From Roseovarius pelagicus (GTDB lineage Bacteria; Pseudomonadota; Alphaproteobacteria; Rhodobacterales; Rhodobacteraceae): 64,000 nt of DNA. The translations under genes were made by a program, and so were the position numbers. Of this stretch, positions 1 to 64,000 are shown piece after piece; position 1 is the stretch's first letter; the number at the start of each line of letters is the position of its first letter. The stretch is taken from the NCBI RefSeq assembly GCF_025639885.1, contig NZ_CP106738.1, forward strand, positions 124,001-188,000, written 5' to 3'. The notes beneath the pieces are model-generated. The model did no database searches. It had not been told where the DNA came from and saw only the letters and a program-made list of their open reading frames with translations.

Positions 1-1110
1 GGCGCGCATCAGCCGCCACACCGGAGGCAGGGTACGGGTGACGGCGGCTACGTCGCGGGCTTCCAAAGCCGCCTCGAATTTTTGCACGGCTGACACACGT
101 TCCCAGACACCACCCGATGCCGCAGGGCGCTGATCGGTATAAAGGCCCAGCAGCCGGTTTTCCGACAGTGCACCGGTGCGAACCAGCCGCTCGGCGGCTT
201 CCAGTTCGGGCTTCCATCCCGAGGTGTTGCGTAGATCGGCAGTGGCGAAGGCCAAAGGCAGATTGCGTGTGGGCAGCGGTGTGCCGACCGCTTCGTATAG
301 CCGAAAGAGCAACGGCGAAGGTTGCGCGACCGGTGCGAGAGAGATCGCTGTTTCAGCCATTTCAGGGTCAAGGAACTGCGCCAGAAGCTGGGCTTCTGTC
401 GGGGGCAGAACATCCAACGCCTGTGCCGTGTCGTACAGCAGAAAGGCGGTTTGCCAGTCGCCGGTCAGGGCGGTGCAATAGATTTGGGCCGCGTATCCGG
501 GGTGCAGGCCGGGGGTGTCGCGTAACGCGGTGCAGGCTTCCACTTCGTCCCCGCTGAGCAGGGTTAAATCGAACCAGGCGGGAAAGAGCAGCGGTGTCGT
601 CGGTCCCGCGCGTTCCAGCAGGGCCTGCGCAGGGTCGACCGCACCGAACCGGATTAGCGCATCAACGCGAGCCTTTAGAAATGCGCCTTTGGCCCCTTGG
701 GGCGGCTCGGCCTCGGCCAGAAGCAGGGTATAATATAGGGCCTGTATCGCGGGCAGTGGTTCGGCCGCCACATCGCGCCACAGGGGCAGGATGTCAGAGG
801 CGGCGCTGGCTGACCAGAGTGTATCGGGCAGCCCGGTGACGGATGGCGGCAGCAGGCCGACGGCCTCGTGCCCAGCCTCTTCGAGCGGCATGACGGTGAC
901 ATCGGGGATGGTCACGCCGGTGCTGACGGGCGGCTCGTTCTGCACTGGCTGACGAGGTGCGGCCAACGGTGGCGCACCGGGATCATTCAGCCAGTCGATG
1001 GCCGACAATGGTTGTTGGGCACCTGCCATGCCGCAAGACATGCAAGCAAACAGAGCGGCACCGAGAAATGTATCAGCCTGTCTCAAGGATGATTTCCTGC
1101 CGAATCTCAT
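1..1110 (-). CDS. Conserved hypothetical secreted protein (3' end cut by window edge)
   Basis: The frame is open from 1110 down to base 1 without a stop, so at least 370 codons are present and the C-terminus lies outside the window. The start is either ATG at 1110 or, better, TTG at 1086: TTG has an AGGAAA ribosome site about 8 bases upstream and leaves a compact signal peptide (hydrophobic stretch, then AGA-QQ). The mature part is rich in Ala, Leu and Pro with helical stretches, and no catalytic motif was recognised. It overlaps the 3' end of the 49-residue membrane protein upstream, so the two are probably cotranscribed, divergent from aroK. Function unknown; possibly an envelope protein with helical repeats. 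Confidence 0.7.
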   Translation of the reverse strand, partial: MRFGRKSSLRQADTFLGAALFACMSCGMAGAQQPLSAIDWLNDPGAPPLAAPRQPVQNEPPVSTGVTIPDVTVMPLEEAGHEAVGLLPPSVTGLPDTLWSASAASDILPLWRDVAAEPLPAIQALYYTLLLAEAEPPQGAKGAFLKARVDALIRFGAVDPAQALLERAGPTTPLLFPAWFDLTLLSGDEVEACTALRDTPGLHPGYAAQIYCTALTGDWQTAFLLYDTAQALDVLPPTEAQLLAQFLDPEMAETAISLAPVAQPSPLLFRLYEAVGTPLPTRNLPLAFATADLRNTSGWKPELEAAERLVRTGALSENRLLGLYTDQRPAASGGVWERVSAVQKFEAALEARDVAAVTRTLPPVWRLMRA

Positions 1111-1222
1111 TGACGGGCGGAGAGAAGTCAGCGCCGAAAAACGGCCCGAGATATGCATAGCCAACCAGCCCTATGAAAGCGAGGATAGCCAAATAGAACA
1201 ACCACTTGACGATTTTCAGCAC
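1073..1222 (-). CDS. Small single-span membrane protein (49 aa)
   Basis: GTG start at 1222, TGA at 1073-1075. The peptide has a basic N-terminus (VLKIVKW), one hydrophobic helix at about residues 7-25, then a GPFFGADF segment and an acidic tail. Codon use fits the neighbours, and it sits directly upstream of, and overlaps by 38 bases, the secreted protein gene. I recall similar short proteins in Rhodobacteraceae, but this was not checked by search. Probably an inner-membrane peptide of unknown function. Confidence 0.6.
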   Translation of the reverse strand: MLKIVKWLFYLAILAFIGLVGYAYLGPFFGADFSPPVNEIRQEIILETG

Positions 1223-1334
1223 GATGAGCCTGCCTGATTAGTTATTGCTTTTGTCCAACTTATAACTGGCCTTTTCAACAAGATCACGTCATTGGTTCAC
1301 CTCAAATGCGATTTGGGCGGGGGAGTGCCGAGGC

Positions 1335-1895
1335 GTGAGTGAAGCCAAGGCGTGGAAACTGAAGAAAACCGTTGTTCTGGTGGGTATGATGGGCGCGGGC
1401 AAGACCGCTGTGGGCAAGGCTCTGGCGGTGCGGCTTGGGGCACAGTTCCTTGATTCCGATGCAGAGATCGAAGCCGCCGCCAACATGACCATTGCAGAAA
1501 TTTTTCAACGTGACGGCGAGGCGTTTTTTCGCGATCGCGAGACAGAGGTCATCGACCGGCTGATGGAGACGCAATGCTGCGTCCTGTCCACAGGGGGCGG
1601 TGCATTTTTGTCCGAGCGCAATCGCGCGCTGATCTCGCAAAAGGGCGTATCGGTCTGGCTCAACGCCGAGTTGAAGCTGCTGTGGGGGCGGGTTCGGCAC
1701 AAGGACACGCGGCCACTGTTGCGCACTGATAACCCCTACCAGACGCTACGCGCGCTCTATGACGCCCGCGTGCCGATCTATGCGCAGGCTGATCTGGCCG
1801 TGATGGCGCGGCCAGAATATTCGATTGATCAAATGACGGATCAGGTGATGGATGCGCTGGTTCAACGTCCGGACGTGGTGGAGGCAAATACATGA
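1335..1895 (+). CDS. aroK: Shikimate kinase
   Basis: Phosphorylates shikimate to shikimate 3-phosphate with ATP, the fifth step of the chorismate pathway, in the cytoplasm. The Walker A loop GMMGAGKT is at residues 17-24, the substrate/Mg motif DSD at 40-42, the shikimate-binding FFRDRE at 64-69 (R66), and the GGG loop at 87-89. Length (186 aa) is normal. It starts with GTG after a GGGGGAG purine run. The stop overlaps the aroB start by four bases (ATGA), so aroK and aroB are translationally coupled, the usual proteobacterial arrangement. Confidence 0.96.
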   Translation: MSEAKAWKLKKTVVLVGMMGAGKTAVGKALAVRLGAQFLDSDAEIEAAANMTIAEIFQRDGEAFFRDRETEVIDRLMETQCCVLSTGGGAFLSERNRALISQKGVSVWLNAELKLLWGRVRHKDTRPLLRTDNPYQTLRALYDARVPIYAQADLAVMARPEYSIDQMTDQVMDALVQRPDVVEANT

Positions 1896-3004
1896 CTGAA
1901 ATCGTGCATGTGGCATTGGGATCGCGCGCCTACGACGTGCATGTGGGGCCGGGCCTGCTGGGGCAATCCGGGCGGCTGATTGCCCCGCTGCTACGGCGTC
2001 CGCGCGTCGTGGTGGTGACGGATGACAATGTCGGGCCGCTGCATCTGGAAACCTTGCGCAATGGTCTGGCGCAGAACGGTGTAAAGCTGGAATCGCTGGA
2101 ACTGCCAGCTGGGGAAGCGACCAAGTCATGGCCGCATCTGGAGCGCACGGTGGAATGGTTGCTGGATCAGAAGGTCGAGCGCAATGACATCGTGATCGCG
2201 TTGGGGGGCGGTGTCATCGGCGATCTGGTGGGGTTTGCGGCAGCGGTCCTGCGCCGAGGCGTTCGGTTTGTGCAGATACCGACGAGCCTGCTGGCGCAAG
2301 TTGACAGTTCAGTTGGCGGCAAGACCGGAATCAATGCGCCGCACGGTAAAAACCTGATAGGCGCATTTCATCAGCCCAGCCTCGTTCTGGCCGATACTGA
2401 TGTTTTGGCATCGCTTAGCCGTCGTGATTTTCTGACTGGATACGGTGAGGTGGTGAAATATGGACTGCTGGGAGATGCATCGTTTTTTCAATGGCTTGAG
2501 GTGAATGGTTCGCGTGCTGCCGATGGTGATATGGCGGCACGGATCAAGGCTGTGAAACGTTCGGTCGAGATGAAAGCCGAGATCGTTGTGCGCGATGAAA
2601 CCGAACAAGGCGACCGGGCATTGCTCAACCTCGGGCACACGTTCTGTCATGCGCTGGAGGCGGCAACTGGGTATTCTGATCGCTTGCTGCATGGCGAAGG
2701 CGTCGCTATTGGCTGTACACTGGCGTTTGAGCTGTCCGCGCGTCTGGGACTATGCAGCCAAGAAGACCCAAGCCGGGTGCGCGCCCATCTGCGCGACATG
2801 AATATGAAGGTCGATCTGTCTGATATTGAAGGGGAATTGCCAGATGAAGAGGCGTTGGTCGCGTTGATGGGACAGGATAAGAAAGTGCTGGACGGTCAAC
2901 TGCGGTTCGTGCTGGCGCGCGGGATCGGTGACGCCTTTGTGACATCAGACGTCCCGCGCGAGGCGGTTACGGGCGTGTTGCGGGATGCATTGGCCGGGCG
3001 TTAA
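1892..3004 (+). CDS. aroB: 3-dehydroquinate synthase
   Basis: Converts DAHP to 3-dehydroquinate, the second step of the shikimate pathway; NAD+ and divalent-metal dependent. The nucleotide-binding segment GGGVIGD is at residues 105-111. The metal ligands expected for the family are present: E186 in GYGEVVKYG, H249 in NLGHTF and H267 in LHGEG. The 370-residue length is typical. It overlaps aroK by ATGA. A GC-rich hairpin 28 bases after the stop probably ends the operon. Confidence 0.97.
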   Translation: MTEIVHVALGSRAYDVHVGPGLLGQSGRLIAPLLRRPRVVVVTDDNVGPLHLETLRNGLAQNGVKLESLELPAGEATKSWPHLERTVEWLLDQKVERNDIVIALGGGVIGDLVGFAAAVLRRGVRFVQIPTSLLAQVDSSVGGKTGINAPHGKNLIGAFHQPSLVLADTDVLASLSRRDFLTGYGEVVKYGLLGDASFFQWLEVNGSRAADGDMAARIKAVKRSVEMKAEIVVRDETEQGDRALLNLGHTFCHALEAATGYSDRLLHGEGVAIGCTLAFELSARLGLCSQEDPSRVRAHLRDMNMKVDLSDIEGELPDEEALVALMGQDKKVLDGQLRFVLARGIGDAFVTSDVPREAVTGVLRDALAGR

Positions 3005-3031
3005 CCGGGGCGCTGACCGGGGCGCGCGTGT

Positions 3032-3049
3032 GCCGGGCTGAAGCCCGGC
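3032..3049. terminator. Hairpin between convergent aroB and arsC
   Basis: GCCGGGC pairs with GCCCGGC around a TGAA tetraloop. It lies in the 58-base gap between two converging genes and could act in both directions. Neither side has a clear T-run, so termination is inferred from position. Confidence 0.45.
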
Positions 3050-3062
3050 CTGCGGGATGTTG

Positions 3063-3578
3063 TCACGGTGCAGGGACAGTGTCCTGCGCTTTACCGATCT
3101 CGTCGAGTTTTTCCCGCAGGGTCATCTCGTCAAGCTGGTTCATCGGCAAGTTTACAAAGATCGAAATGCGATTGCGCAGCATCCGGTAGGTTTCTGCAAA
3201 AGCAAGCGCCTGTTCGGCCTCCGTGCCGGTCACAGCAGCAGGGTCGGGCAGACCCCAGTGCGCGCTGATCGGCTGACCGGGCCAGAACGGGCAGACCTCA
3301 TTGGCGGCATTGTCACAGACGGTGAATACGAAATCCATTTGTGGCGCGTTCGGTGTGGCGAACTCGTCCCAGCTTTTGGCGCGCAGATCACCGGTGGGGT
3401 GGTTCATATTGTCCAGCAGGTGCAATGCGCGAGGGTGTGGGCTGTCCTTGGGGTCGCTGCCCGCTGAATAGGCGCGAAACCGGCCCAACCCTTCGCGATT
3501 CAGGATCGATTCGGCCAGAATCGAACGTGCAGAATTGCCCGTGCAGAGGAAAAGGACGTTCTTGATCGGATCGGACAT
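3063..3578 (-). CDS. arsC: Arsenate reductase, low-molecular-weight tyrosine phosphatase fold
   Basis: The P-loop CTGNSARS at residues 12-19 (C12-X5-R18) is the hallmark of the LMW-phosphatase family. Two further cysteines, C88 and C96 in the TVC...VCPFWPG segment, match the relay cysteines of thioredoxin-coupled arsenate reductases, so arsenate reduction is a better call than phosphatase. The C-terminus carries an extra 35-40 residue helical segment. It stands alone: no arsR, arsB or acr3 is next to it. It lies 33 bases downstream of tyrS on the same strand and may be read through from it. Confidence 0.85.
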   Translation of the reverse strand: MSDPIKNVLFLCTGNSARSILAESILNREGLGRFRAYSAGSDPKDSPHPRALHLLDNMNHPTGDLRAKSWDEFATPNAPQMDFVFTVCDNAANEVCPFWPGQPISAHWGLPDPAAVTGTEAEQALAFAETYRMLRNRISIFVNLPMNQLDEMTLREKLDEIGKAQDTVPAP

Positions 3579-3611
3579 GGTGGCTCCTGCGTCGGCACTG
3601 TTTACGTTCTC

Positions 3612-4865
3612 TTATCCATCGAGTTTGACAATCGCGTGACGTTTTTTCCCGGCACTCAGCTTGATCGGATTGGCCAATGCCGCTGCGTCGATCATCAGGC
3701 CCGCATTGCTGAGGGGTTCGTCGTCGATCCGCGCGCCGTTTTCGGAAATCAGGCGTTTGGCCTCTTTACCAGAGCCAGCCAAACCCGCGCGCACGATAAG
3801 CTGTACGATCGAGATGCCGTCACCGATGTCGCCAGCCGTGAGCGAAAGGGTGGGCAAATCATCCCCCACGCCGCCCTTCTCGAACACCTCGCGTGCGGTC
3901 GCCTCCGCAGTCTGCGCGGCTTCTGCGCCGTGCAACAGCGTTGTCACTTCATTGGCGAGGATAACCTTGGCTGCGTTGATCTCTGATCCGGCCAATGCGC
4001 CCAGCCGATCACATTCATCGACAGGCAGTTCGGTGTAGAGCTTGAGAAAGCGTCCGGTGTCGGCGTCGGTCGTGTTGCGCCAGAATTGCCAGAACTCATA
4101 GGGGCTGAGCATATCGGCGTTCAACCAGACGGCACCGCCTTGGGATTTGCCCATCTTCTTGCCGTCCGAAGTGGTCAGCAGGGGGGACGTGAGGCCGTAA
4201 ATCTCGTTGTCCAGCACACGACGGGTCAGGTCGATTCCGTTGACGATGTTGCCCCATTGGTCCGAACCACCCATCTGCAACAGGCAGCCGTAGCGGCGGT
4301 TCAACTCAAGAAAATCATAGGCTTGCAGGATCATGTAGTTGAATTCGAGGAACGACAGCGATTGTTCGCGATCAAGGCGCGACTTTACCGACTCGAATGA
4401 CAGCATCCGGTTGACCGAAAAATGCCGCCCGATGTCGCGCAGGAAATCTAAATAGTTCAACTGATCCAGCCATTCGGCATTGTTGATCATAATAGCGTCC
4501 TGTGCGCCATCGCCGTAGTTGAGATAGTTGGCAAAGACCCGTTGCATACCCGCGATATTCGCGTCGATCTGTTCAGGGCCGAGCAGCGGACGTTCGTCCG
4601 AACGAAAACTGGGATCGCCGACCTTGGTCGTGCCGCCGCCCATCAACGTAATCGGCTTGTGCCCGGTCTTTTGCAGCCAGCGCAGCATCATGATGTTCAG
4701 CAGATGGCCGACATGCAGCGACTGCGCCGTGGCGTCATAGCCAATATATGTCGGCACAATGCCAGCGCTCAGGGCGTCATCCAGCCCCTGATAATCGGTG
4801 CAATCGGCGAGAAAACCGCGCGCCATCATCGTTGCCATGAATTCTGATTTGGGGTGGTAGGTCAT
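3612..4865 (-). CDS. tyrS: Tyrosyl-tRNA synthetase
   Basis: Class I aminoacyl-tRNA synthetase charging tRNA-Tyr. The HIGH-type signature appears as HVGH at residues 51-54 and the KMSKS loop as KMGKS at 237-241. A C-terminal S4 RNA-binding domain is visible in the last ~70 residues. The start chosen is ATG at 4865, with GGGAC upstream; an in-frame TTG six codons earlier is possible. At 417 aa it has bacterial length. It is transcribed away from anmK, leaving only 63 bases between the two starts. Confidence 0.96.
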
Positions 4866-4928
4866 ATTGCTTGTCCCGGGCAAGTTTGCGCGGCATGTAT
4901 ATGTGTGGATTGGGCAAAGGAAAAGGCC

Positions 4929-6029
4929 ATGTTGAAGGCCGGACGCCTATGGGCGCTGGGGGCGATGTCGGGCACCTCTCTGGATGGTGTCGATGCGGCG
5001 CTGATCGAGACCGACGGACAGGACATTTTCGCCTTTGGCGACACTGCGTACCGGGCCTATTCGGATGCGGAACGCGCCGTGCTGAAAGCGGCGCTGGGGC
5101 GCTGGCCGGGGGATGATCTGGCCGAAGCGGAGGCCGTCGTTATGGCGGCACATATTGAGGTTCTACAAGGGTTTGACCGTGGTGCACTGGTCGGCTTTCA
5201 CGGTCAGACGCTGGCCCATGAGCCACGTGGGCGCGGTACGCATCAAATCGGCGACGGGGCGGTACTGGCCGAGGCGCTGAACCGCCCGGTGGTCTGGGAT
5301 TTTCGCAGTGCTGACATCGAATTAGGCGGGCAGGGTGCGCCGCTGGCCCCGTTCTATCATTTTGCCTGCGCGCGTCATATTGGGGCGGATGCGCCGCTGG
5401 CGTTCCTGAATCTGGGTGGTGTGGGCAATATCACATGGGTCGATCCGCGCTGCGCGCGACCAGAGGACGAGGGCGCGTTGCTGGCCTTTGACACCGGCCC
5501 GGCGAATGCACCGATCAACGATTTGATGATGGCGCGGCGGGGCGAGCCCTATGATCGCGACGGTCGGCTGGCAAAACGGGGCAACGTGGTGGACGGCGCG
5601 TTGGAGCTGTTTCTTGACGAGCCATATTTTATGGCCATGCCGCCGAAGTCGCTGGATCGCGATGCCTTTGCCGACATGATCGGGCTGGTGGGGGAATTGA
5701 GCGATGCAGACGCTGTTGCGACGCTGACGGGGATGGTCGCCGCAGCGGTGTTGCGCGGGATGGAGCATTGCCCGACCCCGCCCGAACGCATGTTGGTAAC
5801 GGGAGGCGGGCGGCACAATCCGGTGATGATGGACATGTTGGGTGCCGCGCTTGATTGCCCGGTAGAGCCGGTCGAGGCCGTGGGGCTGGACGGGGATATG
5901 CTAGAAGCGCAAGCCTTTGCATTTTTGGCGGTGCGCGTGGCGCGCGGGCTGCCAACATCCGTACGTGGCACGACTGGGGTACGCGCCGCTGTGTCGGGCG
6001 GCATCCTGAGCAGGCCGGAGGGACAGTGA
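4929..6029 (+). CDS. anmK: Anhydro-N-acetylmuramic acid kinase
   Basis: Phosphorylates and opens 1,6-anhydro-MurNAc during peptidoglycan recycling. The N-terminal phosphate loop [12 protein letters not shown] is at residues 11-22, and [11 protein letters not shown] and the late TGGGRHN segment are family hallmarks. ATG at 4929 is preceded by AAAGGA at 7 bases; the open frame extends further upstream but without a comparable ribosome site. Length 366 aa is typical. The stop overlaps the start of the racemase-like gene by one base (TGATG), so they are coupled. Confidence 0.93.
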
Positions 6030-6760
6030 TGGACTACGATCTGAACAAGGGCGCAGGGGGCGGCGTCAGGATGGGTATGATCGTGCTGCGGACTGATGAA
6101 ACGTTGGAATTTGAGGCACGACAGGTGTTGGCCGGGCGCGATGCGCAACTGCTGCACAGTCGTATCCCTAATCAGAACGAGGTGTCACCTGAAACGCTGG
6201 CCGAGATGGAGCGCGCATTGCCCACGGCGGCGGGATTGCTGCCCGACGGGCTGGCAGCGATCGGCTATGGCTGTACGTCTGCGGCAACCGTGATCGGGGA
6301 GGACGCGGTGGCCCGCGCGATACAGGTGGCACAGGCGGGCGTGCCCGTCACCAACCCGATCAGCGCGGTAAAGGCGGCACTGGAGGCGCTGGGAGCGCGA
6401 CGGATCGCCATGGTGACCCCCTATGTGCCCAGTGTGACCGCGCCGATGATCGCGTTGCTGGCACAAGGCGGGATTGAAGTCGTGCGCGAGATCAGTTTCG
6501 GCGAAGGTGATGACCGACGGGTGGCGCGTATCGCGCCACATTCGACGCGGGCCGCGATGCTGGAGGCCGGGCGTGATGACGGGGTTGATGCAGTCTTTGC
6601 CAGTTGCACCAATTTGCAGACGTTTCCTGTAATCGAACTGGTGGAAACCGAGTTGGGGCTGCCGGTGGTGACGTCCAATCAGGCGCTGTTGTGGCACATG
6701 CTGCGATTGGCTGGCGCGCAGGCGCAGGGGTGGGGGCCGGGACGGCTCTTCTGTCTGTAG
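6029..6760 (+). CDS. Asp/Glu racemase superfamily protein (maleate isomerase/arylmalonate decarboxylase-like)
   Basis: 243 residues with the duplicated fold of the Asp/Glu/hydantoin racemase superfamily. Two cysteines sit in the two catalytic positions: C82 in GYGCTSAAT and C193 in ASCTNLQTF. That favours a racemase or maleate cis-trans isomerase over an arylmalonate decarboxylase, which keeps only one. It starts within the anmK stop codon. Coupling to a cell-wall recycling kinase hints at a D-amino-acid or wall-related substrate, but the substrate cannot be told from sequence. Confidence 0.75.
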   Translation: MDYDLNKGAGGGVRMGMIVLRTDETLEFEARQVLAGRDAQLLHSRIPNQNEVSPETLAEMERALPTAAGLLPDGLAAIGYGCTSAATVIGEDAVARAIQVAQAGVPVTNPISAVKAALEALGARRIAMVTPYVPSVTAPMIALLAQGGIEVVREISFGEGDDRRVARIAPHSTRAAMLEAGRDDGVDAVFASCTNLQTFPVIELVETELGLPVVTSNQALLWHMLRLAGAQAQGWGPGRLFCL

Positions 6761-6875
6761 CCGGATTTCCCTGTCTGCCGTTGTGCAAAACTTTGGCGCG
6801 GCAGAAGTATTTGTAGAAAGATGAAAACGGGAAGGCGCGACCTTGCCGATAAGGTGGTGCGCGCAGGGCGGTGTT

Positions 6876-6905
6876 TTGCCAAATTGCAAAGCGCCCCCAT
6901 ATAGT
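6876..6905 (+). promoter_or_regulatory. Putative sigma70-type promoter
   Basis: TTGCCA at 6876-6881, 18 bases, then TATAGT at 6900-6905, about 30 bases before the next start codon at 6935. The spacing and both boxes fit a housekeeping promoter for the two-gene module that follows. Confidence 0.45.
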
Positions 6906-6934
6906 AGAGCATTCCAGTGGATAGGGTTTGACAT

Positions 6935-8242
6935 ATGGGTGAGGAAATTTCGCGCGGTGACGCAGAGGGCATTCGATGCGCCAGTGAATTGAGCGCGCAT
7001 GTGCGCTGGCTTGACGGGATCACCGGGGCGGCACTGGGGGTGCTGGCGGTGGCGTCCGGCATTTACACCTATCTGGGGGTATCGTCGTTGTTGGATGATA
7101 CAGGCATGTTGAGCTTTGCAGCGGCAGCGTCCTATTCCATCGCGGTTTCTGTCGGAATATTCGTGTTCTGGTCTTATTTGATGCGGCTCTTGCCCGCCGT
7201 GCGCACGATGGCGTCGCGGATCGGACTGATGGTATCGATGCTGATTGGCTCGTTGGCGATCATCGCGATGTCATCATGGTTAAACGCGGCGGCATTGGCG
7301 GGATCGGCGGCGGTCGAGCAGCATTTGGCCAAGACGGTGCAGGAATATCAGGCATCTCTGGAGCGCGCGAATGCGATTGCCGTGTCGGCACAAGGGCTAG
7401 AGCGGGATGTGGCACGGGTGCGGCAGTCGTTCGAGGATCTGAGCGAACAAGAGGCGGATGGAAACCTGTCGGGCCTCGCCGGACGCGGTGCGGTGTTCCG
7501 GGTGCTGCGGCAGAAGTCGGACGAACTGCGCAGTCTGGAGGCGCAGATCGCCAGTCAGGCCCCGCTGGTTCAGGCCGCGTTTGCCGAAGGCAACGCGATC
7601 CTGAGTCGGATGCGCACATTGACGGTGGAGCCCGGGCCGGTCGAGCCACGTTCGGTCCAGTTCAGCGAGGAAGCGGTGCGGCTGGCCGGCATCATTACCC
7701 AGTTGCGGCAGTTGTCAGTGGCCCCGCTGGTATCGCGCGCGGCGCAGGATCTGGCGGCATCGGTGGTATTGCCTGAACTTGATGGGCGCACCGGGGCCGC
7801 GCGTGGCGACCAGCAAAGCACGATCGCATCGGTTCTGGCAGTGCTGGGGCAACGTGCTGATACATTGCGCATGGCAGCCGAAGCGGTCGTCGCGATGCCA
7901 GCGCCGTCTGATACGACCTATACACCGATCTCGGCGGCGGATGCGGTGATCCTCTATGCGGGCAATTTCGCGCCATCATGGGCCGGGGCGATTGCCATTG
8001 ATCTGTTACCGGCCGTGCTGGTGTTGATCCTGATGGTCACACAGGCCGCGATCCGTTCGGGGCGCGATGGGGTGCGGGTCGAAGAAACGCTGACCTTGTC
8101 AGAGTTGCGCGGTGCCATGTTGGCACTGCGTGAGATGGAAGGGATGCATGCGCCACCTGCTGCGGCTCCGGAAAAGGTGGAACTCGATCTCCGCAAGGCG
8201 ACAGGGCTGAAACCTGTCGAAGACACCGGAAAGACGGGATGA
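6935..8242 (+). CDS. Membrane protein with periplasmic coiled-coil domain, unknown function
   Basis: 435 residues. Hydrophobic helices lie at about 28-48, 62-84 and 96-114, and a fourth at about 350-372. Between helices 3 and 4 is a ~230-residue soluble region rich in Ala, Glu, Gln and Arg with heptad-like spacing (roughly 125-235), suggesting a coiled coil. After the last helix is a charged ~60-residue tail. No enzyme motif was recognised. The stop overlaps the start of the ClpP-like protein by ATGA, so the two products are made together and may interact. Confidence 0.75.
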   Translation: MGEEISRGDAEGIRCASELSAHVRWLDGITGAALGVLAVASGIYTYLGVSSLLDDTGMLSFAAAASYSIAVSVGIFVFWSYLMRLLPAVRTMASRIGLMVSMLIGSLAIIAMSSWLNAAALAGSAAVEQHLAKTVQEYQASLERANAIAVSAQGLERDVARVRQSFEDLSEQEADGNLSGLAGRGAVFRVLRQKSDELRSLEAQIASQAPLVQAAFAEGNAILSRMRTLTVEPGPVEPRSVQFSEEAVRLAGIITQLRQLSVAPLVSRAAQDLAASVVLPELDGRTGAARGDQQSTIASVLAVLGQRADTLRMAAEAVVAMPAPSDTTYTPISAADAVILYAGNFAPSWAGAIAIDLLPAVLVLILMVTQAAIRSGRDGVRVEETLTLSELRGAMLALREMEGMHAPPAAAPEKVELDLRKATGLKPVEDTGKTG

Positions 8243-9012
8243 GCGCCACCGAAAAATCTGCTCTGTCGCGCCGCTGGGATACGCGACGGGTGCTGATGGC
8301 GGTGCTGGGGCTGCAACTGGGCATGGCGTTGTTTCTGGCAGGGCGGGACGTCATCGGCGCAGTGCCGCAATTGGTCTGGCCTTCGCCGCAGCCGCAACTG
8401 ACGACCCCCGTGGCACCCGGCGATCAGACGCGCCGGTATGCACCGCGCGACACGCCGCTGCGAGAGATGCCGGATCGGCCGTGGCGCAATACCGGCGATA
8501 TGCCGCAGCGGCTGAGTTTCGAGCGCGTGGACGACGTGTTGCATCTGACCGGGGCGATCGAGGTTGGGGATGCCGCACGTTTCGCCGAAGCATTGACACG
8601 CGAATCCGGTCTGACAGCAGTGCAATTGAGCAGTCCGGGGGGATCGGTGCACGACGCATTGGAGATCGGTCGCAGTCTGCGCGCGGCTGGGTTGGACACC
8701 GTCATGGCGGCGCAGGATGTGTGTTTTTCTGCGTGCCCGTATATTCTGGCGAGCGGAGTTGCCCGCCACGTCGATCACGATGCGGCCGTTGGCGTGCATC
8801 AACATTATTTTGGACAGAGCACTGTATTGCCGGCGTTTCTGGCGGTGGAGGATATCCAGCGCGGGCAGGGTGAGGTCATGACATATCTTGATGCGATGGG
8901 GGTGGATACGCTGGTGATGCAGCACGCTCTGGCGACGCCGCCCGATGAGATCTATGTGCTACTGCGAGAGGAACTGCTGGATTATCGGTTGGCGACGGAA
9001 GTGATCGACTAG
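8239..9012 (+). CDS. Membrane-anchored periplasmic ClpP-like serine protease homologue
   Basis: One N-terminal membrane helix at about 19-36, then a proline-rich linker, then a ClpP/crotonase-like domain from about residue 90. Visible family features: SSPGGSVHDALEIG at 131-144 (oxyanion and strand motif), the nucleophile serine S164 inside CFSAC, and H187 in GVHQHY as candidate catalytic histidine. This resembles the predicted periplasmic proteins of the COG3904 type. No ATPase partner is encoded nearby, so activity would be ATP-independent or regulated by the coupled membrane protein upstream. The C162/C166 pair around the nucleophile could form a periplasmic disulfide. Confidence 0.75.
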   Translation: MSATEKSALSRRWDTRRVLMAVLGLQLGMALFLAGRDVIGAVPQLVWPSPQPQLTTPVAPGDQTRRYAPRDTPLREMPDRPWRNTGDMPQRLSFERVDDVLHLTGAIEVGDAARFAEALTRESGLTAVQLSSPGGSVHDALEIGRSLRAAGLDTVMAAQDVCFSACPYILASGVARHVDHDAAVGVHQHYFGQSTVLPAFLAVEDIQRGQGEVMTYLDAMGVDTLVMQHALATPPDEIYVLLREELLDYRLATEVID

Positions 9013-9174
9013 CGGCATATCCTCCTCGTCGATGCCGTGTGGCATGTTTGAGTATTCACGGAACATCGAAAACGTGCGGTGAACATGCCGTCAACGCTAT
9101 CCTGATAATCCAATGTTCAACCCGCGCAGACAGCGTGCAGTTTCAGGGGTTTTCCACGAAAAAATAAAAATGTA

Positions 9175-10359
9175 TCAGCGCGTGAGCATCTTCATGCCGC
9201 GCGAGAGGCCCTCTAGTGTCATTGGCACCATGCGCGTCTCGAATATTTCATAAATCATTTGTGTCGATTGCGTGTAGTTCCAACGGTATTCCGGCACCGG
9301 ATTGATCCAGAGGTTGTCCGGCCATTGGTCGCGGGCGCGTTGCAGCCACGTCTGCCCGGATTCAGCATTCCAATGTTCGTTGGCGCCGCCGGGATAGGCG
9401 ATCTCGTAGGGGGACATGGCGGCGTCCCCCACAAAGATACATTTGTAATCCGGTCCGTAGGTATGCAGGACGTCCTGTGTGGGGATTTGAGCATCCCAGC
9501 GGCGGCGGTTGTCGCGCCAGACGCCTTCGTAGAGGCAGTTGTGGAAATAGTGGTATTCGAGATGTTTGAATTCCGCGCGTGCAGCCGAAAACAATTCTTC
9601 GACCACGCGAATATGCGGGTCCATCGAACCACCAACGTCAAGAAAGAGCAGCACCTTGACTGCGTTGCGCCGTTCGGGGCGGGTCTGGACGTCGAGGTAG
9701 CCATGTTCGGCGGTGGCGCGGATGGTGCCATTGAGGTCGAGTTCTTCTTCGGCACCGTCACGTACCCATTGGCGCAGGCGCTTTAGCGCCACCTTGATAT
9801 TGCGTGTGCCCAACTCAACATCGCCGTCGAGATTGCGAAATTCGCGTTTGTCCCAGACTTTGACCGCGCGCTGATGGCGCGATTTGTCCTGGCCGATGCG
9901 CACGCCTTCCGGGTTGTAGCCATAGGCACCGAAGGGCGAGGTACCTGCCGTGCCGATCCATTTGTTGCCGCCCTGATGGCGGGCCTGCTGTTCTTTCAGG
10001 CGCTCTTTGAGCGTTTCCATCAGCTTATCAAATCCGCCGAGCGCTTCGATCTCTGCCTTTTCCGCATCGCTTAGGTGTTTTTCCGCCAGCTTTTCAAGCC
10101 ATTCAGCAGGCAGATCGACGGCGTCCAGCACCTGTTCTGCGGTGATCGCGTCCAGCCCTTGAAAGCTGTGGGCAAAGGCGCGATCAAAGCGGTCGATGTG
10201 GCGCTCGTCCTTTACCATCGCGGCGCGGGCGAGGTAGTAGAATGCCTCGACATCATAGGTGGCCAGACCGGCACTGACGCCATCAAGGAACGTCAGGTAT
10301 TCGCGCAAGCTGACCGGAAGACCGGACTTTCGCAAAGTTTCAAAAAACGGCAGGAACAT
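9175..10359 (-). CDS. VWA domain protein, CoxE-like
   Basis: 394 residues beginning MFLPFFETLRKSG, the usual N-terminus of this family; the frame is open further but that ATG fits and follows the small upstream gene by 7 bases. The C-terminal half is a von Willebrand A domain with a MIDAS-type DVGGS at 241-245. Such proteins act with MoxR AAA+ ATPases as metallochelatase-like chaperones. A MoxR ATPase lies about 2 kb upstream on the same strand with two genes in between, supporting the pairing. The client is unknown. Confidence 0.85.
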   Translation of the reverse strand: MFLPFFETLRKSGLPVSLREYLTFLDGVSAGLATYDVEAFYYLARAAMVKDERHIDRFDRAFAHSFQGLDAITAEQVLDAVDLPAEWLEKLAEKHLSDAEKAEIEALGGFDKLMETLKERLKEQQARHQGGNKWIGTAGTSPFGAYGYNPEGVRIGQDKSRHQRAVKVWDKREFRNLDGDVELGTRNIKVALKRLRQWVRDGAEEELDLNGTIRATAEHGYLDVQTRPERRNAVKVLLFLDVGGSMDPHIRVVEELFSAARAEFKHLEYHYFHNCLYEGVWRDNRRRWDAQIPTQDVLHTYGPDYKCIFVGDAAMSPYEIAYPGGANEHWNAESGQTWLQRARDQWPDNLWINPVPEYRWNYTQSTQMIYEIFETRMVPMTLEGLSRGMKMLTR

Positions 10360-10366
10360 CGGCAGA

Positions 10367-10534
10367 TCAGCGCATGGTCCGGTCGAGCAGGATGGTCGCA
10401 AAGAGACCAGCCAGCGCGAAGATCAGCGCATATACTGCGGCGTATTGCAGGATATCAGCCGTGCGCCCCTTGCGACGGCGGGCCTGGTAGGCCCCAAGCG
10501 CAGCCCCGATAAGGGCCGCTATCAGAATGATCAT
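10367..10534 (-). CDS. Small two-helix membrane protein (55 aa)
   Basis: ATG at 10534, TGA at 10367-10369. The peptide has a hydrophobic N-terminal helix (residues 2-15), a very basic loop with QARRRKGR, a second helix at about 29-49, and ends DRTMR. It lies 3 bases after the DUF2927 lipoprotein stop and 7 bases before the VWA protein start, which supports a real gene in a tight operon. Function unknown. Confidence 0.65.
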   Translation of the reverse strand: MIILIAALIGAALGAYQARRRKGRTADILQYAAVYALIFALAGLFATILLDRTMR

Positions 10535-10537
10535 GGC

Positions 10538-11905
10538 TTACCCGTTTGTTCCTTTGAGCGGGTTCAAGGCACCAATTTCGCGCAGTTTTGCACGTACGGC
10601 CCAATCCGCGCCGTATCCGTATCGTGCCCAGCCAAGGCTGTCCAGACGCACTGTCCGGGCTTCGGCCACGCGACCAGTCAATTCCAGCGCCTCGGCGCGC
10701 AGCATCATCAATGAGGCGAGAAGAGCGGCGTTTTCGTGTTTCTCTGCAACGGGCAATTGCGGCGCCAGCAGCGTCAGGGCGACGTCACCGCGACCATGAG
10801 CAATGGCATAGGATGCCAGTTGAGCGGCGGCATGGGCGCGGTGCAATGCGGTGCCGGGGCTGCGCCGGTAATAGGCGTCGGCGGCGGCAAAATGGTTCTG
10901 GGCGAAATCTGGATCGGTGTTTTGCGTCAGGCGGCCCAATGCATAGTGGCTAAAGCCGCGGCGATGATCGGTCCAGCCCACCGTTTCAGCAACGTGCAGG
11001 GCGGATTGGGCCGCTGTTCGACGTTGCATGGGACCGGCGCCGGGGCCAAGGGCAGTCTGGATGGCGCGCACCCATGCGCGGGGGGTGGTGCTTGTGCGGC
11101 GCGGCGCGACATATTCACCATTTGGATTGAGACGCGCAAGGATGGCCGGCAGTCGGGCGGAAACCTCGCGACGGGACATACCCGATTGCAGTTCCGGGGC
11201 ATAGAAGGCGCGCAGCATGAGCATGTCAAAGCCGGTCAGCACCGTATGAACGTTGTCGTCGTTAAAGACCGAATCGGGCAGACGGTACAAATCGTTGAGC
11301 GGACCAATGGCCTGCGCCAATTCCTCGTGCAGGCAATCGCGCACTTCCTGAGGGGCGGCGTCGCTGGGGACAAAAATCGCGATTTTGCGACGGGTGGTCA
11401 GCGCGCTCCAGTTCGTGAGGCGCGAGCGTTTAGCAGCACGGTACTGCGACAGGCGCGAAATGTTGGGCACGACGAAACATGCGGCCTGCGGCAGATGCCG
11501 TCGAATTTCTGAACGTGGGACGGCCTCAATCGTGATATTGGCGCTTGGGCCATTGATCAGGCTGATGTCGATACTCGCCTCGGTCCGCAGTCGGTGCAGC
11601 AGGCGATTGAGATCAGGCAGAAGTGTCGGAGGTGGCGCGCCCACCACCTTGACCGAGATCGGCCCCTCGAACCGCGACAGCACCTTTAGCTCGCGCCCCG
11701 ATTCAAGCCGCAGACTAAGGTCGATGAAATCGCGCGCCATATCCTGATTTGAGCGTGCCGGGGGGGTGGGCCGCGGTACGGAAAACACCTTCATCGGGGG
11801 CATGGATGGGTCGGTTTGGGTTGCCGCGCGGGAGGTGACGTCCCCGGACGCACCGGGCATGCAAGCCCCTAGCATAAGGCAGATCGGCAGAATTAGACGA
11901 CGCAT
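10538..11905 (-). CDS. DUF2927 family lipoprotein with TPR-like C-terminus
   Basis: The start chosen is ATG at 11905, giving MRRLILPICLMLGAC, a lipoprotein signal with lipobox LGAC (Cys 15) and a G-rich ribosome site just upstream; the longer frame starts 27 codons earlier without a signal peptide. The middle contains the DUF2927 hallmark (DCLHEELAQA, GPLNDLYRLPDS, FDMLMLRAFYAPEL). The C-terminal ~150 residues are Ala-rich paired helices resembling TPR repeats. It precedes the small membrane protein and the VWA gene. Role unknown, probably envelope assembly. Confidence 0.75.
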   Translation of the reverse strand: MRRLILPICLMLGACMPGASGDVTSRAATQTDPSMPPMKVFSVPRPTPPARSNQDMARDFIDLSLRLESGRELKVLSRFEGPISVKVVGAPPPTLLPDLNRLLHRLRTEASIDISLINGPSANITIEAVPRSEIRRHLPQAACFVVPNISRLSQYRAAKRSRLTNWSALTTRRKIAIFVPSDAAPQEVRDCLHEELAQAIGPLNDLYRLPDSVFNDDNVHTVLTGFDMLMLRAFYAPELQSGMSRREVSARLPAILARLNPNGEYVAPRRTSTTPRAWVRAIQTALGPGAGPMQRRTAAQSALHVAETVGWTDHRRGFSHYALGRLTQNTDPDFAQNHFAAADAYYRRSPGTALHRAHAAAQLASYAIAHGRGDVALTLLAPQLPVAEKHENAALLASLMMLRAEALELTGRVAEARTVRLDSLGWARYGYGADWAVRAKLREIGALNPLKGTNG

Positions 11906-12298
11906 AAGGCCCCCCGGAAAATCACGGTCACTGAAAACCCTCCGACCATCGTGGCGGAGGGCGCACATTACGACCGGCAATTGCAAAGGTGAGAACGATG
12001 GCCGAAAGCGACCATTGTCCCGTCCTAGCCTGCGCTATAACCGGATCGAGGGCAGTGTTGCGTCTCATCCTGTCGTCTGTAAGGAGCATTTGGGGCGAAA
12101 TTTGGGCACGGTCTTCTGTATATCGCGAATTCCAACAATATCATTTAAATACAATTTGTTGCGATGCTGGTATTTACGAAGGTGACGCGGCATTTCGCGA
12201 CCAATCTGTTCTGATGTGGCGGGTCGTCCTGCCCAAAGCCGGAACAGCGGGCGCGCCCATGCGCACCCGCCGCGTGCGTTTACCTACCCCGCAGCGGC
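11906..12298. other. 393-base gap between MoxR and DUF2927 genes
   Basis: No convincing gene. An AT-rich patch at about 12115-12180 may hold the promoter of the lipoprotein operon. A terminator-like hairpin on the minus strand lies at 11938-11961. A plus-strand 110-codon open frame crossing this gap runs into the MoxR gene and has no family resemblance. Confidence 0.5.
11938..11961 (-). terminator. Terminator-like hairpin in the leader of the DUF2927 operon
   Basis: On the minus strand CCCTCCG pairs with CGGAGGG and is followed by TTTTC. It ends 33 bases before the lipoprotein start codon. It could end MoxR read-through, end a small RNA made in the gap, or act as an attenuator. Confidence 0.5.
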
Positions 12299-13138
12299 CT
12301 AACGCTGTCGGCGCGCCATAAAGGCCAATCGCTCGAACAGATGCACATCCTGTTCGTTTTTCAACAACGCGCCATGCAGGCGCGGCAGGGCGTCCGCGCC
12401 GTCTTTCTTGAGGTCGTCAGCCGTCAGATCCTCGGCAAGCAGCAGTTTGAGCCAATCCAATACTTCAGAGGTGGAAGGCTTCTTCTTCAATCCTTGTTGC
12501 TCGCGAATCTCGTAGAACTGCGTGAGCGCAGTGGTCAGCAGCGCATCTTTGATACCGGGGTGATGAACTGCAACGATCTTCTTCATCGTGTCCATGTCCG
12601 GGAAGCGGATGTAGTGGAAAAAGCACCGTCGCAGAAAGGCGTCTGGCAGTTCTTTTTCATTGTTGGAGGTGATGATCACGATGGGACGCTGACGGGCGGC
12701 GATGGTCTCGCCGGTCTCGTAGACATGAAACTCCATCTTGTCGAGTTCCTGTAGCAGGTCGTTGGGAAATTCTATATCGGCCTTGTCGATCTCGTCGATC
12801 AACAGCACCACTTTTTGATCGGCAGTAAAGGCCTGCCACAGTTTGCCGGGGCGGATATAGTTGGCAACGTCATGCACTTTTTCCTCGCCCAGCTGGCTGT
12901 CCCGCAGGCGGCTGACAGCGTCGTATTCATACAGGCCCTGATGGGCGCGGGTGGTTGATTTGATATTCCACTCGATCATCTTCAGGCCAAGGCCGCGTGC
13001 GACCTGACGGGCCAGTTCGGTTTTGCCTGTTCCCGGTTCACCCTTTACCAGCAGGGGACGTTCAAGCGTAACAGCCGCATTCACCGCAACCGTCAAGTCC
13101 TGGGTTGCGACGTAATCGTCTGTGCCTTCGAATTTCAT
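12299..13138 (-). CDS. MoxR-family AAA+ ATPase
   Basis: 279 residues from ATG at 13138; a GTG immediately before it, and 22 further upstream codons, are possible but less likely. Walker A GEPGTGKT is at 33-40, Walker B LLIDEIDKAD near 108, and sensor 1 SNNEKELPDAFLRR follows. MoxR ATPases load metals or remodel complexes with VWA partners; the VWA protein downstream on the same strand is the obvious partner. Divergent from dksA. Confidence 0.9.
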   Translation of the reverse strand: MKFEGTDDYVATQDLTVAVNAAVTLERPLLVKGEPGTGKTELARQVARGLGLKMIEWNIKSTTRAHQGLYEYDAVSRLRDSQLGEEKVHDVANYIRPGKLWQAFTADQKVVLLIDEIDKADIEFPNDLLQELDKMEFHVYETGETIAARQRPIVIITSNNEKELPDAFLRRCFFHYIRFPDMDTMKKIVAVHHPGIKDALLTTALTQFYEIREQQGLKKKPSTSEVLDWLKLLLAEDLTADDLKKDGADALPRLHGALLKNEQDVHLFERLAFMARRQR

Positions 13139-13332
13139 CACGTTATCAATCCTTTTCGGGCCGTTTCTCATCGGCGTCGCGCGGCACAGTAACGGGATGT
13201 GCAAAACACATCAATGGATGGTGATTGGCTAGTGACATTCAAGCACGCTTGCAGTAAATGCAGGCCAAAAGGGGAACGAGATTGTCTAAACCAGATATCG
13301 TAACCAGCCTTGATGTTGATGAGGACAAGCGC

Positions 13333-13755
13333 ATGAAAGCCGAAGTTTTCCTGCCGGATGACTATCAGCCGGTCGACGACGAACCATTTATGAATGACCG
13401 CCAGACCGAATACTTCCGACGCAAGCTGCTGGAGTGGCGTGATGACCTTCTGGCGGGCAGCCGGGACACCATCGAGGGGCTGCAGGACGGTACGCGCGCG
13501 ATCCCGGACGTCGCCGACCGCGCCAGCGAGGAAACCGACCGCGCGCTGGAATTGCGCACTCGTGATCGTCAGCGCAAGCTGGTGGCCAAGATCGATCAGG
13601 CGCTGCGTCGAATCGAAGAGGGTGAATATGGTTACTGCGAAGTGACCGGCGAACCGATCAGCCTGAAGCGTCTGGATGCACGCCCCATCGCGACCATGAG
13701 CCTTGAGGCACAAGAGCGTCACGAGCGCCGCGAAAAAGTTCACCGCGACGACTGA
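13333..13755 (+). CDS. dksA: RNA polymerase-binding transcription factor DksA
   Basis: Binds the RNA polymerase secondary channel and tunes rRNA and biosynthetic promoters with ppGpp. The coiled-coil tip contains D62-R-A64, the positions needed for activity in E. coli DksA. The globular domain keeps only one cysteine, C102 in GYCEVTGEPIS; the other three zinc-ligand positions are Thr/Ala-type residues, so no zinc finger can form. ATG at 13333 has GAGGA about 8 bases upstream; an upstream TTG in frame is possible. A strong terminator follows. Confidence 0.93.
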   Translation: MKAEVFLPDDYQPVDDEPFMNDRQTEYFRRKLLEWRDDLLAGSRDTIEGLQDGTRAIPDVADRASEETDRALELRTRDRQRKLVAKIDQALRRIEEGEYGYCEVTGEPISLKRLDARPIATMSLEAQERHERREKVHRDD

Positions 13756-13783
13756 CCACAGGGTTTCGTATCAGAATTATCTG

Positions 13784-13810
13784 CGCCGGGGCTTTCGCTC
13801 CGGCGTTTTT
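13784..13810 (+). terminator. Rho-independent terminator of dksA
   Basis: Nine-base-pair stem (CGCCGGGGC with GCTCCGGCG, one G-T pair), TTTC loop, then TTTTT and a further CGTTT. A textbook intrinsic terminator, 18 bases before the next gene. Confidence 0.9.
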
Positions 13811-13827
13811 CGTTTCATCACCTGTGT

Positions 13828-14988
13828 ATGGATCTAAGCGGGCTCAGGATCGCCGTTATCGGCGGCGGAATTGGCGGGTTGGCCGTCGCGCGCGCCTTCG
13901 CGCTGCGCGAGGCCAGCGTTACGGTTTATGAACAGGCCAATGCGATTGCCGAGGTCGGTGCAGGCTTGCAGATCAGCCCCAATGGGTTTTCTGTACTGCG
14001 CGCGTTGGGGCTGGGCGATGCGGTGCGCGATGTTGGTGTGCAGGCCGCTACCATTGCGTTGCATGATTATCGCGGGTCACGGGTGCTACAGCTCGATCTG
14101 GGGCGATTGACACAGCGCGACTATTGGTTCCTGCACCGGGCTGATTTGATTGACGTTCTGCGTCGCGGCGCGGTCGCGGCGGGGGTGAATATCCGGCTGG
14201 GATCGCGGGCCATAGAGGCCGCGCCGGGGCCGGTGTTGCGGCTGGAGGATGGTGCGGTCGACGCTGATCTGGTGATCGGCGCGGACGGGTTGCATTCGGT
14301 TCTGCGCCCGGCACTGAACGGCGTGGCAGAGCCATTTTTTACTGGTCAGGTGGCGTGGCGTGCGACCGTTCCGTGTTCGCGGGGCGGGGTGGCAGAGGCA
14401 CGCGTGCATATGGGTCCACGTCGTCATCTGGTCAGTTATCCGCTGCGTGACGGGCAGATAATGAACATTGTCGCAGTCGAAGAGCGCGCCGAATGGACCG
14501 CCGAAAGCTGGAGCCACCGGGGGGATCCCGATACCCTGCGCGCGCGGTTCGCCGATTTTGGACCTGACGTGCAAACGATACTGGCCCGCGTGGACACCGT
14601 GCATCAATGGGGCCTTTTCCGACACCCTGTCGCGCGTGTCTGGGGGCAGGGCGGTACGGCGCTTCTGGGGGATGCGGCGCATCCGACGCTGCCCTTCATG
14701 GCGCAGGGTGCGTGCATGGCACTGGAGGATGCGTGGGTGTTGGCAGATGCGCTGACGATGGCGGAAGATATGGACGCGGCACTGGCAGCTTATCAAATGC
14801 GACGCGAGGCGCGGGTGCGGCGCGTCGTAGAGGCCGCGAACGGCAATGCGTGGAAATACCACCTTTCGTTTGGCCCACTGCGGTTCGCAGCGCATACAGC
14901 GATGCGTCTGGGAGGGGCGCTGGTGCCGCAGCGGATGATGCAACAGTTCGACTGGATTTACGGGTATGACGTGACGGGCGGACGTTAG
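13828..14988 (+). CDS. FAD-dependent aromatic monooxygenase (salicylate/6-hydroxynicotinate hydroxylase-like)
   Basis: 386 residues, group A flavoprotein monooxygenase. The dinucleotide fold GGGIGG is at residues 12-17, the NAD(P)H/FAD motif VIGADGLHS near 150-158, and the ribityl-binding GDAAHPTLPFMAQGA near 285-300. NAD(P)H reduces FAD, which hydroxylates an aromatic ring. The substrate cannot be told, and no ring-cleavage genes are adjacent. It begins 18 bases after the dksA terminator. The start is supported by the fold beginning at residue 7. Confidence 0.85.
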   Translation: MDLSGLRIAVIGGGIGGLAVARAFALREASVTVYEQANAIAEVGAGLQISPNGFSVLRALGLGDAVRDVGVQAATIALHDYRGSRVLQLDLGRLTQRDYWFLHRADLIDVLRRGAVAAGVNIRLGSRAIEAAPGPVLRLEDGAVDADLVIGADGLHSVLRPALNGVAEPFFTGQVAWRATVPCSRGGVAEARVHMGPRRHLVSYPLRDGQIMNIVAVEERAEWTAESWSHRGDPDTLRARFADFGPDVQTILARVDTVHQWGLFRHPVARVWGQGGTALLGDAAHPTLPFMAQGACMALEDAWVLADALTMAEDMDAALAAYQMRREARVRRVVEAANGNAWKYHLSFGPLRFAAHTAMRLGGALVPQRMMQQFDWIYGYDVTGGR

Positions 14989-15043
14989 CTCGACCCGGAT
15001 CGCCCGCAGTAGGTCAAATCAGAACCGTTCAGGCGGGCTGGTT

Positions 15044-15457
15044 TCACCGTTTCTTCAGCGGTACGCCATAAAGTTCCATCTTGTGTCCGGTCAGGCGGTA
15101 CCCCAGTTTCGCCGCGATCTTTTCTTGCAGGGCTTCGATCTCGGGGTCGACGAATTCGATTACGTCCCCCGTCTTGAGGTCGATCAGGTGGTCGTGGTGC
15201 TCTCGCTCAGCATCCTCGTAACGCGCACGACCGTCACCGAAATCGACCTTTTCAAGGATACCGCTTTCCTCGAACAGCTTGACCGTTCGGTAGACCGTCG
15301 CAAGCGAGATATGCGGATCACGCGCGCTGGCACGCGCGTAGAGCTCATCCACATCAGGATGATCATCGGACTCTTCCAATACGGCGGCGATGGTTCGCCT
15401 CTGATCTGTCATGCGCAGGCCCTTGGCCACGCAACGGTCGATGATTGTGTCGCTCAT
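15044..15457 (-). CDS. Fur-family metal-responsive regulator (Fur/Mur type)
   Basis: 137 residues from ATG at 15457 with GGGACAGG upstream. N-terminal winged helix with the DNA-reading segment ISLATVYRTVKLFE at 50-63; metal-site residues H33, E81, H87-H88-D89-H90, E101 and H125. There is no CXXC, so the structural zinc of enterobacterial Fur is absent. In Rhodobacteraceae such proteins usually act as manganese-responsive Mur or as Fur; Irr is less likely because the HHDH context is Fur-like. The start overlaps by ATGA the end of a short upstream frame (15454-15678). Confidence 0.88.
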   Translation of the reverse strand: MSDTIIDRCVAKGLRMTDQRRTIAAVLEESDDHPDVDELYARASARDPHISLATVYRTVKLFEESGILEKVDFGDGRARYEDAEREHHDHLIDLKTGDVIEFVDPEIEALQEKIAAKLGYRLTGHKMELYGVPLKKR

Positions 15458-15752
15458 GGCCTGTCCCACGCCCGGTGCCTTACCCGAATACGGGCTTTGG
15501 CGGGCGGTTTCCACCGCTTTTCGGGGTTGGGCTGCTTGCCGAGGTTGACTTTGCTGCGTTGCAGTATCATATCCGCCTCAACCGACATTTCCTGCCGCGT
15601 GAGCAGCGGGCCGCCACAAGGGCGCGCCACTACAGACGAAATGTCGCGGAATGATCCCAAAATCACGCGTGGGGCCAACCGTCTGAACGGCGCTGTGGCA
15701 TCTCCGCCAGTGCGTCAGGACCGGGCGGAACCACGATAACGGCAGGGCGCAT
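15454..15752 (-). pseudogene. Possible short gene upstream of fur, broken by a frameshift
   Basis: Two minus-strand frames abut. The first starts at ATG 15752 and ends with TGA at 15663; the second is open from about 15715 to TGA at 15454, and that TGA overlaps the fur start as ATGA, as in a real operon. A single-base indel near 15665 would fuse them into one protein of about 100 residues. Codon use in the second frame looks coding. No family recognised. It may be a real frameshift, a sequencing error, or just a 74-codon gene starting at TTG 15678. Confidence 0.35.
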
Positions 15753-15809
15753 ATGGCGTGCCTGCACATAGTTTTTGCGTCCTTACATGGGCGCCCGAAA
15801 GGATATGAA

Positions 15810-17153
15810 TTGAACTTGTTTGAAGAAATGGGGCTGCCCGGCAGTCTGGTCAAAAAACTTGCCGCGCAAGGTATCACCGACCCCACTCCGATCCAGAGCC
15901 ATGCGATTCCGCATGCCTTGAACGGATTTGACGTGATGGGGCTGGCGCAGACCGGCACGGGCAAAACCGCCGCGTTTGGTCTGCCGCTGATCGCGCGGAT
16001 GATGGAGGAACGGACGAAGCCGGGGCCCAAAGCGGTTGCCAGCCTGATTCTGGCCCCGACACGCGAATTGGCTGGCCAGATCAAGGATACGCTATTGCCG
16101 CTGGTCCGTGACACGCCGATGAAAATCGGTGTCGTTGTTGGCGGACAATCGATCAATGTGCAGATCAAGCGGCTGGAGAAGGGCACGCATATTCTGGTGG
16201 CGACGCCGGGCCGGTTGCTGGACCTGCTGGATCGTCGCGCCGTGCGGCTGGACGAGACCAAGTTCCTGGTGCTGGACGAGGCCGATCAGATGCTGGATCT
16301 CGGGTTCATCCACGCCCTGCGCAAGATTGCGGGTCTGATCCCGTCGGAACGCCAGACGATGCTGTTTTCGGCCACAATGCCCAAGCAGATGGAAGAAATT
16401 GCGGGAAGTTATCTGAAGCATCCCAAACGGGTACAAGTTGCCCCTCCGGGCAAGGCTGCGGATAAGGTCACGCAAGAAGTCCATTTTATCGCCAAGGCGG
16501 AAAAGCCGAACCTGCTGATCGAGTTGCTGGGCAAGCACCGGGATGAATTGGCGCTGGTTTTTGGCCGGACCAAGCATGGATCGGACAAGCTGGCGAAAAA
16601 GCTGATGTCAGCCGGGTTCGATGTTGCCGCCATTCATGGCAACAAAAGTCAGGGCCAACGTGATCGCGCGTTAAAGGCGTTCCGTGACGGTGAGGTAAAG
16701 GTACTGGTGGCCACCGATGTGGCGGCGCGCGGCCTCGATATCCCGGATGTGAAACATGTCTACAACTTTGACCTGCCGAACGTGCCGGACAACTACGTTC
16801 ACCGTATTGGTCGGACCGCGCGGGCCGGCAAGGATGGGGCGGCGATCGCGTTCTGTTCACCTGACGAAATGGGCGAACTGAAGGACATTCAAAAAACGAT
16901 GGGTATATCGATCCCTGTTGCGTCGGGGCGCGCATGGGAAGATTTGCCTGATCCCAAAGCCAAGCCAAAAGGGCGCGGTGGCTCTGGAGGTCCCGGTGGT
17001 CGACGTCGTGGCGGCGGTGGCGGCGGCCCCAAAGGGGGCGGCCAGGGTGGTCGTAATGCGCAGGGCGCAGCCGGTGGAGGCGCTGCCGGGCAGGGCAAGC
17101 CGCAACAGCGGCGTCGCCGTCGCGGTGGTGGCGGTCCCAAGGCTGCTGCCTGA
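15810..17153 (+). CDS. DEAD-box ATP-dependent RNA helicase
   Basis: All core motifs are present: Q motif TPIQ (25-28), Walker A AQTGTGKT (46-53), PTRELA, TPGR, DEAD, SAT, and HRIGRTAR. The C-terminal ~65 residues are Gly/Arg/Gln-rich with RRR and GGGG blocks, as in RhlE-like helicases acting in ribosome assembly or mRNA decay. TTG at 15810 has AAAGGA at 6 bases and fits the family N-terminus (NLFEEMGLP); ATG at 15753 is the longer alternative but has no clear ribosome site. Confidence 0.93.
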   Translation: MNLFEEMGLPGSLVKKLAAQGITDPTPIQSHAIPHALNGFDVMGLAQTGTGKTAAFGLPLIARMMEERTKPGPKAVASLILAPTRELAGQIKDTLLPLVRDTPMKIGVVVGGQSINVQIKRLEKGTHILVATPGRLLDLLDRRAVRLDETKFLVLDEADQMLDLGFIHALRKIAGLIPSERQTMLFSATMPKQMEEIAGSYLKHPKRVQVAPPGKAADKVTQEVHFIAKAEKPNLLIELLGKHRDELALVFGRTKHGSDKLAKKLMSAGFDVAAIHGNKSQGQRDRALKAFRDGEVKVLVATDVAARGLDIPDVKHVYNFDLPNVPDNYVHRIGRTARAGKDGAAIAFCSPDEMGELKDIQKTMGISIPVASGRAWEDLPDPKAKPKGRGGSGGPGGRRRGGGGGGPKGGGQGGRNAQGAAGGGAAGQGKPQQRRRRRGGGGPKAAA

Positions 17154-17189
17154 AGCCTACATCTGCGTTAGATTACCTATCAATGACTG

Positions 17190-17219
17190 GCCCGGCGTCG
17201 CATGAACTATGCGCCGGGC
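17190..17219 (+). terminator. Probable terminator of the helicase gene
   Basis: GCCCGGCG pairs with CGCCGGGC over a 14-base loop that can itself partly pair (GCAT/ATGC), followed by TATTTG. The stem is strong and the T-run weak. It lies 36 bases after the helicase stop. Confidence 0.5.
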
Positions 17220-17388
17220 TATTTGCGTGATCGATTGATCGCGCGCGCGTCATCGTCGACCGCTTGGATTAGCGTTATGGCCAAGTTGCTGACGCTCGGA
17301 CTCTCCTCATATCGCCGCCAACACAACGTAATTCCGCCCTATTGTTTCGATACCGTAAACAAAGCGTTAGGAATCGAAGGATTGCGCG

Positions 17389-18261
17389 ATGGAGTTGAAT
17401 TGGATCAACGACGTCATCTTGAAACTCACCGGCCTGCTGGTCGGACCCGCAACGCGGTTCTGGCCAGTTTATCTGATTGTTTCGCTCCTGATCTGCATCG
17501 CAGTCATCGCGGCGCGACCGATGTACCGGACAAAGCTGCGTCGGCGACTGCCCACGTCGATCTGCAAGCAGGCCTCGTATTTATCTGATCTAAAATTTTT
17601 GATTCAGCGCCGTGGGATTACCGCGCCGAAATGGATCATTGCCATACTTTTCTGCGCTGTGCTGACGCACGGGGTGGCCGGGTTGTTTGGTGCAAGGTCG
17701 GAAACGTCTCTGCATAACCCGGTGGCTATCGCGGCTCTGCTGCTGTTGATCCACGATTTTGGCACCTATTGGCTGCACCGTGCGCGCAGGCACCTCGTGC
17801 CGTGGGCGACCTCTACACTGATGCGGAGTGTCTATATCGGCACGTTGCAGGGCGTTGCCATCGGATTGTTGATCCGTGATGTCCCGCTCCTAGCCCTGAT
17901 CGGGGTGAATGCGGGTTATGCCGCGCTTTGCATGGCAGGGACGGGCCTGCGCCATAGTCATGTATGGTTGGGGTTCGGTCGCGTGTTGGAGCATATCCTG
18001 ATCTCGCCCGCGCAACATCAAATCCACCATTCATCGGCCGCGGAACATCGTAACAAAAACTACGGTGAAGTGCTGGCGATCTGGGACTGGATGTTTGGCA
18101 CGCTATACGTCTCGCGAAAACGCCATGACAGTTGGGTAGCCGCGAAAATGGTGTCGATTCACGACCATTCGACGCGGATAACCATGCAGATCGTGCAAGT
18201 GATAGACACGATGTTTGCATCGGCACAGCTGCCGACGGACAGGACGATCCACGCAAAATGA
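17389..18261 (+). CDS. Fatty acid hydroxylase/sterol desaturase-like membrane protein lacking the central histidine box
   Basis: 290 residues with membrane helices at about 26-42, 82-100, 112-128, 146-162 and 165-185. The first box has H122, H130 and H135 (HDFGTYWLHRARRH), and the last box QHQIHHS has H210, H213 and H214, with H189/H191 also present. The expected central FHXXHH-type box, normally 10-20 residues after the first, is missing: the sequence passes straight from PWAT into the next helix. This looks like an in-frame loss of about 25 residues and may make it inactive as a di-iron enzyme. The stop overlaps the acyltransferase start (ATGA). Confidence 0.75.
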   Translation: MELNWINDVILKLTGLLVGPATRFWPVYLIVSLLICIAVIAARPMYRTKLRRRLPTSICKQASYLSDLKFLIQRRGITAPKWIIAILFCAVLTHGVAGLFGARSETSLHNPVAIAALLLLIHDFGTYWLHRARRHLVPWATSTLMRSVYIGTLQGVAIGLLIRDVPLLALIGVNAGYAALCMAGTGLRHSHVWLGFGRVLEHILISPAQHQIHHSSAAEHRNKNYGEVLAIWDWMFGTLYVSRKRHDSWVAAKMVSIHDHSTRITMQIVQVIDTMFASAQLPTDRTIHAK

Positions 18262-19373
18262 ACGCTGGCTTTTCGGCTTATCTAAACGTGTTGCGGTTCG
18301 GCGCGGCCCTTGTCGTGTTGATGTCGCATTTTGGTTTCGTACGGTATTCCGGTGGCCGGTGGCTGTGGATACGCGAATTCAACTTTGGCAGCGACGCGGT
18401 GATCATTTTCTTTGTGCTGTCGGGGCTGGTGGTCGCGCAGGCGGCATCCCGCAAGCGCAGCGGACTCGGCGGCTTTGCCTTTGATCGGCTGACGCGGCTG
18501 TGGTCGGTTGCGATCCCCGCGCTGGTGATCGGTTTCACACTGGACCGGATTGGTGCGCGGATCGCCCCATCCGCGTATGAGGGATGGTTCTACGTGCCGC
18601 TGCCATTCGATGAACAAATGTGGCGCGGGATGAGTTTTTCCAATCAATGGGGCGGCATGGCAACCCGGTTGGGCACGAACGGGCCGTATTGGTCGCTGAG
18701 CTATGAGGCGGCTTACTATGCGCTGTTCGCGGTCGGTTTCTACTTGCGAGGGCTTTGGCGGGTGCTTCTGCTGGCGGTTGGTCTGTGGGTCTTTGGGCTG
18801 AACATCATGCTGCTTATGCCCGCGTGGCTGATGGGGGCTGCGCTCTATTTCTGGCTGGCGCGTGGCGTGCTGCCCCGGCGGCATTTGGCACTGCTGCTGG
18901 CTGTTGTGCCAGTGCTGGCCTATGGTGCCGCCGTTGCGACAGGACTACCCGAAGCTTTGCTGGTCGTAACCGATCCGCTGGACGAAGTGGTGAACCTGCG
19001 GTTCTCTGACGAACCGATCTGGAGCGCGATTCTGGGTGCGCTGGTCGCGGTTCATTTGATGGGCATGGCGGGGTTATTGACCGACACCAGCCTGTCGCGG
19101 GTCGCGCCGCGTGCGGCGTGGGCAGCGGGGGCGAGTTTCTCGCTTTACCTGATGCATTACCCGGCGTTGCAGTTCTTTGGCGGCATCATGCCGAAATCGC
19201 GCTATGCGACGCTGAACGAGGCGATGCTGCTGGCGGCGGTGCTGATGTTTTGCGCCCTGTTCGCGCGCCTGTTTGAACGGCCATTGCCGACGTTGCGCGC
19301 TGCACTGCTGCGGTTCGCCATGTGGATCAGACCAAATCCGGCTCGCGCCCCACACGGTTCGCCAGCCGACTGA
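18258..19373 (+). CDS. Acyltransferase 3 family membrane protein
   Basis: 371 residues from ATG at 18258, overlapping the previous stop. The N-terminal YLNVLRFGAALVVLMSHFGF carries the family Arg and His (helix 1), followed by about ten hydrophobic helices. Members O-acetylate or acylate exopolysaccharides, LPS or lipids at the inner membrane. Coupling to a hydroxylase-like membrane protein suggests lipid or glycan modification. Its last 47 bases overlap the convergent antiporter gene. Confidence 0.88.
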   Translation: MNAGFSAYLNVLRFGAALVVLMSHFGFVRYSGGRWLWIREFNFGSDAVIIFFVLSGLVVAQAASRKRSGLGGFAFDRLTRLWSVAIPALVIGFTLDRIGARIAPSAYEGWFYVPLPFDEQMWRGMSFSNQWGGMATRLGTNGPYWSLSYEAAYYALFAVGFYLRGLWRVLLLAVGLWVFGLNIMLLMPAWLMGAALYFWLARGVLPRRHLALLLAVVPVLAYGAAVATGLPEALLVVTDPLDEVVNLRFSDEPIWSAILGALVAVHLMGMAGLLTDTSLSRVAPRAAWAAGASFSLYLMHYPALQFFGGIMPKSRYATLNEAMLLAAVLMFCALFARLFERPLPTLRAALLRFAMWIRPNPARAPHGSPAD

Positions 19374-20577
19374 CGGTCAGACCTTGGACAATGATGGAAA
19401 ACACGACGATCATATAGGTAACGGTCAGAATCAACGGCTTCCATTCGCCTTCTGGCAGGCTAAGAGCCAGCGCGACCGAAATCCCACCCTTCAGTCCGCC
19501 CCATGTCATGATTGGGATAACCCCTTTTCTGAAATCGCGAAATGGTTTCAACATCATCACCGGAATGGCCACGGCCGAGAGCCGTCCCAAGAGAGCCAAT
19601 GCGATGGAAAACACGCCCGCGGTCAGGTAATCCGCGCCAAAGGCGATGGCGAACACCTCGAACCCGATCATCAAGAACAGGACCGCGTTCAAAATCTCAT
19701 CGATTAGCTTCCAGAATCCATCGACATGGCGCCGGGTTTCCTCACTCATCCCGTACTTGGCGCCCACATCGCCGATCAGCAGCCCGGCACAGACGGCCAT
19801 GATCGGGGCCGACACATGCAGCCAAACGGCCAGTTCATAGCCACCAAAGGCCAGTCCCAGCGTCAAAAGGACCTCTAGCGAGTAGTCGTCAATCAATCGC
19901 ATCACCCGGAATGTCAGCCAACCCAGCACCAGTCCCAGCGCGGCCCCGCCCAGAGCCTCGCGCAGAAAGAGCGTGCCAGCATCCACAAGACCGCCCCCGC
20001 CGTGATGATCCCCGGATGGAAACGCGAGACCGACCAACACCAAAAACACCACATAGCCGACCCCGTCATTAAAGAGCGATTCGCCGGCAATCTGTGTTTC
20101 AAGTGATTTCGGCAGGTTCGCCTCGCGCAACACGCCCAGAACCGCCACAGGATCCGTGGGCGAGATCAGGGCACCAAAGACCAGCGCGATCATCAGCGGC
20201 ATACCGGTGAGCCAACTGAAACCCACGCCGACGATGACTGTCGACAAGCCGACGCCGATGGTCGCCATCAGGAATACAAGTATCCACTCGGCCCGCAGGT
20301 CAGAGATCTTGACATGCAATGCCCCGGCAAAGAGCAGCAGCCCAAGCATGCCTTCCAGCAGGGCGTCGGAGAATTCGATACCGATGACAAAGATGCGTAC
20401 CTGATCCGCCACTCCGAGTGCGGGCCAGACCAGATCGATGCCCAAAAGGGCAAAGGAGGCAAAGAGTGCCACCACCAGAATACCTATGGAAGAGGGCAGC
20501 TTGAGAAAGAGATAGTTGATCGCGCCGAACACGCCGGCCAGAACGATCAACAGGGATGTGATTTGCAGAATGTTCAT
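19327..20577 (-). CDS. CPA1-family Na+/H+ antiporter (NhaP-type)
   Basis: 416 residues with about 12 hydrophobic helices. Hallmarks of CPA1 exchangers are present: ALISPTDPVAVLG and GESLFNDGVGYVVF, the latter carrying the ND pair that binds cation and proton. It would export Na+ (or K+) for protons, as expected in a marine bacterium. It begins 74 bases after selO on the same strand and overlaps the convergent acyltransferase by 47 bases at its 3' end. Confidence 0.93.
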   Translation of the reverse strand: MNILQITSLLIVLAGVFGAINYLFLKLPSSIGILVVALFASFALLGIDLVWPALGVADQVRIFVIGIEFSDALLEGMLGLLLFAGALHVKISDLRAEWILVFLMATIGVGLSTVIVGVGFSWLTGMPLMIALVFGALISPTDPVAVLGVLREANLPKSLETQIAGESLFNDGVGYVVFLVLVGLAFPSGDHHGGGGLVDAGTLFLREALGGAALGLVLGWLTFRVMRLIDDYSLEVLLTLGLAFGGYELAVWLHVSAPIMAVCAGLLIGDVGAKYGMSEETRRHVDGFWKLIDEILNAVLFLMIGFEVFAIAFGADYLTAGVFSIALALLGRLSAVAIPVMMLKPFRDFRKGVIPIMTWGGLKGGISVALALSLPEGEWKPLILTVTYMIVVFSIIVQGLTVSRLANRVGREPDLV

Positions 20578-20651
20578 GGACCGGATGCTCCGCCTGTCGC
20601 GCTGGGGGCAGACCTATCACGCGGAAAGGCGCAGCGGAACAGGCTGCGCGG

Positions 20652-22073
20652 TCAGGTGCCGCAGAATGTCTGTTGCACGATTTCGGACGGCTCTGGCGGA
20701 TGTGTCAGATCACTGGCGTCCGGCTGGTCGACGAATGGACGAGATAACACATCAAGCAACCGCTGGAATGGAGCCATATCGCCGGAAACGGCGGCGGCGA
20801 TCATCTGCTCAATCCGGTGATTGCGCGGAATGAATGCAGGATTGGCGTCATCCATGCGCGTCTGCCAATCAGGCTCTGATTGCACACGGGATCGCCAGCG
20901 CGCTTGCCACGGGTCAAACTGTGCAGGATCAAGGAACTGATCGCGCGCGGCGCGGGACGCAAGGGTGCGGAACGTGTTGGTGAAATCGGCACGACCGTGG
21001 GTCATCAAGTCCAGCAGATCGGTGATCAGCGCGCGATCTGCCTCGGTTGCGCTAGCAAGGCCGATCTTGGCCCCAAAGCGGCGCAGCCATTCAGCCTCGG
21101 CAATTTCGGGCATGGCATGCACGGCCTCTGTAAAAGCTGCAACAGCGGCTTTCTCGTCGGTCATCAACGGCACGAGCGATGAGGCGAACTGCGCTAGATT
21201 CCAAGTGATGACGTTTATCTGGTTGTCGTAGGCATACCGTCCCTGTGCGTCGATCGAACTAAAGACAGTCTGGGGGTGGTAGGTGTCAAGAAATGCGCAT
21301 GGACCATAGTCGATCGTTTCGCCTGAAATGGCGGTGTTGTCGGTGTTCATCACGCCGTGGATAAACCCGACGGACATCCATTGCGCCACCAGATGCGCCT
21401 GCCGTTGTGCCACTGCATTCAAGAGGTCCGCAGGGCCGGTAGCCTGCGGATAATGCCGATCTATCACGTAATCGCAAAGTGTCTTCAGGGCATCTGTGTC
21501 ACGCCGGGCGGCGAAATACTGAAACGTGCCCACGCGGACATGACTTGAGGCGACGCGCGCCAGAACTGCGCCGGGCAGCCCGCCTGACTCTCGATAGACC
21601 GGTTCGCCCGTGGCGACGGCGGCCAAGGCGCGCGTGGTTGGCACGCCCAAGGCATGCATTGCCTCGCTGACGACATATTCGCGCAGAACGGGACCCATCC
21701 ACGCCCGCCCGTCACCCATGCGGCTATAGGGGGTGGGGCCAGAGCCCTTGAGCTGGATATCGCGTCTTTGCCCATCTCGGTCCACGACCTCGCCCAACAA
21801 GTTCGCGCGCCCGTCGCCCAGCGATGGGCTGAACCCGCCAAACTGGTGGCCAGCATAGGCCTGCGCCAATGGCTCTGCGCCGTCGGGTAACCGATTGCCG
21901 GAAAAAACTTCGGCCAGTTCTGAGTCGGTTCCACGGGTGATACCCAACTCATCCGCCAGTGCGGTGTTGAAATGCAGCAATTGCGGTGCGCGCACAGGTT
22001 TGGGATTGATCCGGGTGTGGAACGGCTGGGGTAGCTGCGCGTAGCTGTTATCAAAGGGTATTTGCAGGGCCAT
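20652..22073 (-). CDS. selO: Protein adenylyltransferase SelO (YdiU)
   Basis: 473 residues, pseudokinase-fold enzyme that transfers AMP to hydroxyl side chains of proteins in redox homeostasis. Family segments visible: FSGNRLPDGAEPLAQAYAGHQFGGFSP type region (split here for length: FSGNRLPDG, then AYAGHQFGGF), LGDGRANLLGE, and the active-site GVMNTDN. The C-terminus QQTFCGT is the cysteine-containing tail of bacterial homologues; there is no selenocysteine. Likely cotranscribed with the antiporter downstream. Confidence 0.92.
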   Translation of the reverse strand: MALQIPFDNSYAQLPQPFHTRINPKPVRAPQLLHFNTALADELGITRGTDSELAEVFSGNRLPDGAEPLAQAYAGHQFGGFSPSLGDGRANLLGEVVDRDGQRRDIQLKGSGPTPYSRMGDGRAWMGPVLREYVVSEAMHALGVPTTRALAAVATGEPVYRESGGLPGAVLARVASSHVRVGTFQYFAARRDTDALKTLCDYVIDRHYPQATGPADLLNAVAQRQAHLVAQWMSVGFIHGVMNTDNTAISGETIDYGPCAFLDTYHPQTVFSSIDAQGRYAYDNQINVITWNLAQFASSLVPLMTDEKAAVAAFTEAVHAMPEIAEAEWLRRFGAKIGLASATEADRALITDLLDLMTHGRADFTNTFRTLASRAARDQFLDPAQFDPWQARWRSRVQSEPDWQTRMDDANPAFIPRNHRIEQMIAAAVSGDMAPFQRLLDVLSRPFVDQPDASDLTHPPEPSEIVQQTFCGT

Positions 22074-22193
22074 GACCTTTACCTAACGGCTGCGCGCAGG
22101 AATTCCAGTCTTTGACTTCGCATTGGCAAGTGTAAATGGGTATTTGCCCAAAAAAGAGAGGTGGGCCGGGTCATTTTTTTCTTTGGTCGACGC

Positions 22194-22640
22194 TCAAAAG
22201 CGCCGAGTCATCAACATATATTGCTCTCGCGGTTCAAAGTGCAGCTTGGCGTAGAGCGCGCGCGCCTTTTCGTTGTCGCGATGGACCTCCAGATGCAGCG
22301 CCTTCAGCCCGGCACCGGCCAGCGCCTTGGGCAATGCGCTGAGGATCTCGGTTCCGATGCCGCGCCCGCGCACGCCGGGGCGGATGTAGATTTCGTCGAG
22401 AAACCCATCAAGCCCACCGAATTCCAGTGACCAGCCAAAGCAGACCACGGCATACCCGATAGGCGCGCGGACGGGGCCGGCGATGTAGACTGCGCCATGC
22501 GGGGATCCGTCCAGCAGCGGTGTGAGGGCTGCGCGCAAGCCGGTGTCGTCCGGCGTGATCCCCGCTTCGGTTTGGAAGGCGATCACCAGCGGCAGCAGGC
22601 GATCCAGATCATCGGGTTTGGCGAGGGTCAAAGCGGTCAC
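22194..22640 (-). CDS. GNAT-family N-acetyltransferase
   Basis: 148 residues, GTG start whose bases overlap the nucleoside hydrolase stop (GTGA). The acetyl-CoA binding motif appears as IYIRPGVRGRGIGTEIL with the Arg/Gly-X-X-Gly core, followed by LHLEVHRDNEKARALYAKLHF. The substrate is unknown. Coupling to a nucleoside hydrolase gives no clear hint. Confidence 0.88.
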   Translation of the reverse strand: MTALTLAKPDDLDRLLPLVIAFQTEAGITPDDTGLRAALTPLLDGSPHGAVYIAGPVRAPIGYAVVCFGWSLEFGGLDGFLDEIYIRPGVRGRGIGTEILSALPKALAGAGLKALHLEVHRDNEKARALYAKLHFEPREQYMLMTRRF

Positions 22641-23578
22641 AGGCGGGCCAGCCTTTCGGTTAACAGGGCAAAGAAACCATCCGCATCCACATCACCGATA
22701 AAAAGTGCATTCGGCGCACGGTCAGTGACGCCCCACCAGTCGGCAACAGTCATGCCCATGGTCAGTTCCGACGTTGTTTCGACGGCGACGTTGACGTGAC
22801 GACCGGAAAACAGGCTGGGTGCGATCAGATAGGCGGTCACGCAAGGGTCGTGCAGCGGTGCACCCGCGCTGCCATACTTTTCTCGGTCATAGCGCTCAAA
22901 GAAATCGGACATCTGCGCCACGGCAGTACCGACCGGCGTACCCAACGCGCGGAAGGCGTCATTTCGCGGGCGTGTCACCAGTGCCTTGTGCGTCACGTCG
23001 AGCGGCATCACGGTGATCGAGACGCCTGAGGAAAAGACGATATCGGCGGCGTCGGGATCGACGTAGATGTTGAATTCGGCGGTGGGCGTGATGTTGCCTA
23101 CTTCAAAGTAAGCACCACCCATCAGGATGATTTCTTGTACTTTTTCAATAATATCCGACGCTTTGTTAAACGCTGTCGCGATATTGGTGAGCGGGCCTAT
23201 GGGACACAGTGTGACTGTGTCTGCCGGGTGCGCGCGCAGGGTGTCGATGATGAAATCGACAGCGTGCTGATCCTGAAGCGGTATCGTGGGCTCCGGCAGG
23301 TCGGGGCCATCCAAGCCGGTGCGGCCATGTACATGCTCTGCTGTCACCAATGCCCGTCCCAGCGGGCGATCACACCCGGCGTAGATCGGCACATCCGGCC
23401 GTTCTGCCAACTCGCAGATGATCCGCGCGTTACGGGTGGTCAGGTCCAGCGGCACATTGCCAGCGACGCATGTAATGCCGATCAGGTCAATTTCGTCAGG
23501 GCTGGCCAGCGCCAGCAGGATGGCCACGGCGTCGTCCTGTCCGGGATCGGTGTCGATGATGATTTTGCGCGCGTTCAT
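22637..23578 (-). CDS. Inosine-uridine preferring nucleoside hydrolase
   Basis: 313 residues from the ATG at 23578; the frame is open ten codons further. The calcium-binding signature IIIDTDPGQDDA (D9, D11, D15, D16) marks the family, which hydrolyses ribonucleosides to base plus ribose. Later GLDGPDLPEP and LGPLTNIA-like (CPIGPLTNIAT) segments agree. It fits with the nucleobase/nucleoside salvage operon 16 kb away. Overlaps the GNAT gene by GTGA. Confidence 0.92.
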   Translation of the reverse strand: MNARKIIIDTDPGQDDAVAILLALASPDEIDLIGITCVAGNVPLDLTTRNARIICELAERPDVPIYAGCDRPLGRALVTAEHVHGRTGLDGPDLPEPTIPLQDQHAVDFIIDTLRAHPADTVTLCPIGPLTNIATAFNKASDIIEKVQEIILMGGAYFEVGNITPTAEFNIYVDPDAADIVFSSGVSITVMPLDVTHKALVTRPRNDAFRALGTPVGTAVAQMSDFFERYDREKYGSAGAPLHDPCVTAYLIAPSLFSGRHVNVAVETTSELTMGMTVADWWGVTDRAPNALFIGDVDADGFFALLTERLARL

Positions 23579-23626
23579 GCGCGCGACCATGCAACGGGCG
23601 CGGCGCATTGTCCATGTGGTGCGGGG

Positions 23627-23854
23627 TCAGTTGGGGAAAGATCGCCGGTAGTGGCGCAGCACAAAGAGGCGGATGGCCGACGCAAGGCCAATGTCGGTCC
23701 CGCGGTCCGCATCAATATCGGCAGCGAGCGCATTGACTGGTATGGATTTTTCAGCGGCAATATCACGAAAGGCCTGCCAAAACTCATCCTCAAGAGAGAC
23801 GCTGGTACGATGACCGCGCAACGTGAGGGAGCGTTTGGCAGGCCGCTGTGTCAT
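23627..23854 (-). CDS. Ribbon-helix-helix domain protein (75 aa)
   Basis: Short basic protein: RSLTLRGHRTSVSLEDEFW is a ribbon-helix-helix start of the RHH_4 type, followed by two helices. Probably a DNA-binding regulator. It follows the DUF4169 gene by 6 bases and fumC before that; I recall this three-gene order as common in Rhodobacteraceae (not checked). Confidence 0.8.
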   Translation of the reverse strand: MTQRPAKRSLTLRGHRTSVSLEDEFWQAFRDIAAEKSIPVNALAADIDADRGTDIGLASAIRLFVLRHYRRSFPN

Positions 23855-23860
23855 GGCCTG

Positions 23861-24037
23861 TCAGGTATCGCGTTTCTTGGCGTCCAGATTCTCCGCGATT
23901 TTCCGGGCCTTGGCTTTCAGCAGTTCTTTTTGCGCTTTGGTCTGGCCAAAGGTGACGGCGTTTTCGTCTGCGCGTGCCTTGCGAGAGGCGCGATTGCGCT
24001 CTTTCTTGGCTTGGTTCAGATTGATGGGGGCGCTCAT
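23861..24037 (-). CDS. DUF4169 family protein (58 aa)
   Basis: ATG at 24037, TGA at 23861-23863. Very basic small protein ([20 protein letters not shown], then a Lys/Ala-rich helix, ending AKKRDT). The start overlaps the fumC stop by ATGA, and the ribbon-helix-helix gene follows. It matches the short lysine-rich DUF4169 proteins usually found after fumC. Function unknown; the charge suggests nucleic-acid binding. Confidence 0.8.
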
Positions 24038-25425
24038 TTTGGTCCTACCATGTTTTCGGGGCGTACAACCCGGTCGAAGGTTTCTGCGTCGACAAAGCCG
24101 AGCGCAATGGCTTCTTGCTTTAGTGTTGTGCCGTTCTTGTGGGCGGTCTTGGCGACCTTGGTGGCGTTATCATAGCCGATTTCGGGGGCGAGTGCAGTCA
24201 CCAGCATCAGCGACTCGCGCATTAGCCGGTCAATACGGGTTTCGTCAGCCTGTAGGCCATCGACGAGATTATCGGTAAACGCCGAGGCGGCATCGCCCAA
24301 AAGCTGCATGGATTGCAGGACGTTATAGGACATCATGGGTTTGTAGACGTTCAGCTCGAAATGACCCTGCGATCCGGCAAAGCCGACGGCGGCATCATTG
24401 CCCATCACATGCGCGCAGACTTGAGTCAGTGCTTCGCATTGGGTCGGGTTCACCTTGCCCGGCATGATCGATGAGCCGGGCTCGTTCTCGGGCAGCACCA
24501 GCTCGCCCAAGCCGCAACGGGGGCCGGAACCGAGCAGACGAATGTCGTTGGCGATCTTAAACAATGAGGCGGCCACGGTTTTCAGCGCGCCAGAGATTTC
24601 GACCATTGCATCGTGGGCGGCGAGGGCCTCGAATTTATTGGGGGCGGTAACGAATGGCAGGCCCGTGATTTCGGCCATGTTTTTGGCCACCATCACGTCC
24701 CAGCCTTTGGTCGTGTTCAGGCCGGTGCCGACGGCTGTGCCGCCCTGCGCCAATTCATAGATACGTCCCAGCGCGTCCTTGATCCGCTGGATGCCCATAG
24801 CGACCTGATGAGCATAACCAGAGAATTCCTGCCCCAAGGTCAGTGGCGTGGCATCCTGTGTGTGGGTGCGACCGATCTTGATGATGTCGCCCCATGCATC
24901 GACTTTGGTCTGCAGGGCCGCGTGCAGTTTTTCCAGACCGGGCAGGGTGACGTCATGGGCGGTCATGGCTGCCGAAATGTGCATCGCGGTGGGAAAGGTA
25001 TCGTTCGATGACTGGCCCATGTTGCAGTGATCGTTGGGATGGACGGGATCCTTGGATCCGATGGTGCCACCCAGAAGTTCGATCGCGCGGTTGGCGATCA
25101 CTTCGTTGGCGTTCATATTGGATTGTGTGCCCGACCCGGTCTGCCAGACCACCAGCGGGAAATTATCATCCAGCTTGCCTGCGATGACCTCGCCGGCGGC
25201 CTCAATAATGGCATTGCCGCGTGTTTCGTCCAGTTTGCCCAGTTCGACGTTGGCTTGGGCGCAGGCTTTCTTAATGACGCCCAATGCCCGGACGATGGCG
25301 ACGGGCTGTTTTTCCCAGCCGATGGGGAAATTCAGGATCGAACGTTGGGTTTGTGCGCCCCAATACTTATCTGCGGGGACTTCGAGCGGGCCAAAGCTGT
25401 CGGTTTCTGTGCGGGTGGCGGTCAT
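24034..25425 (-). CDS. fumC: Class II fumarate hydratase
   Basis: Interconverts fumarate and malate in the TCA cycle; iron-independent homotetramer. The signature [11 protein letters not shown] is present, along with [16 protein letters not shown] and the [11 protein letters not shown] segment. Start ATG at 25425 with AGGAG about 9 bases upstream, giving 463 aa; the frame is open 12 codons further. The stop is coupled to the DUF4169 start. Confidence 0.97.
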
Positions 25426-25563
25426 GTCGCGGCTCTCCTGAAAAAGGTTGCGACAAGTCATACCGTCTGGCGCGGAAAGTTCAATGTGGCGTATGCGCGA
25501 GACCGACTTGGGCCAGCAGCCTCAGGCGGCTATCCCGAACGACCGGATCGAGGCGCGGAACGC

Positions 25564-26013
25564 CTACTTGCGAAAGCTGTCGAGGCTGACCACTTCGGCG
25601 TCGGGTTTGCCCTCGGGCAGGGCGTGGTCGTCATCGTCGGCATCGTCCTCGTCATCGCTTTCCTGCGTTTCAAAGCGCAGGCCGAATTCGACTGACGGAT
25701 CGACGAAGGTCTGGATCGCATCGTAGGGGACATAAAGTGTCTCGGGCGCGTCGCCAAAATTCAGCGTGACGCCAAAACCGTCCTCGTTGACCTCCAGATT
25801 GTCGTACCAATGCTGCATGACGACGGTCATTTCGGTCGGATAGCGCTCCTTTAGCCAGTCGGCAAGTTGCGCGTCCGGGTGGGTCGTGTCGAAGGTGATA
25901 AAGAAATGATGCGCGCCGGGCAGGCCGTTCGCACGGACGTCTTTTAGCACTTCTTGAATCAGGCCGCGCATGGCCCGATGCATCAGATTTCCATAGTCAA
26001 TGGTTCCAGACAT
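25564..26013 (-). CDS. sspB: SspB-type ClpXP adaptor
   Basis: 149 residues, from the ATG at 26013 (a longer frame adds ten codons). Beta-rich N-terminal domain (DYGNLMHRAMRGLIQEVL, FFITFDTTHP, LNFGDAPETLYVPYDAI) then a very acidic linker (ESDDEDDADDDDH) and a short conserved tail VVSLDSFRK. In alphaproteobacteria this adaptor delivers ssrA-tagged proteins to ClpXP, with the tail docking on ClpX. The ssrA gene is 3 kb away in this window. Confidence 0.88.
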   Translation of the reverse strand: MSGTIDYGNLMHRAMRGLIQEVLKDVRANGLPGAHHFFITFDTTHPDAQLADWLKERYPTEMTVVMQHWYDNLEVNEDGFGVTLNFGDAPETLYVPYDAIQTFVDPSVEFGLRFETQESDDEDDADDDDHALPEGKPDAEVVSLDSFRK

Positions 26014-26084
26014 GCACACCCCCGAATGTCTGCGGATCAGCATAAGGGATCTCGAAGCAAAACAAAAGGGGGTGCGAACGCCCT

Positions 26085-27341
26085 TTAGACCATCACATGC
26101 AGTATCGTGCCCGCTGCCGCCATTCCTGCCAATGCAAGCATCATTGGCAGGCGTAAAATCAGCATCAGGGATGCCGCCAGCATCACCAATCCGAATGCAG
26201 TGGTTGAAAAACTGGTCCAGACAGGCACGACGCTAAAGGATGTTCTGGTGACTTGATCAAAGAGCACATGCAGCGCGAACCAGACCGAAAGATTAAGGAT
26301 CACACCGACCACTGCGGCAGAGATCGCGGCAAGCGCGCCGTTCAGGCGGGGCTGCGCCAGCAGCCACTCGACATAGGGGGCTCCGACAAAGATCCAAAGA
26401 AAACAAGGGGTGAATGTCACCCACAACGTCAACGCACCTGCCAACACCGCCAGTGACACTCCACCTTCGGCATACCCGGCCAGCAAGCCAACAAATTCAG
26501 TGACAAGGATCAAAGGACCGGGGGTGGTTTCGGCAAGGCCGAGCGCGTCGATCATCTGGGCTGTGCTGAGCCATCCGTGCGTTTCGACCACTGCCTGGGT
26601 CATGTAGGTCAGCACCGCATATGCGCCGCCGAACGTGACTATTGCCAGCTTGCTGAAGAAGAGCGCGATTGCGCCCAGAAAGTACGGGTCAATGAGATAG
26701 GCAAGCCCGACCGGCGCGGCCCAGATCGCGGCCCAGATCGCCACAGTCCCGAGCGTCTTGCGTGCCGGAACAGTGGGCGAGGGCGCTTGGTTGTCGTCAG
26801 GTGCGCCCCGTGCAGTGACATAACCCCACAGCGCGGCCAACGCGATGAGCGCCGGGAAGGGTACGGCAAGAAAGAACATGAGCGCGAAACTCAGGCCGGC
26901 CAACATCCAGTGTGCGGTGGCTTGCAGCGCCTTGCGCGACAGTGACCAGAGGGCGCGCAGAACGATGATGACCACAGCCGCCTTGATCCCCAGAAACGCG
27001 GCCTGAACCAAGGACAGTTGCCCATAGCTGGCATAGGCCAGTGCCAGCAGCAGGATCACGGCTGCGCCCGGCAGCACAAAGAGCAGTCCCGCGATCAGGC
27101 CACCGAGCGTGCCGCGTAGCCGCCAGCCCGCATAGGTGGCCAGTTGCATCGCTTCGGGGCCGGGCAGCAGCATGCAAAAACTGAGCGCGCCCAGAAACTG
27201 CGGTTCGGAAAGCCAGCCGCGCCGATCCACCAGTTCTTCGTGCATGAGCGAGATTTGCGCAGCGGGACCGCCAAAAGACAACAGGCCGATCCGGCCAAAA
27301 CTGCGCAGGAAATCAGCCCGCGTCACCGTCTCAGTATGCAT
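26085..27341 (-). CDS. chrA: Chromate efflux transporter
   Basis: CHR-family transporter with two homologous halves. Each has the conserved opening segment: FGRIGLLSFGGPAAQI in the first half and LAIVTFGGAYAVL in the second; GWLSEPQFL and LLPGPEAMQLATY, TTPGPLILVTEF are typical. About 10-12 hydrophobic helices, 418 aa. The start taken is ATG at 27341, just after the chrB stop; an ATG at 27371 would overlap chrB by 26 bases. Exports chromate from the cytoplasm, coupled here to chrB. Confidence 0.92.
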   Translation of the reverse strand: MHTETVTRADFLRSFGRIGLLSFGGPAAQISLMHEELVDRRGWLSEPQFLGALSFCMLLPGPEAMQLATYAGWRLRGTLGGLIAGLLFVLPGAAVILLLALAYASYGQLSLVQAAFLGIKAAVVIIVLRALWSLSRKALQATAHWMLAGLSFALMFFLAVPFPALIALAALWGYVTARGAPDDNQAPSPTVPARKTLGTVAIWAAIWAAPVGLAYLIDPYFLGAIALFFSKLAIVTFGGAYAVLTYMTQAVVETHGWLSTAQMIDALGLAETTPGPLILVTEFVGLLAGYAEGGVSLAVLAGALTLWVTFTPCFLWIFVGAPYVEWLLAQPRLNGALAAISAAVVGVILNLSVWFALHVLFDQVTRTSFSVVPVWTSFSTTAFGLVMLAASLMLILRLPMMLALAGMAAAGTILHVMV

Positions 27342-27345
27342 CTGC

Positions 27346-28155
27346 TCAGCCCGATATATGAGGCCAGTCATGGCCTTCGTCTACGCCGTCGCGTGCCCAG
27401 CGATAGAGGCCATCGTATAGTGCCAGTCCTGCCTTGAGCTGTTGTTGATCATCCTTGTACTGGCGTGACAGACCGACAGAGATGGCAAGCAGACCGGGAG
27501 CGACCGGGTGCAGATCGTGCCGATTGGTGTCGGCGGCGCGCACCGCAAGTGCGAGGCGTCCCAGCGCCGGGCATTTCAGTTCAAATTCCTCAATCATGGT
27601 ATCGAACGTGCAGCGGTCACCGCGATGGCTGAAATGCACGCCCTCAATGTCAAAGGGGGTCGCGCCGAAGTGTTCTGCAGCGCTGGCTACCTCGGAGCGG
27701 GCGACAAAAAGAAATTTGGCCTCGCGATCAACGAAACGCCGGATCAACCAAGGACAGGCGATGCGGTCGATCTTGGGGCGGGTACGGGTGATCCAGCGTG
27801 TCGCGCCGTCTGTGCCAGTGGGCACTGCGGCCGCGGGTATCAGCGGGAGCACCGCATCGCGCCAGTTCAGAAGGCCACCCTTCAGGTATTCCGATGTCGC
27901 ACCATTGGACTGAAGCCAGCTCACGACACCTTGGCTCAGCTTGCGCCCCTTTTGACAGACGATCACAGAAGCCCGCCCGGCCAAACGTACGATCAAACCG
28001 TCCAAGTCGGTATGTTTGTGACGGATCGCGCTGGGGATCATCCTTGGGTCGTCGGCAAAATCATCGCTGGTGCGGACATCGACAATCACGGGGCAATCGG
28101 GTGTACCGACCAATCGCATAAGCTGTTTGGTGGTGATTTCATTTGGGCCGGGCAT
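27346..28155 (-). CDS. chrB: Rhodanese-ChrB fusion, chromate resistance protein
   Basis: 269 residues. The N-terminal ~105 residues are a rhodanese domain (PVIVDVRTSDDF, active-site loop VCQKGRKLSQG with the catalytic-type Cys, YLKGGLLNW). From about 115 on is the ChrB C-terminal domain (WITRTRPKIDRIACPWLIRRFVD, FDTMIEEF, HPVAPGLLAIS). ChrB is reported as chromate-sensing regulator or accessory of ChrA; the rhodanese part suggests sulfur or redox chemistry. It precedes chrA directly. Confidence 0.9.
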   Translation of the reverse strand: MPGPNEITTKQLMRLVGTPDCPVIVDVRTSDDFADDPRMIPSAIRHKHTDLDGLIVRLAGRASVIVCQKGRKLSQGVVSWLQSNGATSEYLKGGLLNWRDAVLPLIPAAAVPTGTDGATRWITRTRPKIDRIACPWLIRRFVDREAKFLFVARSEVASAAEHFGATPFDIEGVHFSHRGDRCTFDTMIEEFELKCPALGRLALAVRAADTNRHDLHPVAPGLLAISVGLSRQYKDDQQQLKAGLALYDGLYRWARDGVDEGHDWPHISG

Positions 28156-28207
28156 ACGGGCATCCTCTGAGTTTTGCAGTGGATGCGACTTTGGGCCAAG
28201 GCCTCAC

Positions 28208-28240
28208 GGGGCAGTCGCAGCGCGCCCCTTTTCGTTTTTT
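28208..28240 (+). terminator. Terminator-like hairpin on the plus strand without an upstream plus-strand gene
   Basis: GGGGC, 11 bases, GCCCC, then TTTTCGTTTTTT. It faces the plus direction although the neighbouring genes are all on the minus strand. It may stop antisense transcription or be chance. Confidence 0.3.
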
Positions 28241-28260
28241 GCCCCGCTGCAGCGCGTTTG

Positions 28261-28606
28261 TCAACTTCGGGCATTTCCAGACATGCAGCGGGCCTGCGCT
28301 CCTTCAGGCAGCATGCCCAACTGTTCGTAGAGAGTAATATAGTCGAGATGGTTGTGACCTTCTGCGATCTTGCCATCCTGCATCCGCACCAGAATCTGCC
28401 CGGTAACAGAGATGGGCGTGCTCTGCTTACGGCACTTTGCCGAGACGTCGATCAGGACACTCTACCGGTCGTCATCCTCCATGTAATGCGCGATCTGTAT
28501 CCTGACGTCGGTTATGACGTGCGCGGTGACATCCGATATCATCATCTCGTGGATTGCCGCGAGGTCCTGCTGGTGCCAGACCCGGTCAAACCAGGTTTTC
28601 AATCAT
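28261..28606 (-). pseudogene. Degraded SnoaL-like (polyketide cyclase/ester cyclase) gene
   Basis: Reading the minus strand from TTG 28602, the frame gives a SnoaL-type N-terminus (TWFDRVWHQQDLAAIHEMM), then meets an in-frame amber TAG at about 28467, and continues in the same frame with VLIDVSAKC, TPISVTGQILVRMQDGKIAEG and LDYITLYEQLGMLP, a typical SnoaL C-terminus, to TGA at 28261. The central region is shorter than in the family, and the ATG at 28606 is one base out of frame. At least two lesions, so it is a relic. It lies between chrB and ssrA. Confidence 0.7.
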
Positions 28607-28649
28607 GTACGATGTGTTATGCGCTTCCTCCCGGATAGGTCCGCCTTGC

Positions 28650-29047
28650 GCGCAGCCTAGAGTAAACCGGGTCATCCCCATATCCTTACATACCGGGTCG
28701 TACGGATGTGGAGCGCGGAACTGTGGGTTGGGAAAGTGCAGGCTTCTGTTGCCAGGTGCCTGCGAACCCCGCCTTACGCGGCTAGGCGCAAGGGCTTAAG
28801 TTTCAGTCTCTCCGACCGCTTACGCGGCCATCGCTACTGGAGCACGATTGTCATTTGCAATTGTACTGTTCGGGCCGATACGGTGGCACCCCGCCGAGAC
28901 AAAGCATAACCCCTTTAGACGTTCGTCGATCCTATTTCGACCCCGCTGTCCCCCAAATGAAGGGATGTTGGTGGAGTCGCCGGGTACCGCCCCCGGGTCC
29001 GATCCGCTTATTACGAGCGCGTTTATGTCCATAGTCCCCGAGGGGAC
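28650..29047 (-). ncRNA. ssrA: Transfer-messenger RNA, circularly permuted two-piece form
   Basis: Rescues stalled ribosomes and tags the nascent chain. The minus strand first gives the acceptor piece ending CGACTCCACCA at 28969, with a 5-bp T stem CCGGG/CCCGG and the 7-base loop GGCGGTA. After a 24-base spacer (28945-28968) the coding piece begins at 28944 with GGGGTCG, which pairs with CGACTCC to form a 7-bp acceptor stem. The resume codon GCA is at 28858 and the tag frame at 28820-28858 reads ANDNRAPVAMAA-stop. This order, 3' half before 5' half, is the alphaproteobacterial two-piece tmRNA. The 3' end of the coding piece is approximate. Confidence 0.93.
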
Positions 29048-29053
29048 AGAACT

Positions 29054-29081
29054 AATATAGGCGTCCCGGTTGCAGATGCAA
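29054..29081 (-). promoter_or_regulatory. ssrA promoter
   Basis: On the minus strand TTGCAT (29081-29076), a 16-base spacer, then TATATT (29059-29054). Transcription would begin near 29047, just before the acceptor piece. Confidence 0.65.
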
Positions 29082-29100
29082 AGGGGGTGAAACGATAAAG

Positions 29101-29127
29101 CCCCGCCGGGCACGGGGCCGGGCGGGG
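29101..29127 (-). terminator. Rho-independent terminator of the acidic protein gene
   Basis: CCCCGCC pairs with GGCGGGG, with two more inner pairs around a bulge; on the minus strand it is followed by CTTTATCGTTT. It separates the acidic protein gene from the ssrA promoter. Confidence 0.7.
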
Positions 29128-29163
29128 GTGGTGTCGCGGGCAGCGGGTCGTAGCAGGGCCAGA

Positions 29164-31599
29164 TCAGCCCGCAGCGCGCGTCCTTGGTCGGAAATCGGTG
29201 GCATCCGTGACCGCGAAACGACCACCTTTCAGCTTTTGCAGCTTGCCGTCGCGCAGCAGCTTGCCAAAAGAGCGCAGCCCTTCTTCACGAGAGAAGTCAG
29301 CGGGGCTGGCCTCTTTCAGCTTGTGCATCAACATAGGGCGCGAAAATTCGGAATGTCCTTCTACATCCGACATATAGGCGGCTGCGGCCTCCAGCAGGTC
29401 GGGCAAGGACCGCGCGCCCATGTCTTCGGCAAAGTCGATGAAATTGCCAGCCTCTGTGGTGCTTTGCGGAGCAGGCGGATTGGAAGCTGTGGGTTGCGGG
29501 GCCTCAGAAGCCGGTGTTTCCTGCCGGGGTGCAGCAGCCAGATCAGAACGGCTGACACGGCGTGGGCGAACCGGCTCTGATGACGGTGCATCGATGCGCT
29601 GTTCTGCCACCAGCTTTAGCGGCGCGGGGCGTGTGCTACGCGGACGTTCGGAACGTGCTGAACGTTCGCCGGTCCCGCTGACGGCCTGCGGGCGGCGCGG
29701 ACGCACGGCGCTTTTCAGATCAAGGCGATAGGGCTCATCGTCGACGTCCTCCTGCATGGCACCACCGGCGCTGCGTTCGGCCTTGGTGGCGGCGACGGCG
29801 GCACGCAGATGCTGGATAGCGTTCCGGCGTTCGTTCGACTCTGGCTCCTCGAGTTGCGTTGCGGCCTCATCAAAGATGCGCGGGGCCTGATCATCGGCCG
29901 CCATCGGCTCTAGGCGTTTGCCGCGTTTTGCGTCGGTGTCGCGAGCTTCGTGCGAGGCCTCGGATTGCGCTTTTGCGCTTTCGATGACCGCGTCGGCAGT
30001 ATCTTCGACAGTGGTTTCCTGTGGGAATGACACCTCATCAGGGACTTGTTGCTGGGTGGCTGGACGGCGCGTTTGTTGCAGCTCGGCCTCGACCTCTGCT
30101 AGTTCACGCTGCAACTCTGCCTCGTCCTCGTCACTGAGCGGGGAAGGATCAGAACCCGAAGTATCAACTTCGCTGTCTGATGTTTCCTCAAGCGTGCCAT
30201 CGGCAATGGCGTCGTCGATTTCGCGGCGTTTGACCTTGATGACACGCGCGGCGAGTGGCGGTTTGGTCGGTGCGTTCTCTGCGATTGCGTAGTCTGCATC
30301 GTCGGTTGTTGCAGACGCCTCATCGCGCAGCGCGTCGGCCATAAGTTGAGCCAGCGTGTCCTCGGCGGCGAGTTCGATTTCGACGCCGTCACCAGGCGTA
30401 TCGTCGTCCTCAAACGCTATGTTATCGTTATCGTCATCATTCTCGTTAAGGTTTTCGCGATCGGCAAAGCTTTCGCTGCTCTCGTCGGCCCGAGACTCTT
30501 CGGACGCGAGATACGATTCGGAAGGTTCACTTTCGTCACCGTCCTGCCCGTCCTCGTCGGCGAGCACCTCAGTCTGCGCAGCGTCCTCTTGGGCGATTTC
30601 GTCTTCGTCGCCTGCAAGCAGAGCGTCGAGCATGGCCTGATCATCCGCGTCAGCGGTCGATGCCGTATCAGCGACAGCATCAGGTTCTTCCTCGGCGTCC
30701 TGATCGTCGCTGTCAGCAGTGTCCGCCAGCGGCGATGCGGCGTCTGGGGCGGTTTCAGCGGCCGGAGATATTGCGGTGAGATCATCGGCGTCGCTTTCAT
30801 CAACCTTCTCATCGATCAGATGGGCAAGAATGTCTTCTTCGTCCTCATCTTCATAAGCTTCGACGTTTTCATATGATCCGGCGTCCGGCTGTGCAGCGGC
30901 ATCGGGTTCATTGGCATCGTCCACCTCGAGAATTGCATCAAGGTCAGCGGCGGTGCTGCCGAGGAAATCGCGCGCCGCGGTATCTGCATGCTCGTCTTCC
31001 GAATAGCTGTTGTCAAAAGCCGGGCTGGCAGGTGAGGCAACCGCGCGAATGCGACGCAGCTTGTCCGCGACGCTTTCCGGTGCTGGTGCTGGTGCAGGGG
31101 CGATGGTTTCTACGTCGGCATATGCGTCCTCTGAATATGCCCCGTCGTCGGACGTAAATGCGTCGTCGTCGGTGTCGTCGCTTTCGGGTTGTGCCACGTC
31201 TACCGACGGTGTTGCCGTGTGTGATGCGGCTTCGGCCTCTGCCGTTTCTGCTTCGTCCCCATCAGAAGGCGCTTCTGCCGTGTCCCGAGCAGAAGACACG
31301 GCAGAATGGGCTGCATCAGCAGCCGCGTCGGTCAGGGCGGAGGCAGCGCCTGTGCGAAGCACAATCTGACCGTTTTCGTCATGGGCCTCGACCCGGCGGG
31401 CGACCTCGCGCTCGGCTATGCGGGCCAGCATTTCGGCGTCGGGTGTCGGGGGCTCTGCCCCGAAATAGCGGTCATCCGACGCGAGGTCACGGAAATATTC
31501 GGCGATAGCCTTCATCGTGTCGAAGGAATCGTCGAATCCTTCGAGAGTGCACGAAAAGGTGCCATAAGAGACGGTAAGAATTTTACTAGTACTGACCAT
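29164..31599 (-). CDS. Large acidic low-complexity protein of unknown function
   Basis: 811 residues from the ATG at 31599 (MVSTSKILTVSYGTFSCTLEGF); nine more codons are open upstream. Residues 1-70 form a compact domain (FDTMKAIAEYFRDLASDDRYFGAEPPTPDAEMLARI reads as helices). From about 75 to 620 it is dominated by Asp, Glu, Ala and Ser and predicted disordered. A mixed-charge Arg/Pro-rich part follows, and the last ~90 residues fold again (SLPDLLEAAAAYMS, FSRPMLMHKLKEAS, FGKLLRDGKLQKL). No signal peptide or membrane helix. I believe the ends are conserved in Roseobacter relatives; function unknown. Confidence 0.8.
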   Translation of the reverse strand: MVSTSKILTVSYGTFSCTLEGFDDSFDTMKAIAEYFRDLASDDRYFGAEPPTPDAEMLARIAEREVARRVEAHDENGQIVLRTGAASALTDAAADAAHSAVSSARDTAEAPSDGDEAETAEAEAASHTATPSVDVAQPESDDTDDDAFTSDDGAYSEDAYADVETIAPAPAPAPESVADKLRRIRAVASPASPAFDNSYSEDEHADTAARDFLGSTAADLDAILEVDDANEPDAAAQPDAGSYENVEAYEDEDEEDILAHLIDEKVDESDADDLTAISPAAETAPDAASPLADTADSDDQDAEEEPDAVADTASTADADDQAMLDALLAGDEDEIAQEDAAQTEVLADEDGQDGDESEPSESYLASEESRADESSESFADRENLNENDDDNDNIAFEDDDTPGDGVEIELAAEDTLAQLMADALRDEASATTDDADYAIAENAPTKPPLAARVIKVKRREIDDAIADGTLEETSDSEVDTSGSDPSPLSDEDEAELQRELAEVEAELQQTRRPATQQQVPDEVSFPQETTVEDTADAVIESAKAQSEASHEARDTDAKRGKRLEPMAADDQAPRIFDEAATQLEEPESNERRNAIQHLRAAVAATKAERSAGGAMQEDVDDEPYRLDLKSAVRPRRPQAVSGTGERSARSERPRSTRPAPLKLVAEQRIDAPSSEPVRPRRVSRSDLAAAPRQETPASEAPQPTASNPPAPQSTTEAGNFIDFAEDMGARSLPDLLEAAAAYMSDVEGHSEFSRPMLMHKLKEASPADFSREEGLRSFGKLLRDGKLQKLKGGRFAVTDATDFRPRTRAAG

Positions 31600-31747
31600 T
31601 GTATGCTCGCTTTGCTTTGCCTGCAACGACAGTATGTACCACGTTTGCCGCGTCGAAAGGTGCCCGAATCTGCGATGTTTACCGTATCATTTCGTGACCA
31701 GAATGTGATTTGTTTCGTTAACAGAGTGTAATCCGGAGAGTTTTAGA

Positions 31748-32413
31748 ATGATTGTTCACGCATCCAGCCCGATTACTTTGATTGGAGGTGCTGGAGTGAG
31801 TCGGGACGATCTGGCAGCAGCGCAAGCGATTGCTCCGGGTGTTGTGGCCGCGGATGGCGGAGCGGATGCTGCGTTGGCAAATGACGTGGTGCCCGACGCG
31901 GTGATTGGTGATTTTGATTCAATCAGCGATGACGCCCGGACGCGCATCCCCGCAGAACGTCTGCACGAGATAGCCGAACAAGACAGCAATGATTTCGACA
32001 AATGCCTGCGCAATATCATCGCGCCGCTGATCATCGGAATCGGGTTTAGTGGTGCGCGGCTCGACCATCAGTTGGCAGTATGTAACACGCTGGTTCGCCA
32101 CCCGGCGCAGCGATGCCTGCTGATGGGCAGTGATGATCTGGTTTTCCTGTGCCCGCCCAGCCTGAAGCTTGGGTTGCCGAAAAAGTGCCCGATCTCCCTG
32201 TTTCCGATGGGCGCGGTAGAGGGGGTTTCCGATGGGCTGAAATGGCCAATTGCGGGTCTGAATTTTGCACCTGACGGACAGGTCGGGACATCCAACCGAG
32301 TCAAAGGGGCGGTGCATCTGTCGATGACGGCGCCAAAGATGTTGGTGATGGTCCCGAGGAAATATCTGGTTCCAGTCGCAGCGGCGCTGCAAGATGCGCC
32401 GGCGCGTTGGTAA
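31748..32413 (+). CDS. thiN: Thiamine pyrophosphokinase
   Basis: Makes thiamine diphosphate from thiamine and ATP. Family motifs: ADGGADAAL, the catalytic GDFDSI, QDSNDFDKCL, and GARLDHQL. 221 aa, normal length. ATG at 31748 with CCGGAGAG about 9 bases upstream. Divergent from the acidic protein. No TPP riboswitch was recognised in its 148-base leader. Confidence 0.9.
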   Translation: MIVHASSPITLIGGAGVSRDDLAAAQAIAPGVVAADGGADAALANDVVPDAVIGDFDSISDDARTRIPAERLHEIAEQDSNDFDKCLRNIIAPLIIGIGFSGARLDHQLAVCNTLVRHPAQRCLLMGSDDLVFLCPPSLKLGLPKKCPISLFPMGAVEGVSDGLKWPIAGLNFAPDGQVGTSNRVKGAVHLSMTAPKMLVMVPRKYLVPVAAALQDAPARW

Positions 32414-32464
32414 GCAAAACACGTCGGGTCAGTCTGGCGGTGGTGTGAGTTTGCGATGCTGTTG

Positions 32465-33382
32465 TTATGGCGCGGGCAGGGGGCGACGCTTCAGGTCCAG
32501 GTGGCGTTCGCGTAAGAAGACGAAAAGCCCCGAGGCGATGATCAGCGCGATTCCGATCAGGCTAAGCATGTCAGGAAAGTCGCCAAAGAGGTAAAGCCCA
32601 AGCACTGTGGCACTGACGATCTCCAGATACTGGATTGGTGCAAGCAATGAGGCGGGTGCGTAGCTCAATGCAAAACTGAGGCAGATGTGGCTGAGCGTTG
32701 CGCATACACCCATGCCAAGGAGCAAGGCGACTGTCTGCATATCCGGCCAGACGGGATCGAGCGCCGTGATCCCCGACCCGTTGAACCAGATCAGAACGGG
32801 CACGCCCAAAGCCGTTGCCGCCAATCCGGTATAGGTTTGTAACGTGATCGGGTGCATCCGCGTCGCCATGCGGCGCGTCAGGATCATGTAGATGGCAAAC
32901 AACATCGCGGTGCCCAAGGGCAGCATGGCGACCGGGCCGAATGTGGAAAAGGATGGTTGAATGATCAATAACGCCCCTGCGAACCCAACTGCGCATGCGA
33001 TGTAGCGGCGTGGGCCAATCGGTTCGCGCAAGATCAACCCACCCAAGAGTGTCAGGATGAACGGTTCAACAAAGAAAATCGCGATGGCGTCGGCGATAGG
33101 CAATACCTGAAGCGCCTGAAAAAAGAGCGCAGTGGCGATCAGCATGATAGCTGCACGCACCAGGTGGAGGCAGGTTTCGGTACGGTCAGGAAGGTGCAAC
33201 CAGCCCATCACGGCAGCCAGCGGTAACAGCAGGCCCGCCTGCATGAGAAAGCGCGTCACCGCAACCTGCGCCACGGCGACACTGTCGCCGATCAGCTTGG
33301 CAAAGGCATCCATCCCCGGTGCCAGCAACGCAAAGCCGACCATCAAGGCAATGCCCAATCCGGTTTTTTCCTGCAAGGCCAT
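32465..33382 (-). CDS. EamA/DMT-family transporter
   Basis: 305 residues, ten hydrophobic helices arranged as two EamA repeats (residues ~8-140 and ~150-290), with the ALxxxPIADAIAIFFVEPF and APASLLAPIQYLEI segments typical of the family. Substrate unknown; amino-acid or metabolite export is likely. The ATG overlaps the sdaA stop by one base (TGATG), so it is coupled to serine deaminase and might handle a related amino acid. Confidence 0.88.
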   Translation of the reverse strand: MALQEKTGLGIALMVGFALLAPGMDAFAKLIGDSVAVAQVAVTRFLMQAGLLLPLAAVMGWLHLPDRTETCLHLVRAAIMLIATALFFQALQVLPIADAIAIFFVEPFILTLLGGLILREPIGPRRYIACAVGFAGALLIIQPSFSTFGPVAMLPLGTAMLFAIYMILTRRMATRMHPITLQTYTGLAATALGVPVLIWFNGSGITALDPVWPDMQTVALLLGMGVCATLSHICLSFALSYAPASLLAPIQYLEIVSATVLGLYLFGDFPDMLSLIGIALIIASGLFVFLRERHLDLKRRPLPAP

Positions 33383-34755
33383 CAGCAGTTGGGGATGTTA
33401 ACCGCAAGACCGCCGAGCGATGTTTCCTTGTATTTCTCGCTCATATCCACGCCGGTCTGGCGCATCGTTTCTATACACGCATCTAGCGGTACCAGATGCG
33501 TGCCGTCGCCGCGCAGCGCCAATGAGGCCGCCGAAACGGCCTTGATCGCGCCCAGCCCGTTGCGTTCGATGCAAGGTACTTGCACCAACCCCTTGACCGG
33601 ATCGCAGGTCATGCCGAGGTGATGTTCCAATGCGATCTCGGCGGCATTTTCGATCTGCGCAGGCGTGCCACCCAGCACAGCGGCAAGGCCCGCTGCCCCC
33701 ATCGCGGCAGCACTGCCCACTTCTGCCTGACAGCCGGCCTCGGCACCCGAGATCGACGCGTTCCACTTGACTAGACCGCCAATGGCCGCAGCAGTCAGCA
33801 AGAAATCCTCGACCTGTTCCACACGCGCGCCCGGCACATGATCCAGCCAGTAGCGGATGACAGCCGGCACCACGCCCGCGGCACCATTCGTCGGTGCGGT
33901 CACGACCTGCCCACCCGCGGCGTTTTCTTCGTTCACCGCCATGGCATAGACGCTCATCCAATCGTTGATCTTGTGCGGCGCGTTCTGGTTCGTACCCTTT
34001 TCAGCGATTAGTGCATCGCGGATGCCCTTGGCGCGGCGACGTACATTCAAACCGCCGGGCAGGGTGCCGTCTGTGGTCATGCCACGTTCGATGCAGTCAT
34101 TCATCACCTGCCAGACCCGTTTCACGCCACTGGACAGATGCACCTCACCATTACGCGAAATCTCGTTCGCTTTTTTCATCTCGGCGATAGTCTTGCCCGA
34201 CCGTTCGGCCATTTCGAGCATTTCTACGGCGGATTTGAACGGGTAGGGCACCGGATCGCCCTCGTCGGTGTTGCGCCCAGCTGCCAGTTCCGCCTCGGTC
34301 ATCACAAAACCGCCGCCGATCGAATAGTAGGTTTCTTGCAGGATCACATCGCCCTGCTTGTCCGTTGCGCGCAGGATCATGCCATTCGCATGGCCGGGCA
34401 GATTGGGGCCAAAGTCAAAGACCAGATCATCCTTGGGGTTGAACGCCAGCACCGGCAGCCCTTCGGGTGTGATCGTATGGGTGTCGCGGATCGCGTCCAG
34501 CACGGTTTCGGCCTTTTCGTGGTCATAGGTTTCCGGCAGAAACCCCGCGAGTCCGAGAATCGTGGCACGGTCGGTGGCGTGACCGACGCCGGTAAAGGCG
34601 AGGCTGCCATGCAGCGTGCCACGAACGCCCGCACACTCGAACGGTGCTGCGCGCATTTTGTCCAGAAAACGCGCGGCGGCTACCATCGGCCCCATCGTGT
34701 GGGACGAGGACGGTCCAACCCCAATCTTGAACATATCGAAAACAGAGAGGAACAT
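33382..34755 (-). CDS. sdaA: L-serine ammonia-lyase
   Basis: Iron-sulfur dependent serine deaminase giving pyruvate and ammonia. Single-chain form, 457 aa: N-terminal beta domain ([19 protein letters not shown]) and C-terminal alpha domain with the cluster cysteines in [20 protein letters not shown] and VQVPCIERN. The start fits the family. Coupled to the EamA transporter downstream. May feed serine from one-carbon metabolism of the methylated-amine genes in this window. Confidence 0.95.
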
Positions 34756-34932
34756 TGCGCGCGCCCTTGACCATTGGCTGACCGGAGTGGCCAGTGCGCC
34801 GCTTATAACGGTCCGGCTGAGCGTGGCTCAATCAGAAACGACAATTTGGCGCGCAAACGGGCCGGGCGCCGATGTCCGCGCCGTGGTCTGATATGGCGCG
34901 ACCCATGTCTATGCGGGGGGGTGAGCTTTTGT

Positions 34933-35964
34933 TCAGGCGGATTTGCGCAGCGGATCTTCCAGTGCGATCTCGTCAAAAGTGGCTGCGGCCTTTTCGAAAT
35001 TGTGAACCAGCGGATCGGTCAGCTTGGTCTGGGCGGCGAAATAACCGCCGACGCGGCAAATGTGAGCCGCAAAATCGGGATGCACGCCAGCATCGTCGTA
35101 TTTTCGCACTTTCTCCTTGGTCAGCCAGCCGCGGCTTTTGGCCTCTTTTACAATCAGCTTGAACCGTTGGATGCAGTGAAATGTCATGTAGATGGACAGA
35201 TATTCAAGATACGCCTCAAGCGTGTGTCCACAGTCAGGGTCAAAGCAGTCGATAACCACATCGACCATTTTTTCCGCGGACAGCGGCCATGCTTCATCCC
35301 CGATCAGCCACGCAACATCTTCGGCTCCGTGGCGCAGGCCTGAATATTCGAAGTCAAACCAACGCAGCTTGCCATCCTCTGCGATGGCGGCGTTGCCCGA
35401 ACGGCAATCCCATTTGACAAATTGCACGCCTGCCTGTGCGACCGCCTCGCAAGCCGCGTCGCGGTTGAAATAGCGCGAGACGTTCCCATAGGGCTCCATC
35501 GCGTTGACGGCATAGACGAAGTTTTCGATCCACTCGTGATTGGTCCCTAGATGCGGCATCATTTCATGGAGTGTTGTTTTGCGGGCCGCGTTCTGGATTC
35601 GGAAGATGGCGCTTATAGCCTCGGCAGACAGGTCCAGCTGTCGCGCCTCGTCATGACGTACAATGTCGCGGTTCAGACGCTTGCGCCCGACATCGGACTG
35701 AAACATCACCTCGTCGACAACCCCAAGGCATTCCGGGATGTCATCGCAATGTGGTTGAAGGCTTTGCAGTACATAGGCCTCTAGGTGGGTGCGGCGGAAG
35801 TTCGGGCGCAGCGTGGCAATGATCGCGCGATCACCCATGTACAGCCGAAAGCTGGAGCGGCCCTCGCCGCCCGGGGCCGTAGCGCGATCAACTTTAGCGC
35901 CAAAATGCGCCTCGGCTGCCTCGACGATCCGGGCGAGGCGTTTCTTATTCTCACTGCTGCTCAT
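34933..35964 (-). CDS. Aminoglycoside phosphotransferase-fold kinase of unknown substrate
   Basis: 343 residues. The catalytic loop reads QFVKWDCRSGNAAI (Asp and Asn retained, the usual HxD changed to KWD) and the metal-binding loop is RWFDFEYSGLRHGAEDVAWL. The N-terminal lobe (RSSFRLYMGDRAIIATLRPN) resembles choline/aminoglycoside kinases. Small-molecule kinase of uncertain substrate. It is alone, divergent from the repeat protein gene. Confidence 0.75.
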   Translation of the reverse strand: MSSSENKKRLARIVEAAEAHFGAKVDRATAPGGEGRSSFRLYMGDRAIIATLRPNFRRTHLEAYVLQSLQPHCDDIPECLGVVDEVMFQSDVGRKRLNRDIVRHDEARQLDLSAEAISAIFRIQNAARKTTLHEMMPHLGTNHEWIENFVYAVNAMEPYGNVSRYFNRDAACEAVAQAGVQFVKWDCRSGNAAIAEDGKLRWFDFEYSGLRHGAEDVAWLIGDEAWPLSAEKMVDVVIDCFDPDCGHTLEAYLEYLSIYMTFHCIQRFKLIVKEAKSRGWLTKEKVRKYDDAGVHPDFAAHICRVGGYFAAQTKLTDPLVHNFEKAAATFDEIALEDPLRKSA

Positions 35965-36342
35965 GTCGGGTCCCCCGCTTCCTGCCAGTTTGGTTCAGGC
36001 GCGCAGTATCTCTCGGCGCTATGGCAGAACTAAGGCAACCACATGGTTCGGGTTGGGCGAATCAGCAAGCAAATCTGGTCGACCAACGATCTGGACAAGA
36101 TTTGATTGACGCAGTTTTTGACAACGATGCGCCATATTTCGACCACACTGTTTCCAGTCCGATATTTTAAAATCCTTTAATATTAAGGGATTAATAATAA
36201 AGCTTGCCCGGAATTTGACGCATTTATAGCGTTTTTTGATCGTATTTTCATCACCCGTGAGGGCGCGTGGGGTTCTGGTGTTGGGGCCGTATCTGGAACG
36301 ACCGCGTTGCGTGTGCTCACGGCTATTACAAGGAAGACGGCA
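35965..36342. other. 378-base AT-rich intergenic region before the repeat protein
   Basis: Holds the divergent start regions of the APH-fold kinase and the repeat protein. GC drops sharply at about 36155-36240, where a near-palindrome lies at 36171-36192 and TTTGACG/TATTTT-type promoter-like words follow. No gene seen. Confidence 0.5.
36171..36192. promoter_or_regulatory. Near-perfect palindrome, candidate operator for the repeat protein gene
   Basis: AATCC-T-TTAATATTAA-G-GGATT: a 22-base inverted repeat with one mismatched pair, 150 bases upstream of the start codon, inside the most AT-rich stretch of the area. It contains several TTAA words, but none at the 7-base spacing of a CtrA site. 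The regulator is unknown. Confidence 0.35.
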
Positions 36343-38505
36343 ATGGGGAAGCACTCTGAATTTGGCAGGCATTGGGGCGGCACGCGCGGTAGCGGCGGTG
36401 CCAAGGCAAGCGCGACGAAATCATATCACAACGGTGGTGTAGAAGGTGGGTCGTTTGCGTCTTGGTATGACGATCATCTCAGCGGTTTCTTTGATGGCTC
36501 CGGCTCTGGCGGTACGAAGGGTTCCGGCTCTGGCGGCACCAAGGGCTCCGGTTCCGGCGGTACGAAGGGCTCCGGCTCTGGCGGTACGAAGGGTTCCGGC
36601 TCTGGCGGCACCAAGGGCTCCGGTTCCGGCGGTACGAAGGGTTCCGGCTCTGGCGGCACGAAGGGCTCCGGTTCGGGTGGTACGAAAGGCTCCGGCTCTG
36701 GCGGCACGAAGGGTTCCGGCTCCGGCGGCACGAAGGGTTCCGGCTCCGGCGGCACGAAAGGTTCCGGCTCTGGCGGTACGAAAGGTTCCGGCTCTGGCGG
36801 CACCAAGGGCTCCGGCTCGGGTGGCACGAAGGGCTCCGGCTCCGGCGGTACGAAGGGTGGGGAGACCTGCGATCATGATGGTGGCAAGCAGACGCTGACG
36901 TTTACGCTGGGTGACAAGCCCGCTGTGAATATCGAGGTCAGCGAAACACCCACTGGCACACTGTTCTTTAACTTGGTTCCGACCACGTTCTTGTCCGAAC
37001 AGGCCGATATCGATGGGATTTTCCTGAATCTGGCGGATGACAGCACGATTGACGAGCTGATGTTCTTTCCGGATGAGAACACCCGTGAGGTCACTGATAT
37101 TCAGGCGCGCGCCAACGATGTGACTGGTTTGTCGAACGGTGCGTCCGTGACCCAGACCTTTGACGTGGCGCTACAATTCGGCCTTGTGCCGGACAGCACT
37201 GAAGGTGAAATAAATACTGTCAACTTCACACTCTGGTCCAGCACCGGTGATCTGACGTTCGACGATATCGACCTGAACAGCATGTCACTGATCGTCAATT
37301 CGGATACGGACGAACCGCTGATCCTTGAGGTCACGTCGAGTGATGTGGACGACCCGGACGATGGCCACGAGGATTGTGACCATGACGGCTCTGGCGGCAC
37401 GAAGGGCTCCGGCTCTGGCGGCACCAAGGGTTCCGGCTCGGGCGGTACGAAGGGCTCCGGCTCTGGCGGCACCAAGGGTTCCGGCTCTGGCGGTACGAAG
37501 GGTTCCGGCTCTGGCGGCACGAAGGGCTCCGGCTCTGGCGGTACGAAGGGGTCCGGCTCTGGTGGCACCAAGGGTTCCGGCTCTGGCGGCACGAAGGGCT
37601 CCGGCTCTGGCGGCACCAAGGGTTCCGGCTCGGGCGGTACGAAGGGCTCCGGCTCTGGCGGCACCAAGGGTTCCGGCTCTGGCGGTACGAAGGGTTCCGG
37701 CTCTGGCGGCACCAAGGGTTCCGGCTCTGGCGGCACGAAGGGCTCCGGCTCTGGTGGCACCAAGGGTTCCGGCTCTGGCGGCACGAAGGGCTCCGGCTCT
37801 GGCGGCACCAAGGGTTCCGGCTCGGGCGGTACGAAGGGCTCCGGCTCTGGCGGCACCAAGGGTTCCGGCTCTGGCGGTACGAAGGGTTCCGGCTCTGGCG
37901 GCACGAAGGGCTCCGGCTCTGGCGGTACGAAGGGGTCCGGCTCTGGTGGCACCAAGGGTTCCGGCTCTGGCGGCACGAAGGGCTCCGGCTCTGGCGGCAC
38001 CAAGGGTTCCGGCTCGGGCGGTACGAAGGGCTCCGGCTCTGGCGGCACCAAGGGTTCCGGCTCTGGCGGTACGAAGGGTTCCGGCTCTGGCGGCACGAAG
38101 GGCTCCGGCTCTGGCGGTACGAAGGGGTCCGGTTCTGGCGGTACGAAGGGGTCCGGTTCTGGCGGTACGAAGGGTTCCGGCTCGGGCGGTACGAAAGGTT
38201 CCGGCTCGGGCGGCACGAAGGGTTCCGGCTCGGGTGGCACGAAGGGTTCCGGCTCTGGCGGCACGAAGGGTTCCGGCTCTGGCGGTACGAAGGGCTCCGG
38301 TTCCGGCGGTACGAAGGGGTCCGGTTCTGGTGGTACCAAGGGTTCCGGCTCTGGCGGCACGAAGGGTTCCCATTATGCCTCGTCTGGCTTCCAATGGTCG
38401 ACGAGCGATATCATGGCCCTTATGACCAAGAATCCGGATGATCTGGAAGATCCGGACAAGGACGAAGTGGAAGATGACGAAGAGGAAGACCACGTCTGGT
38501 GGTGA
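36343..38505 (+). CDS. GSGSGGTK-repeat protein with a central beta-rich domain
   Basis: 720 residues from ATG at 36343, which has AGGAAG 6 bases upstream; the longer frame adds 12 codons. Layout: Gly/His-rich N-terminus 1-51; 15 perfect GSGSGGTK repeats 52-171; a 177-residue acidic, probably beta-sandwich domain 172-348; a partial repeat and 40 perfect repeats 349-674; an acidic tail 675-720 ending DHVWW. The only two cysteines (both in CDHDG motifs) flank the central domain. The arrays carry 56 lysines and no acidic residue, while the central domain and tail are acidic. No classical signal peptide, so export would need a leaderless route. Not recognised; perhaps an extracellular matrix, adhesin or condensate protein. 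Confidence 0.85.
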   Translation: MGKHSEFGRHWGGTRGSGGAKASATKSYHNGGVEGGSFASWYDDHLSGFFDGSGSGGTKGSGSGGTKGSGSGGTKGSGSGGTKGSGSGGTKGSGSGGTKGSGSGGTKGSGSGGTKGSGSGGTKGSGSGGTKGSGSGGTKGSGSGGTKGSGSGGTKGSGSGGTKGSGSGGTKGGETCDHDGGKQTLTFTLGDKPAVNIEVSETPTGTLFFNLVPTTFLSEQADIDGIFLNLADDSTIDELMFFPDENTREVTDIQARANDVTGLSNGASVTQTFDVALQFGLVPDSTEGEINTVNFTLWSSTGDLTFDDIDLNSMSLIVNSDTDEPLILEVTSSDVDDPDDGHEDCDHDGSGGTKGSGSGGTKGSGSGGTKGSGSGGTKGSGSGGTKGSGSGGTKGSGSGGTKGSGSGGTKGSGSGGTKGSGSGGTKGSGSGGTKGSGSGGTKGSGSGGTKGSGSGGTKGSGSGGTKGSGSGGTKGSGSGGTKGSGSGGTKGSGSGGTKGSGSGGTKGSGSGGTKGSGSGGTKGSGSGGTKGSGSGGTKGSGSGGTKGSGSGGTKGSGSGGTKGSGSGGTKGSGSGGTKGSGSGGTKGSGSGGTKGSGSGGTKGSGSGGTKGSGSGGTKGSGSGGTKGSGSGGTKGSGSGGTKGSGSGGTKGSGSGGTKGSGSGGTKGSGSGGTKGSHYASSGFQWSTSDIMALMTKNPDDLEDPDKDEVEDDEEEDHVWW
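36496..36855 (+). repeat. First 24-bp tandem array, 15 copies
   Basis: 360 bases, exactly 15 units of 24 bases, each encoding GSGSGGTK. Units differ from each other only at synonymous third positions (GGC/GGT, TCC with TCT/TCG/TCC, ACC/ACG, AAG/AAA). Confidence 0.95.
37387..38364 (+). repeat. Second tandem array: one partial plus 40 full 24-bp units, with a 192-bp higher-order repeat
   Basis: An 18-base partial unit (GSGGTK) at 37387-37404 is followed by 960 bases, exactly 40 units of GSGSGGTK. Synonymous differences let units be typed. Types recur with a period of eight units (192 bases): blocks starting at 37405, 37597, 37789 and 37981. The blocks at 37405-37596 and 37789-37980 are identical; the second block differs at a few third positions; the fourth diverges after about six units. 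Confidence 0.93.
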
Positions 38506-38577
38506 TAGACCGATTGGATCGCGCCGCTCACCCCCGCGGCGGCGCGGTTCGCCCTCGATAATCCGGTTCGTTTCACA

Positions 38578-38606
38578 GGCCGGGCGGCAGCGATGCGCGC
38601 CCGGCC
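38578..38606 (+). terminator. Probable terminator of the repeat protein gene
   Basis: GGCCGGGC pairs with GCCCGGCC across a 13-base loop, followed by TTGATACG. A second GC-rich stem lies just before it (about 38519-38547). The T-run is weak. Confidence 0.5.
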
Positions 38607-38678
38607 TTGATACGTGTGCCGACACCTAACCGCCAGCCGAGTGCTGAAACGACAGTGAGTATGGATTTGCGTGGGAGG

Positions 38679-39953
38679 TTAACCCGCCGCGTGACGGCGG
38701 CGGACGGTGCCGGGGCGGCCCGGGATTGACAACGTGGCGTCCATGCGTGGGGTGCGGCTGACAACCTTCCCCTTTGACACAATACAGAGTCGCGCCGCCC
38801 GCAGGCGCAGTGCCTCAATCGGATCACCGGCGTCGAGCACGACAAGAGACGCTCGTGCGCCGACGTGCAGACCATAATCCTTCAGCCCCATGATCTGAGC
38901 GTTCTGGATTGTGACCATGTCGAAGCAGCGGCGCATCTCTTCCGGGCTGCTCATCTGTGCAACGTGCAGGCCCATGAATGCGACGTCGAGCATGTCACCG
39001 GTGCCGAGCGAATACCACGGATCGCGCACGCAATCCTGTCCCCAGCCGACCGTGATGCCGTGGGCCTGCATTTCCTTTACCCGCGTCAGGCCGCGGCGTT
39101 TGGGAAACGTGTCGTGGCGCCCTTGCAACATGATGTTGATCAGCGGATTGGGGATTGCGGCAACGCCTGCCTCGGCGATGAGGGGCAGCAGTTTGGATAC
39201 ATAATAGTTGTCCATCGAATGCATCGACGTCAGGTGGCTGCCAGCCACGCGCCCCGAGAGACCATGCCGGTGCGTTTCCTGTGCCAGTGTTTCGATATGT
39301 CGTGAATAGGGGTCGTCGCTTTCGTCGCAATGCAGGTCGACCATCAGGCCGCGATCTGCCGCGATCTGGCACAGTTCACGCACGCTGTCCGCGCCGTCCT
39401 GCATAGTGCGCTCGAAATGCGGAATTCCGCCCACCACGTCCACGCCCATGTCGAGCGCGCGCAAAGTGTTGGCACGGGCAGTCGGGTCGCGGTAGAGGCC
39501 ATCCTGAGGGAAAGCGACCAGTTGCAGATCGATGTAGCCTTTGACCTGCTCGCGGACCTCCAACATCGCTTCGACGCCCTTGAGTGTATCATCGCAGGTG
39601 TCTACATGGCTGCGGATCGCCAGCAAGCCCAACGAAGCAGCCCAGTCGCAATATTCCAGCGCGCGGATGACCATTTCCTCTTGTGTCACGATTTGCTTCA
39701 GTTCGCCCCAGAGGCCGATCCCTTCCAGCAATGTGCCAGAGGCATTGATGCGGGGCAGGCCATAGCTGAGCGTGGCATCAAGGTGGAAATGTGGGTCGAC
39801 GAAGGGGGGCGCGACCAGATCACCGGTGGCGTCGATGACCTCGCCTGCCTCGGCTTCCAGAGGCTCGATCGCAGTGATTTTGCCACCGCGTATTCCGATA
39901 TCCGTGACACGGCCATCTGGCAGCGCGCCGCCTTTGATAATCAGATCGAACAT
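38679..39953 (-). CDS. codA: Cytosine deaminase-like amidohydrolase
   Basis: 424 residues, metal-dependent amidohydrolase. FVDPHFHLD (metal histidines) near residue 53-59, RSHVDTCD, DLHCDESDD, GSHLTSMHSM, and GQDCVRDPW match E. coli-type cytosine deaminases, which convert cytosine to uracil; related enzymes act on isoguanine or creatinine. It is the last gene of the nucleobase transporter operon (one-base overlap with the permease stop), which supports a nucleobase substrate. Confidence 0.85.
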   Translation of the reverse strand: MFDLIIKGGALPDGRVTDIGIRGGKITAIEPLEAEAGEVIDATGDLVAPPFVDPHFHLDATLSYGLPRINASGTLLEGIGLWGELKQIVTQEEMVIRALEYCDWAASLGLLAIRSHVDTCDDTLKGVEAMLEVREQVKGYIDLQLVAFPQDGLYRDPTARANTLRALDMGVDVVGGIPHFERTMQDGADSVRELCQIAADRGLMVDLHCDESDDPYSRHIETLAQETHRHGLSGRVAGSHLTSMHSMDNYYVSKLLPLIAEAGVAAIPNPLINIMLQGRHDTFPKRRGLTRVKEMQAHGITVGWGQDCVRDPWYSLGTGDMLDVAFMGLHVAQMSSPEEMRRCFDMVTIQNAQIMGLKDYGLHVGARASLVVLDAGDPIEALRLRAARLCIVSKGKVVSRTPRMDATLSIPGRPGTVRRRHAAG

Positions 39954-40897
39954 CAGCGTTCTCCCTTGTTGAATGGCACCATCAGAGCGGCGGGTACTTC
40001 GGCACGGCGCGACATGACGATGAGTGCCAGAATGCTGAGGAAATAGGGCATCATCAGGAACACCTGATAGGGGACATTGGCACCCAACGGCGTTTGTTGG
40101 ATGCGGATTTGCAATGCGTCAAAGGCGGCAAAGAGGATCGCCCCCAACAGTGCCTTGCCCGGACGCCACGCGCCGAAGACCACCAGCGCGATACAGATCC
40201 AGCCGCGCCCGTTGACCATCTCGAAAAAGAAACTGTCAAAGGCGGACATCGTCAGAAATGCACCGCCCACTGCCATCAACCCGCTGCCGACAATAACCGC
40301 GCCCATGCGCAGCCCGGTGACCGACAACCCCTGTGCCGCAACCGCCGACGGGTTTTCACCGGCTGCGCGTAAGGCAAGGCCCAAAGGCGTGCGGTAGAGA
40401 ACCAATGAGACGACTGCGACCAGCAAGAAGGCGAGATAGGTCAGTGGCGTTTGCGCAAAGAGTGCCGGGCCAATCATCGGAACATCTGACAAAAGCGGTA
40501 TCTCATAAGGCTGGAACGCGTCGATCTTGGGTGGGCTGGTCACTTCGGGCAGGGCCAAGCGGTAGGCGTAGTAAGTCAGGGACGTAGCCAGCAATGTCAC
40601 CCCGAGGCCGACAACGTGCTGCGACAAGCCGAATGGCACGGTGAGCGTCGAATGCACCAGTCCGAAACACATACCCACCACGAATGCGACCGCCACCCCG
40701 GTCCAAAGATCGGTGCCCGAGTAAACTGCCATCCAGCCAGCGAAGGCGCCCGCGACCATGATCCCCTCGATCCCGAGGTTCAGCACACCCGCGCGTTCGC
40801 AGATCAACTCGCCCAGTGTGGCAAAGATCAGCGGCGAAGCGATGCGGATCGCGGCGGTCCAGAAACTGGCGGACAGGAGGATATCGAACAGGTCCAT
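39953..40897 (-). CDS. Nucleoside/nucleobase ABC transporter permease 2
   Basis: 314 residues, about nine hydrophobic helices, branched-chain/sugar permease type found with BMP-family binding proteins (ATLGELICERAGVLNLGIEGIMVAGAFAG split as LGELICERAGVLNLG and EGIMVAGAFAG). Inner-membrane subunit. It follows the first permease with one base between and overlaps the deaminase start by one base. Confidence 0.92.
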   Translation of the reverse strand: MDLFDILLSASFWTAAIRIASPLIFATLGELICERAGVLNLGIEGIMVAGAFAGWMAVYSGTDLWTGVAVAFVVGMCFGLVHSTLTVPFGLSQHVVGLGVTLLATSLTYYAYRLALPEVTSPPKIDAFQPYEIPLLSDVPMIGPALFAQTPLTYLAFLLVAVVSLVLYRTPLGLALRAAGENPSAVAAQGLSVTGLRMGAVIVGSGLMAVGGAFLTMSAFDSFFFEMVNGRGWICIALVVFGAWRPGKALLGAILFAAFDALQIRIQQTPLGANVPYQVFLMMPYFLSILALIVMSRRAEVPAALMVPFNKGER

Positions 40898-40898
40898 G

Positions 40899-41954
40899 TT
40901 ATTCCCTCACCACGCGAAATCGGGTCAGCAGGATCGCCACAACCATCAGCAACAGCGCCGTGGCCAGCATGATATCGGCCAGATAGGTCGGCACACCCAC
41001 GGCGCGGCTCATGCTGTCGGCGCCGACGAAAATGCCTGCGACAAAGAGGGCTGCGGCGATCACCGCCAGCGGATTGAGCAAGGCCAGCATTGCCACGATG
41101 ATGCCGGTGTAGCCAAAGCCCGGGCTGAGGTCGAGTGTGAGCGAACCTTTGAGGCCCGCCACCTCGGAGTAGCCTGCAAGAGCGGCCAGACCACCGGACA
41201 GCAATGCGGTTTTGATCAACACACGGTTGACCGGGATTCCGGCAAAACTGGCAGCCTCGCGGTTCAGACCGACAGCACGCATTTCATAGCCCAGTGTCGT
41301 GCGCGCCTGAATGATCCAGACGATCACGGCCGAGATGAGCGCAAGTCCAAAGCCCCAGTGCAGGCGCAGCCCCTCCACCATGCGCGGCAGTCGCGCCTCC
41401 GGGATCAGCCGTGCGGATTTGGGCCAGCCCATGCCCATCGGATCCTTGAGCGCACCTTCGAGCAGCATCGACACAAACAACAGAAAGATGAAGTTGAACA
41501 ACAGCGTCGTGACCACTTCATCAACGCCGAACCTGACCTTTAGCAGGGCAGGGACCAGTAGCACCAGCGCGCCTGCGATCATCGCCAGAATGGCGAGCGT
41601 GGGCAGTAACAGGCCAGATGGCCAAGGCATCATGCCAGTGCCCAGAACTGCGACGATCAATGCGCCCGCATATAGCTGCGCCTCGGCACCGATGTTCCAC
41701 AGTTTGGCGCGAAAGGCGACGGCGACTGCGAGGCCGGTGAAGATCAGAGGCGTGGCACGGTTGAGTGTCTCAAGCAGCGCAAATTTGCTGCCTGCCGCGC
41801 CCTTCAGGATGAGGCCCAGCACGCCAAAGGGATTGGCACCGGCAATCATTGCCAGCAGCGATGCAATGACAACCGTGGCAATAATAGCCAGTGCAGGTGG
41901 CAAGAGCGTGCGCGCGGCGCTGGGATTGGCAATGGGTTCAAGACGCATGAGCAT
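40899..41954 (-). CDS. Nucleoside/nucleobase ABC transporter permease 1
   Basis: 351 residues, about nine hydrophobic helices; FRAKLWNIGAEAQLYAGAL is the conserved loop seen in YufP-like permeases. The start is either 41954 or the ATG two codons later; both overlap the end of the ATPase gene, a sign of tight coupling. Confidence 0.92.
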   Translation of the reverse strand: MLMRLEPIANPSAARTLLPPALAIIATVVIASLLAMIAGANPFGVLGLILKGAAGSKFALLETLNRATPLIFTGLAVAVAFRAKLWNIGAEAQLYAGALIVAVLGTGMMPWPSGLLLPTLAILAMIAGALVLLVPALLKVRFGVDEVVTTLLFNFIFLLFVSMLLEGALKDPMGMGWPKSARLIPEARLPRMVEGLRLHWGFGLALISAVIVWIIQARTTLGYEMRAVGLNREAASFAGIPVNRVLIKTALLSGGLAALAGYSEVAGLKGSLTLDLSPGFGYTGIIVAMLALLNPLAVIAAALFVAGIFVGADSMSRAVGVPTYLADIMLATALLLMVVAILLTRFRVVRE

Positions 41955-43485
41955 GCTCCGGTTCGAACCCGTGCCCGGCCATCCAGATGCCCAGTTCTGC
42001 TGGTGTCATGCTGCCTCTGGCAAAGGCCGGGGACAGACGTCCCTCGGAGATGACGTGAATAACGTCGGACAGGGCCATGATTTCGTCCAGATCCTCGGAA
42101 ATCAGGATCACAGCTGCGCCGCCATCGCGGGCCTCCAGCAGGCGTTCGTGCACGTAGTTGACTGCGCCGATATCCAGGCCGCGTACGGGTTGGTTCGCAA
42201 GGATGATGCGCGGGCTGGCCTCTAACACACGCCCAAGGATCAACTTTTGCATGTTACCACCTGACAGCAGGCGAATGCGCGTGGTGGGGCCGGGACAGCG
42301 GACATCATACGTCTTGATGATTTCATTGGTGAACTCTGCGGCGCGCTGCCAGTGCATCCAGCCGCGGGTGGAATAGGGCGCGTCCATGTAGCATTCGAGG
42401 ATAGCGTTTTCCGTCAGATCGAAATCGGCGATTGTGCCCGTTTTGTGCCGGTCCTCGGGGATACGTGCGATGCCGTTATGTACCGCCGTGCGCGGCGACC
42501 AATGCGCCTGCGTTTCGCCGTTCAGCATCAGTGTGCCGGTCGTTGGGCTGCGGAGCCCGCCGATTAACCCGGCAAGGGCTGCCTGACCATTACCGGACAC
42601 ACCGGCAAGTCCGGTGATCTGACCCGCGCGCAGATCGAGCGTCAGGGATTTCAGGCCGGGGGCATTGCCCTCGTCTGGGGTGGATACGTCGACCAATTGC
42701 ATCAGCGCGGGGCCGGGGGTACCTTTGGCGATCTTGGGGGCGGCGACTTCGGCGCCAACCATCCGCGCGGCCAGATCATGCCGGTCGGTGTCTGTTGTGC
42801 GCCCCTCATGGACCAGTTTGCCATGGCGTAGGATCAGCACCCGGTCGGATATCGCCATGACTTCATGCAGCTTGTGCGAGATGAAAACAATAGAGAGACC
42901 AAGTGCCACGGCCTTGCGGAGGGTTTCAAAAAGATCGTCGGTTTCTTGCGGGGTCAGAACCGCCGTGGGTTCGTCCAGAATAAGGATGCGTGCATCGCGG
43001 TAAAGCGCCTTGAGAATTTCGACCCGCTGACGTTCGCCCACGGTCAGCGCGCCGATACGAGCGTCGGGATCAACGCTAAGTTTAAAGTCCGCTGCCAACT
43101 TGGTGATGCGCGCAAGCGCGGCGGCGCGATCGGTGCCGAGCGACCATAACGAGCGGGTCCCGAGTGTCACGTTCTCGAGCACGGTCATGCCTTCGGCCAG
43201 CGTGAAGTGCTGGTGTACCATGCCGACACCAGCATCCAGTGCCGCGCGCGGATTACCGGGGGGCAGGGCGTTTCCCATGACTTCAACCGTCCCGGAGTCA
43301 GCGGTGTACTGCCCGAAAAGGATATTCATCAGCGTCGTCTTGCCCGCGCCGTTCTCGCCCAGAAGGGCAATCACTTCACCCTTATGCAGGGACAGGCTAA
43401 CGGCATCATTCGCTGTGAGCGCGCCGAATGTTTTGGTGATGGAATCGAGGCGCAGGACAACCTGCGCCTCGTCATTGGCAGTCAT
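41938..43485 (-). CDS. Nucleoside/nucleobase ABC transporter ATPase (two ABC domains)
   Basis: 515 residues. First domain: Walker A GENGAGKTT, signature-like LTVGERQRVEILKAL, Walker B LILDEPTAVL. The second domain has a degenerate Walker A (GVSGNGQAAL) and signature LSGGNMQKL, as usual in YufO/RbsA-type proteins. Powers the two permeases. It is followed by permease 1 with overlapping codons and preceded by the binding protein gene with no gap. Confidence 0.95.
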   Translation of the reverse strand: MTANDEAQVVLRLDSITKTFGALTANDAVSLSLHKGEVIALLGENGAGKTTLMNILFGQYTADSGTVEVMGNALPPGNPRAALDAGVGMVHQHFTLAEGMTVLENVTLGTRSLWSLGTDRAAALARITKLAADFKLSVDPDARIGALTVGERQRVEILKALYRDARILILDEPTAVLTPQETDDLFETLRKAVALGLSIVFISHKLHEVMAISDRVLILRHGKLVHEGRTTDTDRHDLAARMVGAEVAAPKIAKGTPGPALMQLVDVSTPDEGNAPGLKSLTLDLRAGQITGLAGVSGNGQAALAGLIGGLRSPTTGTLMLNGETQAHWSPRTAVHNGIARIPEDRHKTGTIADFDLTENAILECYMDAPYSTRGWMHWQRAAEFTNEIIKTYDVRCPGPTTRIRLLSGGNMQKLILGRVLEASPRIILANQPVRGLDIGAVNYVHERLLEARDGGAAVILISEDLDEIMALSDVIHVISEGRLSPAFARGSMTPAELGIWMAGHGFEPEHAHAS

Positions 43486-44514
43486 TTACATCGACTTTGG
43501 TTCAGAATCGTCGATCTCGGTGACGAAATCACCTGACATGATCTCGGCCTTGCGCTGTTCGACCAGATCCAGTGCCTCTTGGGGCACTTTGCCGTCGAAT
43601 GTGCCCAATGGCGCCAGTGATGCGCCGCCTTCTTTCATAAAGGAATAGACGCCGTAATCCGCAGCCTTGAAATTACCGGCCTTGACCTCTTCGATGGCTT
43701 TGTCCAGCGTCGGCTCAAAGTGCCAGATTGCGGATGCAACGACTGTTTCGGGATAGTCGGACTGGGTGTCGATCACGTTGCCGATGGCCAGTACGCCTTT
43801 TTCCTGCGCTGCGTCAGATACGCCAAAGCGTTCGGCATAGAGCATGTCCGCGCCCCCTTCGATCATCGCAAAGGCGGTTTCCTTGGCCTTTGGTGGATCG
43901 AACCATGACCCGATAAAGCTGACCTGGAATGACGCGTCGGGGCGGGTTTCCTTAACGCCCGCCATGAAGGCGTGCATCAAGCGGTTAACCTCGGGGATGG
44001 GGAAGCCACCGACCATGCCAATGCTGCCGGTTTCAGTCATTGCACCGGCGACTATGCCGCTGAGATAGGAGGCATCCTGAATGTAGTTGTCGAACACGGC
44101 CATGTTGGGCAACGCATCGTCGGGTTTAAAGCTGGAGCCCATCAGGAAAGCGATTTCGGGGTATTCGGCGGCGACTTCACGCGCTTCTGCCTCGACCGCG
44201 AACATTTCGCCGATGATCAGGGTATAGCCGCTTTCGGCGTATTCGCGCATGACGCGGGCATAGTCGGTGTTGCTGACATTTTCCGAATAGGTGTAGTCGA
44301 TATCGCCGCGCTCTTGCGCTGTCAGGGCGGCCTTGTGAATGCGGCTCACCCATTGTTGTTCGACGGGTACGGTGTAGATACCGGCGGTCTTGATCGGGTC
44401 CATCGCCAGTGCGCGACCGGGGTGGAACGCTGCCGCCGTGGCCAGGGCAACACCTGCTGCCGTGGTCAGAAAGCGCCGCCGTGTCAGGCTGCCTGGCTGT
44501 GTCTTGGGCTGGGT
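43486..44514 (-). CDS. BMP-family (PnrA-like) nucleoside-binding protein
   Basis: 342 residues from ATG at 44514 with GGAGAGGA upstream. Twin-arginine signal: LTRRRFLTTAAGVALATAAAF, cleavage near ALA-MD. The mature part is a BMP/PnrA domain (NVSNTDYARVMREYAESGYTLI, GGFPIPEVNRLMHAF) that binds purine nucleosides or bases in the periplasm. First gene of the operon, next to a palindromic operator candidate. Confidence 0.92.
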   Translation of the reverse strand, partial: TQPKTQPGSLTRRRFLTTAAGVALATAAAFHPGRALAMDPIKTAGIYTVPVEQQWVSRIHKAALTAQERGDIDYTYSENVSNTDYARVMREYAESGYTLIIGEMFAVEAEAREVAAEYPEIAFLMGSSFKPDDALPNMAVFDNYIQDASYLSGIVAGAMTETGSIGMVGGFPIPEVNRLMHAFMAGVKETRPDASFQVSFIGSWFDPPKAKETAFAMIEGGADMLYAERFGVSDAAQEKGVLAIGNVIDTQSDYPETVVASAIWHFEPTLDKAIEEVKAGNFKAADYGVYSFMKEGGASLAPLGTFDGKVPQEALDLVEQRKAEIMSGDFVTEIDDSEPKSM

Positions 44515-44829
44515 CATTATGTATCCTCTCCGCTGTTTTGGTAGTATTTTTACCAAACGGTAAAATTATTTAAGGGCAAAAGCCAGATATTTCGGCATCG
44601 CAGAGCTGGCACATCGCGCGTGCGCTGAAATTTCGAGCAAATCGGCGTTGGCAACCCCCGCCTGCCGGATGCTGTCGCAGGACAGGACCAAGCGCAATGG
44701 AAAACCGCCAGCGGTGGGGTGCATATGCGGACGGTTTTGACTTGGTACGTGTGCAGCGGCGCAGTACCATCTTGCCGGATGTCATGCGTTGCTGCACGGG
44801 GCGGAACAGATGCCCCCAAAGGAGGTCTG
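44515..44829. other. 315-base divergent intergenic region
   Basis: Between the binding protein (minus) and Rieske oxygenase (plus) starts. Contains the palindrome at 44548-44565 near the minus-strand gene. The remaining ~250 bases have GC-rich composition; no gene was recognised. Confidence 0.5.
44548..44565. promoter_or_regulatory. Palindromic operator candidate for the nucleobase operon
   Basis: TTTTACC-AAAC-GGTAAAA, a perfect 7-base inverted repeat with a 4-base centre, 34 bases upstream of the binding protein start. The layout loosely resembles pyrimidine-responsive RutR sites (ACCA-N2-TGGT core), which would suit a cytosine-related operon, but the match is partial. Confidence 0.45.
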
Positions 44830-45966
44830 ATGAACGTCGATCTGCCGCCGAATTCACCACTACTGGACCGTTGTCCCGAGGCGTTGCCTGCGCGGGCCTA
44901 TTACGATGCGGATTGGTGCACGCGCGAGTGTGCCGCGATTTGGGCGCGCCAATGGGTTTACGCAGGTCGCCACGATCAACAGCCTATCAACACGTTGCGC
45001 CGGATAGAGATCGCTGGGCAAAGCGTTGTTCTTGCGCGGGGTGGGGACGGAATGCTGCGCGCGTTCCACAACACCTGTCGCCACCGGGGCGCCGCGCTTT
45101 GTCAGGCCGAGCAAGAGGCGTATAACGGGAAGCTGATCAAATGCCCCTATCACGCATGGGCCTACGACGCGGCGGGGCGGCTGGTCTCAACCGGATATGC
45201 AACGCCGACCGCAGATTTCGACAAGTCCGCGCATGGGCTGTTTCCGGTGCATCTGAAGCTATGGAACGGGTTTGTCTTTCTCTGTCTGGCGGATACACCA
45301 CCGGATTTCACACCAGACATCGGGCTGGACGCGCTGGACAACTGGCCGATGGCGAATCTGGTGGTCGGGCATGTGCTGGAAAAGGACATGGCCTGTAACT
45401 GGAAGGTGTTCTGGGAAAATTACAACGAATGTCTGCATTGTCCGGGCATCCATCCGGAGCTGAGCGATCTGGTGCCGGTCTATCGCAGCGGTATCATGTC
45501 GGCAGAGGAACGCGCGCGCGTTGCTGCCGGAGAGACGGCACAACCGGCGTTGAAACCCGGTGCGCGCAGTTGGACGCAAACGGGCGCGGCCTGCGGGCCG
45601 GAATTTCCCGATCTGACCGAGGAAGAACGCCAGCGCGGTCACACCTTCGTCACGCTCTACCCGACCATGTATATTGTCGGGCATGTGGACTATGTGCGCG
45701 CCGTGACGTTGACACCATTAGGACCGGAAACCACGCGACTGCGCGCTGAATGGCTGTTCGCGCCAAAGACGTTGGCACAGCCGGGATTTGATCTGGAAGG
45801 TGTGACCCGTTTTGCCAACACTGTGCTGATGCAGGACGGTGCAGCGTGCGAGATGAACCAGCGCGGATTACATTGCTCGAAATTCAACGCCGGGCGGTTG
45901 ATGCCACAGGAATTCGCGATTTACGATTTCCATCAGTGGGTTCGCGAACAGATGGAGCGCGCCTGA
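44830..45966 (+). CDS. Rieske-type oxygenase alpha subunit
   Basis: 378 residues from ATG at 44830 with an AAAGGAGG ribosome site. The Rieske centre has CRH at 83-85 and CPYH at 105-108. The mononuclear iron site has H203 and H208 in NYNECLHCPGIH and an Asp in the MQDGAACE region. NYNECxHC is typical of the quaternary-amine monooxygenases (glycine betaine, choline, carnitine) as well as some aromatic oxygenases. With a dimethylglycine-dehydrogenase-like gene 4 kb away, glycine betaine demethylation is a reasonable guess. No reductase gene is adjacent. Confidence 0.82.
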   Translation: MNVDLPPNSPLLDRCPEALPARAYYDADWCTRECAAIWARQWVYAGRHDQQPINTLRRIEIAGQSVVLARGGDGMLRAFHNTCRHRGAALCQAEQEAYNGKLIKCPYHAWAYDAAGRLVSTGYATPTADFDKSAHGLFPVHLKLWNGFVFLCLADTPPDFTPDIGLDALDNWPMANLVVGHVLEKDMACNWKVFWENYNECLHCPGIHPELSDLVPVYRSGIMSAEERARVAAGETAQPALKPGARSWTQTGAACGPEFPDLTEEERQRGHTFVTLYPTMYIVGHVDYVRAVTLTPLGPETTRLRAEWLFAPKTLAQPGFDLEGVTRFANTVLMQDGAACEMNQRGLHCSKFNAGRLMPQEFAIYDFHQWVREQMERA

Positions 45967-46026
45967 CGGCAAGAGAGCACGCCACCCATCGTGCAAGGGT
46001 GGCGCGCTCAATGAGATGTGACGCGG

Positions 46027-47034
46027 TTACGCCGGTTCCTGTTGCGTGATGCAGTGAATGCCGCCGCCGCCAATGGCGATCGCGTCGATATTGACCCGCT
46101 CTATGGTCCGATCCGGAAAGAAGTCCTGAAACAATTCTGCGGCGATGTCGTCCTCGCGGACGCCGTATTCTGGCATGATGACCGCATCATTGCAGATATA
46201 GGAGTTGACGTAAGAGCTACAGAACATGTCGGGATGCGGGAAATCGCCCATCGCAGGCGGGACTGTGCGGATCGTGATTGGCGCACCGGTCGCATCCGTC
46301 TGGCCCTGCATCGCAGCGACGTTGCGGGCATTGATCTTGTCCCAGTCGCTCCCCTCATCCGTCGGGCCTTCCATCAGTACCAGACCGGGTGCCATGAAGG
46401 CGGCAATGCCGTCAACATGACCGTTGGTTTCTACCTCCAATTCGCTACCGGGCAGCCAGATCACCTTGGTTCCGCCCAGCATTTCCATTAATTCGGCCTC
46501 GATTTGCGCGCGTGACCAGTCCGGGTTGCGGTTGGCATTGGGAAAGCAGGTTTCGGTGGTCAAGATGGTGCCACGACCATCAACATTGACGCCGCCGCCC
46601 TCGGCAATCAGTTTGCTGTCAAAGATCGGTACGCCTGCGGCATTCAGGATTGCGCTTGCCGCCCGGTCGTCACCATCGAAGGGGGTATATTTTTCACCCC
46701 ACGCGTTAAAGCGAAAGTTCACGCCAGCCTTGGCGCCATTTGCACCCGTGACAAAACACGGACCGGCATCGCGACACCAACTGTCGTCGATAGGGCTTTC
46801 CAACACCTCGATATCACTCCCCAACAGGTCACGTGCGTCCGCCATATCCTGAGGACGCACCAGCATCGTCAGAGGTTCGTGTCGCGCGACTGCATGGGCG
46901 ACATTGGCGTAGCTGCGCCGGGTCGCCTGCATGTCATCCCAGACAATCTCGCGGCAGGGCCACATCATCCACGTGCGGGCATGCGGTGCCCATTCGGGGG
47001 GCATGGAATAGCCTTGGGATTTTGGCGTGTTCAT
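46027..47034 (-). CDS. aguA: Agmatine deiminase
   Basis: Hydrolyses agmatine to N-carbamoylputrescine and ammonia. 335 residues with guanidine-modifying enzyme hallmarks: DDSWCRDAGPCFV, NFRFNAWGEKY, EGGGVNVDGRGT, NGHVDG, and catalytic C328 in GGGGIHC. The start MNTPKSQGYSMPPEW fits. It follows the small secreted protein and aminotransferase genes on the same strand, consistent with polyamine catabolism. Confidence 0.93.
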   Translation of the reverse strand: MNTPKSQGYSMPPEWAPHARTWMMWPCREIVWDDMQATRRSYANVAHAVARHEPLTMLVRPQDMADARDLLGSDIEVLESPIDDSWCRDAGPCFVTGANGAKAGVNFRFNAWGEKYTPFDGDDRAASAILNAAGVPIFDSKLIAEGGGVNVDGRGTILTTETCFPNANRNPDWSRAQIEAELMEMLGGTKVIWLPGSELEVETNGHVDGIAAFMAPGLVLMEGPTDEGSDWDKINARNVAAMQGQTDATGAPITIRTVPPAMGDFPHPDMFCSSYVNSYICNDAVIMPEYGVREDDIAAELFQDFFPDRTIERVNIDAIAIGGGGIHCITQQEPA

Positions 47035-47123
47035 TGGGATACTCCTTGGTGGGGCTGGTGTTCGCTGCGAGGGTCAGAAGTCAGAAATGACACCAGCGTG
47101 GATGGCGTTGTGATCGGTGCGAT

Positions 47124-47435
47124 TCAATCCGGGCAGGCGAAGGGGACAAAAGTGCTCGCCATCCCTTCGTTCATTGTCATGACTGTCAGCAGATTGGCGA
47201 GCGCGATCTCTTCTGCTGTGCGTGCGCATACCGTCCCTTGTGTCAGGCAGCCGGAGGCAATGAACCCGGCGTTCTGGTTCAGGAATTCGGGCCGCAGTCC
47301 AGCTGCCCCTTGTGCCGTGACCGCATCGGCAAACGCCTGTTGATAGAGATCGCACTTTCGCTGACTCCAGTCATCCTGCGCGACGGCCGAGAGGGGCAAT
47401 GCGCAGAGCGTAAAGATACCCAGTGCCCGCGTCAT
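47124..47435 (-). CDS. Small secreted cysteine-containing protein (103 aa)
   Basis: From ATG at 47435: a signal peptide MTRALGIFTLCALPLSAVAQ with cleavage before DDW, then an ~84-residue mature domain with four cysteines (WSQRKCDLY, ASGCL, TVCAR, PFACPD). Even cysteine number and export suggest two disulfides. Located between the aminotransferase and agmatine deiminase genes. Family not recognised. Confidence 0.7.
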   Translation of the reverse strand: MTRALGIFTLCALPLSAVAQDDWSQRKCDLYQQAFADAVTAQGAAGLRPEFLNQNAGFIASGCLTQGTVCARTAEEIALANLLTVMTMNEGMASTFVPFACPD

Positions 47436-47513
47436 TGCGTCAATGCCCTGCCAGCGGTGTCCCAACGGATGACTGCTGGCAGGATTTTGCCGGGGTTCAT
47501 GCTGTAGCATGCG

Positions 47514-48884
47514 CTACGCTCCTTCATCGGCGAGGTAGTCCTTGATCGCGCCGCTGATGGCCGCAACTATTTCGTCGCATTCCTCTTTGCTGATAATCAG
47601 CGGTGGCGAGACGATCATGCGGTCGCCTACGGGGCGGACAATTACGCCGCGTTTCAGGCAACCTTGGAATATCTTTTCGCCGACGCCGTCACCAATGGCT
47701 TCTTTGGTGCCTTTGTCTTTTACCAGATCGACCCCCAGCATCAGGTGACTGCCCCGGACATCGCCGACAATGGGCAGGTTCATCAGTGATTTGGCGCTTT
47801 CCTGTAGGTAGGGACCCACCTCGCGGACATGTTCCAGGATGTTTTCGCGTTCCATGATCTCGATATTCTTGAGCGCCGCTGCACAAGCAACGGGATGGCC
47901 AAAATACGTGAGGCCCATCGATAGAACGCCGCCCTCGCATTGTGGCTGCGCGATCACATCGTAAACGCGAGTGCTAAGAAGGGTGGCTCCTAGGGGAATG
48001 TACCCAGAGCTAAGCCCCTTGGCACACACCATGATGTCGGGTTGGTAGTCATAGAGCGCATCGGACGCGAACCATTCGCCCAACCGGCCAAAGGCGGTTA
48101 CAACCTCATCCGCGATATAGAGCATATCGTATTTCTGGCACACCTCCCACATCCGGCGATGATAGCCATCAGGTGCCACCAGCACGCCACCAGCCCCCAT
48201 GATCGGTTCTGCGATGAAGGCCGCGACATTGTCGGGGCCGAGTTGCTGAATGCGGGCATCGAATTCGCGCACTAGGTAGTCGCAGTAATCAGCGTCGGAC
48301 CAGCCGTCGGGCTTTTCATAGAGGTTGGCGGCGCTGACATGGTGGATGAAATCCTCGCCAATGCGGTCAAAGCCCATCTTGGTGCCGTGAATGCCGGTCA
48401 GGGACGCGGCGACATAGGTGGCACCGTGATAGGCGTTCGCCCGGCTGATGATCTTCTTCTTGCGGTGCTGGCCAAGCTGGTCAAAGTAGAAATGCACCAG
48501 CCGGATGGCCGCATCGTTGGCGGTGGAGCCGCCGCAAGTATAGTAGACATGGTTCAGGTCGCCCGGCGCCAGTTCCGCCAGTTTCGCGCCCAGCATCGAG
48601 GCCGGCACGTTGGTGGAATGCCCGAACGGGTTGTAATATTGCATCTTCATCACCTGTTCGGCGATGGTTTCTGCCATCTCCTTGCGGCCGTGTCCGATAT
48701 TCACGCACCACAGCCCACCGATCCCGTCGAGCAGCTTGTTGCCTTCGCTGTCGATCACATGCATGCCGCTGGCGCTCTCGATGACTTGGCTGCCTTCTTC
48801 GCGGAATGTCGAGAAGTCGGTATAGGGATGCAAAAGGTGATCGCGGTCTGCGGTCCATGCATCGGTTTTCGTCTGGGCGGTCAT
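47514..48884 (-). CDS. Class III PLP aminotransferase, putrescine/omega-amino:pyruvate type
   Basis: 456 residues. PLP lysine in VCAKGLSSGYIPLGA, metal-free core motifs YHGATY, EPIMGAGGV and DEVVTAFGR; the N-terminal LHPYTDFSTF and GIGGLWCVNIGHGR are typical of putrescine:pyruvate and taurine:pyruvate aminotransferases. Next to agmatine deiminase, putrescine (SpuC-like) is the likeliest amino donor. Confidence 0.85.
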   Translation of the reverse strand: MTAQTKTDAWTADRDHLLHPYTDFSTFREEGSQVIESASGMHVIDSEGNKLLDGIGGLWCVNIGHGRKEMAETIAEQVMKMQYYNPFGHSTNVPASMLGAKLAELAPGDLNHVYYTCGGSTANDAAIRLVHFYFDQLGQHRKKKIISRANAYHGATYVAASLTGIHGTKMGFDRIGEDFIHHVSAANLYEKPDGWSDADYCDYLVREFDARIQQLGPDNVAAFIAEPIMGAGGVLVAPDGYHRRMWEVCQKYDMLYIADEVVTAFGRLGEWFASDALYDYQPDIMVCAKGLSSGYIPLGATLLSTRVYDVIAQPQCEGGVLSMGLTYFGHPVACAAALKNIEIMERENILEHVREVGPYLQESAKSLMNLPIVGDVRGSHLMLGVDLVKDKGTKEAIGDGVGEKIFQGCLKRGVIVRPVGDRMIVSPPLIISKEECDEIVAAISGAIKDYLADEGA

Positions 48885-49126
48885 GGCAGGCTCCTGTTCG
48901 AGAGATCGGGTATGTTCGCCATTTTCGACTCAGCCGCTGCTGGCCGCAATTTCCCGAAAGGGGTAGTTGCCACGATCAGTGATTTGGGACAGGTTTTCGA
49001 CCTGCGGCATTTGGTCGGAGGTGGCAAGCCTGCCGAGATGACCTAGAATTTGATGACGAAGAGGCTAATGTTTGAAACGACACTAAGGAACCGAGCGTAT
49101 TCCTGCCGCAACTCCCAGGAGGACCT

Positions 49127-49606
49127 ATGAACAAAATTATTACCGCCGCCGCTGCATTGATGCTGGTCGCGCCAGCCCATGCCGAGAACCATGAGACAAC
49201 CGAGATGGCCGCACCATCGGGCGATGTTGCCGCGGGTGAAAAGGCGTTTCGCCAATGCGTTTCCTGTCATATCGTCAAGAACGATGCAGGCGAGCTTTTG
49301 GCAGGAAGCAAGGCGCGATCCGGACCGAACCTATATGGCGCGGCAGGGCATCAGATCGCCGGGCGTGACGATTACAAATACGGCCCATCCATCGCAAAAA
49401 TTGGTGCCGACGGAATGATCTGGGACGAAGAGTCCTTTGTTGCCTATGTGCAGGATCCCACCGGCTGGTTGCGCGAAACACTGGGTGATCCAGACGCGAA
49501 ACGTAGCAAAATGACGTTCAAGGTGCGCAAGGCCGACAACGCTGTGGACCTCTACGCCTTTCTTTATTCGCTCAAGCCGCCAGTGAAGGAAGAAAAGGCA
49601 GAGTAG
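49127..49606 (+). CDS. Cytochrome c2
   Basis: 159 residues: signal peptide cleaved after AHA (residue 19), haem site CVSCH at 44-48, and distal methionine M129 in KRSKMTFKV, as in Rhodobacter-type cytochrome c2. Periplasmic electron carrier between the bc1 complex and oxidases or reaction centres. Excellent ribosome site CAGGAGGACCT directly before ATG. Stand-alone with its own terminator. Confidence 0.92.
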   Translation: MNKIITAAAALMLVAPAHAENHETTEMAAPSGDVAAGEKAFRQCVSCHIVKNDAGELLAGSKARSGPNLYGAAGHQIAGRDDYKYGPSIAKIGADGMIWDEESFVAYVQDPTGWLRETLGDPDAKRSKMTFKVRKADNAVDLYAFLYSLKPPVKEEKAE

Positions 49607-49639
49607 TCGTATCCGTTTCGTCGGAGCGCTAATTTTTCG

Positions 49640-49666
49640 GACCGGCCCATGACAATTGGGCCGGTC
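49640..49666 (+). terminator. Terminator of cytochrome c2 gene
   Basis: Ten-base-pair stem GACCGGCCCA/TGGGCCGGTC with a 7-base loop, followed by TGCTTATT. It lies 34 bases after the stop and 25 bases before the end of the convergent gene. Confidence 0.7.
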
Positions 49667-49690
49667 TGCTTATTAGGGCGCGATGCGCGC

Positions 49691-52135
49691 TTAGCACTTC
49701 ACCTTTTCCATCCGGGGATCATAGAGAGGTGCCAGATGTGCCTTGGCAGGTACGCGTTTGGTTGCGACCTCCAGTTCATACTCGCCCTCCAGAACATAAT
49801 CGCGGCTGACCCCGTCGGGGTTGCGGACGTACCCCATGCCGATGGATTGCCCCAGCGCATGACCGTACCCCGCAGAGCTAAGCCATCCGACGCGGACACC
49901 GTTGCGATAGATCGTTTCGCGTCCTGACAGGATCACGTCCGGATCGGCGGTAAAGGTCGTCATGCGTTTGGCCACACCCTTGGCGCGCTGTGCTTCGACC
50001 GCCGCGCGCCCCTTGAAGTCGATATTTTTCTTCAACTTGACCGCCCAGCCCAGCCCGGCCTCGTCAGGTGTGTGATCGGGGCCGATGTCAGACGACCATG
50101 CACGATAGCCTTTTTCCAGCCGCAGGGTCTCCAACGCGCGGTATCCTGCATTACGCAGCCCGTGTTTGGCACCCGCACGATGCAGCGCCTCGTATACAGT
50201 CACGGCATATTCGACCGGCAGGTGCAGTTCCCAGCCCAATTCGCCCACATAGGTCACCCGCAGGGCGTTCACCGGGCACGCCGCAATGCCTATCGTTTGC
50301 GCTGTGCCAAACGGGAACGCCGCGTCGCTCACGTCGCTGCGGGTCACTGATTGCAGGATATCGCGAGCTCGCGGACCAAAGAGCGACAGCACCGCATAAG
50401 CCGATGTCACATCGAATAGCTGCGCATTCATCCCGTCGGGTATATTACGTGCGATGTGATCGAAATCGTGCGTCGCAAAACCGGTGCCGGTGACGATATA
50501 GAATTCATCCTCGGCCCGGCGCACGGCAGTCAGATCGCATTCGATCCCCCCTTGATCGTTCAACATCTGGGTATAGGTCAGCGTGCCCACGGGTCCGGTT
50601 ACGTCGTTGGCGGCGATCCAGCTCAGCGCGTCCTCGGCATCCGGCCCTTTCAGGACGAATTTAGCGAATGAAGTTTGATCAAACAGTACTGCAGCCTCGC
50701 GCGCGGCCTTGTGTTCGCGTGCGACGGCGCTGTGCCAGTTCGGACGGTCAAACGTGTAGATATCGTGCTGAACCTCGCCCGCGTCGGTGTCTGCGTACCA
50801 GTTCGGACGCTCCCAACCGAGCTTTTCGCCAAAAACAGCGCCCTCGGATTTGAGCGTGTCATAGAGTGGTGACTTGCGGCAGGGGCGACCGCTGTCGTGC
50901 TCTTCACTGGGCCACGCCATCGTATAGTGTTTGCCATATGCCTCATACGTACGGGCGCGGACCCAGTCGGTATCAAAATGCGGCGCGCCGAAGCGGCGGA
51001 TATCAACAGACCACAGATCATAGGGCGGGCTGCCGTTGGCCACCCATTCCGCCAACGCCATCCCGGCGCCGCCACCTGCGGCGATACCAAAGGCGTTGAA
51101 CCCTGCGCCGACGTAGAAATTGCGCAGTTCAGGTGCTTCGCCGAGGATGAAATTTCCATCGGGGGTAAAGCTTTCCGGTCCGTTGGTCAGGGTTTTGATG
51201 CCAGCGGTCTCCAACGCTGGCACCCGCCCCAGAGACAGTTCCATCAGTTGCTCGAAATGATCGAAATTACTGTCCAGAAGCGTATAGTGAAAATCCTTCG
51301 GAATGCCATTTTGGGCCCACATGATCGGGTTCTTCTCATAGCCGCCCATGACAAGACCACCGACTTCTTCCTTGTAGTAGGTCAGGCGGTCCGGGTCGCG
51401 TAGCGTTGGCATGTCAGAGGTGACGCCATCAATCGGCTCGGTCACCATGTATTGGTGTTCAACCGATACCAGCGGGACATTGACGCCGACCTGTTTGGCA
51501 AATTCGCGGGTCCATTGCCCGCAACAGGCGATCACAACGCCACAGTCGATGCGGCCCTTGTCGGTCTCGACGCCCTTGATCACGCCCTTTTCAACGATCA
51601 CTTTCGTAACCTTGGTATCCTCGAAAATCTGCGCCCCGCCCATGCGCGCGCCCTTGGCCAGAGACAAGGTGATATCGGATGGGTTTGCCTGCCCATCCGT
51701 GGGCATGAAGGCCGCGCCGACGACATCATCGACCTGCATCAGCGGCCATAGCTCTTGCGCTTCCTTCGGCGTCAGCAGCTCCATCTCCAACCCAAAGGAA
51801 TGGGCGGTGGTGGCCTGCCGCTTTACCTCTGTCCAGCGTTCCTCGTTACAGGCCAGACGCAGGCCGCCATTCATCTTCCAGCCGGTCGCCTGTCCGGTCT
51901 CGGCCTCCAGTTTTTTGTAGAGATCGACAGAGTAACCCAGCAATTGCGTGATGTTGGCCGAACTGCGCAACTGACCCACAAGGCCTGCGGCGTGAAATGT
52001 GGTGCCAGAGGTCAGTTTTTTGCGCTCCAGCAGGACAACGTCCCATCCGAGCCGACAAAGATGGTAGGCAGTAGAGCAGCCAATAATGCCGCCCCCCACG
52101 ATGACGGCTTTGGCCGAAGTTGGGAAATCGCTCAT
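49691..52135 (-). CDS. Dimethylglycine/sarcosine dehydrogenase-like flavoprotein (DAO-GcvT)
   Basis: 814 residues. N-terminal DAO fold with GGGIIG at 14-19 and GTTFHAAG with H48, the histidine that carries covalent FAD in dimethylglycine dehydrogenases. The C-terminal ~380 residues are an aminomethyltransferase (GcvT) domain that passes the methyl-derived carbon to tetrahydrofolate (DQTSFAKFVLKGPDAED, ETLRLEKGYRAW). Demethylates an N-methylated glycine. Its start overlaps the choline-kinase-like stop by ATGA, in the betaine-type transporter operon. Confidence 0.88.
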   Translation of the reverse strand: MSDFPTSAKAVIVGGGIIGCSTAYHLCRLGWDVVLLERKKLTSGTTFHAAGLVGQLRSSANITQLLGYSVDLYKKLEAETGQATGWKMNGGLRLACNEERWTEVKRQATTAHSFGLEMELLTPKEAQELWPLMQVDDVVGAAFMPTDGQANPSDITLSLAKGARMGGAQIFEDTKVTKVIVEKGVIKGVETDKGRIDCGVVIACCGQWTREFAKQVGVNVPLVSVEHQYMVTEPIDGVTSDMPTLRDPDRLTYYKEEVGGLVMGGYEKNPIMWAQNGIPKDFHYTLLDSNFDHFEQLMELSLGRVPALETAGIKTLTNGPESFTPDGNFILGEAPELRNFYVGAGFNAFGIAAGGGAGMALAEWVANGSPPYDLWSVDIRRFGAPHFDTDWVRARTYEAYGKHYTMAWPSEEHDSGRPCRKSPLYDTLKSEGAVFGEKLGWERPNWYADTDAGEVQHDIYTFDRPNWHSAVAREHKAAREAAVLFDQTSFAKFVLKGPDAEDALSWIAANDVTGPVGTLTYTQMLNDQGGIECDLTAVRRAEDEFYIVTGTGFATHDFDHIARNIPDGMNAQLFDVTSAYAVLSLFGPRARDILQSVTRSDVSDAAFPFGTAQTIGIAACPVNALRVTYVGELGWELHLPVEYAVTVYEALHRAGAKHGLRNAGYRALETLRLEKGYRAWSSDIGPDHTPDEAGLGWAVKLKKNIDFKGRAAVEAQRAKGVAKRMTTFTADPDVILSGRETIYRNGVRVGWLSSAGYGHALGQSIGMGYVRNPDGVSRDYVLEGEYELEVATKRVPAKAHLAPLYDPRMEKVKC

Positions 52136-53028
52136 GGTTGGTATCCTTGGGTAGTGAAGGCGGCAAAAGCGCCTGCATATCGGTCTAGGTTCTTATCGGT
52201 GTAGTCGGCGTAGTCGAAATCGAGCGTTGAAGTCAGTTCAGACATCATCGACCACATGGCTTCGCGTAGAAGTGAGGCACATTTCATCGCGTCATACCGG
52301 CGCCACAGCGCGGCGTCGGGCGATGCGCCATAGTAGCGCGTCAGCATCGCCTCTTCGGCATCGCGGGGCAGGGCGCAGTTGCTGGCCAACCCGCCCAGAT
52401 CGAATAGCGGAGAGTTGAATCCGCCATATTCCCAATCAATCAGCCAGAGGGCACCATCGTCTGCACGTAACAGGTTCGCTGGCAGCAGATCGTTATGGCC
52501 GAGGACCAGTTTGACATGCCCGACTGCGCGCTCCAGCAGGGCGGCCTGTTCCAGCAGATCGGGCAGGGAAGACAGGTGCCGAGAGCCGCGTTCTATCAGG
52601 GTCGCGGCATAATCGCGCAAGATGTGAAAGACCCAGAAACTCAGGATCGGGCCGCGCAAATGGCTCGGCATCTGGCAGTGAAGGCGCGCGATCAGGTCGG
52701 TCGCGGCCATCAGCGTGGCATGATCGTGCAGATCGTCCTCTGCCAATGCCGTGCTGGGTATGAAGTCGAGAACCAGCACACCCGGTTCGAAGTGGTGTAC
52801 CGCCGGAGATAGTCCGGCACTTTCGGCGGCGCGGCTAAGCGCAAGTTCGTGCCAGCGCAGGATGCCGTGTTCGGGAATGTCCTGTCCCAGACGGACCACA
52901 TACTCACGCCCGCGATCGGTGACGCGGATGTTGTGATTGGTAATGCCGCCTTCCAGCGGCTCGATTTTGGTCGGCGCTGTCCAGCAGGTCAGCGCGCGTG
53001 CCGCTTCAATGGCTTCGTTGGGTGTCAT
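52132..53028 (-). CDS. Choline/ethanolamine kinase-like phosphotransferase
   Basis: 298 residues, APH/choline kinase fold: GGITNHNIRV in the N-lobe, catalytic loop LGHNDLLPANLL, and metal loop LIDWEYGGFNSPLFDLG. The substrate is probably choline, ethanolamine or a related amino alcohol; LicA-like. Coupled at both ends: overlaps the permease stop and the flavoprotein start by ATGA-type overlaps, so the same operon supplies its substrate. Confidence 0.85.
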   Translation of the reverse strand: MTPNEAIEAARALTCWTAPTKIEPLEGGITNHNIRVTDRGREYVVRLGQDIPEHGILRWHELALSRAAESAGLSPAVHHFEPGVLVLDFIPSTALAEDDLHDHATLMAATDLIARLHCQMPSHLRGPILSFWVFHILRDYAATLIERGSRHLSSLPDLLEQAALLERAVGHVKLVLGHNDLLPANLLRADDGALWLIDWEYGGFNSPLFDLGGLASNCALPRDAEEAMLTRYYGASPDAALWRRYDAMKCASLLREAMWSMMSELTSTLDFDYADYTDKNLDRYAGAFAAFTTQGYQP

Positions 53029-55022
53029 GCGAGGCCCAGCCTTTCCTTTGAGTGGCGCGCCATCGCCGATACGATCCGGTCCGCAATGATCGCGATGAAG
53101 GCGACGCTGAGACCTGCGACGATGCCTTGGCCTGTATTGGCCTTTGTCAGCGCGATATAGACCTCTTGGCCCAGATCGCGGGTGCCGACGAGGGCAGTGA
53201 TCACCAACATCGACAGCGCCAGCATTATTGTTTGATTAAGACCCAGAAGCAGCGAGGGAGCGGCCAAAGGCAATTTGACCCGCCATAGGAGCTGTCGTTT
53301 TGTGCAGCCGGATACGAGGCCCGCCTCGATCATTTGTGGCTCTATCGAGCGTATACCATGTGCCGCGTAGCGCACGGCAGGCGCCAGCGCGTATAGCACG
53401 ACGGCAATCATCGCGGAAAAGTCGCCGACGCGAAACAGCATGACCACCGGTATCAGATAGACGAAGCTGGGCAGTGTCTGCAGCGTGTCAATAAATGCCC
53501 CGACCCAGCGGTGCGCGCGCGCATTCGCCCCTGCCCAGATGCCGAGTGGCACGCCGATCGCGTAGGCAATCAGGACCGAGACACCGCACAGGTAGATTGT
53601 GATCATTGCCTTGTTCCATAGCCCATTTGCCGCAATGAACGCCGTCATCAATGCTGCCATAACGCCCAGTTTCCAGCCGCCCACCTTGCCAGCTGCAAGG
53701 CCCGCAGCGACGATGCCCCACGCCCACGGGATGCCGGTGAAGAAACGTTTTACCGGCAGCAGAAGATAGGTGAGAAACACGTCCTTGATTGCCTCGAACG
53801 TGTCAAAGAAGGTCACGTTGACATAGCGCATCGCGTCTTCCCAGAAGGCCGACGTGGTTAGTGTCGCAGTCTCTGGATAGTCCTGAACGGCGGGGACGAA
53901 GAGGCCCGCAACATAGATCAGCACCACAACCGCGAATACTGTGGCGAACCACGGATGGCGCTGTAGGTAATTCAGATCGCGTCCCTGTACCGGGGCTGGC
54001 AGGCGTGTACTAAAGGCCTGACTGACACGATCCAGCGCGATGGCCATGACCACGATGGCCAAACCCGCCTCGATCCCGCCACCGATGTCCAGCCGACGCA
54101 ACGCGCTCAGGACATCAAATCCCAGCCCGCCCGCACCGATCATAGAGGCGATGATCACCATGTTCAGCGTCAACATGATCACCTGATTGACGCCAACCAT
54201 TAGCGTCGGGGCCGCTGAGGGTACCAATACCTTCCACATCATCTGGCGCTTGGTACAGCCCGCCATCTTGCCCGCCTCGACCACTTCGGCGGGCACGGTC
54301 TGTAGGGCAACGGTTGACACCCGAACCATAGGCGGCATGGCATAGATCACCGTGGCGACGAGGGCCGCGACCGGACCGAATCCAAAGAGAAAGAGGATCG
54401 GAACAAGGTAGGCAAAGACTGGAACTGTCTGCATCAGGTCCAAAAACGGGCGCAAGGCACGCTCGACCCAAGGCACCCGAAAGCTGAGGATACCAAGAGC
54501 CAGACCACCGACGACGCCGATGGGGACCGCGATCACGACAGAGGCAAGGGTGACCATTGCGCTGTCCCATTGGCCGAAAACGGCGAGGTAAAGGAAACAG
54601 GCACCAACCAGCCATGCCAGCCCCCAATCCTTGGCGACCCGTCCCAGCACCACCATGATGACGATGACGGCAATCCAGCTGAGTGGTGGCGCGATCTCTA
54701 CCGCGTTGCTGCCCAAACCCTGTACGAAACCGTCTGCCAGAGCGGCCCGGGCCACATCATAGGGCACTTCGATGATTGCCGAGATGAAACGCGTGAGTTC
54801 TCGGAATGTGAAAATGCCAAAGGTTGCATCCTCAAGCAGCCAGCGCATCGCGTCTGAAATCCATGTCTCCAGCGGCATTTGCCATGCCTTGGGGAACCGG
54901 ATGATCCAACGCGCGTCAAGCGCCTTGTACAATTGGAAAGACGTGGACGACAGGATCCATGTAACGGCCAGCAATCCCCACCAGAATAGGGCATGAGGGG
55001 TGGTGAACCGGCGCCAGTTCAC
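53025..55022 (-). CDS. Fused two-domain ABC permease, glycine betaine/TMAO type
   Basis: 665 residues, two ProW-type permease domains in one chain: EAA-type loops VVEAGKMAGCTKRQMMWKVLVP in the first half and MIEAGLVSGCTKRQLLWRVKLP in the second (each close to 20 residues). About 14 helices. Single-chain double permeases of this size are described for TMAO uptake (TmoW) in Roseobacters; betaine or choline remain possible. It overlaps its ATPase gene by ATGA-like four bases. Confidence 0.88.
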   Translation of the reverse strand: MNWRRFTTPHALFWWGLLAVTWILSSTSFQLYKALDARWIIRFPKAWQMPLETWISDAMRWLLEDATFGIFTFRELTRFISAIIEVPYDVARAALADGFVQGLGSNAVEIAPPLSWIAVIVIMVVLGRVAKDWGLAWLVGACFLYLAVFGQWDSAMVTLASVVIAVPIGVVGGLALGILSFRVPWVERALRPFLDLMQTVPVFAYLVPILFLFGFGPVAALVATVIYAMPPMVRVSTVALQTVPAEVVEAGKMAGCTKRQMMWKVLVPSAAPTLMVGVNQVIMLTLNMVIIASMIGAGGLGFDVLSALRRLDIGGGIEAGLAIVVMAIALDRVSQAFSTRLPAPVQGRDLNYLQRHPWFATVFAVVVLIYVAGLFVPAVQDYPETATLTTSAFWEDAMRYVNVTFFDTFEAIKDVFLTYLLLPVKRFFTGIPWAWGIVAAGLAAGKVGGWKLGVMAALMTAFIAANGLWNKAMITIYLCGVSVLIAYAIGVPLGIWAGANARAHRWVGAFIDTLQTLPSFVYLIPVVMLFRVGDFSAMIAVVLYALAPAVRYAAHGIRSIEPQMIEAGLVSGCTKRQLLWRVKLPLAAPSLLLGLNQTIMLALSMLVITALVGTRDLGQEVYIALTKANTGQGIVAGLSVAFIAIIADRIVSAMARHSKERLGLA

Positions 55023-56050
55023 GCGGCGCCTCGTCCGATGAGCACGTCAATCACCGCGCGTGCGTCCACGGTGCCCACAGGTGTTCCATCGGCATCCAGC
55101 ACGCGGTGGGGGCGATCTGCGGCCTCGACCCGATCTGCCACGTCGGCAACACGATCGGTCGCCTGTAGATCGCCCGCATAGGGGCCGTCATCCGCGCCGG
55201 GTGACATGATGTTTTGAAGGCTCAGAACTTTGCCGCGTGGGATATGACGAGTGAATTCCGCGACATAGTCGGTGGCGGGATTCATGACCAGCTCCTCGGG
55301 CGTAGCCGTCTGTACGATACGACCGTCCTTCATTACTGCGATCCGGTCAGCAAGGCGGATTGCCTCGTCGAAGTCATGAGTGATGAACACGATGGTTTTT
55401 TTCAGCAATGCCTGAAGCCGCAGGAACTCATCCTGCATCTCGCGCCGGATCAGGGGGTCCAGCGCCGAAAAAGGCTCGTCTAGGAACCAGATCTCTGGCT
55501 CCACCACCAGACTGCGGGCGATGCCAACCCGCTGTTGTTGTCCGCCTGATAGCTGGCGAGGAAAATAGTTCTCGCGCCCTTTTAGACCGACGGTTTCGAT
55601 CATTTCATGTGCGCGGGCCTCGCGTTTACGGCGTGGAACGCCCTGCACGTCGAGGGGGAACGCCACATTCTGCAACACTGTCAAATGGGGCAGGAGGGCA
55701 AAGTTCTGGAAAACCATGCCGATCTTCTTACGGCGCAGTTGGATCAATTCGGCTTCAGTCATGGCCAGCAGATCGTCGCCATCGAATAGGATGTCTCCAC
55801 CGGTCGGTTCGATCAGGCGTGACAAGCAGCGTACAAGCGTGGATTTGCCGGACCCGGACAGGCCCATGATGACGAAAATCTCACCCTGCCCGATCTCGAC
55901 GTTTGCGGCTCTGACCGCGCCAATCATGCCGGCCTCGCGCAGTTGTTCGGCGCTTGGATCGGGATTACGCTGAAGGAATTGCGCCGGGTCCGGGCCGTAA
56001 AGCTTCCAGACGTTGCGGCAGATCATCTTTTGGGGGCGTTCCATTGTCAC
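55019..56050 (-). CDS. Glycine betaine/TMAO-type ABC transporter ATPase
   Basis: 343 residues: Walker [10 protein letters not shown], signature [15 protein letters not shown], Walker [14 protein letters not shown]-loop THDFDEA. N-terminal extension of ~60 residues with KLYGPDP as in ProV/OpuAA, and a short CBS-like C-terminal regulatory part (~270-343). Translationally coupled to the permease. A terminator hairpin precedes it. Confidence 0.93.
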
Positions 56051-56100
56051 CTCGTGACCACCTTAACAGAACCCGCTGACGCAGGATGCTGGGAAGAGGG

Positions 56101-56125
56101 AAAAAGAGGGGGCCGAAGCCCCCTC
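56101..56125 (-). terminator. Terminator between binding protein and ATPase genes
   Basis: GAGGGGGC pairs with GCCCCCTC around a TTCG tetraloop (minus strand) and is followed by TTTTT. As an intra-operon terminator it would let the binding protein be made in excess over the membrane parts. Confidence 0.85.
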
Positions 56126-56143
56126 GTCCAGTCGCAGGGAGAG

Positions 56144-57085
56144 TTAGTTAATCCAGCCGTCGACCTTGGCGGCGTTTTCGGCCATCCAGGCGTCAGTGAC
56201 GTCTTCGATTGATTTCCCTTCGAGATCGACAGCCGCAACGAGCGCGCCCATCTCTTCGTTGGTCAATGTGTAATTCTTGATGATGTCCGCAGCACCCGGC
56301 CATTTATCGGCGACACCGGACCATGCGACCTTCCAGATGGGTCCTGTCGGCTTGCCACAATCATAGGCGGCGCTGGTGTTCATGCCCACGGATGGATCGT
56401 TGTAGCATTCGGCGGAATAGGGGGGGAATTCGACAAACGAACCTTCGTATTTGGCCGGTGCCCAGTGCGGACTATAGAGCCAGAGCACGATTGGCGCCTC
56501 GCGCTGATAGGCCGATTCCAGTTCAGCAAAGAGGGCGGCATCGGTGCCGGCATGGACAACTTCGAAATCCATACCCAAGGCTTCGACACGTTCTTCATCA
56601 AAACCACCCCATGTTACCGGACCACCCAGATAGCGGCCCATCGGAGCGGTTTCAGACGTGGCAAATTCTGCCGCGCAGTCATTTAATGCAGTCCAGTCCG
56701 GCAGGCCGGGGCAGCGTTCCTCCATGTAGGCGGGATACCACCATTCCTCGATTGCGATCATTCCGCTTTCGCCCATGTTCACAACGTCGCCTGTGGCAGT
56801 GGCCTCATCCATCGCCTCGCGACCGGTGGTTTCCCAGATTTCTGTAGCGACATGCAGATCGCCGGTCTTCAGGCCGGCGAACTGCGCGATATAGTCGGCT
56901 TGAACGTACTCGACGTTATAGCCTGCTTTCATCAGCACCTCGCCCAGGATTGTCGTGTTTACGATTTGCCCGGTCCAATCATGAGTGGTCAGCTTGATCG
57001 GATCCTGATTTTCGACATCGGCAAGGGCCGGTGCGGCAATTGCTGCGGCAATTGCGGCAGCGGAGATAGTGGAGGTGAATTTCAC
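56144..57085 (-). CDS. Quaternary-amine/TMAO binding protein of ABC transporter (OpuAC/TmoX-like)
   Basis: 313 residues, GTG start, Sec signal peptide cleaved after ALA near residue 22. OpuAC domain with several tryptophans for cation-pi binding (TTHDWTG, TEIWETTG, EEWWYP, GGPVTWGG, PHWAP, VAWSGV). The four cysteines could form two disulfides. Substrate could be TMAO, glycine betaine or choline; the flavoprotein and kinase downstream argue for methylated amines. First gene of the operon, divergent from a DeoR regulator. Confidence 0.9.
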   Translation of the reverse strand: MKFTSTISAAAIAAAIAAPALADVENQDPIKLTTHDWTGQIVNTTILGEVLMKAGYNVEYVQADYIAQFAGLKTGDLHVATEIWETTGREAMDEATATGDVVNMGESGMIAIEEWWYPAYMEERCPGLPDWTALNDCAAEFATSETAPMGRYLGGPVTWGGFDEERVEALGMDFEVVHAGTDAALFAELESAYQREAPIVLWLYSPHWAPAKYEGSFVEFPPYSAECYNDPSVGMNTSAAYDCGKPTGPIWKVAWSGVADKWPGAADIIKNYTLTNEEMGALVAAVDLEGKSIEDVTDAWMAENAAKVDGWIN

Positions 57086-57161
57086 GGCAGACTCCCTGTT
57101 TTATATGGCGCAGCTTGGCGCGGCGCCGTTTTGAATGGTGTATTCTGGATCGAGTGAACTG

Positions 57162-57203
57162 CAAAAAACAACATAATGCAACGTTTTTTGAGGTTTTATG
57201 TTG
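57162..57203. promoter_or_regulatory. Two interleaved inverted repeats in the transporter-deoR gap
   Basis: CAAAAAAC (57162-57169) with GTTTTTTG (57183-57190), 13 bases apart; and CAACATAA (57169-57176) with TTATGTTG (57196-57203), 19 bases apart. They lie in the only AT-rich part of the 211-base divergent gap. Candidate operators for the adjacent DeoR regulator. Confidence 0.5.
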
Positions 57204-57296
57204 GAAAGTGTTGCCTGTCGTGCAAAAGCTAGGTTGAAGATTATCGACACTGCTGCGATTTGAAGCGCAGAACGGCACTCGAACTTGGAAATCCGC

Positions 57297-58070
57297 ATGG
57301 AAAATGCCCATCCCAACCACCGCCAGCAGGAGATACTTGATGCGTTGCGCCGGGCGGGCGGTTCCCTACGGGTCCACAGGCTGGCGCGGGAGTTGCAGGT
57401 GTCCGAGGAAACTGTGCGACGAAACCTCAAGCGGCTGGCCGAAAGTGGGCAGGTCGAAAAAGTACATGGTGGTGCGCGACTGGCCGAAGATACCGGTGAA
57501 GGCGACTTTCAGCATCGGTTGCGCATCAGTCCGGAAGCCAAGCAGATCATTGCGCGTCATGTGGCGGCGCAAGTACGCGACGGCAGCTCACTTTTTCTGG
57601 ATGTCGGTAGCACGACATCCTACATCGCTGACGCGTTGCGTGATCACGCCGAATTATTGGTGGTGACTAATTCTGTTTCGGTAGCCTACAAGCTGGCAAC
57701 ACGAAACGCTAATCAGGTCTACATGGCGGGCGGTGCGCTGCGCGCTCATGACGGCGGAGCATTTGGAGCAGAGGCGATGAGATTTGCCAACAATTTCAAG
57801 ACGGATCTGGCGGTATTATCCTCTGCGGGCATAACGGCACAGAATGGGTTCATGCTGTATGACCTTGAAGAGGCGAATTTTAGTCGCGCGATCCTGCGCA
57901 ATGCCGGGCGGCGCTGGGTCGCGGCGGATTCAACCAAGTTCGGTCGCGCGGCACCGATCACGTTGTGCGATCCCGCATTGATCAACGTATTGGTGACAGA
58001 TGCAGCACCGCCACCTGATCTGGTGCAAGCCGCCAGTGACTGGGGCACAGATATTCAGGTGGCGGCATGA
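57297..58070 (+). CDS. DeoR-family transcriptional regulator
   Basis: 257 residues from ATG at 57297 (a TTG four codons upstream is possible). N-terminal helix-turn-helix (RQQEILDALRRAGGSLRVHR, then LQVSEETVRRNLKRL) and a C-terminal DeoR sensor domain with LDVGSTTSYIADAL and the phosphosugar-binding type AADSTKFGR. DeoR proteins usually sense phosphorylated sugars. Divergent from the betaine/TMAO-type transporter, which it probably controls; overlaps the next gene by ATGA. Confidence 0.9.
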   Translation: MENAHPNHRQQEILDALRRAGGSLRVHRLARELQVSEETVRRNLKRLAESGQVEKVHGGARLAEDTGEGDFQHRLRISPEAKQIIARHVAAQVRDGSSLFLDVGSTTSYIADALRDHAELLVVTNSVSVAYKLATRNANQVYMAGGALRAHDGGAFGAEAMRFANNFKTDLAVLSSAGITAQNGFMLYDLEEANFSRAILRNAGRRWVAADSTKFGRAAPITLCDPALINVLVTDAAPPPDLVQAASDWGTDIQVAA

Positions 58071-58843
58071 GTGGGCTCGACGAAATCGCGCGCCTGGCCG
58101 CGCGCATCGCCGAAGATGCAAGCACCATCCCAATGGAACACTTTCGGCAAGGCGGTCTCGGGATCGAGTTGAAGGGGGATGAAAGCCCGGTGACGGTCGC
58201 CGATCGTGCAACCGAAGAGGCCATTCGTGCTGCACTGGCCGAGGCGTTTCCCGAACATGGCATCTTTGGTGAGGAATTCGGCATAAGTGGTTCGTTGGAC
58301 GGTCCGGCATGGATCATCGATCCGATTGACGGCACGCGATACTTTCTGTCCGGGTACCCCGGTTTCGGCATGCTGATCGGGCATTTGCAATCCGGCGTGC
58401 CGCAAGTGGGCGTTGTTCGTATGCCGGCATTAAATGAGACTTATGTCGGTGTTCGCGGGGGGGCGGCCACGCTGAACGGCACACCGATCCGTGTGCGTAC
58501 GACGACCCAACTGACTGAGGCTCTGATTTTCGTGAACGAGCCGGAGCGTACCCATGCGGACGATCCCGCGCGGTTTGCCCGGCTCTGTAAAATCGGGCAT
58601 ACGCGGCGCATGTCCTACGATTGCTATCCGCATGCGATGGTTGCGGCGGGGCAGATTGATGCCGTCACGGATATGGGGCTGGAACCCTATGATTTTCTGC
58701 CCCTGACCCCTTTGATCGAGGCCGCGGGTGGAATCATCACCGATTGGCAAGGTCGCCCGCTGGATTTGGGCTCTGATGGCCGCGTGGTAACTGCGGCGAC
58801 ACCGGATCTGCATCGCGCAGTGTTGGAGGTGTTGAACGCGTAG
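58067..58843 (+). CDS. Inositol monophosphatase-family phosphatase
   Basis: 258 residues with the lithium-sensitive phosphatase motifs: GEEFG with E69-E70, WIIDPIDGTRYF (DPIDGT at 85-90), and the late GLEPYDFLPLTPLIEAAGG with the metal Asp. Could act on inositol phosphate, histidinol phosphate or another sugar phosphate. Coupling to a DeoR regulator suggests it acts on the regulator's phosphorylated effector or belongs to the transporter pathway. Confidence 0.87.
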   Translation: MSGLDEIARLAARIAEDASTIPMEHFRQGGLGIELKGDESPVTVADRATEEAIRAALAEAFPEHGIFGEEFGISGSLDGPAWIIDPIDGTRYFLSGYPGFGMLIGHLQSGVPQVGVVRMPALNETYVGVRGGAATLNGTPIRVRTTTQLTEALIFVNEPERTHADDPARFARLCKIGHTRRMSYDCYPHAMVAAGQIDAVTDMGLEPYDFLPLTPLIEAAGGIITDWQGRPLDLGSDGRVVTAATPDLHRAVLEVLNA

Positions 58844-58864
58844 GGCAGATCGTCTGCTCCGACC

Positions 58865-59326
58865 TTAGAGCGTCTTGGTCGCTTGCAGGACGTCTTCAGC
58901 GTGGCCCGGCACCTTGACCTTGCGCCAGACCTGCGCGATGCGCCCGTCACCATCAATCAGGAACGTGCTGCGCTCGATCCCGAGGAATTTCTTGCCGTAC
59001 ATGTTTTTCTCTTTCCACACACCGTAAGCTTCGCAGGTTTCGCTGTTTTCGTCGGACAGTAACGGCATTCCAAGGTCATGCTTGTCGCGAAACTTGGTAT
59101 GTTTTAAGACACTGTCTTTGGAAATCCCCAGAACGGTCACACCAGCGGCCTGAAATTCGGGCAGAAGATCGGTAAATGCGCGCGCCTCCTTGGTGCAGCC
59201 GGGGGTGTTATCGCGTGGGTAGAAGAAGAGCACGACAGGCGCAGGACGCAGTGCACTAAGCTGAATTTCGCCACCACCATCGCGAGGCAGGGTAAAATCA
59301 GGTGCAATGTCAGAGATTTGTGGCAT
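58865..59326 (-). CDS. bcp: Thioredoxin-dependent peroxiredoxin (BCP/PrxQ)
   Basis: 153 residues. Peroxidatic cysteine C44 in FYPRDNTPGCTKEA. The resolving cysteine found five residues later in E. coli BCP is absent (Arg-Ala here), while C98 in SETCEAYGVWKEK may serve. Reduces H2O2 and organic peroxides in the cytoplasm. The start MPQISDIAPDFTLP fits the family. Confidence 0.93.
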   Translation of the reverse strand: MPQISDIAPDFTLPRDGGGEIQLSALRPAPVVLFFYPRDNTPGCTKEARAFTDLLPEFQAAGVTVLGISKDSVLKHTKFRDKHDLGMPLLSDENSETCEAYGVWKEKNMYGKKFLGIERSTFLIDGDGRIAQVWRKVKVPGHAEDVLQATKTL

Positions 59327-59440
59327 GAGCTATCCTTGGTGAAGGGAATATGCGTGTTACATTAGGGCAAATACGCAGGAAATAAACACGGTAATCGCGA
59401 CAGGCAAACCCGATACGAATAGTTCACCCGTCAGGATGAG

Positions 59441-62400
59441 ATGAGCACGACTGAGATCAACAACGCAAATGCGGATGACACACGACATCTGCGCCGCCAG
59501 CACCGCCGCCGGCGTCGGCGCAAGGTCGGGCTGTGGTCGTTGGTCAGTATGGCGGCTGTAGCAGGATTGGCCGTGTTGCTGATGCTGTCTTATCTGGGGA
59601 CGCCGATCACCGTACCGGACTGGTTGCGTGCGCGTGTCACCGAGCGGATCAACGAAAACACCGGAGAGGTTCAGGTCGAACTGGGTCAGATGGTGGTAGT
59701 GATCGAAGAAGGCTGGAAGCCGCGATTGTCGCTGCGCGATGTGGTGTTGCGTGGACCGGACGGCGCGCATCTGGCGAACCTGACGGAGCTCGGGGGACGG
59801 GTGGCGATGCGCCCGCTCTTTCGCGGCGAATTGCAGCCGGGCAGCATTCGGGTTTCAGGGGTGCAACTGACTTTGCGCAGGGACAAGAGCGGTACAGTTG
59901 ATGTTGCATTGGGCGGACCAGAGGCGGCGGGTGCTGGAGCACGCGGCTCTGCGGGGATCACCGCAATCATCAGTCAGATTGATGATGCATTGCAACGTCC
60001 TGAATTATTGTCACTTTCTCGTATTTCTGCCGATAATCTGACCCTGCGCTACGAGGATGCGCGAGCGGGGCGTGCGTGGAACATTGATGGTGGTCAGATT
60101 GCATTGACCCGCGACGAGGATGATTTGCGTATCCGGGGCAACTTTGCGCTGCTCGGTGCGCGGGCATATGCAACCACACTGGAAATGAACTACGCTAGCA
60201 GGATCGGTGACAACCGAGCAGAGTTCGGTGTCAACATCGAGGATGCGCCGTCTGAGGATATCGCCGGACAATCACCGGCTCTGGCATGGCTGGGGGCGTT
60301 GGACGCGCCTATTTCCGGGGCGTTACGGGTTGCGGTCGAAGAGGACGGGACTCTGGGCCCGCTCAATGCGACGCTGCAGATCGGTGCAGGTGTTCTGCAA
60401 CCCACCGAAGCCACCAAACCAATCGCATTCTCATCTGCGCGCAGTTATTTCACCTATGACCCCAACACCCAGACCATGCGCTTCGAGAGTTTGTCGATCA
60501 GTAGCAAATGGGTCACGGCACGGGCCGAGGGCACGGCGTTTCTGGTGGGCGCGCGGGATGGCTGGCCTACTGAGTTGCAGGCGCAGATGCGCGTCACAGG
60601 AATAACTGCCGATCCGGCGGACCTATACCCGGAGCCGATCCTGATTGATGCCGCAACGATGGACATGCGCCTGCAGATGGAACCGTTTCACCTCAGCTTG
60701 GGGCAGTTGAGCCTGTCTGACCAAGGACAGCAACTGATCCTGAGCGGCGATCTGAAAGCGGAAGAGGCGGGCTGGTATCTGGCGCTTGATGGGCGCATGG
60801 ACGGCCTCGGCCATGATCGCCTGTTAGAACTGTGGCCCGAGTCAACGAGTGGGAAAACCCGCGACTGGATCGCCGAAAATGTGACCGCCGCGCGGCTGAG
60901 CAATATCCAGTTGGCCGTGCGCTCGAAACCCAAGCACCGGCCTGACTTGTTTTTGGGATTTGACTATGACGGTTTGAACACCCGATTCATCAAGGAAATG
61001 CCGCCGATCACAGGGGCAAACGGGCATGCTTCGCTCTATGACGGGCGCTTTGTGATTCAGGCCGAGAAGGGCAGGGTGAAGGCATCGCAAGGTGGTTATA
61101 TCGACATCGCGGGCACCAGCTTCGTGGTGCCGGACGTCTGGCGCAAGGATTCCATCGCTGAGGTTGCCCTAGAGACAGAGAGTACGATCACTGCGGCGTT
61201 GGCGTTGCTGGACGAGAAACCGTTCGAATTTCTCAGTAAGCAGGATAAGCCTGTCACATTGGCCGATGGCCGTGCCCGGTTAAGTGGGCAGTTGAAATTT
61301 CCGCTGGAGAAGAAAGTCGGTCCTGACGATGTCGATTTTGACATTGCGGGAGATTTAAGTGAGGTCCGCAGCTCGGCGTTGGTGCCGGGCCGCGTTTTGA
61401 GTGCGGCGGCATTGACCGTGAACGCGAATAACGAAACGCTGGAGATTGGCGGAGATGGTTTGCTGGGGCAGGTCCCGTTTACAGGACGCTGGCGATCCCC
61501 GATGGGACCGGAAGGCAAGGGCAAGAGCCGTCTGACCGGAACCATCGAAATATCAGAACGGTTCGCCGATGAGTTCGGCGTCGGATTGCCACCGGGCAGC
61601 CTAAGCGGGCAGGGACGCGGCGATATCACGGTTGATCTAAACCGGGACGGAACGGGCAACTTTGCCCTCAGTTCGGATATGTCAGGGGTTGGCCTGCAAC
61701 TGGCACAGCTTGACTGGTCGCTGGCAAAGGCGGCGCGCGGCCAACTGGAATTGCGCGGCAGACTGGGCACCCCGCCACAGATTGATCTGATCGAGATGGA
61801 TGCACCGGGATTGCGTGCCCGTGGCAGCATCCAGCTACGTCCGGGTGGCGCATTGGATCGGGCGCTGTTTTCGCGGGTTGAAGTTGGCCGCTGGCTCGAT
61901 GCACCCGTCGAATTGGTGGGGCGCGGTGTCGGGCTCTCTCCGGCAGTGCTGGTGGATTCTGGAACCATTGACCTGCGCCAGACCACGCTCAGCGGCGGGC
62001 GTGACGCGAGCCAGAAACAAGGCGCGCCGATCAGCCTGAATCTGGACCGGTTGCAGATATCAGACGGAATGGCGCTGACGAACTTCAGTGCGAAGCTCGA
62101 CACATCGAACGGCACCGAAGGCACGTTTTCGGGGCGGGTCAATGGCGCGACCGCTATCACCGGGCGTGTTGTGCCGCAGGGCGGGCGCAGTGCGTTTCGC
62201 ATCCGATCGGATAATGCCGGTGGGGTTCTGGATGCAGCAGGTTTGCTAAAGAAAGCGCGTGGTGGTGATCTGGAACTGATCCTGACACCGGCGTCGGCGG
62301 CTGGTACGTATGATGGTCAGCTGGAGGCCGAGAACGTTTGGCTGACCGATGCGCCTGCACTGGCGGCGTTGTTGAGTTCGCTCAGCGTGGTGGGGCTGCT

Positions 62401-62839
62401 AGAGCAGATGTCGGGCAATGGTATTCTGTTCAATCAGGTGGACGCGCGGTTCCAGTTGTCGCCTGATCGGCTTACCCTGCTGTCCAGTAGTGCGGTCGGT
62501 GCATCGATGGGTATCTCGATGGACGGATATTACTTTATGGAAAACAACCAGATGGATATGCAGGGGGTTGTCTCGCCACTCTATCTGGTGAATCAGGTTG
62601 GCGGCGTCTTCACCCGTCAGGGCGAAGGGCTGGTAGGTATGAACTACAAGCTGAAGGGACCGGCAACTGCGCCGCGGGTGCACGTCAATCCGCTCTCGAT
62701 CTTGACGCCGGGCATGTTCCGAGAGATTTTGCGCCGCTCTCCGCCCACGGTGGCCCGTGAACAGACAGATGGTGTGTCCGGGACGCCCGAACCCGAACAG
62801 CGTAGCGCACCACAATTGAACAACCGCCGCGACCGCTGA
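59441..62839 (+). CDS. AsmA-like/YhdP-type envelope protein (1132 aa)
   Basis: Very basic N-terminus ([11 protein letters not shown]), one signal-anchor helix at about 30-50, then a ~1050-residue beta-rich periplasmic chain. The C-terminal third carries the AsmA-like domain ([53 protein letters not shown]). Large proteins of this kind bridge inner and outer membranes and move phospholipids. The 5' start follows bcp divergently with 114 bases between. Confidence 0.87.
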
Positions 62840-62876
62840 GAACGATCAGACCGACCGCGCAAGGAATACTGCCTCT

Positions 62877-63968
62877 ATGAAGCTGAGTGATTTTGATTTC
62901 GATCTGCCCGAAACGCTGATCGCGACGCGGCCTGCACGTCCGCGTAGTGCCGCGCGGTTGCTGATCGCTGAAGGTGACCAGATCACAGACGCAAATGTTT
63001 ATGATTTGCCGGATTGGTTGCGTCCGGGGGACCGGCTGGTTCTGAATGATACGCGGGTGATCCCCGCGCGCCTCAGCGGAATACGCCGCCGCAGCGGGGC
63101 TGCGGGCGAAACCGAGGCGAGGATCGAAGTAACGTTGCTGGAGCCGCAGGCCGAGGCTGGCGCTTGGCGAGCGATGATTAAACCGCTCAAGAAGCTGCGC
63201 GAGGGCGAGCAGGTGGTGTTTGGTGCCGGTTTGAGTGCGACGTTGCTGGCCAAGATTGATGGGCAGGGTGTTCTGCAATTCAATTTGTCCGGAGAGAACT
63301 TTGACGCCGCGCTGGCCGAGGCGGGGGCAATGCCGTTGCCGCCATACATTGCGGCCAAGCGTCCAGCGGATGCCCAAGACACCACCGATTACCAGACCGT
63401 TTGGGCCCGCCATGCAGGTGCGGTGGCGGCACCGACCGCATCGCTGCACTTTGATGCTGAACTGCTCGACGCGTTGCAGGCACGCGGAGTGACGATGAGC
63501 CATGTCACGCTGCATGTGGGCGCTGGTACATTTTTGCCGGTCAAGGTGGAGGACGTGACCACCCATAAGATGCATGCCGAATGGGGGGAAGTGACCGAAA
63601 CGGCAGCGACCGAGATTGCGGCGACGCGCGCGGCAGGTGGGCGGGTGATCCCGGTGGGCACCACTGCCCTGCGCCTGATCGAAAGCGCGGCGCGCGAAAG
63701 CGGTGAAATTGCGCCGTGGCAGGGAGAGACGGATATCTTTATCTACCCCGGTTTCACCTTTCAGGTGACCGATGCTCTTATGACCAATTTTCACCTGCCA
63801 AAGTCCACGCTGATGATGCTGGTCTCGGCATGGATGGGGCAGGAGAGGGTCGCGCGAATTTACGCCCATGCCGTGGCGCACCAATACCGGTTTTTCTCTT
63901 ATGGTGACGCTTCCCTGTTGATCCCGGATCAAATCGCTGCGACGGGAGCGCGCAAGCGACATGGCTGA
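62877..63968 (+). CDS. queA: S-adenosylmethionine:tRNA ribosyltransferase-isomerase
   Basis: Adds and isomerises the ribosyl part of SAM on 7-aminomethyl-7-deazaguanine tRNA in queuosine synthesis. 363 residues with the family start [21 protein letters not shown], and [34 protein letters not shown] (near the 20-residue core), [31 protein letters not shown] segments. Complete within the window, with 32 bases left after it. Confidence 0.96.
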
Positions 63969-64000
63969 GTCGTGAAATAGGGTGACAGACCCCGCCACGA

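Follow-up and report, generated by a model that had tools for sequence, protein, structure and literature searches.

The question raised by this locus is what a leaderless protein built on a Gly-Ser-Thr-Lys repeat may do in Roseovarius pelagicus, and whether it acts alone. The array gene (36343..38505 on the forward strand, stop codon included) lies in the window, that is, the whole stretch of 64,000 nucleotides analysed, and encodes 720 aa starting with MGKHSEFG; the sequence AAGGAAG is found a few bases 5' of the ATG, and no hydrophobic leader is visible by eye. The protein contains 55 perfect GSGSGGTK units and one partial SGGTK, set in uninterrupted runs of 15 and 40 units: array 1 (36496..36855, forward strand, residues 52-171; Tandem Repeats Finder score 496) and array 2 (37387..38364, forward strand, the partial unit plus 40 units; score 1508). 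The arrays carry 56 Lys and zero acidic residues, 39 acidic residues lie in the central 177 aa and 15 in the 46-aa tail, and the only Cys are at positions 176 and 345, all of which agrees with the description given in an earlier note made from the sequence of the window.

The same note had pointed out that the units differ in their DNA and not in their peptide, and this was confirmed: the 55 DNA units fall into 21 distinct sequences, and wherever a unit departs from the consensus the changed base is in third position and silent, in 99 cases out of 99. Counting the 9 extra codon alleles as independent mutations, and taking every base change as equally likely to arrive at a silent chance of 0.306, the probability that all would be silent is 0.306^9 ~ 2e-5; it falls to 5e-11 if 20 changes are assumed for the 21 units. 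Array 2 is traversed by a higher-order repeat of 64 aa (192 bp), present in nearly four copies (37387-38364), with 95.6% identity at that lag vs 88.7% at 8 aa, which we take as a sign of recent block duplication; many of its units are therefore recent copies and not independent. Long antisense ORFs with VPPEPEPF-type repeats extend across the arrays (36499-38370 on the reverse strand, for example 37101-38360); apparently they are by-products of the codon pattern, and they could be mis-annotated as genes.

The head of the protein bears the strongly conserved motif ASATKSYHNGGVEGGSFASWYDDHLSGFFD (36406..36495, forward strand). A scan with the exact pattern [SA]Y[HY]NGGVE, by which divergent heads are missed, gave 59 named loci in what their titles describe as Rhodobacteraceae-type organisms; the sampled sets of loci and genomes overlap (L060/G028, L061/G334 and others). 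The alignment of 32 heads yielded the family motif SYHNGGVEG..F..WYD..L with an invariant WY, 31 of the 32 coming from loci picked by the scan pattern, so that only the remaining positions are independent. Loci reached via the centre also show NGGVQG, NGGVTG, NGGIEG and NGGVDG heads, and some family proteins have a second copy of the head motif after the centre. The arrays of the family are of the GSGSGGTK, GSGGTK, GTKGSGTKG or GKGSDGT-like type, and arrays of like kind occur in many genera, judging from record titles.

The central acidic domain (36877..37356, forward strand), for which the earlier note had suggested a structural model, is confidently predicted by AlphaFold2 as a beta sandwich of ten strands (pLDDT 92.3, pTM 0.89), and structure comparison gave no clear match to it in the PDB. 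Relatives of this centre were found in 7 of 84 genomes of the genus, in 29 of 295 genomes of the family and in 8 proteins of a large database. As a key feature, which the cysteine-flanked domain had been thought to be, it did not hold: the window-type centre was detected in 26/59 named loci (truncated loci counted as lacking), other centres occur, and Cys is not conserved, the complete L018 ORF having zero. Cys counts and gap sizes are approximate, since the ORFs were delimited by stop codons at both ends. In the array proteins of L070, L081, L089, L091 and L102 the place of the window-type centre is taken by another domain (VLDLS.AGA...GSVEF...GH[FY]). The window-type centre also opens leaderless array-free proteins (L012, L019, L021 and P0005-P0008), with a DVMxLM-type or similar tail in L019 and L021, and in P0007 it stands at the start of a protein that also has cadherin domains.

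The tail (38365..38502, forward strand) consists of the motif STSDIMALM, an acidic stretch and the hydrophobic end DHVWW, and is a candidate C-terminal export signal. Tails could be compared in 44 of the 59 loci, as 12 ran into the end of a contig or stretch and L080, L116 and L118 were left out; a loose form of a D[IV]MALM-like motif is found in 30/44, a hydrophobic end in 40/44 and a net acidic character in 44/44. The family is thus defined by its head, its Gly-Ser/Thr composition and its tail, and not by the cysteine-flanked centre. That no family would be recognised was borne out: Pfam gave no match for the whole array protein, the head or the centre, NCBIfam gave none for the whole protein, and the separate profile searches proposed for centre and tail brought only two weak Pfam matches to the tail, below their cut-offs. 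No PDB sequence was matched by the centre or partner profiles, and defence-system models gave no match.

Repeat number in close relatives, which the earlier note had proposed to compare, does vary. The genome G028, listed as the same species, has 49 units (18 + 31) instead of 55, with 28 distinct DNA units and one peptide; its head and centre are identical to those of the window in protein, the DNA of the centre differing at 2 bases, and its tail differs by a single residue. Within the species, then, the repeat number drifts and the peptide does not, whereas beyond the species the peptide drifts: 33 relatives have runs of at least 10 units, and in these the perfect units number 658 of 964, with only 2 relatives free of imperfect units, L060 (Pseudohalocynthiibacter aestuariivivens RR4-35, NZ_CP049037.1) missing full invariance by one edge unit only. 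The changes are mostly of Lys to Q, N, R, G, H, S or T, of Thr to Ser and of Ser to Thr. It is the last residue of the unit, Lys, that changes most readily; Gly and Ser/Thr persist, also in a comparison that covers 53 of the 59 loci and uses a mask that favours Gly/Ser/Thr. Strict invariance is special to this species and not general in the family; the claim that selection keeps the peptide exact is supported for R. pelagicus and does not extend to its relatives. In the same way, the description of the arrays as polycationic is right for the bare sequence, but in the relatives Lys is the changeable residue.

The earlier note overlooked the gene next door. The partner gene (34933..35964, reverse strand) encodes a predicted APH-fold phosphotransferase of 343 aa with the motif KWDCRSGN...WFDFE, and diverges from the array gene across 378 bp (35965..36342) in which we found no promoter-like match and one terminator-like match (36217-36233, forward strand), within chance expectation for the stretch scanned. 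A relative of the partner adjoins the array ORF, within about 0.4 kb, in 55/59 named loci, of which 49 are divergent, 5 have it downstream on the same strand and 1 is tail to tail; as for the four loci without an adjacent partner, two genomes carry it elsewhere and one MAG had no match. Sulfitobacter mediterraneus DSM 12244 (L064) and Roseovarius lutimaris DSM 28463 (L077) are culturable relatives that have the module. In the genus, all 7 genomes with the head motif have the partner (at least 53% identity), and more distant relatives of it were found in 4 of the 77 genomes without the motif. In the family sample the partner is present in 19/19 genomes with the motif vs 16/276 others, one of the 19 (G147) having only a fragment of 110 residues with a stop. 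The linkage of the two genes is firm, and the array protein is not an orphan. We did not find the pair described in the literature searched, where neither of the strings GSGSGGTK and GSGGTK occurs.

The partner is assigned with high confidence to the APH/choline-kinase fold on the basis of its predicted structure. For the partner and five array-linked relatives Pfam returned no family up to E 1, and none of these six reached the gathering score of PF01636 (23.2 bits); this score was reached by P0092 (27.2), P0095 (28.1), L163 (23.3), L168 (43.6) and L169 (36.4 bits), and 3 other relatives in the same scan had no APH match. NCBIfam gave two weak matches below cut-off for the partner. The homologue search scored the best 7998 candidates and refers to the best 120 of 386 matches. 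Residues D185, N190 and D203 (numbered without the start Met), which we take to be the catalytic Asp, the catalytic Asn and the metal-binding Asp, are invariant in the 23 aligned kinase members, drawn from the 55 array-linked kinases with L083 left out, and a Trp replaces the usual His before the Asp. The kinase motif pattern matched 21 of 23 array rows and 13 of 20 partner-only rows. Another protein, YtaA of Bacillus subtilis, is known as the spore coat protein CotI. Compared with the partner, YtaA (PDB 2q83) shows about 9% identity.

Such kinases also occur where the motif protein is missing. In 14 of 20 partner loci without it (L153, L155, L157, L159, L160, L161, L162, L163, L164, L166, L167, L168, L169 and L170) a protein with RTX motifs and/or Gly-Ser/Thr tracts is encoded nearby, within 1 kb in 13 of them and at 3.8 kb in L155; in L162 and L166 it has tracts and lacks RTX motifs. 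No such protein was found in the stretch read of L151, L152, L154, L156, L158 and L165. Under a stricter tract test, devised after seeing the 20 loci, 11/20 pass, against zero ORFs in 587 kb of DNA flanking the 59 loci. Pfam scans of five of the proteins beside related kinases gave HemolysinCabind and Hint_2 domains in four and SdrD_B-like repeats in that of L166. The array protein is like the RTX-Hint proteins in its kinase neighbour, although no Pfam match to RTX nonapeptide repeats (PF00353) or Hint was found in its own 720 aa. The L167 protein (L167:8298-13850), with a YFNGGV head-like motif, a long GTGGTK run and RTX, cadherin-like and Hint_2 domains, seems to bridge the RTX proteins and the array family. 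A tree of 43 kinases places the array-linked members in one group, within which L151 and L152 also fall, and leaves the remaining 18 outside it; several branches are long and the deeper order is unsure. The simplest history suggested by these sequences derives the array family from ancestors linked to RTX proteins, with the same reservation about the deep order. L151 and L152 thus carry array-type kinases with no array gene in the stretch read and with a Wzz-like neighbour by eye. Common to both sets of partners is Gly next to Ser/Thr, whereas Lys comes and goes, which points to the Ser/Thr hydroxyls as the place where the enzyme would act.

We therefore propose, tentatively and with the balance slightly against the scheme as a whole, a two-gene module in which a dedicated kinase would modify a leaderless, exported structural array protein. 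The array protein would be extracellular, and its Gly-Ser/Thr tracts would be the substrate of the adjacent APH-fold kinase. This enzyme would act in the cytoplasm, where it might bind the conserved head motif and would phosphorylate, or prime for glycosylation, many of the Ser/Thr of GSGSGGTK (three per unit); phosphorylation would turn the Lys-rich polycation into a polyampholyte in which positive Lys alternates with negative phosphate. A housekeeping type I system would then export the protein by way of its acidic, hydrophobic-ended tail, and a matrix or adhesive polymer would form at the surface. The parts of this proposal are not equally strong. That the kinase acts on its partner protein is probable; for Ser/Thr phosphorylation as its chemistry we see an even chance. 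Type I export is somewhat likely, given the RTX partners, the lack of any visible leader, the tail and the habits of the Roseobacter group, and a role as matrix or adhesin stands about evenly poised. The suggestion of a leaderless, possibly exported scaffold made by the earlier note thus survives as a plausible reading. The weaker invariance in relatives leaves the probability of the mechanism unchanged, since what it requires is Ser/Thr and not a flawless repeat.

The window genome has a single PrtD match over cut-off, 1.5 Mb from the array gene, and type I transporters are near universal in the genus, such that co-occurrence is uninformative; G028 differs from the window genome in that its PrtD-type match (G028:C1:3036374-3037744) is incomplete and under the cut-off. 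The HopA1-type lyase PF17914 had 0 matches in the window genome, and hence no dehydration step is expected.

The partner could instead be a sugar or small-molecule kinase supplying a building block for O-glycosylation or exopolysaccharide, with the array protein itself untouched, which we consider unlikely. Sugar kinases do match its predicted fold, and several neighbours would suit them: upstream, clusters of the sugar-transferase kind (PF02397 in the one member scanned) and the ParA/AAA-like kind (CbiA, below cut-off, in the one member scanned) in 13/59 loci, a cluster of Wzz type (PF02706 in the one member scanned) and a flippase-like one (by eye only) in 11/59, and, near the kinase in 36/59 loci, an acyltransferase cluster with one member scanned as PF13480 (L077:7287-8519). 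The upstream exopolysaccharide-type genes are in line with a surface role of the array protein as well as with this explanation. However, most of the stretches retrieved did not show them, in contrast to the nearly constant kinase; among the shared neighbours, a minority of whose clusters had a profile scan, the sugar transferase is the one glycosyltransferase cluster to stand out; and the acyltransferase relative of the window genome is at C2:2209395, about 2 Mb away. As a candidate third core gene the acyltransferase was rejected, since it is unlinked in the window genome and gave no match in 1 of 14 module genomes searched. A location inside the cell, where the array protein would be a flexible condensate scaffold of the cytoplasm or inner periphery tuned by the kinase, would suit its low-complexity composition, the absence of a signal peptide visible by eye and the fact that no secretion or transporter gene was recognised by eye among neighbour clusters of at least 5 loci. 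RTX/Hint_2 and SdrD_B-like repeat proteins, the kinds found in the five Pfam scans beside related kinases, are extracellular, and the window-type centre starts the cadherin-domain protein P0007, so that we judge an intracellular scaffold rather improbable.

Comparably improbable is a plain repeat adhesin, exported by type I secretion, whose neighbour would be a merely co-inherited regulatory gene. It has a precedent in BapA of Paracoccus denitrificans, a simple-repeat protein with 891 Asp-Ala repeats, predicted to be a type I substrate and required for biofilm; its repeats are different, though, its secretion genes adjoin it, and no kinase is mentioned in the available part of that account (PMC5588039). 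Moreover, the linkage described here outlasts changes of gene arrangement and of partner type, which is unexpected for a bystander. That repeat number and homogeneity are a functionless product of recombination or assembly is very improbable: the block structure of array 2 and the lack of invariance in most relatives would fit, but the divergence is silent only, the same-species genome combines other unit numbers with one peptide, and like arrays appear under the titles of many genera.

The proposed module, with its modified, exported array protein, may be set beside several known systems. Diatom silaffins are modified proteins with Ser-Lys rich repeats, and offer an analogy from eukaryotes. 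In B. subtilis, CotH is a Ser/Thr kinase that phosphorylates the serine-repeat regions of CotB and CotG, with which it is clustered and which form an outer layer (PMC7821199); the differences are that no CotH family appeared in the Pfam scans of the partner and five relatives, that CotB and CotG belong to a spore coat and not to a Gram-negative surface, and that their repeat sequence is other. The class V lanthipeptide kinases CaoK and LxmK (PMC9486802; PDB 9dk1-9dk3) are analogues, but the window genome gave no match to PF17914 and the substrate proposed here is a large repeat protein. In Ruegeria pomeroyi the top three exoproteins by abundance are RTX-like proteins that have no signal peptide (PMC2953401).

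With this finding, a low-complexity protein that had stood as an orphan becomes part of an enzyme-substrate pair that is open to testing and present in many marine genera. We hold as doubtful the broadest form of the proposal, in which roseobacters would make widespread Ser/Thr-phosphorylated, type I secreted repeat polymers, each with a dedicated APH-fold protein kinase, as a Gram-negative counterpart of CotG-CotH; if true, it would reveal bacterial protein kinases of a new class, directed at secreted proteins, and phosphate on the Gly-Ser/Thr tracts together with Lys would give a tunable, ion-binding extracellular polyampholyte, possibly organising mineral or EPS. If the kinase does modify the arrays, these bacteria would have a dedicated pre-export modification route for secreted proteins, built on a fold known chiefly from kinases of antibiotics and metabolites, and biofilm and materials work would gain a polyampholyte that is genetically encoded as a single peptide.
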